Assembly: GCA_947258865.1 (NCBI GenBank)
Contig: CAMYKC010000053.1
Location: 2,525-39,551 of the forward strand
DNA from: an uncultured Lysobacterales bacterium
Lineage (GTDB): Bacteria; Pseudomonadota; Gammaproteobacteria; Xanthomonadales; SZUA-36
Reading direction: 5' to 3'
DNA length: 37,027 nt
The first letter of the stretch is position 1; every line of letters begins with the position of its first letter. A program made the position numbers and the translations under genes. The notes beneath the pieces are model-generated. The model worked only from the letters and a program-made list of their open reading frames with translations. It made no database searches and had not been told where the DNA came from. Shown here piece after piece: positions 1-37,027 of this stretch.

Positions 1-275
1 ATCTCAGCCTGACTGTCGGTCTTGTAGCGGATGAGCACCTTGAAGTAGGCACTTCCACTCACCGGAATCTCCCGCCGGGTCAGGTAGTCGGTGTCTCGCG
101 CCTGTGCCAGCACGACCAGTTCTGCCCTGCGTGCCAGGTCGGAAAGACTCACCGGGCCAATTCCGATTTCTGCTGCCTTTTCCGCCGCAAATCCCTCGAG
201 GGTCGAGGCCAGTAAAAAGAGGATCAATAAGCAGCGCATTCGTTGAAATCCGGTCATTGATTTTGATGCGCTCAT
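1..275 (-). CDS. Exported hypothetical protein, 5' part only (partial)
   Basis: This reading frame is open on the minus strand from ATG at 275 down to base 1 and runs off the window, so the C-terminus is missing; it is absent from the ORF track because it has no stop here. It encodes 91 residues beginning MSASKSMTGFQRMRCLLILF. Residues 14-30 form a hydrophobic signal-peptide-like stretch ending GFAAEK, so export is likely. In-frame ATGs at 257 and 239 are alternative starts; ATG 239 would place the hydrophobic core closer to the N-terminus. The mature part (SLSDLARRAELVVLAQARDTDYL) matches no family I recognise. It is divergent from the M2 peptidase gene with a 77-bp gap. Confidence 0.6.
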   Translation of the reverse strand, partial: MSASKSMTGFQRMRCLLILFLLASTLEGFAAEKAAEIGIGPVSLSDLARRAELVVLAQARDTDYLTRREIPVSGSAYFKVLIRYKTDSQAE

Positions 276-352
276 TATAAACCTGGTGGAGTCCCGGCCC
301 GGGATTTGATAGCCTTCCCAGCCTTCATCTACTGAACACCCGGAAAATCGAT

Positions 353-2228
353 ATGAGCAAATTACCCCATCTGATCACGCTGTGCTGCAGCCTGGCGCTT
401 CTGGCTGCATGCGAGCAAGCAGCCAAAACGGCACCCGCCGCAAACGGCGCCGCGGAACAATCTGCCCCGCAGGCGCCCACAGCCGAAGAGGCTGCCGCCT
501 TCGTCGCGCGGGCGGAGGAAAAACTTGCGCAGCTGGGACAGGAAAGCGAGCGCATGGCCTGGGTTTTGTCAAACTTCATTACATTCGATACGGAATTGCT
601 GGCGGCGCGCGCTTCAGAGCAATACACCGCGGCCCAGGTGGAGATTGCCAGCCAGGCGGCACGGTTCAATGAAGTGCAGGGCCTGGACTACGATACGCAT
701 CGCAAGCTGCACATGTTGAAGAGCGGAATCATCATTCCGGCTCCGCTGGACGCCGCAAAAACGGCGGAGCAGTCGGAGATTGGCGCTAGGATGAGCGGCA
801 TGTACGGGAAGGGGGCTTATTGCCCTGATGAGGGAGACTGCCTCGCACTGGGCGAGCTGGAGGACATCATCGCGGAATCGCGCAAGCCTGATGAGTTGCT
901 GGAAGCCTGGGAAGGCTGGCGCACGGTGTCGCTGCCGATGAAGGACCTGTACGCCCGCCAGGTGGAACTGGCCAACGAGGGGGCGGCAGAACTCGGTTTC
1001 GACGACCTGGGTACGATGTGGCGCTCGGCTTACGACATGGACCCGGCGGAATTCCCGGGCGAGCTGGACACGCTTTGGAACCAGGTAGGCCCGCTTTATG
1101 AAGCCCTGCATTGCCATGTGCGAGCGAAACTGGGCGAGCAGTACGGCACGGACATCGTGCCTGCCGATGGACCCATTCCCGCCCACCTGCTGGGCAACAT
1201 GTGGGCGCAGAGCTGGGAAAATATCTATGACCTGGTCGCACCGCCAGAAACCGCTGCTGGTTACGACCTGACCCAAATCTTGCAGGGTAAGGGCTACGAT
1301 GCACGGAGCATGGTCGAGACCGGTGAAGCTTTTTTCAGCTCACTGGGTTTTGAGCAACTGCCTGAAACCTTCTGGGAGCGTTCCCTGTTCGTGAAACCTG
1401 CCGACCGTGATGTCGTATGCCATGCGTCCGCCTGGGATATCGATGAACAGGACGATCTGCGCATCAAGATGTGCATTGATGTGAACGCCGAAGATTTCAA
1501 AACCATCCACCACGAACTGGGCCACAACTACTATCAAAGGGCCTACAAAGAACAAAGTTTCCTTTACCGCGGCAGCGCAAACGACGGATTCCACGAGGCG
1601 GTGGGCGACACGCTCTCGCTGTCGATTACGCCCGAATACCTGCAGAAACTGGGCCTGCTGGAGGAGGTTCCTGATGCCTCCGGCGACCTCGGCTTATTGA
1701 TGCAGCAGGCGCTGGAGAAAATTGCCTTCCTGCCGTTTGGGCTGATGGTGGACCAGTGGCGCTGGAAAGTTTTTGCCGGTGAAGTGGGGCCTGACGGCTA
1801 TAACGACCTGTGGTGGCAGTTGCGCGAGAAATACCAGGGCGTCGCAGCACCCGGCGAGCGGCCGGACGACGCATTCGATCCGGGGGCCAAGTACCACGTT
1901 CCCGGCAATACGCCCTATACACGCTATTTCCTGGCCCATATTCTGCAGTTCCAGTTCCACCGGGATTCTGCAGTTCCAGTTCCACCGGGCGCTGTGTGAA
2001 ATTGCCGGCAATGAAGGTCCGGTTCATCGCTGCTCGATTTATGCAAGCAAAGAGGCCGGTGAACGATTGAACGCGATGCTCGAAATGGGCAGAAGCCGGC
2101 CCTGGCCGGAAGCGCTGGAAGCAATGACGGGATCAGAGCAAATGGATGCGACGGCGATCCTGGATTACTTTGCGCCGTTACAGGCATGGCTGGATGAGCA
2201 GAACGCGGGCCGCCAGTGCGGCTGGTAA
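353..2228 (+). pseudogene. M2-family (ACE-like) peptidyl-dipeptidase lipoprotein, frameshifted near the C-terminus
   Basis: Peptidase family M2 members are zinc dipeptidyl carboxypeptidases related to angiotensin-converting enzyme. Residues 1-20 form a lipoprotein signal ending LLAAC, so the product should be lipid-anchored at C20. The zinc site is HELGH at 387-391, with a third ligand E415 in the HEAVGD motif. The family signature [24 protein letters not shown] is present. Directly after it an exact 25-bp tandem duplication shifts the frame, and the ORF stops at 1999 (548 aa). The family C-terminus ([25 protein letters not shown] through [10 protein letters not shown]) continues in the next frame to 2228. 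Removing one repeat copy restores a continuous ORF of about 616 aa. The shortened product keeps the active site but loses the last roughly 75 residues. A sequencing or assembly error is possible. The start has a weak GGAAAA ribosome site. Confidence 0.88.
1940..1989. repeat. Exact 25-bp tandem duplication inside the M2 peptidase gene
   Basis: Two adjacent identical copies of a 25-bp unit beginning ATTCTGCAGTTCCAGTTCC lie at 1940-1964 and 1965-1989. Because 25 is not a multiple of three, the duplication causes the frameshift described for the peptidase. The unit also contains a short internal repeat (CAGTTC CAGTTC), which could promote slipped-strand events. Loss of one copy would restore the reading frame exactly. 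Confidence 0.95.
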
Positions 2229-2614
2229 GGAATACGGGAGCCGGCTTTGCCGGCAATTAATCTGCAAGCACCCTTCGGGGTAAATCGATAAAAGACCCAC
2301 AGGGCTGTCAGGTGGCTGTGTTCAAGACACGCTCAGGACATCCCTGTGCGCTCTTCGGCTGTTCCCGACAGCCCGAAGGTCCTGAACACAGCTACCAGAT
2401 ACCCCTGTGGAACATGTACAGAGTAATCACCGGCGAGGCCGATTAAATCCATGGAGCCGCAGGCGACCCACGACCTGCCGTCGCATGCCGTCGAGCGCAG
2501 CCGCCTTCCGCAGCGTAGGCAGTGAGGGCAGAGCGACTTTCGGCGTCGCCGAAAAAAGTGCTGACCGAACGCCGTCCACGCGTAGGCGGGAGCAGGGAAG
2601 CGAGACTCCTTCTA
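2229..2614. other. Gene-free spacer of about 390 bp with structured repeats
   Basis: This is the only gene-free stretch over 300 bp. It lies between the stop codons of the convergent peptidase gene and psd. It starts with a small hairpin (GCCGGC TTT GCCGGC, 2240-2254) that has no T-tract and so is only a weak terminator candidate. The large inverted repeat 2297-2410 follows. The distal part (about 2445-2614) is GC-rich, carries a stem (TTTCGGC GTC GCCGAAA, 2538-2554) and has no convincing gene. The 79-aa ORF 2407-2646 that crosses it has arginine-rich, low-complexity composition and overlaps the end of psd, so I treat it as non-coding. Confidence 0.7.
2297..2410. repeat. Large imperfect inverted repeat (possible interspersed or structured-RNA element)
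   Basis: The left arm (2297-2325, CCACAGGGCTGTCAGGTGGC...) pairs imperfectly with the right arm (2382-2410, ...GCTACCAGATACCCCTGTGG). Nested inside are TCAGGAC (2333-2339) with GTCCTGA (2379-2385), and an apical hairpin CTTCGGCTGT (2353-2362) with ACAGCCCGAAG (2368-2378, one bulged base). The whole element can fold into one long stem on either strand. It sits between two convergent genes, a typical site for REP/BIME-like elements or bidirectional terminators. There is no clear T-tract, and whether it recurs in the genome cannot be told from this window. Confidence 0.6.
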
Positions 2615-3469
2615 TTAGCACAGGCGGCCGAGTTTCTGCCCCATGACCACGATGTCTTCCGGCTCGTTGGGCTCGACGGAAGACACGGCGCTGGGCGGAA
2701 GCAAGAGGATCACGGTCGAGCCCATGTTGAACCGGCCCAACTCTTCACCTTTCTGAAGCAGGATATCGCGCCGCGACCAGTCGCCCCTGGTGACTTTGCG
2801 GCCCCGGGGCGGGGTGACGATGCCCGACCAGACCGTTTCCATGCTGGACACCAGCATGGCGCCGACCAGCACGACGGCCATGGGTCCGTGGGAGGTCTCG
2901 AACAGGCTGACCACGCGTTCGTTACGGGCAAAAAGATCCGGCACCTGCCGCACCGTGTAGGGCGCCACGCTGAACAGGCGTCCCGGAATATGAATCATGC
3001 GTTGAAGCCTGCCGCCGAACGGCATGTGGACACGATGGTAATCCTTCGGTGAAAGGTAAATGGTGTGGAAAAATCCGTTGTTGAAATCCAGGGCTGAAGG
3101 ATCGTTGGCCAGTAGCGAGCGAATGCTGTAGTGGTGTCCCTTGGCCTGAACGATCCGGTCCGTTGTGATGCGCCCACACTGGCTGATCTTGCCGTCACAG
3201 GGGCTGACAAAAGACTTCGGTTCGGGATCGACCGCCCTGGCGCCGTCAGCCAGTTCCCGCGTGAAAAAGTCATTGAAGCAAGTGTAATCGGAAGCGCCCT
3301 GGAGTTTCGCCTCGCTCCAGTCCACCCCGACCAGACTGCTGATCAAGGCAATCTGCGAGTTTTTGACCGGGGCGAAACGGATTCTCATGAACGCATGCAC
3401 CAGTCGCGACAGCAAATGATGGGGAAGAAGGTACTGCAGTCCCGCAAACAGTTTCTCGATCAGTCCCAT
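2615..3469 (-). CDS. psd: Phosphatidylserine decarboxylase proenzyme
   Basis: This enzyme decarboxylates phosphatidylserine to phosphatidylethanolamine at the inner membrane. The 284-aa product has the family signatures SPCDGKISQ, KDYHRVHMP and, near the C-terminus, FNMGSTVILL. The GST at 250-252 is the self-cleavage site where S251 becomes the pyruvoyl group, leaving a large beta and a small alpha chain of about 34 residues. The length is typical of the shorter gammaproteobacterial proteins (E. coli has about 322 aa). ATG 3469 is preceded by GGAAA at suitable spacing. It lies 12 nt downstream of the SCO1-like gene on the same strand, suggesting co-transcription. It looks intact. Confidence 0.95.
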   Translation of the reverse strand: MGLIEKLFAGLQYLLPHHLLSRLVHAFMRIRFAPVKNSQIALISSLVGVDWSEAKLQGASDYTCFNDFFTRELADGARAVDPEPKSFVSPCDGKISQCGRITTDRIVQAKGHHYSIRSLLANDPSALDFNNGFFHTIYLSPKDYHRVHMPFGGRLQRMIHIPGRLFSVAPYTVRQVPDLFARNERVVSLFETSHGPMAVVLVGAMLVSSMETVWSGIVTPPRGRKVTRGDWSRRDILLQKGEELGRFNMGSTVILLLPPSAVSSVEPNEPEDIVVMGQKLGRLC

Positions 3470-3481
3470 TTCAGTTTCCGT

Positions 3482-4123
3482 TCACTTGGCAAAAGAGTCC
3501 ATGTCCGAAATGATTTTAGACGCATCATGCGGGGCGGGAAAGACGCCGTGCAGGCGCCCGTCCGGACCCATCAGCAGAATACTGGCGGAGTGGTCCACGG
3601 AATACTGCGCATCACCGGCCTCATGATCTTCAATGCGGTATGCAATTCCAAGCTGCATCGTCAGGGGCTGCAGTTGCTGGTGGCTGCCGGTGACGCCAAT
3701 AAATGCCGGATCGAAATACGCAACATATTGCTTCAGTTTTTCGGGCGTATCCCGCTCGGGATCGATCGACACGAAAAGGACCTGGTGCGCCAACGGCAAG
3801 CCGCCCGATTTTTCGACCAGTGCGCTGTGCACCATTTGCAGGTCATAAAGCGTGCCCGGGCACACGTCCGGGCAGTGGGTAAAGCCGAAAAAAAGCAAAG
3901 ACCATCTGCCACGCAGATTTTCAAGAGAAAAAAGCTGTCCATCCTGGTCAACCAGGTTGAAATCGGCAATCACCCTGGGTTCGGGAAGCATGATCAACGA
4001 AGCCGCCGGGGCCTGCTGATTATCCTGTACGAGTTTCCAGAGCGACACACCAGCCGTGGCACTGATGAGAGCAACGATGACCAGGGCGATCACCATGCGG
4101 AATGGCGGAAATTCGAAATTCAT
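3482..4123 (-). CDS. SCO1/SenC-family copper protein
   Basis: SCO proteins are membrane-anchored thioredoxin-fold copper chaperones that deliver Cu to the CuA site of cytochrome c oxidase, or act in redox and copper homeostasis. The 213-aa protein has an N-terminal membrane anchor (about residues 10-30), a periplasmic domain, the copper-binding CPDVC motif with C84 and C88 (THCPDVCPGTL), and the conserved histidine H178 (YSVDHSASI). VSIDPERDTPEKL is also a family signature. It is the first gene of a two-gene minus-strand unit with psd. No oxidase genes are in the window, so the exact client is unknown. The start ATG 4123 is divergent from prmB. Confidence 0.92.
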   Translation of the reverse strand: MNFEFPPFRMVIALVIVALISATAGVSLWKLVQDNQQAPAASLIMLPEPRVIADFNLVDQDGQLFSLENLRGRWSLLFFGFTHCPDVCPGTLYDLQMVHSALVEKSGGLPLAHQVLFVSIDPERDTPEKLKQYVAYFDPAFIGVTGSHQQLQPLTMQLGIAYRIEDHEAGDAQYSVDHSASILLMGPDGRLHGVFPAPHDASKIISDMDSFAK

Positions 4124-4179
4124 GGGTCACGCAACAATCAGCTCTTCACAGGCTGGATTATACTTCGACATTCATGATC

Positions 4180-5112
4180 ATGGATGGCAAAAAACAGATG
4201 ACGATCGCGGCATGCATCGATGAGGTTGCGGCTCAATTGGCCGGAGCCGGGCTGTACTTCGGCCACGGCACGGACAATGCCCGTGATGAGGCGGCCTGGC
4301 TCGTTCTGCATGTGCTCGGTGAATCCCTGGATGGGAGTTTCTCGGACTGGGGGCGGCCGGTCGATGAGGACGCCCGGGCCGGGATCAGGCGCCTGGTGGG
4401 CGCCCGCTGCAAGAGCGGGGAACCGTTGGCTTACCTGACCGGGTTCACCTATTTCGCCGGCCTGAAATTCGAGGTGAGCCGCGGTGTCCTGGTTCCCCGT
4501 TCCCCGATTTCCGAGCTCATCCTGGACCGCTTTCAGCCGTGGCTACGGCCGGAAAAGGTGGAGCGGGTACTGGATATGTGCACCGGCAGCGGATGCATCG
4601 CCATTGCAACCGCGCTCAATTTGCCTGACGCACGGATCGACGCGGTGGATATCAGCGCGGAGGCGCTGGAGATTGCGCGGCGCAACGCCAGGCACCACGG
4701 GGTCTCCCAACGGGTGCATCTTTTTGAATCGGATCTGTTCCAATCGCTCCCCGCATGCCGGTATGATCTGATCGTGGCGAATCCACCCTATGTCCCGGCC
4801 GGTGACCTTAAAGAACTGCCGAAGGAATACCGCTGCGAGCCCGGTATCGGGTTGGTTTCGGGTGAAGATGGCCTGGATGCCGTTCTGACGATCATGGTGG
4901 ACGCGCCTGGCTATCTGCGCGAGGATGGGATTCTCGTTTGCGAAGTAGGCGAGAGTGAGCGCAGGCTGGCCGCTGTCTTGCCGCGAGTGCCATTCTTGTG
5001 GCTTGAATTCGAACGCGGCGGGTCAGGGGTTTTCGTTTTAACACGAGATCAGCTCGAGGAAGCCAGGCCTGATGTGGTCACACTGATCGGGGAAAGAGAA
5101 TATGTCGCATAA
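4180..5112 (+). CDS. prmB: Ribosomal protein L3 N5-glutamine methyltransferase
   Basis: PrmB transfers a methyl group from S-adenosylmethionine to a glutamine of ribosomal protein L3. It is told from its paralogue PrmC by [10 protein letters not shown], where PrmC has VPRPETE. The NPPY catalytic motif is present ([13 protein letters not shown]), as is the SAM-binding motif [12 protein letters not shown]. The ORF track starts at 4102, but that extension would overlap the divergent SCO1 gene. ATG 4180 gives 310 aa, the size of E. coli PrmB; ATG 4174 and 4198 are alternatives. A TATACT hexamer at 4159-4164 could be a -10 element, which would leave a very short leader. Its end overlaps aroC by 11 nt, so the two are translationally coupled. 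Confidence 0.93.
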
Positions 5113-6163
5113 CATTTTCGGACACGTGTTCCGGATAAGCACCTTCGGCGAAAGCCATGGCCCCGCAATCGGCTGCATAATCGACGGCTGTCCGCCGGGG
5201 CTGGAAATTGACGCGGACGAGATTCGGCTGGATCTGCAGCGTCGCGCGACCGGCAAAACCCGCCACACGTCGCAGCGCCGCGAGAAAGATGACGTGCAGA
5301 TTCTTTCCGGCGTTTTCGAAGGCAAGACGACTGGCACGCCCATCGCTTTGCTGATCGAGAACACCGATGCGCGTTCGCGCGATTACGAGAACATCAAGCG
5401 ACAGTTCCGGCCCGGCCATGCGGATTACACGTACTGGAAAAAATACGGCTTTCGTGATTACCGGGGCGGTGGGCGCTCATCGGCGCGTGAAACGACGATG
5501 CGCGTTGCGGCTGGCGTGCTTGCGAAAAAGTGGCTGAAACTCAACCATTCGATTGAAATTCAGGGCTGGCTGGCGCAACTCGGCCCGATCCGGACGGATG
5601 AAGTCATGGATTGGGATTCCATTGAACGGAACCCGTTCTTTTGCCCGGATCCGGCGAAGGTCACGGAGCTCGAAAAATACATGGATGCCCTCAGAAAATC
5701 AGGCGATTCGGTCGGTGCGCGCGTCAATGTAATCGCTCGACATGTTCCGGCCGGGCTGGGTGCGCCCATCTATGGCAAACTCGATGCCGACCTGGCCAGC
5801 GCAATGATGAGCATTAACGCCGCCAAGGGCGTTGAAATCGGGGCGGGATTTGATAGCGTGGCGCAGAAGGGCACCGAACACCGCGATGAAATGACGCAGC
5901 GGGGATTTCTGAGTAATCACGCGGGCGGCGTCCTGGGCGGCATATCCAGCGGCCAGGACGTCATCGTCAGCACGGCTTTCAAGCCGACGTCCAGCCTGAG
6001 GATCCCCTGTCAGGGCCTGGATATCGATGGTAACGAGGTTGAGATCGTGACCAAGGGACGCCATGATCCCTGTGTCGGCATTCGGGCTACACCGATCGTC
6101 GAGGCCATGATGGCGCTTGTGCTGATGGATCACATTTTGCTTCACCGGGCGCAAAATGGATAA
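5102..6163 (+). CDS. aroC: Chorismate synthase
   Basis: AroC catalyses the last step of the shikimate pathway, converting 5-enolpyruvylshikimate-3-phosphate to chorismate with reduced FMN. The 353-aa product carries the three family signatures: GESHGPAIG near the N-terminus, [18 protein letters not shown] around residue 125, and [15 protein letters not shown] near the C-terminus. Length is normal (E. coli 361 aa). It overlaps prmB by 11 nt. Its product feeds the tryptophan genes (trpF, trpB, trpA) and pheA in this same window; aroA, which makes its substrate, lies 21 kb downstream and appears damaged. Confidence 0.97.
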
Positions 6164-6207
6164 ATTTATATTAAACAGTATGTTATTTTTTCTTTACAAT
6201 ACGCAAC

Positions 6208-7269
6208 ATGAATAAATTAGCAAATATCGCAGTCGTCGGCGCCAGTGGTGCCGTGGGTGAAGTCATGCTGTCCATATTGGCCGAGCGTGGCTACCGTGAA
6301 GACCACGTGACAGCACTCGCGAGCGAACGCTCCGCGGGGACCGAGGTTGAATTCGGAAATACGGAGTTGACCATCGAAGACCTTGCGGCATTCGATTTTT
6401 CAACAGTCGATTACGCACTTTTTTCAGCCGGCGGATCAGTCAGCAAGGAATACGCACCGAAAGCCGCTGCCGCGGGCGCCATTGTGATAGATAACACGTC
6501 GGCATTCAGGTACGACGATGACATTCCCCTTGTCGTTCCGGAAGTGAACGCGCACGTACTCGCCGGGATTGGCTCAGGTGCCATTATCGCGAATCCAAAT
6601 TGCTCGACCATCCAGATGGTGGTTGCACTGGCCCCGATCCACCGTGCAGCGGGAGTCGCGCGCATCAACGTGGCGACCTACCAGTCGGTTTCCGGTGCCG
6701 GCCGGGGCGGCATGCTGGAACTGGCGGAGCAAACCATGGCGCGGCTCAGCTTCAAGGAACCGGAGGTCAGCAAGTTTGCTCAGCCGATTGCCTTCAATGT
6801 GCTGCCGCAAATCGATGAAATGATGGACAACGGTTATTCTCGTGAAGAAATGAAAATGGTGTGGGAAACCCAGAAGATATTCGAGGACCCGGGTGTGCTG
6901 GTGAACGCCACAGCGGTCCGGGTCCCCGTATTCTTTGGGCATTCCGAAGCGGTGCATTTCGAAACTCGCGAGGACATCAGTATTGCGGATGTTCGCAAAT
7001 TGCTGGATGCCGCACCCGGGGTGCAGGTCTTCGATGGTCAGGACATGATTCACCCGACTGCGGTGACACATGCCGCGGGCAAAGATCCTGTTTTCGTCGG
7101 TAGACTGAGACGGGATATAAGCCATCCGCGAGGCATCAGCATGTGGGTGGTGGCCGATAACGTCAGGAAAGGGGCGGCTCTGAACGCCGTCCAGATCATG
7201 GACTGTCTTGAACAAAACAGGAATTCCAGTGGAAACACAGAGCAAGCAATCGTAAACTCTGCTGGATAA
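6208..7269 (+). CDS. asd: Aspartate-semialdehyde dehydrogenase
   Basis: This NADPH enzyme reduces aspartyl phosphate to aspartate semialdehyde, the branch point for lysine/diaminopimelate, threonine, methionine and isoleucine. The 353-aa protein has the nucleotide-binding motif VVGASGAVGEVML, the catalytic cysteine C132 in NPNCSTIQM and the active-site histidine H245 in RVPVFFGHSEAVH. This is the form with the short RVPVxxGHS motif found beside fimV in Pseudomonas. An AT-rich 44-bp gap separates it from aroC. A TACAAT hexamer at 6195-6200 lies only 7 nt before ATG 6208, so a very short leader is possible if it is a promoter; no ribosome site is evident. Confidence 0.95.
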   Translation: MNKLANIAVVGASGAVGEVMLSILAERGYREDHVTALASERSAGTEVEFGNTELTIEDLAAFDFSTVDYALFSAGGSVSKEYAPKAAAAGAIVIDNTSAFRYDDDIPLVVPEVNAHVLAGIGSGAIIANPNCSTIQMVVALAPIHRAAGVARINVATYQSVSGAGRGGMLELAEQTMARLSFKEPEVSKFAQPIAFNVLPQIDEMMDNGYSREEMKMVWETQKIFEDPGVLVNATAVRVPVFFGHSEAVHFETREDISIADVRKLLDAAPGVQVFDGQDMIHPTAVTHAAGKDPVFVGRLRRDISHPRGISMWVVADNVRKGAALNAVQIMDCLEQNRNSSGNTEQAIVNSAG

Positions 7270-7344
7270 GAGGAAATTTGACAAAGACCAGGCAGTTCAA
7301 ACACACCTGTTCTTCTAAATGTCAGGGAAAGACGGAGGGACTCA

Positions 7345-9126
7345 ATGAACACCTTCAATCGCATCGGCGCTTTAGCGCTTCTGTCTGCTGCATCATTATC
7401 ATTCAGCCCGGCGGCGTTGTCGCTCGGGCTCGGTGAAGCCACGGTCGAGTCGTTTCTCAATGAACCTCTCACGGCCAAAATCGACCTGATCAGCCAACAA
7501 TCAGACGACGTAGCCTCCGTTACGGCAAAACTGGCGTCGGCGGACGATTATGAACTGATTGGCGCGAGCCGCGAATCGATTCCCGTGCCGATCCAGTTTA
7601 CGATCGAGGATATTGACGGCGATGCGTATCTCATGGCCACCAGCGAACTGCCAATCGGGAGCCCGGTTGTCCGTCTCATCGTGGAGGTCAACTGGTCCAG
7701 CGGTCGCATGTTGAGGGAATACACGCTGTTTCTCGATCCGCCCGTGGTACCCGCGCCGGCGCCTATTCCACGAATCGACAAGCGTAAACCGGCAAGCGCC
7801 GCAGCGCCCGCAGCAACCACCGATGCCGTGACCGAGAGCCCGGCAACGCCATCCCAGCCCCGGGCACAGAGAGCTGAGCCGGCCGCCCGGGTACCGGATG
7901 CCAATGAGTACGGGCCGGTGCAAACCGGCGACACTTTGTGGGTAATTGCCAGGGATTGGTCCAGGGAAAGTGGACTGAACATCAACAAGGTCATGATCGC
8001 CATTCAGCAAGCGAACCCGGATGCTTTCATAAACGACAATATCAATCTGCTCAAACGCGGTGCGATCCTGCGCATGCCGGCGATCGATAGCGTCAACAGC
8101 ATTTCAGCGGCCACCGCATACAATGAGGTGTTGATGCAGGAAGAGGAATTCACGAGCCGAAAACTGGGCCAGGAGATTTCCAGTCCCTCGATGCCCCTGT
8201 TGGCCGAAGAGAGTGCCGCGGTAAAGCCGCTGGACCTCGCGCCTGCGGTTCCCGGGGCTGATGCCGCCGATGATGCCGCCAGCCCGGGGGATGCGTCTGA
8301 AGCAGCCCCGAAGGCAGACCAGGCCGATGACGCTGCAACGGGCGAGGCTGAAGCGGTAGATCAGCTGGAACTGGTTCCGCCATCAGCAGAAAGCGACCTC
8401 GATAGCGCCTATGGGTTTGAGGAGTCTGAAGAAACAGCGGACGCGACGGTTGGTGTCCAGGCCCTGCGTGGGGACCTGGCAAGAACGGAAGAAGAACTGT
8501 TCAACCAGCAGGAGCAGAACGCTTACCTCCAGGAACGGATCAAGGAACTCGAATCCCAACTCGCGGCAACAGAGCAAGACCGTGTCGCCGATGCCGATAT
8601 GGCCAATATGGAGCAGCGGCTGCGTGAGGAGCGTCAGGCTGAAGCCAGGGAGGCTGCCGAATCTGAATCAACGCCCTGGTACCAAAACCTGACAGTCTGG
8701 TTGATTGTACTGCTCGTGTTGGCAGTGGGCGCGGTCGGCTGGTGGATGAGCAGGCGCGGTGCAAACGCCAGGGCGGCGGCTGAAGCCGCGGCGGAAGAAG
8801 AATCAATTCGCGAAATCAAGGACGAAGCCGAAGAAGTACTGCGCGTCCTCGAGGAGACCCCCGAACCGGAACCGGAAGACATTCCGGCTGATGAAGAAGC
8901 CGTGAAAGAGGCCGAGCCAGTCAAGCAATTCGGCGCAAGCGATGACGACGCGGAAATACTGGATGAAGAAAGCTCGGATCCCGAGATTCAGCTCGATCTG
9001 GCCCGGGCCTATATTTCCATGGGGGATAAGGAAGCCGCCCGCGTCATTCTCCAGGAAGTCGTGACCAACGGCAGCGATGAACAAAAAGCCGATGCGCAGA
9101 AGATGCTAGACCTTTTGGGCGCTTAA
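7345..9126 (+). CDS. fimV: FimV-like polar hub / peptidoglycan-binding protein
   Basis: FimV proteins organise the cell pole and support type IV pilus assembly. The 593-aa protein starts with a signal peptide (residues 1-26), then the FimV N-terminal domain (LGLGEATVESFLNEPLTAKIDL), then a LysM peptidoglycan-binding motif at about 189-245 (YGPVQTGDTLWVIARDWS). A proline/alanine- and acid-rich linker and a coiled coil (about 371-420) follow. One membrane helix (about 451-469, VWLIVLLVLAVGAVGWW) leads to an acidic cytoplasmic part ending in the conserved C-terminal FimV domain (PEIQLDLARAYISMGDKEAARVIL). It is shorter than Pseudomonas FimV (about 920 aa), mainly in the acidic region. The asd-fimV-truA order is conserved, and a strong terminator follows. 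Confidence 0.93.
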   Translation: MNTFNRIGALALLSAASLSFSPAALSLGLGEATVESFLNEPLTAKIDLISQQSDDVASVTAKLASADDYELIGASRESIPVPIQFTIEDIDGDAYLMATSELPIGSPVVRLIVEVNWSSGRMLREYTLFLDPPVVPAPAPIPRIDKRKPASAAAPAATTDAVTESPATPSQPRAQRAEPAARVPDANEYGPVQTGDTLWVIARDWSRESGLNINKVMIAIQQANPDAFINDNINLLKRGAILRMPAIDSVNSISAATAYNEVLMQEEEFTSRKLGQEISSPSMPLLAEESAAVKPLDLAPAVPGADAADDAASPGDASEAAPKADQADDAATGEAEAVDQLELVPPSAESDLDSAYGFEESEETADATVGVQALRGDLARTEEELFNQQEQNAYLQERIKELESQLAATEQDRVADADMANMEQRLREERQAEAREAAESESTPWYQNLTVWLIVLLVLAVGAVGWWMSRRGANARAAAEAAAEEESIREIKDEAEEVLRVLEETPEPEPEDIPADEEAVKEAEPVKQFGASDDDAEILDEESSDPEIQLDLARAYISMGDKEAARVILQEVVTNGSDEQKADAQKMLDLLGA

Positions 9127-9146
9127 TAGGAAAATCTGCGAATGAC

Positions 9147-9182
9147 AGGGCCGTGGCGGATGCCCCGCTGCGGCCCTTTTTG
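9147..9182 (+). terminator. Rho-independent terminator after fimV
   Basis: The outer stem AGGGCCG (from 9147) pairs with CGGCCCT (ending 9177), with further pairing inside (GTGGCGG against CCGCTGC), and is followed directly by a T-run broken by one G. It should end transcripts of the asd-fimV unit before truA. Confidence 0.88.
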
Positions 9183-9213
9183 TTTCCGCTGATTAACGAA
9201 TTGATTGGGACTG

Positions 9214-10005
9214 ATGAGGTACGCGTTAGGGCTGGAATACGACGGAAGTGAGTTCCTGGGCTGGCAAATCCAGCGCCAGGAACCAACCGTGCAAGGCTGT
9301 CTGGAGCGCGCTGTGGCCGAGGTCGCCGATCACGAAGCCCGAGTCACCTGTTGCGGCCGGACGGATGCCGGTGTGCATGCCCTGGGGCAGGTGGCCCATT
9401 TCGACTCGGAGGCCACGCGATCGGAACGCTCCTGGATACTGGGCCTGAACAGCCAGTTGCCAACCGGTATCAGCGTGCTTTGGGTCCGGCAGGTGGATGA
9501 CTCGTTTCATGCTCGTTTCAGCGCGTTCTCGCGCAGGTACCGGTACCTGATCCTGAATCGCTGGATACGCCCCGCGCTGGAGGCGAAGCGAACGAGTTGG
9601 TGTCGGACCCCGCTTGACGCTGATAAGATGCACGAAGCGGCCCAGTTGCTGCTGGGTGAACATGATTACACCTCATTCCGTGCGGGCGCCTGCCAGGCCC
9701 GGCATGCGGTCAGGGAAATCCAGGAAATTGCCGTTGGGCGCTCTGGTGACGTCGTGACGCTCGAGATCTCGGCAAACGGGTTTCTTTATCACATGGTGCG
9801 AAATATCGCCGGTAGCCTGATGCGGATCGGCAGGGGTGATGAATCCACAGACTGGCTGGGGCAGGTGCTCGAAGCCAGGGACCGGTCCAAAGCAGCACCT
9901 ACCGCGGCACCGGAGGGTTTGTATTTCGTCGGCGCCCGTTATCCGAAGCAACATGGTTTACCGGATTCGGCGGCGGCATTTCCAAGAGGCTGGAACCTTT
10001 CATGA
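9214..10005 (+). CDS. truA: tRNA pseudouridine(38-40) synthase
   Basis: TruA isomerises uridines 38-40 in the anticodon arm of tRNAs. The catalytic aspartate lies in the motif CGRTDAGVHALGQ, and GFLYHMVRNIAGSLM is a second family signature. The track begins at TTG 9205, but ATG 9214 (MRYALGLEYDGSEFLGWQ) fits the family N-terminus better and has GGGA just upstream; the product is then 263 aa, close to E. coli (270). Its last bases overlap trpF by 4 nt (ATGA). It opens the coupled run truA-trpF-trpB-trpA-accD-folC, placed just after the fimV terminator, so a promoter should lie in the 30-odd bases between, though I see none clearly. Confidence 0.95.
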   Translation: MRYALGLEYDGSEFLGWQIQRQEPTVQGCLERAVAEVADHEARVTCCGRTDAGVHALGQVAHFDSEATRSERSWILGLNSQLPTGISVLWVRQVDDSFHARFSAFSRRYRYLILNRWIRPALEAKRTSWCRTPLDADKMHEAAQLLLGEHDYTSFRAGACQARHAVREIQEIAVGRSGDVVTLEISANGFLYHMVRNIAGSLMRIGRGDESTDWLGQVLEARDRSKAAPTAAPEGLYFVGARYPKQHGLPDSAAAFPRGWNLS

Positions 10006-10622
10006 ACTCAGTCAGGGTGAAAATTTGTGGCATTACCAGGCTCCCTGACCTGCAGGCAGCCCTGGCGGCGGGGGCCGATGCGCTTGGCTTTGTTTTTGCC
10101 CAAAGGAGTATGCGCCGGCTCGATCCCGGGAAAGCGGAAAAACTGGTCCGTGAAGTACCAGCTTTTGTCTCCCGTGTGGGTCTCTTCCTGGATCAGGAAT
10201 TCGAGGACGTCGAACGGATTCTCGAGCGGGTGCCGCTTAGCCTGCTGCAGTTTCACGGTAACGAGGATTCCGGGTATTGCCGCCGGTTCGGCCTGCCCTA
10301 CATAAAGGCGGTGTCGATGGATTCCAGGCGGGCGCTCGAGCGGGCCGGCGAGGATTTTCCCGATGCGGCGGCGCTGCTGCTCGACAGCCATCAGCCCGGG
10401 GGGCTGGGCGGCACCGGAATCGTCTTCGACTGGTCGATGATTCCCCGGGTACCGCAGGCACTGGTACTGGCCGGAGGTCTGACACCCGAAAATGTCAGGC
10501 AAGCCATACAGCAGGTGCGTCCCTGGGCCGTCGATGTTTCCAGTGGCGTGGAAGAGTCGCCGGGAATCAAGAGCGCGGAGAAGTTGAAGAAATTTATCAG
10601 AGAGGCAAAAAGTGAGTATTGA
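10002..10622 (+). CDS. trpF: Phosphoribosylanthranilate isomerase
   Basis: TrpF converts N-(5'-phosphoribosyl)anthranilate to CdRP, the third step of tryptophan synthesis. The 206-aa TIM-barrel protein has the N-terminal KICGIT motif with its catalytic cysteine, [15 protein letters not shown] with the catalytic aspartate and phosphate loop, and the C-terminal [15 protein letters not shown]. It is monofunctional, unlike the TrpC-TrpF fusion of E. coli. ATG overlaps the truA stop (ATGA), and its end overlaps trpB by 11 nt. No trpE, trpG, trpD or trpC is in the window, matching the split trp gene arrangement of pseudomonads. Confidence 0.96.
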
Positions 10623-11835
10623 ATCATCCACTGCAGAACCGCTTTCTTTCGAGCCGGACGAATATGGCCATTTTGGGCCATACGGTGGCACCTACGTTTC
10701 AGAAACCCTCATCCATGCCCTGGACGAACTGAAAGAGGCTTATTTCCGGTGGCGCAGCGATGATGAATTCATGGCCCGTTTCGATAGCGACCTGGCCAAC
10801 TACGTGGGTCGTCCCTCACCGCTGTATTTTGCGAAGCGGCTGACCGAGGTGGCGGGCGGCGCCCGTATCCTGCTCAAGCGCGAAGACCTGAACCACACAG
10901 GGGCGCACAAGATTAACAATACGGTCGGCCAGGCATTGCTTGCCCACCACATGGGCAAGACCCGGATCATCGCTGAAACCGGTGCGGGCCAGCACGGTGT
11001 CGCTTCCGCGACGGTGGCGGCACGGCTGGGCAAGTCCTGCGTGGTCTACATGGGTGAAGTCGACATTCACCGCCAGGCGATCAATGTTTTCCGGATGAAG
11101 CTGCTGGGCGCCGAGGTTCGTCCGGTGACGTCCGGTTCGCAAACCCTGAAAGACGCACTCAACGAGGCGATGAGGGACTGGGTGACCAACATCGATGATA
11201 CGTTTTACATTATCGGCACCGTCGCAGGACCTCATCCTTACCCGGTCATGGTCCGGGATTTCAATGCCGTGGTTGGCCGGGAAGCCCGGAAACAGATGCT
11301 GAAACAATACGAAGCCTTGCCGGATGTGCTGGTCGCCTGCGTCGGGGGTGGGTCGAATGCGATGGGCTTGTTTCATCCTTTCATTGCCGACGATGATGTG
11401 AGAATGATCGGCGTGGAAGCTGCGGGGAAGGGGCTGCACACCAAGCATCATGCTGCATCGTTGTGCGCCGGTCGCCCCGGTGTTTTGCATGGTTGCCGCA
11501 CCTACCTGATGGACGACGACAGTGGCCAGATCGAACACACCCACTCGGTATCGGCCGGGCTGGACTATCCGGGCGTAGGGCCGGAACACGCCTGGCTCAA
11601 GGACACTGGCCGCGCGGAGTATGTTGGTGTGACGGACGACGAGGCCATGGAAGCATTCCATCAGCTCACCCGGCTCGAGGGCATTCTTCCCGCATTGGAA
11701 AGCAGCCACGCGGTCGCCTATGGAATGCGGCTCGCCGCGGAAATGCGCCCCGACCAGACTGTCCTGATCAACCTCTCAGGGCGCGGCGACAAAGATGTGC
11801 AGACGGTCGCCGAGCTGGAAGGGATCACGCTTTGA
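10612..11835 (+). CDS. trpB: Tryptophan synthase beta chain
   Basis: TrpB condenses indole with serine using pyridoxal phosphate and pairs with TrpA in an alpha2beta2 complex. The 407-aa protein carries the PLP lysine K100 in [14 protein letters not shown] and the phosphate-binding loop [10 protein letters not shown]. The start is GTG 10612, overlapping the end of trpF by 11 nt; no ATG lies near the expected N-terminus. The N-terminus ([13 protein letters not shown]) is canonical for TrpB1. The TGA stop overlaps the TTG start of trpA, so the two subunits are translationally coupled. Confidence 0.97.
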
Positions 11836-12644
11836 AAAACCGGATTGACAGCCGCTTCGAAGCGCTCGCAGCGGCAGGAAGAACGGCGCTCATTCCTTTC
11901 GTCACCGCGGGTGATCCCGATCCGGCCTGGACCGTTTCCGTCCTGCATGCACTCGTAGACAGCGGGGCCGACGTGCTCGAACTGGGTGTTCCTTTTTCGG
12001 ATCCCAGCGCTGACGGCCCGGTGATCCAGGCGGCAAGCGAACGAGCAATTTCCAGGGGTGTGAACTTGAGGCGTGTGTTGGAATACGTGCGCGAGTTCAG
12101 GCGAAAAGACAGCGAGACGCCGGTGGTCCTGATGGGTTACCTGAATCCCATCGAGCGCTACGGATACGCGGACTTTGCGCAGGATGCGGCCGGATCCGGC
12201 GTCGATGGAATCCTGATGGTGGACTGTCCACCGGAGGAGATGGAAAACTTGCGCGGCGATCTGGACGATCACGGTATTTTTCCGATTTGTCTCGTGGCGC
12301 CGACCACGACCGAGGCGCGAATGGATGCGATTGCCGCTCAAGCCAGGGGATACCTCTATTACGTCTCATTCAAGGGCATCACGGGGGCCAACCGCCTGGA
12401 GGAGTCCAGCCTCGTGGATCCGGTCAGGATTCTTCGTTCCCACAGCAAGCTGCCCCTCGCCGTGGGATTTGGCATCAAGAGCCCCGAAAGCGCCTCCGCA
12501 GTGGCGGGGCTGGCCGATGGCGTGGTCATTGGAAGCGCGCTGATCGCAGCACTGGAGGGCGCTGATTCCGAGCAAGACGCCTGTGCGCGAGCCGCTAACT
12601 TCCTTGCACCCATTCGCGAGGCTATGGACAATAGTCACTCATGA
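11832..12644 (+). CDS. trpA: Tryptophan synthase alpha chain
   Basis: TrpA cleaves indole-3-glycerol phosphate and channels indole to TrpB. The ORF track gives a 393-aa frame from 11463, but the first 123 codons lie inside trpB in another frame and encode junk. The real start is TTG 11832, overlapping the trpB stop as TTGA, with GGAAGGGA upstream. This gives 270 aa (E. coli 268), starting [20 protein letters not shown]. Catalytic residues E50 and D61 fall in [19 protein letters not shown], as in the family. The C-terminal phosphate-binding part ([12 protein letters not shown]) is present. Its stop overlaps accD as ATGA. Confidence 0.95.
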
Positions 12645-13534
12645 GCTGGTTTCAAAAATTGATGCCCTCCCGGATCCGCACCGAGGGCGGAAGCAAGCGC
12701 ACCGTGCCGGAGGGTCTGTGGACCAAGTGCGGCGACTGTGCGGCCGTTTTATACCGGCCGGAGCTCGAACGTAACCTGTTCGTATGCCCGAAGTGTTCGA
12801 GCCATATGCCGGTGACCGCGCGTCTGCGGCTGGAACAGTTCCTTGATCCCGGCGAGAAGCGTGAAATTGCCGGCCGCCTCGAGCCGACCGATCCTCTCAA
12901 ATTCCGCGACAGCAAGAAGTACCGGGATCGGATTTCCGCTGCACAGAAAAAGACCGGCGAAAAAGACGCGCTGGTGGCCCTCGCGGGACAGCTCGATGGG
13001 ATGGACATCGTGGCTTGCGCATTCGAATTCGCCTACATGGGCGGGTCCATGGGATCGGTGGTGGGTGAAAAATTTTCCCGTGCAGGCCAGGAAAGCCTGC
13101 GCACCCGCGCGCCCCTGGTGTGTTTTTCAGCTACCGGGGGTGCAAGGATGCAGGAAGGACTGCTTTCGCTGATGCAGATGGCCAAGACCAGCGCGGTTCT
13201 GGGACGTTTGGCCGATGAAGGTATTCCCTACGTCTCTGTATTGACCCATCCGACGACCGGCGGTGTGTCGGCCAGCCTCGGTATGCTCGGCGATATCAAT
13301 ATTGCCGAACCGGGCGCCCTGATCGGATTCGCGGGCCCCAGGGTCATCGAACAGACCGTGCGGGAGAAGCTTCCAGAGGGATTCCAGCGCAGCGAATTCT
13401 TACTTGAGAAAGGCGCGATCGACATGATTTTGGACCGGCGGGAGCTTCGTGACACAATCTCCGCGATGCTCAGCCTCATGACCGCGGGGCAGCGCCCCAA
13501 GCCTGTCAGCGGAGAGATTGTTTCCACTGAATAG
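12641..13534 (+). CDS. accD: Acetyl-CoA carboxylase carboxyltransferase subunit beta
   Basis: AccD and AccA form the carboxyltransferase that makes malonyl-CoA for fatty acid synthesis. The 297-aa protein has the N-terminal zinc ribbon with C30, C33, C49 and C52 ([11 protein letters not shown]...FVCPKCSS), followed by the crotonase-like domain with [15 protein letters not shown] and [15 protein letters not shown]. It starts at ATG 12641 inside the trpA stop (ATGA). The 3' end overlaps the proposed folC start by 17 nt. The trpA-accD-folC order is standard in gammaproteobacteria. Confidence 0.97.
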
Positions 13535-14834
13535 CACCACTGAACCTGTGGACGTCCAGGCTTCACGGCGTAGCCTCGCTGAATGGCTGGCCCTGCTGGA
13601 AGTCCGCCATCCCAAGGCAATCGACCTCGGCCTGGAGCGATGCCGGGCAGTCTGGCAGCGAATGGGGTCACCGAAGCCTGCCGACAGGATCTTCAGCGTC
13701 GCGGGAACGAATGGCAAGGGGTCCACGGGCGCGACCATCTGCGGCCTGCTGGATGGATTGGGCTATCGCTACGGAAGTTACACATCCCCCCATCTGTACG
13801 ACTTTAACGAGCGCGTGCTGATAGGCGGGCAACCGGTATCCGATGCCCGCTTGATTGAGGCTTTCGGGAAGGTAGAAGCGGCCCGGGCCGAGGTAAGCCT
13901 GACCTATTTTGAATTTACCACCCTGGCGGCTTTCTGCATCCTGTCTGTCGAGAAGCTCGATTACGCTGTTATGGAAGTGGGTCTCGGCGGACGCCTGGAT
14001 GCGGTCAATCTGCTGGACGCGGATTGTGCGGTCATTACCCCCGTTGGTATGGACCACCAGGAATACCTCGGCAACGACCTGGTCAGCATCGGGCGGGAAA
14101 AAGCAGGCATCATTCGCGCGGGACGCCCGGTGGTGTGCGGCCAACCTGACCCGCCGGCGAGTATCCAGCAAATTGCCATGCAAGAACATGCATCACTGCA
14201 ACGGCTGGGAATTGAATTCCACGCGACCCCCGGAGACGGCGGATTCCGGTTCTGCATGGGAGAGGTTGATCTGGTGCTGCCCTTGCCGCGACTGGCGGGG
14301 TCGCACCAGCTGAACAATGCAGCGACCGGGCTCGCTTCGATAATGGCATTGATCCCGTCGGCCGCCGCTGAGCAAGCCGCGCTCGCCGGAGGCCTGCAGT
14401 CCGTGCGTTTGCCCGGGCGGCTGCAGCGGGTTGATGGGGAACCGGCTGTTTGGATTGACGTCGGGCATAATCCCATGGCCGCGAGGGCTGTCAGCGAGGC
14501 GTTGCGGGAAATCATCGAGCAGGAAGCCTTCGGGCCTCTTCGCTGCGTGCTCGGTATGCTGGCTGACAAGGATGTCCAGGCGGTGGCCAAGGAACTGGAT
14601 GCGATCGTTTCGTCTTATTACTGCGCAGGAATCGAAGGAAGCCGCGGACAGACCGGGAAGCAACTTGCCGATCGTGTGCGCACCGCGTCACTGCGGCCGG
14701 TGCGGGTATTTGCAGACGTTGCCGCGGCCCTGGAAACCGCGATGGCCGAATCGGGCCCGGGTGACGGCGTGCTGGTTTTCGGCTCCTTCCTGACGGCGTC
14801 ACAGGCCGGCCGCTTGCTGGTTGCAGCTACATGA
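13518..14834 (+). CDS. folC: Bifunctional dihydrofolate / folylpolyglutamate synthase
   Basis: FolC adds glutamate to dihydropteroate and to reduced folates. The protein (up to 438 aa) has the ATP-binding loop [13 protein letters not shown] near residue 64, [16 protein letters not shown], and the Mur-ligase-like signatures [13 protein letters not shown] and [13 protein letters not shown]. The C-terminal domain contains VWIDVGHNP. The start is uncertain: TTG 13518 has GGAG three bases upstream and overlaps accD, while GTG 13548 is the next option and has no ribosome site. No ATG is available near the conserved N-terminus. Confidence 0.93.
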
Positions 14835-14877
14835 GGGCCGGCGGCCCGAAGCAGCCACGACACGCGCGCACAGATAC

Positions 14878-14886
14878 TGCTAAAAT
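14878..14886 (+). promoter_or_regulatory. Possible extended -10 promoter for dedD
   Basis: TGCTAAAAT matches the extended -10 pattern TGnTANNNT and lies about 50 bp before the dedD start in the 102-bp gap after folC. No good -35 hexamer is seen at the right distance, which is tolerated by extended -10 promoters. A small palindrome (GGGCCGGCGGCCC) follows the folC stop. Confidence 0.4.
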
Positions 14887-14936
14887 CCTGACACGGGAGC
14901 CGGGTAATCATTCAGGATTTGAGGCTAATCTGATTA

Positions 14937-15758
14937 ATGGATATCGCGCTTAAGCAAAGACTGATCGGCGCCAGCGTGCTGATCGCCCTGGCCGTCGTCA
15001 TTTTGCCCATGATTCTTGGCGGGCGCCCCGACGGTAACGTCTCGGAAACGCAGAGGATTGAAGTTCCAAAACAGCCCCCTGAACTGGATTTTGAAACCCG
15101 GAAGTATCCCATCGGGGATAGTCAACCTGTCCCGGAAGACAATGCATCACCAGTATCGGCCCGGCCACTGCCCACACCCGGTAATTCCAGCAAGGGACAG
15201 AAAGGAGTCGAGGTCAGCGAAGATGCAGTGACTGGCCAGCAGCCGGCGGAGAAACCGTTAGTATCGGAATCGTCGCCTGAACCCACGCCCCCGTCGTTGC
15301 CTCAGACCGCGGCGACAGGACGTTACCTTGTCCAGGTGGCGAGTTTCGGCTCCATCGACAATGCCACCCGCCTGGCAAATACACTCCGGGAACAGGGTCA
15401 TTCAGTCCTGCTGGACAGTGTGAAGTCTGATGTCGGAACGCTGCATCGTGTCCGCGTCGGTCCGTTTACCACAGAGTCTGCAGCGAATGATGCGGTCCAG
15501 GTCACCGCGCCGTCAGACCCACTTGTACGATGGGTGGTGCAGGTCGGCAGTTTTTCCAGCAAGTCCAACGCCGACAAACTGGTTGCAAGGCTCAGGCAGG
15601 ATTCTCTCAGTGCGTATTCGGAAGAAATCATGAGTTCCGGGTCCGTCATTTACCGCGTTCGAATCGGACCTTACCTTGAAAGGGATGAAGCCATCAGGGT
15701 AGACCAGCTGGTCAACGAACGCCTGTCTCTGGACGGCGTCGTCATGAGCACCGATTGA
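14937..15758 (+). CDS. dedD: DedD-like cell-division protein with two SPOR domains
   Basis: DedD is a single-pass inner-membrane protein that localises to the septum by binding denuded peptidoglycan through its SPOR domain. The 273-aa protein has an N-terminal membrane helix (about residues 9-29, LIGASVLIALAVVILPMILGG) and a proline-rich periplasmic linker. Two consecutive SPOR domains follow, at about 129-190 (YLVQVASFGSIDNATRLANTL) and 198-270 (WVVQVGSFSSKSNADKLVARL). Standard DedD has one, so the duplication is unusual. Gene order folC-dedD-cvpA-purF supports the assignment. A GAGG sequence lies 12 nt before ATG, rather far for a ribosome site. Confidence 0.88.
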   Translation: MDIALKQRLIGASVLIALAVVILPMILGGRPDGNVSETQRIEVPKQPPELDFETRKYPIGDSQPVPEDNASPVSARPLPTPGNSSKGQKGVEVSEDAVTGQQPAEKPLVSESSPEPTPPSLPQTAATGRYLVQVASFGSIDNATRLANTLREQGHSVLLDSVKSDVGTLHRVRVGPFTTESAANDAVQVTAPSDPLVRWVVQVGSFSSKSNADKLVARLRQDSLSAYSEEIMSSGSVIYRVRIGPYLERDEAIRVDQLVNERLSLDGVVMSTD

Positions 15759-15800
15759 AGCCGCGGTCGCCCGATGCCAACTGGGAACAGGAAGGACTGA

Positions 15801-16346
15801 ATGAATTGGCCGGATTACGCCATCCTGGCAGTGATCGCCATTTCGGTGCTGGTTGGTGCGCTGCGCGGATTCATCAAGGAAGTGTTTTCACTCGTGGTGT
15901 GGTCGGCGGCCTTTCTCGTTGCTTATTATTTCGCCGGGGACGTCGCTGATCTCATGGAGGATGCGGTGACGTTGCCGTCAGCGCGCACGGCTATGGGATT
16001 CGCCGGTCTTTTTATTGCCGTATTGCTCGTGGGCGGCCTGGCGAATTACCTCCTTAGCCGGCTCGTGGAAAAAACCGGCTTGAGCGGTACGGACCGCTTG
16101 CTGGGCGGCGTATTCGGCGCCGCCAGGGGATTGGTGCTGATCATTGCGGTGCTGCTGGTAGCGGGCTTTACGCCGATACCCGCTGATCCCTGGTGGAAGG
16201 AGTCACTGACCATCCAGCGAATGATGCCGCTGGTCAACTGGACAGCAACGTTTTTGCCTGAATCCGTCAGCGAGCACCTGGAATTCGAACCGAAAGAAAA
16301 GGCTGAGGAAAAAGCAGAGGACAGCGAAGAGGATCCGAAAGCCTGA
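15801..16346 (+). CDS. cvpA: CvpA family inner-membrane protein
   Basis: CvpA is a small inner-membrane protein first linked to colicin V production and more recently to envelope stress and bile tolerance; its molecular role is unsettled. The 181-aa protein has an N-terminal MNWPDYAILAVIAISVLVGALRGFIKEVFSL typical of the family, about four membrane segments (roughly 5-22, 28-46, 64-85 and 105-123), and a Lys/Glu-rich cytoplasmic tail (EPKEKAEEKAEDSEEDPKA). ATG 15801 follows a good GGAAGGA site. It lies 42 nt after dedD and 145 nt before purF, the conserved order. Confidence 0.93.
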   Translation: MNWPDYAILAVIAISVLVGALRGFIKEVFSLVVWSAAFLVAYYFAGDVADLMEDAVTLPSARTAMGFAGLFIAVLLVGGLANYLLSRLVEKTGLSGTDRLLGGVFGAARGLVLIIAVLLVAGFTPIPADPWWKESLTIQRMMPLVNWTATFLPESVSEHLEFEPKEKAEEKAEDSEEDPKA

Positions 16347-16432
16347 GCACCCCGGCCGGCGCAGCCAAAAGCCGCGCAAGCCATGTAGGGGGAGCGGCTT
16401 TGACAAAGGCAAATAAGTGCCCCCGGAATGCC

Positions 16433-16459
16433 GTCGCGCGTGGTAAAATTTCGCGCGAC
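16433..16459 (+). promoter_or_regulatory. Extended -10 promoter inside a perfect inverted repeat, upstream of purF
   Basis: GTCGCGCG (16433-16440) and CGCGCGAC (16452-16459) are perfect 8-bp inverted arms. The 11 bases between them contain TGGTAAAAT (16441-16449), an extended -10 element. The purF start is 42 nt downstream of this -10. A protein binding the arms would block the promoter. The arms do not resemble the E. coli PurR box. TTGACA at 16400-16405 is 38 nt from the -10, too far to be its -35. Confidence 0.5.
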
Positions 16460-16491
16460 CGAACAGTCGCCGACCAGCAGGGAAAGTCACT

Positions 16492-17988
16492 ATGTGCGGA
16501 ATAGTAGGAATCGTCGGAAAAAGTGCCGTTGCGCCCGCCATTTACGATGCATTGACGATGCTGCAACACCGTGGCCAGGACGCCGCCGGTATCGCGACGC
16601 TGAAAGGCTACAAGATTTCACTGCACAAGGGCAGTGGCCTTCTCAGGGACGTATTTGAAGGGTCACCAATGACGGCCCTCAATGGCCTGGTGGGTATCGG
16701 TCATGTGCGCTACCCCACCGCGGGGACGGATGTTTCATCAGAGGCGCAGCCGTTTTACGTCAATTCTCCTTTCGGAATAGCGCTGGGGCACAACGGCAAT
16801 CTGATCAACACAGAGGAGCTGACCCAGGAGCTGTTCGACAGCGATCGGCGTCACCTCAATACGAATTCCGATTCGGAAGTTTTGCTGAATGTTCTGGCGC
16901 ATGAACTGCAAAAACAGAATCCAAAGCGCCTTGGCGCAGAACACATTTTCGCGGCTCTCGACGGGGTATACAGCAGGTGTAGCGGAGCTTTTTCGGCCAT
17001 CGCTCTCGTTTGTGGTCATGGACTGATCGGGTTCCGGGACGCGCACGGCATTCGCCCGATGGTGCTGGGTTACAGGGAAACTTCAAAAGGCACCGAATAC
17101 GCGCTGGCATCGGAAAGCGTGGCGCTGGACGTGCTTGGTTTTACCCTGATGCGCGATCTGAAGCCTGGCGAGTCCGTCTTCGTTTCCCTGGACGGTGAGC
17201 TACACACTCACGTCAGTCCGCAAGCGCGGGAATTGTCCCCGTGTATTTTTGAATTCGTTTATTTTGCGAGGCCCGATTCCCTGCTCGATGACATTTCCGT
17301 TTACAAGGCTCGCCTGCGCATGGGGCAGGCGCTGGCGCGAAAAATTTTACGCGAGCGCCCCGATCACGATATCGACGTCGTAATCCCGGTGCCGGACACC
17401 AGCCGCACGGCCGCATTGCCGCTGGCTTACGACCTCGATGTGAAATACCGTGAGGGCTTCATCAAAAACCGCTATATCGGCCGGACCTTCATCATGCCGG
17501 GACAAAAAGTGCGCAAGAAATCAGTGAGGCATAAACTCAACGCCATCGACCTCGAATTTCGCAAGAAGAACGTTTTGATCGTCGACGATTCAATCGTTCG
17601 CGGGACGACCTCAAAAAAAATTATTCAGATGGCCAGGGAGGCCGGCGCCCGGAAGGTGTATTTCGCCTCGGCTTCACCGCCCGTTCGCTATCCGAATATC
17701 TATGGGATCGACATGCCGGCGCCGGCGGAGCTGATCGCAAGCGGCAGGAACATCAGGGAAATTGAAAAAGAACTGGGAGCCGACTGGCTTATCTACCAGG
17801 ACCTGCCCGATCTGATTGACGCCTGCCGTGAAGGAAACGAAAAGATACGGAAATTCGATACGTCCTGTTTCTCCGGGGAGTACATCACCGGTGTGCAGGA
17901 CGGATACCTGGAAAAAATCCGGGTGTTACGCTCGGACGAGGCCAAGCAAAGGCGGCTGACCGAAAACTCGGTGCAGCTCGCCAGCTGA
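16492..17988 (+). CDS. purF: Amidophosphoribosyltransferase
   Basis: PurF makes 5-phosphoribosylamine from PRPP and glutamine, the first committed step of purine synthesis. The 498-aa protein begins MCGIVGIVG, so Cys2 becomes the N-terminal glutaminase nucleophile. LQHRGQDAAGIAT and GIGHVRYPTAGT belong to the glutaminase domain, and VLIVDDSIVRGTTSKKI is the PRPP-binding loop of the C-terminal transferase. Length is close to E. coli (505 aa). It faces the HerA-type gene, with only 6 bp between the two stop codons and no hairpin terminator visible, so transcripts probably run into each other. Confidence 0.97.
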   Translation: MCGIVGIVGKSAVAPAIYDALTMLQHRGQDAAGIATLKGYKISLHKGSGLLRDVFEGSPMTALNGLVGIGHVRYPTAGTDVSSEAQPFYVNSPFGIALGHNGNLINTEELTQELFDSDRRHLNTNSDSEVLLNVLAHELQKQNPKRLGAEHIFAALDGVYSRCSGAFSAIALVCGHGLIGFRDAHGIRPMVLGYRETSKGTEYALASESVALDVLGFTLMRDLKPGESVFVSLDGELHTHVSPQARELSPCIFEFVYFARPDSLLDDISVYKARLRMGQALARKILRERPDHDIDVVIPVPDTSRTAALPLAYDLDVKYREGFIKNRYIGRTFIMPGQKVRKKSVRHKLNAIDLEFRKKNVLIVDDSIVRGTTSKKIIQMAREAGARKVYFASASPPVRYPNIYGIDMPAPAELIASGRNIREIEKELGADWLIYQDLPDLIDACREGNEKIRKFDTSCFSGEYITGVQDGYLEKIRVLRSDEAKQRRLTENSVQLAS

Positions 17989-17994
17989 CGAACC

Positions 17995-19638
17995 CTAGCG
18001 CCTCTGGCGGCGCCAGCAGTCGACAATATGCTCGACGTCCGTTTCTTCCGGTCCCTTGGCCCACATCTCTCCGTATTCAATGCTCTGGGCATTGGGTGGC
18101 GGATCCGGCATGGTTACCTTGAACCGCACCGGCATCGGTACGGCCTCGCCAGCAGCAATGGCCTCGCCTTGGGCCAGCGAGGTCATCGCCTCGAGGATTC
18201 CGCGGGCTGAATCAGGCACCAGCGAACGAACATATTCCTGGTCATCCGGGTTGGTGATGCGCAGGCAAACGAACGAGCTGCACTGCGCCAGCACGGTTTC
18301 CGACAATTCATTGGGCCGCTGGCTGACAACACAAAGACCTACTGCGTACTTACGGCCTGCTTTGGCTATTCGCTCAAAACTGCGCCGGGTTCCCTGGTGA
18401 CCGCCAACGTGGTCCCGGGGTATATAGGCGTGCGCCTCTTCAGCGATCACAAACAGCGGGAATTCACGGCAACGCGGATTCCAGTAGTTGAATTCAAACG
18501 CCAGGCGTCCAATCTGGGACGTTACGGTCGGGTGCACGTCGAACGGCACGGAACTCAGGTCGAGCACCGTTACCTTGGCCCGTTTCTCACCGAGGCCGAC
18601 GAAATCACGCAGCAGGCCGGACAGGGATTCGGACGATGTCCGCTTTTCCGGCCGCAACAGGAAATCGTAACGGGTATCGTTCAGGCGGCTGTGGAGTTTG
18701 ACCAGCAACTGGTCGAATTTTCCGGTGAGGGCTGTTTTGGTTTTACCGAAATCTGCAGTGGTTTCATTGGCGAATTTGAAGCGCTCGACCAGGTCATCCA
18801 TCGAAAAGTAGATGGGCGAATCCACCGTGATGTGCCCCAAGTCCAGGTGTTTGTTGGCCTCTCTCTTGAGTTCCAGCATGACACCGCGCAGAAAGGCTAT
18901 CTGAACCGAGGCATTGGGATCATCGTCATCGATCAGCAGTTCGATCATTTCCTCGTAAGTCAGCAGCCAGTAGGGAATTTCCAGGTCGCTGGCCTTGATG
19001 CAACGCACCTTGTCATCGGGGAAGGGCGGGCTGGTGGTCGGGTCCCACTCCTTGGTGCCGTACTCGCCGTGCAGGTCGAGGATGATCACGTGGGCGTTGG
19101 GCATGGCTTTCAGAGTCGACTGGATGAAGCTGGTGACCGACCATGACTTACCGGCGCCTGACTGTCCCAGAATCGCCGCGTGGCGTCCAAAGAAAGCATC
19201 CGGATCAAAGAACACATCAACCGTATCGAAAGCGCTGAGCTTGCCCACCTTGAAGTTCGCCGCACTGTACTTGGAAAAAAGAACATCCAGGGTTGCGCTG
19301 GTGACGAGATGGAGTTCCGCGCCGGTGGTGGGGAAGTGTGCGACACCCCGCTCGAAGCCGCCCTTGGCCGAGATCTCGCCCAGCGGGTTCACGCGCAGCA
19401 TGCGGACCAACTGACCCTCTCCATCGACTTCCTGCCACATGCTTTCGACGATGACCAGGACGTAGGTTCCAGATTGCCTGACCATCAGGTAGGAGCCCAC
19501 CATCCCGATGCGGACGTCATGGCCATCGATCGACAATTCCGAAATGAATCCCTCGTCATCGGATATCAGTTGGGCGACGAATTCGGCCCCATTGGATTCC
19601 ACGAGGTGCCCGATAAGGGTATTTTTCTCACTGATCAT
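17995..19638 (-). CDS. HerA-family (DUF87) hexameric ATPase/translocase
   Basis: HerA-type ATPases are FtsK-like DNA translocases; some act with NurA in end resection or with other effectors in phage defence. The 547-aa protein has an N-terminal beta-rich region resembling the HAS-barrel, Walker A GQSGAGKS at 158-165, LDLHGEYG after the first core strand (188-194), Walker B FPLFVIAEEAHAY at 393-405 and a sensor SQRP at 439-442. No NurA, Sir2 or nuclease gene is adjacent, and its client is unknown. ATG 19638 follows AGGGA at good spacing. The gene upstream on the same strand encodes a TPR protein 79 bp away, so the pair may be co-transcribed. The function call is by family only. Confidence 0.85.
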   Translation of the reverse strand: MISEKNTLIGHLVESNGAEFVAQLISDDEGFISELSIDGHDVRIGMVGSYLMVRQSGTYVLVIVESMWQEVDGEGQLVRMLRVNPLGEISAKGGFERGVAHFPTTGAELHLVTSATLDVLFSKYSAANFKVGKLSAFDTVDVFFDPDAFFGRHAAILGQSGAGKSWSVTSFIQSTLKAMPNAHVIILDLHGEYGTKEWDPTTSPPFPDDKVRCIKASDLEIPYWLLTYEEMIELLIDDDDPNASVQIAFLRGVMLELKREANKHLDLGHITVDSPIYFSMDDLVERFKFANETTADFGKTKTALTGKFDQLLVKLHSRLNDTRYDFLLRPEKRTSSESLSGLLRDFVGLGEKRAKVTVLDLSSVPFDVHPTVTSQIGRLAFEFNYWNPRCREFPLFVIAEEAHAYIPRDHVGGHQGTRRSFERIAKAGRKYAVGLCVVSQRPNELSETVLAQCSSFVCLRITNPDDQEYVRSLVPDSARGILEAMTSLAQGEAIAAGEAVPMPVRFKVTMPDPPPNAQSIEYGEMWAKGPEETDVEHIVDCWRRQRR

Positions 19639-19717
19639 GATACATCCCTGTCAATATTTTTAATAAAACTATGATAATTCAAGTGTTTTGTAAAGAAAAT
19701 AGTGAAATTTTTGCTAC

Positions 19718-20491
19718 CTACTCGAGTTCTGCGAGCGCAGATTCCACATCCAGTCGCTCCATTGCGTCCAGCGGCTCCATTTCTGAGGCCTTGATATAGA
19801 GGTCGGAGACTTCGTCAATCCGCCTGTCTCCGTACAGAAGATACAAGCCGTTGCCGTACTCGATGTGAGCGATCGGCGCCCCCGGCGTTAAGTCCAGCGC
19901 CTTTGCAAAATGGTCAAGCGCCTTTTTCTCGCTGGCGCCATAGGTCACGCCGCCAATCAGTTTACCGACCTTGTCGATGATCTCAGCATGGTACATGCCA
20001 AGTGCCGTGTGCGCCTCGGCATGCCCGGGCTGCAGATCAATCGCCCGCTCCAGGCTTTTGAAGATTTTTCCACCCACGCCCTGTTTCAGGGCCTTGACGA
20101 CGGAAATGCTCTGGCTGTATCGCCCCAGATTGAATGCATGGAAGTAGTGGCTGTTCGGATCGTCAGGGAACGCCTCGATCGCGCGTTCGGCCCGATCGAT
20201 CGCTGACTTGAAGCAGTCGATCTGGCGCTTCTGGTCTTCCTCGAGGTAAGTCGCGTAGATTCCGGTTGCCTTGTTGGCCACGGCATGACCGGCCAGCCCG
20301 AGGTCATCCGCCAACCTTACCGCCTGCTGGAAATCCCCGCGATGGAAGCACCTCCAGGCTTCGAGCAACTTTTCATCTTCGGGAAAGGGTTCCTGGTCGC
20401 CCAGGTGCAGATCATCCCATGACTGTCGCAGAGAGTCTCCGCTGTATTCGTAAGAAGTGTTGTCATGGGGGAAAGGGGTCCACTGATGCAT
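19718..20491 (-). CDS. TPR-repeat protein of unknown role
   Basis: The 257-aa protein is built of tetratricopeptide-like helical repeats, clearest at SLERAIDLQPGHAEAHTALGMYHAE and ALDHFAKALDLTPGAPIAHIEYGNGL, with no signal peptide or membrane helix. TPR proteins usually mediate protein-protein contacts. The arrangement recalls the RMD-like TPR family found in bacteria, but I assign no function. It is divergent from the phasin gene and upstream of the HerA-type gene on the same strand, so its partner could be either. ATG 20491 has no clear ribosome site, and a 20-bp dyad abuts the start codon. Confidence 0.8.
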   Translation of the reverse strand: MHQWTPFPHDNTSYEYSGDSLRQSWDDLHLGDQEPFPEDEKLLEAWRCFHRGDFQQAVRLADDLGLAGHAVANKATGIYATYLEEDQKRQIDCFKSAIDRAERAIEAFPDDPNSHYFHAFNLGRYSQSISVVKALKQGVGGKIFKSLERAIDLQPGHAEAHTALGMYHAEIIDKVGKLIGGVTYGASEKKALDHFAKALDLTPGAPIAHIEYGNGLYLLYGDRRIDEVSDLYIKASEMEPLDAMERLDVESALAELE

Positions 20492-20511
20492 ATTAGTGTG
20501 ATTACTCTAAT
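20492..20511. promoter_or_regulatory. 20-bp dyad, operator candidate in the TPR/phasin divergent promoter
   Basis: ATTAGTGTGATTACTCTAAT is symmetric at 16 of 20 positions (ATTAGnGTnATnACnCTAAT). It directly abuts the TPR start codon in the 77-bp region between two divergent genes. A TetR-family gene lies about 1 kb away, so this is a reasonable operator candidate, but the link is inference. Confidence 0.45.
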
Positions 20512-20568
20512 TACGGTTCTTAGAATATACCCGTCAATTGTAAACAACACCCGCTATAGGAGGATGTT

Positions 20569-21318
20569 ATGGCTACCAAGAAGCTGAAAAAGAAAGTACA
20601 ACGTAAATCAACCGTCCGCAAGACCGATAATCCTGTCGTCGATTCGGCACGGGATATCTGGCTGGCAGGCCTCGGTGCCTTCAGTGTCGCCCAGCAGGAA
20701 GGCGAGAAGTTCATCAAGGACGGCAACAAGCTGTTTGAGCGGCTGGTGAAAGAAGGCAACAAGCTCGAAAGAAGGACGCGCAAAGACGTTGAAGGCGCAT
20801 TCGATGACATGCGGGGTGATTTCGAGACCCGCGTCAAGGACATTCGCGGTGAAGTCGAAACCCGCGTAAAAGATTTCCGTGGCGAAATCGAGACTCGCGT
20901 AAGCGATATTCGTGATGATTTCGAGACTCGTTTCGAACCGGTTCGCAAGCAGAGAGAAGAAGTCGAAAAACAGGCTGACTCTGTACGCAAGCAGGCCAAC
21001 GAAGGCTGGGACAAGCTCGAAAACCTGTTCAAGGATCGCGTCGCGGACGTATTGGCGGCCCTGGGGATTCCGAGCCGTGATGACATGGACAGCCTGAACC
21101 GGCGTGTCCAGTCGCTTTCCCGGAAAGTATCCGAACTGGATAAGAAAGCCACGACGGTAAAAAAGCCGGCAAAGGCCAAGGCTAGAACAGCCTCCAGGGC
21201 GAAGGCCGTTAAGGCTGCGCCCAGGAAGACGGCGCCGAAGAAAGTTGCAGTGAAGAAGACCGTTGCCAGGAAAGCTGCACCGAAAAAAGCAGCAGTTGAG
21301 ACACCCAAGGCAGCTTAG
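20569..21318 (+). CDS. PhaF-like phasin with histone-H1-like tail
   Basis: Phasins coat polyhydroxyalkanoate or other lipid granules; PhaF of Pseudomonas also binds DNA through a lysine/alanine-rich tail and helps segregate granules. This 249-aa protein has a phasin-type N-terminal region (ARDIWLAGLGAFSVAQQEGEKF, residues 27-48), then an amphipathic coiled-coil part with four exact-length 11-residue repeats (80-123), a heptad segment (about 170-192), and a tail rich in Lys, Ala and Pro (about 192-249, with APRKTAPKKVAVKK) like PhaF and AlgP. A strong AGGAGG lies 5 nt before the ATG, suggesting high expression. A strong terminator follows. PHA-related genes nearby support the call, though a role on wax-ester droplets is equally possible. 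Confidence 0.87.
   Translation: MATKKLKKKVQRKSTVRKTDNPVVDSARDIWLAGLGAFSVAQQEGEKFIKDGNKLFERLVKEGNKLERRTRKDVEGAFDDMRGDFETRVKDIRGEVETRVKDFRGEIETRVSDIRDDFETRFEPVRKQREEVEKQADSVRKQANEGWDKLENLFKDRVADVLAALGIPSRDDMDSLNRRVQSLSRKVSELDKKATTVKKPAKAKARTASRAKAVKAAPRKTAPKKVAVKKTVARKAAPKKAAVETPKAA
20806..20937 (+). repeat. Four tandem 33-bp repeats encoding an 11-residue amphipathic unit
   Basis: Residues 80-123 of the phasin are DMRGDFETRVK, DIRGEVETRVK, DFRGEIETRVS and DIRDDFETRFE, four contiguous units of exactly 33 bp each. At the DNA level the copies differ mostly at synonymous sites, so this looks like an old duplication kept by protein selection rather than a recent slip. Eleven-residue periodicity suits a long surface-lying amphipathic helix. 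Confidence 0.93.
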
Positions 21319-21393
21319 TACTTCTACCCAGGGTTCAGGCCCGGTCTCTCCGATGGGCCGTACACTATCAGGAACCCCCTGATATCCCTCTTC

Positions 21394-21420
21394 AGGCCGG
21401 CGTCCCGCCGGCCTTTTTTT
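21394..21420 (+). terminator. Strong rho-independent terminator after the phasin gene
   Basis: AGGCCGGCG (21394-21402), loop TCC, then CGCCGGCCT (21406-21414), a perfect 9-bp stem followed by a run of seven T. It ends phasin transcription, and its T-run overlaps the stop codon of the convergent TetR gene. There is no T-run on the minus strand, so it is unlikely to stop the TetR transcript. Confidence 0.93.
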
Positions 21421-22063
21421 ATCCGGTACGGGACAGGTAGCTGTTTGCCATTTCCATGAACTGGCTCTTTTCCGGCTCGCGCAGATAGGGCGTCACCATG
21501 AGAAGGACACGGGCGATCGCGGAGGTCTGCGCCGAACTGTCCGCAAGCCCGCCGGGATCGAACAGGTCTGCAAAGGGAATCCAGTAGGTCAGCGCCAACA
21601 AAAGGCTGTCCGCCAACATTTCCTTTTGCAAGGCATGAATTTGAATGGCTCCGGCCTGTTCCAGGCCTCCAAGCGAGTTCCAGGCCGCCTGCCGTTCCCG
21701 GATGAGCAAGCCGCGCATAGCCCGGTCCAGGTCTGGGATTCGTGTGGTCAGGTCAGCCAGGTTCCGATACAGAAACCGATACTCCCCCTTGAGTTCAAAA
21801 CTGAGGTGCATCTGAAACCAAAGATCCTCGGCCTGCAACAAAATATCCTCAGGGATTTCTATCAGGGGTTGAAATCGAACCAGGAACCGCTTGAATAACT
21901 CGATGACGATTTCATCTTTCTTACGGAAATGATAGTAAAGGTTTCCCGGACTGATGTCGGCTTCATCGGCGATGTGGTTGGTCGTGACGTTGGGTTCACC
22001 GAATTCGTTGAACAGGTCGAGGCTGGTGCCGAGGATCAATTCCCTGGTGTCGCGCCTTGCCAT
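21419..22063 (-). CDS. TetR-family transcriptional regulator
   Basis: The 214-aa protein has a TetR DNA-binding domain at the N-terminus (helix-turn-helix about residues 26-48, TTNHIADEADISPGNLYYHFRKKDEIV) and a divergent all-helical ligand domain. It is transcribed after the acyl-CoA-binding protein gene with a 4-nt gap, so both share one message. Lying between a phasin gene and a fatty acyl-CoA reductase gene, it probably responds to an acyl-CoA or fatty acid and controls this module, much as PhaD does in Pseudomonas; the ligand and targets are inference. Candidate operators are the dyad at 20492 and the divergent promoter region at 22332-22437. Confidence 0.9.
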   Translation of the reverse strand: MARRDTRELILGTSLDLFNEFGEPNVTTNHIADEADISPGNLYYHFRKKDEIVIELFKRFLVRFQPLIEIPEDILLQAEDLWFQMHLSFELKGEYRFLYRNLADLTTRIPDLDRAMRGLLIRERQAAWNSLGGLEQAGAIQIHALQKEMLADSLLLALTYWIPFADLFDPGGLADSSAQTSAIARVLLMVTPYLREPEKSQFMEMANSYLSRTG

Positions 22064-22067
22064 CCCG

Positions 22068-22331
22068 TCAGAAAGTGCCGCCCAGTTTTCTTACCAGTTC
22101 AACATATTGGCGTTGTGCTTCGTCCTGAGTCGTTCCCGCAAGCTTTTCCCATGCCTCGAATTTGGCAACCCCGACAAAGTCGAAAAAACCGGGTTTTTTG
22201 CCGTGGACATCGCCCTCGGATCCCTGTTTGAACAGGGCGTAAAGCTGCAACATCGTCGTGTCATCAGGCCGTTCGGCCAGGGATTTTACCGCATCGGCGG
22301 CTTGCTCAAACTCCGCATGTTCATTGCTCAT
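22068..22331 (-). CDS. Acyl-CoA-binding protein
   Basis: This 87-aa protein is a complete acyl-CoA-binding domain (ACBP), a four-helix bundle that binds medium and long-chain acyl-CoA. The family pattern is clear: MLQLYALFKQGSEGD, the KPGFFDFVGVAKFEAWEKL core and the closing YVELVRKLG helix. Such proteins are common in eukaryotes and scattered in bacteria. It is divergent from the fatty acyl-CoA reductase gene (106-bp gap) and in a unit with the TetR gene, so a likely role is buffering or delivering acyl-CoA to the reductase. ATG 22331 has a modest GGA site. Confidence 0.92.
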   Translation of the reverse strand: MSNEHAEFEQAADAVKSLAERPDDTTMLQLYALFKQGSEGDVHGKKPGFFDFVGVAKFEAWEKLAGTTQDEAQRQYVELVRKLGGTF

Positions 22332-22380
22332 TATCCGCGCTCTCCAGTGCGTGGCCTTTAGTCACTCCGGCCTTGTGTTC

Positions 22381-22389
22381 TGTTATGAT
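22381..22389 (+). promoter_or_regulatory. Extended -10 promoter candidate for the acyl-CoA reductase gene
   Basis: TGTTATGAT matches TGnTATNAT and lies about 49 bp before ATG 22438, in the divergent region shared with the acyl-CoA-binding protein gene. No strong -35 is visible. A GGAG ribosome site lies 10 nt before the ATG. Confidence 0.45.
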
Positions 22390-22437
22390 CCTATCACGAT
22401 ATGCACCCGCGCCGTTCTTCATTCTGGAGTCGAGTCT

Positions 22438-24423
22438 ATGAGTTATTTTGTTACCGGCGGAACCGGTTTTATAGGGCAAAACCTTATCGAGTTGCTACTC
22501 AAACGCAGGGGTAAAATTTATGTACTGGTGCGAAAGGGGTCAAGGGACAAGCTCAATCGCCTCACAGAGCGATTGGGTAAGGCCGCTGCCGCTAAAGTTG
22601 TTCCTGTTACCGGAGATCTCACCAGGCCTTTCCTGGGGATATCGCCGGCCCAGCGCAAGGGACTGACAGAAAAAATCGATCATGTCTTTCACCTCGCGGC
22701 CATTTACGACCTGAAGGCCGATGCCGCCAGCCAGGAAGCCGCCAATATCAACGGCACCCAAAACGCTGTCCGATTCGCTGAGACCGTAAAGGCGAAGCGT
22801 TTTCATCACGTCAGTTCCATTGCCGCGGCAGGGCTTTATCCCGGAATCTTTACCGAAGACATGTTCGAGGAAGCCACGGGACTGGAAAATCCCTATTTCC
22901 GCACCAAGCACGATTCCGAGGGGATCGTTCGTAAAAAGTGCAAAATTCCCTGGCGTATCTACCGGCCGGGTATCGTGGTTGGAAACTCAGAAACCGGTGA
23001 GATCGATAAGATCGATGGACCCTATTATTTCTTCAAGCTGATTCAGAAGATGCGCCGGGCCATGCCTGCCTGGATGCCCACGATCGGGGTGGAGGGGGGC
23101 AGGATCAATATCGTACCGGTGGATTTCGTGGTGAAGGCGATGGACCACATTGCACATTTGCCCAGGCAGGACGGAAAGTGTTTTCACCTGACGGATCCCA
23201 AGCCCAGGCGGATTGGAGAGGTGCTGAATATTTTCGCCGAGGCCGCGCATGCGCCGCAGATGAGCATGCGCATCGACGCAAGGCTGTTCAATTATATTCC
23301 TGGCGCACTGAAGCAGGGCTTGTCAATGCTGCCGCCGATCCGGCGGATCTACCGGCAGGTTTTGAGTGATTTGGGCATGCCGTCTGAGGTTCTGCAGTTC
23401 ATCAATTACCCGACAAAATTCGATTCCAGGGACACCCACAAATTGCTTAAGGGGACCGGTATCACGGTCCCGCGCCTGGATGATTACGCCTGGCGTTTGT
23501 GGGATTACTGGGAACGGAACCTGGATCCCGATCTGTTCATCGATCGCAGCCTGAGAGGGCACGTAAGCGGCAAGGTGGTTGTCGTCACGGGCGGTTCTTC
23601 GGGGATCGGGCAGGCCACCGCGTTGATGATGGCGCGCGCCGGTGCACGGATCGCGATCGTTGCCCGCGATGAGAGCAAGCTCGCCGATACCGTGCGTGAA
23701 ATCGAGGAGGAGGGCGGCGAGGCCAAAGCCTTTTCCGCCGACCTTGCCGACATGGGGGCCTGTGACGCGGTGATCAAGCAGATTAATGCCGAGATGGGCG
23801 GTATCGATGTATTGGTCAACAACGCGGGGCGCTCAATACGGCGGTCGATCGCGACGTCCTACGACCGCTTCCATGATTTTGAACGCTGCATGCAGCTGAA
23901 TTATTTCGGCAGCCTGCGCCTGATCATGGGCGTACTGCCGGGCATGCAGAAAAAACGCAGTGGCCACATCATCAATATCTCGTCCATCGGTGTACTGTCC
24001 AACGCGCCGAGGTTCTCGGCTTACGTGTCGTCCAAGGCGGCGCTCGATGCTTTTTCACGCTGCGCCGCATCCGAATTCAGCGACACCGGTGTGCGCTTTA
24101 CGACGATCAATATGCCGCTGGTGCGCACGCCCATGATCGCGCCGACGAAAATCTATGACAACGTACCTACCATTGCGCCAGACGAGGCGGCAGCCATGGT
24201 CAAACAGGCTGTGATCTACAAGCCGCTCCGGATCGCAACACGGCTGGGTATTTTTGCCCAGGTGCTGCACGCTGTCGCTCCGAAAGTCTCCGAGATCATC
24301 ATGAACAGCGCTTTTCGAATGTTCCCGGATTCCGCGGCATCGAAGGGGCTAAAAGATCACCAGGCAGAGGCCTCACAGGAGCAGGTCGCCTTCGCGAGCC
24401 TGATGAGGGGCATACATTGGTAA
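22438..24423 (+). CDS. Two-domain fatty acyl-CoA reductase (alcohol-forming, Maqu_2507 type)
   Basis: From ATG 22438 the protein is 661 aa; the track's 22258 start adds 60 spurious codons. The N-terminal half is a Male-sterility/NAD-binding-4 domain with GGTGFIG at 7-13 and the YxxxK pair Y153/K157 (NPYFRTKHDSE). The C-terminal half is a classical short-chain dehydrogenase with TGGSSGIG at 384-391, NNAGRS, and Y529/K533 (SAYVSSKAALDAF). The order, length and the ending QVAFASLMRGIHW match, as I recall it, the Marinobacter enzyme Maqu_2507, which reduces fatty acyl-CoA through the aldehyde to the alcohol with NADPH. Fatty alcohols are precursors of wax esters. A neighbouring acyl-CoA-binding protein fits this role. 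No wax ester synthase is in the window. Confidence 0.9.
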   Translation: MSYFVTGGTGFIGQNLIELLLKRRGKIYVLVRKGSRDKLNRLTERLGKAAAAKVVPVTGDLTRPFLGISPAQRKGLTEKIDHVFHLAAIYDLKADAASQEAANINGTQNAVRFAETVKAKRFHHVSSIAAAGLYPGIFTEDMFEEATGLENPYFRTKHDSEGIVRKKCKIPWRIYRPGIVVGNSETGEIDKIDGPYYFFKLIQKMRRAMPAWMPTIGVEGGRINIVPVDFVVKAMDHIAHLPRQDGKCFHLTDPKPRRIGEVLNIFAEAAHAPQMSMRIDARLFNYIPGALKQGLSMLPPIRRIYRQVLSDLGMPSEVLQFINYPTKFDSRDTHKLLKGTGITVPRLDDYAWRLWDYWERNLDPDLFIDRSLRGHVSGKVVVVTGGSSGIGQATALMMARAGARIAIVARDESKLADTVREIEEEGGEAKAFSADLADMGACDAVIKQINAEMGGIDVLVNNAGRSIRRSIATSYDRFHDFERCMQLNYFGSLRLIMGVLPGMQKKRSGHIINISSIGVLSNAPRFSAYVSSKAALDAFSRCAASEFSDTGVRFTTINMPLVRTPMIAPTKIYDNVPTIAPDEAAAMVKQAVIYKPLRIATRLGIFAQVLHAVAPKVSEIIMNSAFRMFPDSAASKGLKDHQAEASQEQVAFASLMRGIHW

Positions 24424-24482
24424 CCGGAGAACAGTTACTGGAAGCCATCGCATACGCTTCCTGAGACAGACAGGCTTTTGCA

Positions 24483-25073
24483 ATGGGTAAGCCCGGGGCC
24501 GAACGCCTTTACCAGATGCTGGCGCGCAACCACGCCCTGGCCGGGGAAATTCAGGCCAGCGGCTTTCCCCTGCCGCGGTTTGAGATTCTGCAGCAATGGC
24601 AGCGCAACAGGATCGCCACGAGTTTTGAGGACCTGATCCGGCAGGAGGGCTATCGGCCTGCGGTGGTTTTCTTTCTGTCGGAAATCTATGGTGGTCTGGA
24701 TTTCCGTGAACGCGACCAGGATATGGGCAAAGTGATGCCGGTCATGACGCGGTTTCTTCCGGACCATGCCCTTTTTACGATGTCCGAGGCATTCGAGTTA
24801 CAGGCAATCAGCCTGGAATTCGATATGGGCATGGCCGGCTACATGGAACAGGAAAAGATCGACAGCCTGGACATGGCCCGTTACTGTGAGGTTTACCGCG
24901 CGCGCAGCGAAAAGGCCGGCCGGGAACGTCAGATCCTGCTTATCCGGAAGCTCGGATATGACCTCGATAAACTGGTCGGAAAACCCCTGGTCAATTACCT
25001 GGTCAGGTTGGGGAGTGGGCTGCGATGGAAAAAATGTTTGCAGGAGCGGAGAATCCTTTCGGATTTTAGTTAA
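24483..25073 (+). CDS. Unrecognised 196-aa protein downstream of the acyl-CoA reductase
   Basis: I do not recognise this family with confidence. The 196-aa protein has no signal peptide or membrane helix. It is mostly helical in appearance, with a charged N-terminal part (AERLYQMLARNHALAGEIQASGF) and a distinctive central motif FFLSEIYGGLDFRERDQDMGKVMP that looks like a conserved active or binding site. The C-terminus is basic (SGLRWKKCLQERRILSDF). It follows the acyl-CoA reductase by 59 nt on the same strand without an intervening terminator, so co-transcription is likely and a role in fatty alcohol or storage-lipid metabolism is a fair guess. Its last 8 bases overlap the convergent PHA-system gene. 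Confidence 0.78.
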   Translation: MGKPGAERLYQMLARNHALAGEIQASGFPLPRFEILQQWQRNRIATSFEDLIRQEGYRPAVVFFLSEIYGGLDFRERDQDMGKVMPVMTRFLPDHALFTMSEAFELQAISLEFDMGMAGYMEQEKIDSLDMARYCEVYRARSEKAGRERQILLIRKLGYDLDKLVGKPLVNYLVRLGSGLRWKKCLQERRILSDFS

Positions 25074-25353
25074 AGGTACAATCAAAGTGCTCGGCGAGGT
25101 AACGCGTGATTTCATCTTCAATCTGTTTCTTGAGAAACATCAGCATCAACCCGAGTTGCGCCCTGATCCGGATCTCTCCATCGCGGACGGTAATCATGCC
25201 GTTCACGCCGGGCCGTTCGAAGTGAATGTGATCGCCGCTCCAGCCATAATCGATTTGAAATTTTTGCGCCAGGTCAGCGGCCAGTTCGTCAGCCGCCGAT
25301 TGGGCTTCCTCCCTTGGCATGGTGTGCCGTGCGCTCATATCGATGGAAGACAT
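25066..25353 (-). CDS. Polyhydroxyalkanoic acid system family protein
   Basis: The 95-aa protein fits the PHA_gran_rgn family, small proteins found near PHA genes and of unclear biochemical role. Recognisable features are the N-terminal basic/alanine segment (REEAQSAADELAADLAQKF), the IDYGWSGDHIHFERPGVNGMI core and the C-terminal LMLMFLKKQIEDEITRYLAEHF. Its presence with a phasin strengthens the idea of a granule-associated module, although no PHA synthase is in the window. It is convergent with the unknown gene (8-nt overlap) and divergent from the AsmA-like gene. Confidence 0.85.
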   Translation of the reverse strand: MSSIDMSARHTMPREEAQSAADELAADLAQKFQIDYGWSGDHIHFERPGVNGMITVRDGEIRIRAQLGLMLMFLKKQIEDEITRYLAEHFDCTFN

Positions 25354-25448
25354 GCAAATGAACCGTGGTCGCTAAAGCGAATCAGTTTAGACTTGCTAAC
25401 TTCGCTATGCCAGTCCCGCGGCCAGCCGCGGCGTTCGGGGAGCAGGCA

Positions 25449-26420
25449 GTGAAGCCGTCCACCCGCCGCTTGCTCCTTCTGATACCACTTGGTTTTTTTC
25501 TGATGCTGCTGGTCTTGTACCTGGCTGTGGACAAGTGGCTGGAGTCAGCGGGAGGGCGGCATGCTCTGGAACGAGCGATCAGCGATCGGATCGGGATGGA
25601 CGTGAAGCTGCAGGGCGATTTCAACATCATGCTCCTCCCCGCGATTGGCGTGTCCGGAACAAACCTCGAGATAAGCGCTTTTTCTGCAGGCGAACCGGTT
25701 GCGCGTGCAGGAAGATATGAAATCGTGGTCGCATTGGGACCACTGATTGACAAGCGGGTGCGGGTCGACAATTTCGTACTTGAATCACTGCAGTTGACCG
25801 GGCCGGGTGAAGGTACCGGTCAGTTAGGGATAGAAAGGGTCGAGTTCCGGGAATTCGAGAAAGACAAGCCCACGCCATTCAGTGTGACAACCACCGAACT
25901 GGGAAACATCGAGGGTGAATTCCGCTGGATGGCCGGAGACTCGGTCCTGGCTACGGATTTTGAGTGGCGGATCGAGGGGGCCGGGGTTCTGAACTTACGA
26001 TCATCGACATCACTGGTGAATTATTCCGGCTCCCTGGCAGCCTCTTACCTTGCGCCGGGATCGGAACAAGTGATCAATGCCTCAACGAACTACGAATACC
26101 GGCCCGACAAAATCACACTGACCGAACTCGGCCTGGAGTCTGTGGGGCAGGAAGCAGGTGGATCGGGCTGTCTCTGGATGGGGGGATTGCCGTCATTGAA
26201 TCTGAACCTGGTTGCGGATTTCCTGGACCTGGACGAACTGCGCACTGTGGCGCCCGGAAGCGGGGCGGGAGTGGGCGAGTTGCCGCTGGAAGTCCGGATT
26301 CGATTGACCGCACAGGAAGTGCGGACCAGCGGGGTGATCGCTCGCGAGGTTGCTTTCAGATTGGGTGGGGAACCGTCCTGTGAGGTCATGGAAAGCCCAG
26401 CCGCCGATCGGGTGCAATAG
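25449..26420 (+). CDS. Short AsmA-like membrane-anchored protein
   Basis: AsmA-family proteins are anchored in the inner membrane and span the periplasm; some carry phospholipids to the outer membrane. GTG 25449, with GGAG six bases upstream, gives 323 aa starting MKPSTRRLLLLIPLGFF; the track start (GTG 25365) adds 28 unlikely residues. Residues about 8-26 are the anchor, followed by the typical AsmA N-terminal pattern RHALERAISDRIGMDVKLQGDFNIMLLPAIGVSGTNLEI and a beta-rich domain. The protein is about half the length of E. coli AsmA. I found no continuation in another frame after the stop, so it is probably a naturally short member. Confidence 0.75.
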   Translation: MKPSTRRLLLLIPLGFFLMLLVLYLAVDKWLESAGGRHALERAISDRIGMDVKLQGDFNIMLLPAIGVSGTNLEISAFSAGEPVARAGRYEIVVALGPLIDKRVRVDNFVLESLQLTGPGEGTGQLGIERVEFREFEKDKPTPFSVTTTELGNIEGEFRWMAGDSVLATDFEWRIEGAGVLNLRSSTSLVNYSGSLAASYLAPGSEQVINASTNYEYRPDKITLTELGLESVGQEAGGSGCLWMGGLPSLNLNLVADFLDLDELRTVAPGSGAGVGELPLEVRIRLTAQEVRTSGVIAREVAFRLGGEPSCEVMESPAADRVQ

Positions 26421-26494
26421 GGCGGTATGCGTCCCGAGGCGAAAACTATACAATACCGGCTGGGTCCAGCATCACGCAATCGGGCAGGCGCGCA

Positions 26495-27601
26495 TTGAGT
26501 AAATCACACAAGGACACGGACGATCTGGAAGCGGTCCGGGACGAGATCGACGGCCTCGATGAACAGATACAAAAGCTGATCAGCGAACGGGCACGGCTGG
26601 CTTTTCGCGTGAGAGAAAGCAAGAGTGCTTCGCAGGATGCGGTCGAGTTATATCGTCCCGAGCGGGAAGCCCAGGTTCTCAGGTCCGTACTGGAAAGGAA
26701 CCAGGGCCCTTTGAGTGACCAGGAGATGCTACGGCTGTTCCGCGAAATCATGTCGGCCTGCCTGGCGCAACAGGAGCCCCTGAAGGTGGCCTACCTCGGG
26801 CCGGAGGGGACGTTTACACAGCAAGCGGTCCACCGTCACTTCGGCCATTCCGTGCATACGCTCAGCCTGCCCGCCATCGATGATGTGTTCGAACAGGTCC
26901 AGGCCGGCGATGCAGACTTCGGCGTGGTTCCCGTTGAGAACTCTACCCAGGGAATCGTCAGTCATACGCTGGACATGTTCCTGCTTTCCGATCTCAAAAT
27001 CTGCGGAGAGATCGAACTGCGCGTCCACCAGAATCTGCTTACCCAGGCCAAGCGCCTGGATCAGATAGAGCGGATCTATTCGCACGAACAATCGCTTTCC
27101 CAGTGCAAGATGTGGCTGCGCGCTCATCTGCCGGGAGTGGAGCTGATTTCGGTGGGAAGCAACAGCGAAGCCGCGAGGCGTGTGCGCAGCACACCCGAAG
27201 CAGCAGCCATCGCGGGCCGCTCGGCCGCGGAAGTGTACGGATTGCCGGTACTGTGCGCGGATATCGAGGACCACCCGGATAATACGACCCGTTTCCTGGT
27301 CATAGGCCGGCAGATTTTTGCACCCTCAGGAGACGACAAGACGACGCTGCTGCTGTCTGGCCACGAAGGTCCCGGTTTACTTCACAGTCTGCTGGAGCCG
27401 TTCCAGGTTCATGGTCTGAACATGACACGGATCGAATCGCGGCCATCGCGGCTTGGGAAATGGGCATACGTGTTTTTCGTCGATGTTGAAGGGCATGCAC
27501 AAGACCCGCAATTGGCAGCCGCTTTAAAGGACCTGGAGAAGGTCAGCAAGTTATCCCGTATTCTCGGTTCTTATCCAAGGGCCGTCCTCACGCCGCCATG
27601 A
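26495..27601 (+). CDS. pheA: Bifunctional chorismate mutase / prephenate dehydratase (P-protein)
   Basis: PheA turns chorismate to prephenate and then to phenylpyruvate for phenylalanine synthesis. The 368-aa protein has an AroQ-type chorismate mutase domain (about 10-95, LEAVRDEIDGLDEQIQKLISERARLA), the dehydratase domain (about 97-275) with YLGPEGTFTQQAV and the catalytic DNTTRFLVIG, and a C-terminal ACT domain (about 283-360) with the phenylalanine-sensing ESRPSRLGKWAYVFFVDVEG. TTG 26495 is the only plausible start; no ATG or GTG is in frame nearby. A TATACAAT sequence 41 bp upstream could hold a -10 element. It overlaps aroA as ATGA. The usual serC upstream and hisC/tyrA downstream are missing. 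Confidence 0.94.
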   Translation: MSKSHKDTDDLEAVRDEIDGLDEQIQKLISERARLAFRVRESKSASQDAVELYRPEREAQVLRSVLERNQGPLSDQEMLRLFREIMSACLAQQEPLKVAYLGPEGTFTQQAVHRHFGHSVHTLSLPAIDDVFEQVQAGDADFGVVPVENSTQGIVSHTLDMFLLSDLKICGEIELRVHQNLLTQAKRLDQIERIYSHEQSLSQCKMWLRAHLPGVELISVGSNSEAARRVRSTPEAAAIAGRSAAEVYGLPVLCADIEDHPDNTTRFLVIGRQIFAPSGDDKTTLLLSGHEGPGLLHSLLEPFQVHGLNMTRIESRPSRLGKWAYVFFVDVEGHAQDPQLAAALKDLEKVSKLSRILGSYPRAVLTPP

Positions 27602-28828
27602 TCCTGGAGACGCAGCCGGCCGGCTCCCCGCTGCGGGGAGAGCTGACGCCGCCGGGTGACAAATCAATATCCCATCGCGCCCTGATTTTCAGCTGCCTGG
27701 CCAGCGGGCAGTCGCGCATAGAGGGATTGCTGGAGAGCGAAGATGTTCGGGCGACCGCGAACGCCTGCCGGCAACTGGGAATGAAACTGCGCGAAGAAGA
27801 TGGCTTGCTGGTGCTTGACGGCGTGGGCGAAGCGGGTCTGTCCGCGCCGCAAGCTCCACTCGATATGGGGAATTCCGGAACCGCCATGCGGCTGCTCGCG
27901 GGCGTGTTGGCCGCCCAGCCGTTCGCAACTGAACTGACCGGAGACGAATCACTCAGCCGGCGCCCCATGATGCGGATTGTTCAGCCGCTTTCGATGATGG
28001 GCGCCCGGATAGAAACAGCGGAAGGCGGTACTCCGCCATTGAGAATCACGGGCAACCCGGAATTGAAAGGGATCGAATACCACTCGCCGATCGCCAGCGC
28101 ACAGGTCAAGTCCTGCTTGCTCCTGGCCGGGCTCTATGCCGCGGGCCGCACCGCGGTTCTGGAGCCGCTCAAGAGCCGGGACCATACAGAGAAAATGTTG
28201 CCCGCATTCGGTGTTCAACTACACGGCGAATGCGGTGTACTGGGGGGAAGTAAGTTGACCGGAACTACGGTCAGGGTACCTGCCGATATTTCGTCCGCGG
28301 CATTTTTCATGGTGGCCGGATGGAGTCATCCATGTGATGCAGGCGATGGGAGCCGATTTGTCGATCCACGACCGCCGGTACTATGGAGAAGAAGCCGTTG
28401 GTGATCTCCGAATCCGCCACGCAGGCCCGTTGAATGGGATCGACATTCCCGAAAATCTGGTGCCTTCGCTTATCGACGAGTTGCCCGTTATCCTGGCGCT
28501 GGCAGCGACCTCCAGTGGAACCACGCGGCTCAGGGGCGCGGCGGAGCTGCGGGTCAAGGAAAGCGACCGACTGGCCGTGATGGCGCGCGGCCTGGGGGCG
28601 CTGGGTGTGAAGCTTAAAGAGTATGATGACGGCATGGATGTGCGCGGCGGCTCGATCGGTGGCGGAACGGTCGATGGCGCCGGAGATCATCGCTGCGCCA
28701 TGAGTTTCGCCATCCTGGGGCAGGGCGCTGATTCTCCGCTGCGGGTTTCAGGAGCCGAGAATATTGACACGTCCTATCCTGGATTTGCGGATGATCTGAC
28801 GCGTGTCGGTGGGAATATTGCTGCGTGA
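27598..28828 (+). pseudogene. aroA: 3-phosphoshikimate 1-carboxyvinyltransferase, apparently broken by a deletion and frameshift
   Basis: AroA makes 5-enolpyruvylshikimate-3-phosphate, the substrate of AroC. The first frame (27598-28404) encodes PGDKSISHRAL, MGNSGTAMRLL, SLSRRPMMRI, SAQVKSCLLLAGLY and SRDHTEKML up to DISSAAFFMVAG near 28320, then junk. The family sequence resumes in the next frame with GVIHVMQAMGADL and goes on through IDELPVILALAATS and RGAAELRVKESDRL to the stop at 28828. Between the halves about 19-20 residues are missing, including the conserved VGxNPxR segment. The frame shift implies a net loss of 2 mod 3 bases, so about 59 nt. Restored, the protein would be near the family length (about 429 aa). 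Since aroC, trp genes and pheA look intact, a sequence or assembly error is a serious alternative to real loss. Confidence 0.88.
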
Positions 28829-28893
28829 GGCCGCGATGCGGCGGACCGAATGAAGCACGGGCATGGCCCGCATGTGCAGGTTTGGAGTGAAAC

Positions 28894-29586
28894 ATGTCAG
28901 ATGAGCATCACAACATACCCGTCATCACCATTGACGGTCCGGGTGGATCCGGCAAAGGCACCGTCGCGATGCGGCTGGCGGAAAGGCTGGGTTGGCACTT
29001 CCTGGACAGCGGGGCCCTGTACCGGCTGGTCGCCGTTGCCGCCATCGACCGCGGCATCAGTCCGAAAGAGGAGGAAGCACTGGGGGTTTTGGCATCAAGC
29101 CTCGATGTGAATTTTGGGATATCCGGCGACGGGATGGTCATTCTGCTGGACGGCAATTACATCACTGGCCGCCTGAGGTCTGAAGAGGTCAGTGTCTTCA
29201 GTTCGAAAATCGCCACTTTTTCGCTTGTCCGCTCAGCCCTGGTCAAGCGCCAGCGGGCATTCCGCAAGGCCCCGGGCCTGGTAGCCGACGGCCGTGATAT
29301 GGGTACCGTGATTTTTCCGGACGCCGTGTTGAAGGTTTTTCTCACCGCTAATGCTGAGGCACGTGCTAAAAGACGCTATAAGCAGTTGAAAGAAAAAGGA
29401 GAAAGTGTTAATCTCTCGCGCCTTTTCCGGGAGATCAAAAAGCGCGACGAGCGGGATAGCTCCAGGGCAATTGCGCCACTGAAACCTGCGGACGATGCGC
29501 ATGTTATTGATTCAACGGATTTGAGTATCGACGAGGTGTTGCAGATCATTCATAAATTACTTGATGAATCTGACGTATCGCTTTGA
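28894..29586 (+). CDS. cmk: Cytidylate kinase
   Basis: Cmk phosphorylates CMP and dCMP with ATP. The 230-aa protein has the P-loop ITIDGPGGSGKGTVAMRLAERLGWHFLDSGALYR at the N-terminus, LVADGRDMGTVIFPDA as the substrate/NMP-binding signature, and the lid/C-terminal RLFREIKKRDERDSSRAIAPLKPADDAHVIDST typical of bacterial Cmk. ATG 28894 follows GGAG by 8 nt. It sits between aroA and rpsA as in most gammaproteobacteria. The 65-bp gap to aroA contains only a small palindrome (CGGGCATGGCCCG). Confidence 0.96.
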   Translation: MSDEHHNIPVITIDGPGGSGKGTVAMRLAERLGWHFLDSGALYRLVAVAAIDRGISPKEEEALGVLASSLDVNFGISGDGMVILLDGNYITGRLRSEEVSVFSSKIATFSLVRSALVKRQRAFRKAPGLVADGRDMGTVIFPDAVLKVFLTANAEARAKRRYKQLKEKGESVNLSRLFREIKKRDERDSSRAIAPLKPADDAHVIDSTDLSIDEVLQIIHKLLDESDVSL

Positions 29587-29658
29587 CTAGTAATGAATAT
29601 ATATGCTGTTCAGTTTCCAAAGGCAGCCAGGTGGTCCGACGCGGACGTAATCTGCTCC

Positions 29659-29664
29659 TATAAT
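29659..29664 (+). promoter_or_regulatory. Consensus -10 (TATAAT) of the rpsA promoter
   Basis: A perfect TATAAT lies 103 nt before rpsA in the 181-bp gap after cmk. No clear -35 hexamer is present at 16-18 nt upstream. The position fits a dedicated rpsA promoter giving a leader of about 95 nt. Confidence 0.6.
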
Positions 29665-29767
29665 GAACAGTGAACATTAACGGGTACTTGTTACCCCACA
29701 ACCCAGGGTGGGTGGTTGCCGGCGACTATCGGTGCTTATGGCATTCCACTTGTGAGTAAACATTAAC
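29665..29767 (+). promoter_or_regulatory. rpsA 5' leader, structured, without a Shine-Dalgarno sequence
   Basis: The leader holds a hairpin GGGTA CTTGT TACCC (29682-29696) and further possible pairing around CAACCCAGGGTGGGTGGTTG and GCCGGCGACTATCGG. The nine bases AACATTAAC occur at 29673-29681 and again at 29759-29767, directly before the ATG. No purine-rich ribosome site precedes the start. In E. coli the rpsA leader also lacks a proper Shine-Dalgarno and mediates autorepression by S1, so a similar control is likely here. Confidence 0.55.
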
Positions 29768-31444
29768 ATGACTGAAAGTTTTGCTGAGTTATTTGAAGAA
29801 AGCCTGGCGGCTCAAGATCTGAAGCCAGGAGCAATCGTGACCGGAACCATCATGGAAATACGCGACGACGCAGTCGTGGTCAACGCCGGTCTGAAATCAG
29901 AAGGAATCGTTCCCATTAGCCAATTCCGAAACCTGCAGGGAGACCTGGAGGTGGAAGTGGGTGATGAAGTGCAGGTTGCGCTGGATACCGTCGAAGACGG
30001 ATTTGGCGAGACCAGGCTCTCCCGGGACAAGGCCAAGCGTGCCCTTGTCTGGGATAAACTGGAAGGTGCTTTCGAAGGCGATGAGACCATCGAGGGCAAG
30101 ATCAGCGGTAAGGTCAAGGGTGGTTTCACCGTTGATATTGAAGACATCCGCGCCTTTCTTCCCGGTTCACTGGTGGATGTCCGCCCGGTGCGTGATCCCG
30201 CCTATCTGGAAGGCAAGGACCTGGAATTCAAAATCATCAAGCTGGACCGTAAGCGCAACAACATCGTCGTTTCACGCCGTGCTGTTGTCGAGTCCGAATT
30301 CAGTGCTGAACGCGAAGCCCTGCTGGAACGCCTGGAAGAAGGCGCCATCGTTCAGGGCGTGGTGAAAAACCTGACCGATTACGGTGCATTCCTGGATCTC
30401 GGTGGCATTGACGGTCTGTTGCACATCACGGACATGGCCTGGAAGCGCGTGCATCACCCCAGTGAAGTCGTGAACGTCGGCGATGAACTGGATGTGCGGG
30501 TTCTGCGATTCGATCGGGACCGCAATCGCGTATCCCTCGGCCTGAAACAGCTGGGCGATGATCCCTGGATGGATCTGGCCCGTCGTTATCCGGTCAACAC
30601 CCGCCTGTTCGGCAAGATTTCCAACATTACGGACTATGGTTGTTTCGTCGAAATCGAGGATGGGGTCGAAGGCCTGGTCCACGTTTCCGAAATGGACTGG
30701 ACCAACAAGAACGTCAACCCGGCAAAGGTTGTTCACACCGGTGACGAAGTCGAGGTCATGGTTCTGGATATAGACGAAGAGCGACGCCGGATCTCGCTGG
30801 GCATGAAACAGTGCAAAACGAATCCATGGGAGTCTTTCGCCGCAATCTACAACAAAGGCGACAAGGTTACTGGCGCCATCAAATCGGTCACTGATTTTGG
30901 CATCTTCATCGGCCTGGATGGCGGTATCGACGGCCTGGTTCACTTGTCCGACATCTCCTGGCAGGATACCGGCGAAGATGCGGTCCGCAATTTCCGTAAA
31001 GGCGAAGACGTGGAAGCGGTCGTTCTGGCCGTAGATCCTGAGCGCGAGCGGATCTCCCTGGGTATCAAACAACTCGACCAGGATCCTTTTGCCACTTACA
31101 TGGCCGAACACCCCCGTGGTTCAATGGTCAAAGGCGTGGTGAAGGAAGTGGACGCACGTGGTGCGGTCATCGAATTGGTGGAAGGTGTTGAGGGTTACCT
31201 GCGTGCGTCTGATATCAAGGAAGAGCGTGTTGAAGACGCTACCCGCGAGCTTTCGGTTGGCGACGAAGTCGAGGCCAAGTTTATCAGCCTCGATCGCAAG
31301 AACCGCACGCTCAGCCTCTCGATCCGCGCCAAGGAAGACGCCGAACTGGCGGAAGCGCTGCAAGAGTACAAGCAAAGCAGTGCCTCCGGCGGTACGACTT
31401 CACTGGGCGACCTGCTGAAAGAACAATTGGAGCAGGAGTCCTGA
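29768..31444 (+). CDS. rpsA: 30S ribosomal protein S1
   Basis: S1 binds and unfolds mRNA on the 30S subunit. The 558-aa protein has six S1 (OB-fold) domains at roughly residues 20-87, 105-171, 191-260, 277-348, 364-435 and 451-520. The RNA-binding repeats 3-6 are very similar, with recurring patterns such as [41 protein letters not shown] and [21 protein letters not shown]. The length equals that of E. coli S1 (557). The cmk-rpsA-ihfB order is conserved. Start ATG 29768 has no Shine-Dalgarno, as is known for rpsA in other gammaproteobacteria. Confidence 0.98.
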
Positions 31445-31461
31445 TCCTCAGGGCGGAAATA

Positions 31462-31467
31462 TATAAT
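31462..31467 (+). promoter_or_regulatory. Consensus -10 (TATAAT) candidate for ihfB
   Basis: TATAAT lies 56 nt before the ihfB ATG and 18 nt after the rpsA stop. There is no good -35 match, so strength is uncertain. It could give ihfB expression independent of rpsA. Confidence 0.4.
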
Positions 31468-31477
31468 AATGGGTTAA

Positions 31478-31498
31478 GGGGGCTGAAAATCGGCCCCC
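31478..31498 (+). other. GC-rich hairpin in the rpsA-ihfB gap
   Basis: GGGGGC (31478-31483) and GCCCCC (31493-31498) form a perfect 6-bp G:C stem with a 9-nt loop. No T-run follows, so it is more likely to protect the rpsA 3' end or shape the ihfB leader than to terminate. It begins 11 nt after the TATAAT above and so would lie near the 5' end of an ihfB message. Confidence 0.5.
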
Positions 31499-31522
31499 GG
31501 AACCAGGGACAGGGGTTTGCAT

Positions 31523-31810
31523 ATGACAAAATCTGAACTAATTGATCGGCTGGCCGAATTTCAAAGGCACCTTGCCCACCTGGACGTGGAATTGGGTGTG
31601 AAGTCTGTGTTGGAACAGATGAGCGCGGCCCTGGCCAATGGAGACCGTATCGAGATTCGCGGTTTCGGAAGCTTCTCCTTGCATTACAGGGCGCCGCGCA
31701 TGGGACGCAACCCGAAAACGGGTGAGTCGGTCGCATTGCCCGGCAAGCATGTGCCCCATTTCAAACCGGGTAAGGCTATGCGCGAGCGGGTAGATTATCC
31801 GAAGAGCTGA
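31523..31810 (+). CDS. ihfB: Integration host factor subunit beta
   Basis: IHF is a DNA-bending nucleoid protein formed with IhfA. The 95-aa product (from ATG 31523; the track's TTG 31517 adds two residues) has [13 protein letters not shown] at the N-terminus and the DNA-wrapping arm [49 protein letters not shown], including the intercalating proline in RNPKTG. An AGGGG ribosome site is well placed. Its position after rpsA is the standard one and separates IhfB from HU paralogues. Confidence 0.96.
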
Positions 31811-31817
31811 TTGAGGC

Positions 31818-32096
31818 TTGTACCGGATTATCTTCATTATCATCATGGTCCTGGCCATCGGCCTGGGGCTGCTGGTCGGCACGCTGAATTCGGACTCGGC
31901 AAGCGTCGATCTGCTCTTCATTCAGCTTGAATGGCCGCTCGGTCTTTTGATCCTGAGCGCAAGCGCCGGAGGCCTCTTTCTCGGGCTCATTCTCGCCTGG
32001 TTTTTCAGTATTCTCCCATTGCGTTCCCAGTTGCGCAGATCGCGTAACCGGGAAGCCTCCAGTGCCCCGGGTTCGCTAAAAAATAGCAATGATTGA
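31818..32096 (+). CDS. lapA: LapA-like small membrane protein
   Basis: LapA (YciS) is a small inner-membrane protein that works with LapB in control of lipopolysaccharide synthesis through FtsH and LpxC. The 92-aa product has two membrane helices (about 3-22 and 40-66) and a basic cytoplasmic tail (LPLRSQLRRSRNREA). The start appears to be TTG 31818 with GAGG immediately upstream; the in-frame ATG nine codons later would cut into the first helix. It begins 8 nt after ihfB and overlaps lapB by 8 nt, the conserved arrangement. Confidence 0.88.
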   Translation: MYRIIFIIIMVLAIGLGLLVGTLNSDSASVDLLFIQLEWPLGLLILSASAGGLFLGLILAWFFSILPLRSQLRRSRNREASSAPGSLKNSND

Positions 32097-33255
32097 ATAC
32101 TTGTTGCTCCTGCTGCTGCCGGTCGCCGTTTATCTGGGCTGGTGGCTCGCAAGGACTTTGGACCGGCGGTCGTCCACCAAACGCAACCAGTTATTCAGTA
32201 ACCAGTACTTTCAGGGGCTGAACTACCTGTTGAACGAACAACCGGACAAGGCGATACAGGTCTTCCTGGAGCTCGCTGAAGTCAACCAGGATACGGTGGA
32301 GACCCACATGGCTCTCGGCAGTCTGTTCCGGCGCCGTGGAGAGGTTGACCGGGCGATTCGATTTCACCAGAACATTATTGCCAAACCCGGCCTCGAGCCT
32401 GAGCAGCGCACGCAGGCGCTGCTGGAGCTCGGTGAAGATTATATGCGCGCCGGTCTGCTGGACCGGGCGGAACGGCTTTTCGCGGAACTGATCGAAACGG
32501 ATGCGCATACACCTTCCGCACTCCGCAGTCTGCTCGAGATATACCAACAGGAGAAGGACTGGGCAAAAGCGCTGGAACAGGCGCAGCGGCTGGAGCAGGT
32601 CAGCGGTGAACACATGGGTGATGTCATGGCTCAATTCTGTTGCGAGATGGCCGAAGCAGCGTTGTCGGAACAGGACAAGGAAGCAGCCAGGCGGCACTTG
32701 CGGCAGGCGCGGCGCCATGATCCCAGGTGTATCCGGGCGAGATTCATCATGGCGGATATTGCTTCGCTGGAGGATCAGCATGGCACGGCGCTGGATCTCT
32801 ACGAAGAAATCGCCGGCCTGGATGCGGATTACATCCCCGAATTGCTTGAATCCTATCTGGCTGCCGCCGGCGCTGCAGAGCAGGCCGAGAGAAGTCGCCG
32901 CAAACTCGATGAATGGGCGGTGAACTACAATGGTATCTCCCTCATTCTGAAGCTCACCGAATTCATCTCCGATGAGCAAAGTGGTGATGCCGCCGGCCAA
33001 TACCTGGTGGACACCCTCACTTCAAAGCCTTCCGTGCGTGGACTCGACCGCCTGATAGATCTAAAGGCGGCCGGCCACCTCGACGCCGAGTCCAGCGATG
33101 ACATCCTCAAGGCAGTTACCGCCCGCCTGATGGCAAAGCAACCCGGATACCGCTGTCATCACTGCGGATTCAGCGGTCAAACGCATCACTGGCAATGCCC
33201 GAGTTGCAGAAACTGGAGCACTACCAAGAAGATCAGCGGAGTGTTGGGAGAATAA
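32089..33255 (+). CDS. lapB: LapB (YciM) lipopolysaccharide assembly regulator
   Basis: LapB is an inner-membrane TPR protein that presents LpxC to the FtsH protease and so sets LPS output. The 388-aa protein has an N-terminal membrane anchor (residues 3-21), multiple TPR units over about 35-320 (for example AIQVFLELAEVNQDTVETHMALGSLFRRRGEVDRAIRFHQNII), and a C-terminal rubredoxin-like metal site with C356, C359, C370 and C373 (YRCHHCGFSGQTHHWQCPSCRNW). Length matches E. coli (389). It overlaps lapA by 8 nt and is followed 4 nt later by a polysaccharide transferase gene. Confidence 0.96.
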   Translation: MIEYLLLLLLPVAVYLGWWLARTLDRRSSTKRNQLFSNQYFQGLNYLLNEQPDKAIQVFLELAEVNQDTVETHMALGSLFRRRGEVDRAIRFHQNIIAKPGLEPEQRTQALLELGEDYMRAGLLDRAERLFAELIETDAHTPSALRSLLEIYQQEKDWAKALEQAQRLEQVSGEHMGDVMAQFCCEMAEAALSEQDKEAARRHLRQARRHDPRCIRARFIMADIASLEDQHGTALDLYEEIAGLDADYIPELLESYLAAAGAAEQAERSRRKLDEWAVNYNGISLILKLTEFISDEQSGDAAGQYLVDTLTSKPSVRGLDRLIDLKAAGHLDAESSDDILKAVTARLMAKQPGYRCHHCGFSGQTHHWQCPSCRNWSTTKKISGVLGE

Positions 33256-33259
33256 CGAG

Positions 33260-34249
33260 ATGGATTTGCTGCTGTCAGTTTCCCTGACTGCAATTCTGTC
33301 TTGTCTTTTGACCGGTCTCGCCACCTTCTACGCTGTGCGTACGGGTTTGCTGGATCACCCGGGGGCACGTCACAGTCACACTGAGGCGACGCCGCGAGGC
33401 GGTGGTGCCGGGCTGGTGCTGGCGCTGCTCATCTCTTCCCTGTTTTTCGCAATGAAGGATATTCCCGATTTCTGGCTTCATTGCATAGTTCCAGGCGTTT
33501 TTGTTCTGGCTGCCACCGGCTGGTGGGACGACCATCGCCCGCTAAGCGCCAGGCTGCGCTTTTTCGTTCAGCTCACGGTCAGTGTCTACCTGTTATGGTG
33601 CGCGTCGAGGTCCGGATGGATGGAAGGAGCGATTCCGATGGTACTGGGCGGGCTTTTTGTAGTCTGGATGACCAACCTGTACAACTTCATGGACGGCAGC
33701 AACGGGATGGCCGGACTGCAGGGTATTTTTGCCTCGTGCCTGCTGGCCTGGCTGTTTTCGATAGCCGGGGACAGCCAGTCAATGCATCTTTCCCTGCTGG
33801 TTGCGGCAGCTTGTGTTGGCTTCATTCCATGGAATATTGGCAAGGCGCGTGTCTTCATGGGCGATGTCGGCAGCCTCTCGCTGGGATTCATTTTCGCCGC
33901 CATGTTGTTGTACGGCGTGGGTTCCGGAGCATTCAGCCTGCCTGTTGCACTGATGGTGATGATGTTATTTCTGACCGACAGCACACTGACGCTTGTGGCA
34001 AGGGTAATCAAAAGAGAGCGGTGGTATAATGCGCACCGGCAACACCTGTACCAGCGGCTGATCGCGTATGGAATGACACATGGCAGTGTCGTCCTGCTCT
34101 ACCAGGCAATTAACCTGATGCTGGTCCTGCCGGGAATTGTGGTTGCAGTCAATTCACCGGCGTTGGCCTGGCCGATCGCACTGGCCATGGCCGTGATCTT
34201 CGGACTCGGCTGGTACACGTGGATTAAAAGGATTGGAGTACTCGCTTAA
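33260..34249 (+). CDS. WbpL/WecA-type undecaprenyl-phosphate sugar-1-phosphate transferase (GT4)
   Basis: These membrane enzymes start O-antigen or related glycans by moving an N-acetylamino-sugar phosphate from a UDP-sugar to undecaprenyl phosphate. The 329-aa protein has about ten membrane helices and the family loops: LLDHPGARHSHTEATPRGGG near the N-terminus, the catalytic aspartate region WWDDHRPLSARLRFF, NLYNFMDGSNGMAG, FMGDVGSLSLGF and HRQHLYQRL. It most resembles WbpL of Pseudomonas, whose sugar is FucNAc or QuiNAc; the exact sugar here is not readable from sequence. A WbpM-type dehydratase gene follows by 13 nt, which fits a dideoxy-amino sugar pathway. Confidence 0.9.
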   Translation: MDLLLSVSLTAILSCLLTGLATFYAVRTGLLDHPGARHSHTEATPRGGGAGLVLALLISSLFFAMKDIPDFWLHCIVPGVFVLAATGWWDDHRPLSARLRFFVQLTVSVYLLWCASRSGWMEGAIPMVLGGLFVVWMTNLYNFMDGSNGMAGLQGIFASCLLAWLFSIAGDSQSMHLSLLVAAACVGFIPWNIGKARVFMGDVGSLSLGFIFAAMLLYGVGSGAFSLPVALMVMMLFLTDSTLTLVARVIKRERWYNAHRQHLYQRLIAYGMTHGSVVLLYQAINLMLVLPGIVVAVNSPALAWPIALAMAVIFGLGWYTWIKRIGVLA

Positions 34250-34262
34250 GCGGGATAAGAAT

Positions 34263-36167
34263 ATGAACGTTATGCGCATTCTGCGTCATCCGCGCGCAGC
34301 CGTGGTCGCTCATGACCTCGTGATGGTCGTCGTATCCTGGCTGGCCGCCGGTTGGATCATCAACCGGACCGGCGTTCCAGGCGTCATCGAGTCTTTACCC
34401 CTGGCAACTGAACTGTTCCTGGTTCTGCTGGTACAGGGATTGGTATTGTGGTCGACAGGGCTATACAAGGGACTCTGGCGCTTCGCCAGTTTTCCGGATC
34501 TCTGGAACATCGCGCGGGCCTCGATGTTCGGCACGATACTCATCATCACCGCACTGACCATATTTTATGGGGCCGAGGTCCGGCAGGTCCTGGGTTCCGT
34601 TCTGGTATATCCGGCAATCCTGTTTCTGACGCTGGGTTTACCGCGGATGTGCTATCGCTTCTTTAAAGATTCTCACCTGCCTGACAAGGCGCACACCGCC
34701 GGTCTGCAGCGGGTGCTGGTGCTTGGCGCCGGCCGTTCCGGGGCACTGCTGGAACGCGAGCTGAGGCATCGCGGCGCCTCCGATGTTATTGGCTTTCTGG
34801 ACGACGATGAACGTTTGAGAGGCGCGCAAGTTCATGGTATCCCGGTGCTGGGAACCATCGACCAGTTGCCCCGCATCAGCCGGGAGGTCGGCGCCGACCT
34901 GGCGATTATCGCCATGCCTTCAGCGACGAATCAGCAGATGCAGCAGGTCGTCGAAATCTGCGAAAAAAGCAACGTCGAGTTCAGAACCCTGCCGACGCTC
35001 AATGACCTGGGAAACAAGGCAACCCGTATCGACGATTTGAAACGGGTAGTCATTGACGACCTGCTGGGCCGTGAGCCCGTTTCCCTGGTCTGGGATTCGA
35101 TTCGCGAAGGCCTTGCAGGCAAGCGCGTCATGATCACGGGCGGTGGCGGTTCGATTGGTTCCGAGTTGTGTCGACAGATCGCACGTTTGAATCCGGTTGA
35201 GCTGATTGTCGTAGACAACAGCGAATATGCCCTGTATCGCATCGATCACGAATTGCAGACCGAATTCCAGGACTTGATTTTCTACAGCATTCTTGGCGAC
35301 ATCTGTGACTCGGCGACGGTCGAGAAAGTGGTGGGTGAGTACAAACCGGACATGATTTTCCACGCCGCTGCTTACAAGCATTTGCCCATTCTCCAGACGC
35401 AGATCAGGGAGGCGTTCAGGAACAACGTACTGGGTACGATGAGGTTGGCCGAAGCCGCTGAGCGCCATGGTGTGAGCAATTTTGTTCTGATTTCGACCGA
35501 CAAGGCTGTCAATCCGGCCAACATAATGGGGGCGACCAAGCGCGTGGCGGAAATGTACTGCCAGAACATGAACGAACGCTCCCGGACGCGCTACATCACG
35601 GTTCGCTTTGGCAACGTGCTCAATTCCAATGGAAGCGTTGTGCCGCTTTTCAAGGAACAGATCGCCAAGGGTGGCCCGGTCACGGTGACGCACCCGGAAA
35701 TATCCCGCTACTTCATGACGATTTCCGAAGCCAGCCAACTCATCATGCAGGCGGCGGTTCTCGGCAGTGGCGGAGAGATTTACGTGCTCGATATGGGAGA
35801 ACCGGTAAAGATAACCTACCTGGCGGAACAGTTGATCAGGCTGTCCGGCAAAGAACCCGGAAGGGATATTCAGATCGTGTACACCGGACTTCGCCCCGGG
35901 GAAAAACTGTTCGAGGAGTTGTTTCACGAACTCGAGCCTTATGAGCAAACCCAGCATGAAAAGATTTTCCTGGCGCATCCGCGGCAGGGCAACTGGGATG
36001 GCTTCAGTAGCGAATTACGCTCGGCGGAGCTTGCTGTCAGGCGCTATGACACCCAGAAACTGAAGCACATACTGTTGCGGCTGGTACCCGAGTTGGCTAA
36101 AACCTCGATCAGCACCAAGCCCGGTGCGGCCGAGCCCGACGTCATTCCGATACATCGTTCCGGTTAG
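34263..36167 (+). CDS. WbpM/PglF-type membrane UDP-GlcNAc 4,6-dehydratase
   Basis: These enzymes convert UDP-GlcNAc to a 4-keto-6-deoxy sugar, the first step to QuiNAc, FucNAc or bacillosamine. ATG 34263, with GGGA upstream, gives 634 aa (the track's TTG 34233 adds ten residues). About four N-terminal membrane helices are followed by a first Rossmann-like domain (VLVLGAGRSGALLERELRHRG, about 151-171) and the catalytic extended-SDR domain with MITGGGGSIGSELCRQI (about 289-305). The catalytic YxxxK is replaced by MxxxK (NIMGATKRVAEMY), the hallmark of this subfamily. RPGEKLFEELF is also present. It probably supplies substrate to the transferase just upstream. Confidence 0.93.
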   Translation: MNVMRILRHPRAAVVAHDLVMVVVSWLAAGWIINRTGVPGVIESLPLATELFLVLLVQGLVLWSTGLYKGLWRFASFPDLWNIARASMFGTILIITALTIFYGAEVRQVLGSVLVYPAILFLTLGLPRMCYRFFKDSHLPDKAHTAGLQRVLVLGAGRSGALLERELRHRGASDVIGFLDDDERLRGAQVHGIPVLGTIDQLPRISREVGADLAIIAMPSATNQQMQQVVEICEKSNVEFRTLPTLNDLGNKATRIDDLKRVVIDDLLGREPVSLVWDSIREGLAGKRVMITGGGGSIGSELCRQIARLNPVELIVVDNSEYALYRIDHELQTEFQDLIFYSILGDICDSATVEKVVGEYKPDMIFHAAAYKHLPILQTQIREAFRNNVLGTMRLAEAAERHGVSNFVLISTDKAVNPANIMGATKRVAEMYCQNMNERSRTRYITVRFGNVLNSNGSVVPLFKEQIAKGGPVTVTHPEISRYFMTISEASQLIMQAAVLGSGGEIYVLDMGEPVKITYLAEQLIRLSGKEPGRDIQIVYTGLRPGEKLFEELFHELEPYEQTQHEKIFLAHPRQGNWDGFSSELRSAELAVRRYDTQKLKHILLRLVPELAKTSISTKPGAAEPDVIPIHRSG

Positions 36168-36176
36168 TACCTTGCC

Positions 36177-37027
36177 ATGAGTTCGAACAAACCGATCAGG
36201 AAAGCGGTTTTTCCGGTCGCAGGCCTGGGTACCCGCTTCCTGCCCGCCACCAAGTCCATACCAAAGGAGATGCTGCCGATCGTTGACAAGCCGCTGATCC
36301 AGTACGCCGTGGAAGAGGCGCTTGAAGCCGGCATCGAGACCCTGATTTTCATCACGAGCCGCAAGAAGCACGCGATCTCCGACCACTTCGATTCCTCGTT
36401 CGAACTCGAGACGAAACTGGCCCGGGCAGGCAAGACCGGTCTGCTGGACCGGATCAACTGGATTGTTCCCGAGGATGTCAGCCGTGTGCATGTTACCCAG
36501 TCTGCCGCGCTGGGCCTGGGGCACGCCATACTGTGCGCTGAGCCTGTCGTCGGTGATGAGCCCTTTGCCATTCTCCTTGCGGATGACATGATCCGCAATG
36601 ATGGTGCGGGCGCTCTTTCGCAGATGGCCGATGTCTACCATGAGACCGGCGCCAGTGTTATCGGCGTCGAGGAAATTCCTCCTGAATGGACCAGCAGTTA
36701 CGGCATGGTAGGTGTTGAGAAGGACGATCGGGGTTTCAATGCCATCCGCACCATGGTCGAGAAACCGGCGCCCGAGAAGGCGCCATCAAACCTTGGGATT
36801 GTGGGCCGCTACATATTGGATTCCTCGGTATTCAGTTATCTTCGCGGAGTTCAGGCCGGCTCCGGCGGTGAAATTCAACTGACCGATGGCATCGCTGCGA
36901 TGCTGGGGAATCATCCGGTGCTGGCCCTGGCCTTGGAAGGCGAACGTTTCGATTGCGGAAGCCGCAACGGCTTTATCAAGGCGACTATCGAGTACGCAAT
37001 GGATCATGAAGAAATTCGCGAAGACAT
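36177..37027 (+). CDS. galU: UTP-glucose-1-phosphate uridylyltransferase (3' end beyond window)
   Basis: GalU makes UDP-glucose for LPS, exopolysaccharide and osmolyte synthesis. From ATG 36177 the frame stays open to the end of the window (283 codons), so only the last few residues are missing; it is not in the ORF track for that reason. The N-terminal signature AVFPVAGLGTRFLPATKSIPKEMLPIVDKPLIQYAVEEA is clear, with LGLGHAILCAEPVVGDEPFAILLADD, EKPAPEKAPSNLGIVGRYIL and GSGGEIQLTDGIAAM also present. It begins 9 nt after the WbpM-type gene and so appears to end the lapA-lapB-polysaccharide unit. Confidence 0.95.
   Translation, partial: MSSNKPIRKAVFPVAGLGTRFLPATKSIPKEMLPIVDKPLIQYAVEEALEAGIETLIFITSRKKHAISDHFDSSFELETKLARAGKTGLLDRINWIVPEDVSRVHVTQSAALGLGHAILCAEPVVGDEPFAILLADDMIRNDGAGALSQMADVYHETGASVIGVEEIPPEWTSSYGMVGVEKDDRGFNAIRTMVEKPAPEKAPSNLGIVGRYILDSSVFSYLRGVQAGSGGEIQLTDGIAAMLGNHPVLALALEGERFDCGSRNGFIKATIEYAMDHEEIRED

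Follow-up and report, generated by a model that had tools for sequence, protein, structure and literature searches.

A 59-nt gap splits aroA in a draft Lysobacterales genome and is probably an assembly artefact

AroA, the 3-phosphoshikimate 1-carboxyvinyltransferase or EPSP synthase (PF00275, TIGR01356), is commonly encoded in the gene order pheA-aroA-cmk-rpsA. We analyzed a 37,027-nt stretch of a draft genome from an uncultured Lysobacterales bacterium (the window), in which this order is kept, as it is in relatives, and in which two aroA parts match the two ends of the family in order. The window, however, has no single full open frame for AroA: 20 central residues are gone and the frame is changed. 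This internal deletion with its frame change is confirmed by the analysis described below, and as a finding it is ordinary.

The second system to which the locus can be compared is technical. Errors of joining and gap filling occur in draft metagenome assemblies, and the genome studied here, a draft of 320 contigs, shows what resembles them: genes that are otherwise well kept have lost short segments, contain an overlap repeated directly, or carry patches of unusual composition. It differs from such known cases in that the error is deduced from the consensus sequence and not shown directly.

Structure and conservation of the broken aroA gene

The whole broken gene occupies positions 27598-28828 of the forward strand, between intact pheA and intact cmk on the same strand. 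The pheA gene (chorismate mutase/prephenate dehydratase; 26495..27601) encodes CM_2, PDT, and ACT domains and overlaps the start of aroA by 4 nt at its 3' end; cmk (cytidylate kinase, PF02224) follows at 28894..29586. From 27598, the first open frame corresponds to AroA as far as DISSAAFFMVA, the last codon of which ends at 28317. This N-terminal part comprises 240 codons in frame (27598..28317), matches positions 4-246 of the PF00275 profile with 239 bits, and is 73-79% identical to its nearest relatives. Behind the junction, the same frame continues as a tail unrelated to the family (28318..28404) and stops at 28404. AroA sequence restarts in frame 2 at 28319, with DGVIHVMQAMGADL, and continues to the normal stop at 28828; this C-terminal part (28319..28828) matches positions 274-417 of PF00275 with 106 bits and positions 263-414 of TIGR01356. 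Scored separately with TIGR01356, the two parts reached 237.9 and 144 bits, and an intact relative reached 419. The cut-off is 287.25 bits, and the window aroA yields no continuous protein above it.

At the junction (28317..28319), base 28318 alone separates the codons of the two parts. In the orthologue alignment, 20 residues lie between the same flanking residues in 26/27 intact orthologues and 19 residues in 1/27. Since 20 residues are expected and one base is left, the deletion amounts to 59 nt. A sequence-only reading of the window had proposed an internal deletion of approximately 59 nt with a frameshift, and the alignment to the 27 orthologues showed that both place and size were exact. 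Furthermore, when 11 relatives with intact aroA were aligned to the window, all of them split at the junction. The same reading had described the missing segment as carrying a conserved VGxNPxR motif. The segment is indeed absent, and a pattern search for it found 0 places in the genome, but the motif was misnamed: it is VGLNxTR, and mostly VGLNETR in the closest relatives.

Several origins of the gap were rejected. Orthologues that lack the segment yet remain in frame, which the sequence-only reading had named as evidence against a deletion, were not seen: the stretch was present in 27/27 compared orthologues, and this rules out a family-wide variant. A chimeric join of distant regions is ruled out as well, with synteny and identity continuing on both sides. 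Folding z-scores of the missing stretch were near zero in two relatives, which speaks against a hairpin as the cause.

The conservation of the two halves was assessed at sites that are the same in at least 7/8 other sequences. The window aroA is changed at 1/150 of these sites in the N-terminal part and at 3/98 in the C-terminal part, while intact relatives have 3-15 and 3-7 changes, respectively, at the same sites. Beside the lesion, neither half contains further stops or an excess of changes. An old pseudogene is therefore ruled out, the changes in both halves being no more than those in intact relatives. Because both halves are normally conserved, we conclude that the break is either very recent or not real.

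aroA in the rest of the genome and in related genomes

The genome assembly comprises 3.77 Mb and is approximately 90% complete and 3% contaminated; among named genomes, its closest relatives are drafts under the labels Lysobacterales, Xanthomonadales, and Chromatiales. A full-genome search of this approximately 90%-complete assembly revealed no second aroA, and the sole other match to the EPSP_synthase family, located on contig 52, is MurA according to NCBIfam. A DNA probe spanning the junction gave a meaningful E-value in the genome only for the downstream part of aroA. Open frames for aroB, aroK, and aroC were found. The proposal of a second aroA in the sequence-only reading found no counterpart in the approximately 90%-complete assembly, and its proposal that the cell takes up aromatic compounds is not needed, the other tested pathway genes being intact.

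Of 121 genomes of the order searched at the protein level, 119 gave an aroA match; nearly all relatives had a single aroA, and in this search the split copies other than that of the window lie across contigs. Among three additional cases examined with Pfam, two (G009 and G036) had a frame-broken aroA, showing that broken aroA genes also occur in other assemblies. In G036, a two-contig assembly, aroA is spread over several frames; in G009 it lies in two frames, and a second gene of the EPSP_synthase family is also split. In two other genomes (G013 and G043), contigs break within aroA near the same place, at residues 241-252 and 206-240, respectively, which may be coincidence or the mark of a region that is hard to assemble. 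A literature search for split EPSP synthases gave nothing useful.

Further broken genes in the window and on other contigs

The aroA contig carries a second lesion. An exact 25-nt tandem duplication (1940..1989, forward strand) shifts the frame of an angiotensin-converting-enzyme-like peptidase of the M2 family (353 to about 2225). Seven intact relative sequences read through this site in one frame. The duplication, like the gap in aroA, had been noticed in the sequence-only reading. Among the comparable genes of the window, which do not include positions 25366-26422, no further convincing split gene was found. The AsmA-like gene at 25366-26422 has no relative of more than 45% identity at the syntenic place, and its neighbours are well conserved.

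For a broader comparison, coding frames were scanned in the window together with 13 further stretches of the genome (229 kb) and in 14 stretches of relatives (239 kb). A site was flagged if the frame changed directly within a gene and the upstream stop had no start codon close to it. This filter was set after the two lesions of the window were known, and the scan covered approximately 6% of the genome. It flagged five gene-breaking sites in the 229 kb, window included, versus none in the 239 kb of relatives (binomial p of about 0.03, with small counts that make this comparison weak on its own). The genome thus has more gene-breaking sites than related genomes in this small sample, and the sequence-only reading was right to regard two gene-breaking indels in 37 kb as suspicious.

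In addition to the aroA and peptidase lesions, the flagged sites comprise three on contigs 52 and 60. On contig 60 (stretch L155), a sodium:solute symporter gene (3664-5185) has an internal deletion with a frame change near position 4585. One and the same Pfam profile is matched by its two parts, each read in a different frame. Compared with four relatives, the gene lacks exactly 65 nt, and at the join the 9-nt sequence ATTGCTGCC is compatible with both sides. The other two genes are broken by short patches of odd GC content. The HrpA helicase gene on contig 52 (stretch L160, 107-3936) is interrupted near 840-920; its parts correspond to E. coli HrpA through residue 243 and again from residue 288 onward, and the segment in between has 27% GC versus 57% in the flanks. 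A beta-galactosidase gene (lacZ) on contig 60 (L155, 572-3663) is interrupted near 2490-2640; its parts match the E. coli enzyme up to about residue 619 and then from about residue 758, and the stretch between them has 71% GC versus 58% in the gene. Some beta-galactosidases are naturally made as two pieces, and lacZ is therefore the least certain of the sites.

Origin of the aroA gap

We consider the 59-nt gap in aroA to be an assembly artefact, with a probability of roughly 0.78. An assembly error is favoured because three more genes, spread over two other contigs, carry broadly similar damage, and the scan flagged no such site in the relatives. A wrong assembly had been one of the options of the sequence-only reading, the interpretation of which is thus partly supported. 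The single clean lesion in aroA also argues for an artefact, as does the presence of aroB, aroK, aroC, and pheA without a second aroA. The lesions with their sizes, the intact sequence beside them, and the excess over relatives in the scanned parts are directly observed, and from these we infer that joining or gap filling caused the lesions. Two true stretches of aroA would have been fused directly, and the short piece that separates them in the real gene would have dropped out; joining errors of this sort could also have left an undetected 25-nt overlap twice in the M2 peptidase and removed 65 nt from the symporter, and the short spots in hrpA and lacZ may have been filled with sequence of foreign composition. 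Faulty joining or filling between contigs is the simplest explanation because each lesion, whether lost bases, an overlap present twice, or a patch of foreign composition, stands alone in a well-kept gene. The 9-nt join sequence of the symporter, however, is also expected from natural slippage.

That sequence and the 25-nt tandem duplication are compatible with replication slippage, and both aroA halves are still constrained, as they would be after a fresh mutation. It is nevertheless unlikely that the 59 nt were truly lost, very recently, from the sampled population or from a single strain, the cells of which would be aromatic auxotrophs or dependent on neighbours. Slippage could give rise to deletions and to the duplication, but not to the patches of odd composition in hrpA and lacZ; moreover, with five or more conserved genes broken in 229 kb, many would be broken genome-wide, and no other decay was seen. 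Two separate polypeptides assembling into a working split enzyme would gain something from the GTG at 28334, which opens the second frame behind a GGAG at 28322-28325, and from the N-terminal part lying entirely in one frame. Yet a stretch that every compared orthologue has (20 residues, or 19 in one) is entirely lacking, no relative has this arrangement, and on other contigs three genes with no relation to aroA are broken too; we regard a split enzyme as hardly credible. No better placed is an intact second aroA in the tenth of the genome that the assembly lacks, for which the completeness of only about 90% leaves room: the window copy, which would then be dispensable, lies in the conserved pheA-aroA-cmk context under constraint that is not relaxed, and a single aroA is the rule in nearly all relatives.

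It is very improbable that the EPSP synthase step was naturally lost or split while the other tested pathway genes were kept; if this were so, the organism would have to obtain a late shikimate intermediate, or aromatic compounds, from its neighbours. If the gap is an assembly artefact, the organism itself most probably carries a single intact aroA in the usual pheA-aroA-cmk context. The lesion then matters as a warning only: gene-presence or auxotrophy calls would wrongly report aroA as missing, and other genes with short gaps in this genome carry the same risk of false absence. Such damage, which the usual completeness and contamination figures (here 90% and 3%) miss, can be detected at little cost by scanning a genome for frame changes in comparison with its relatives.
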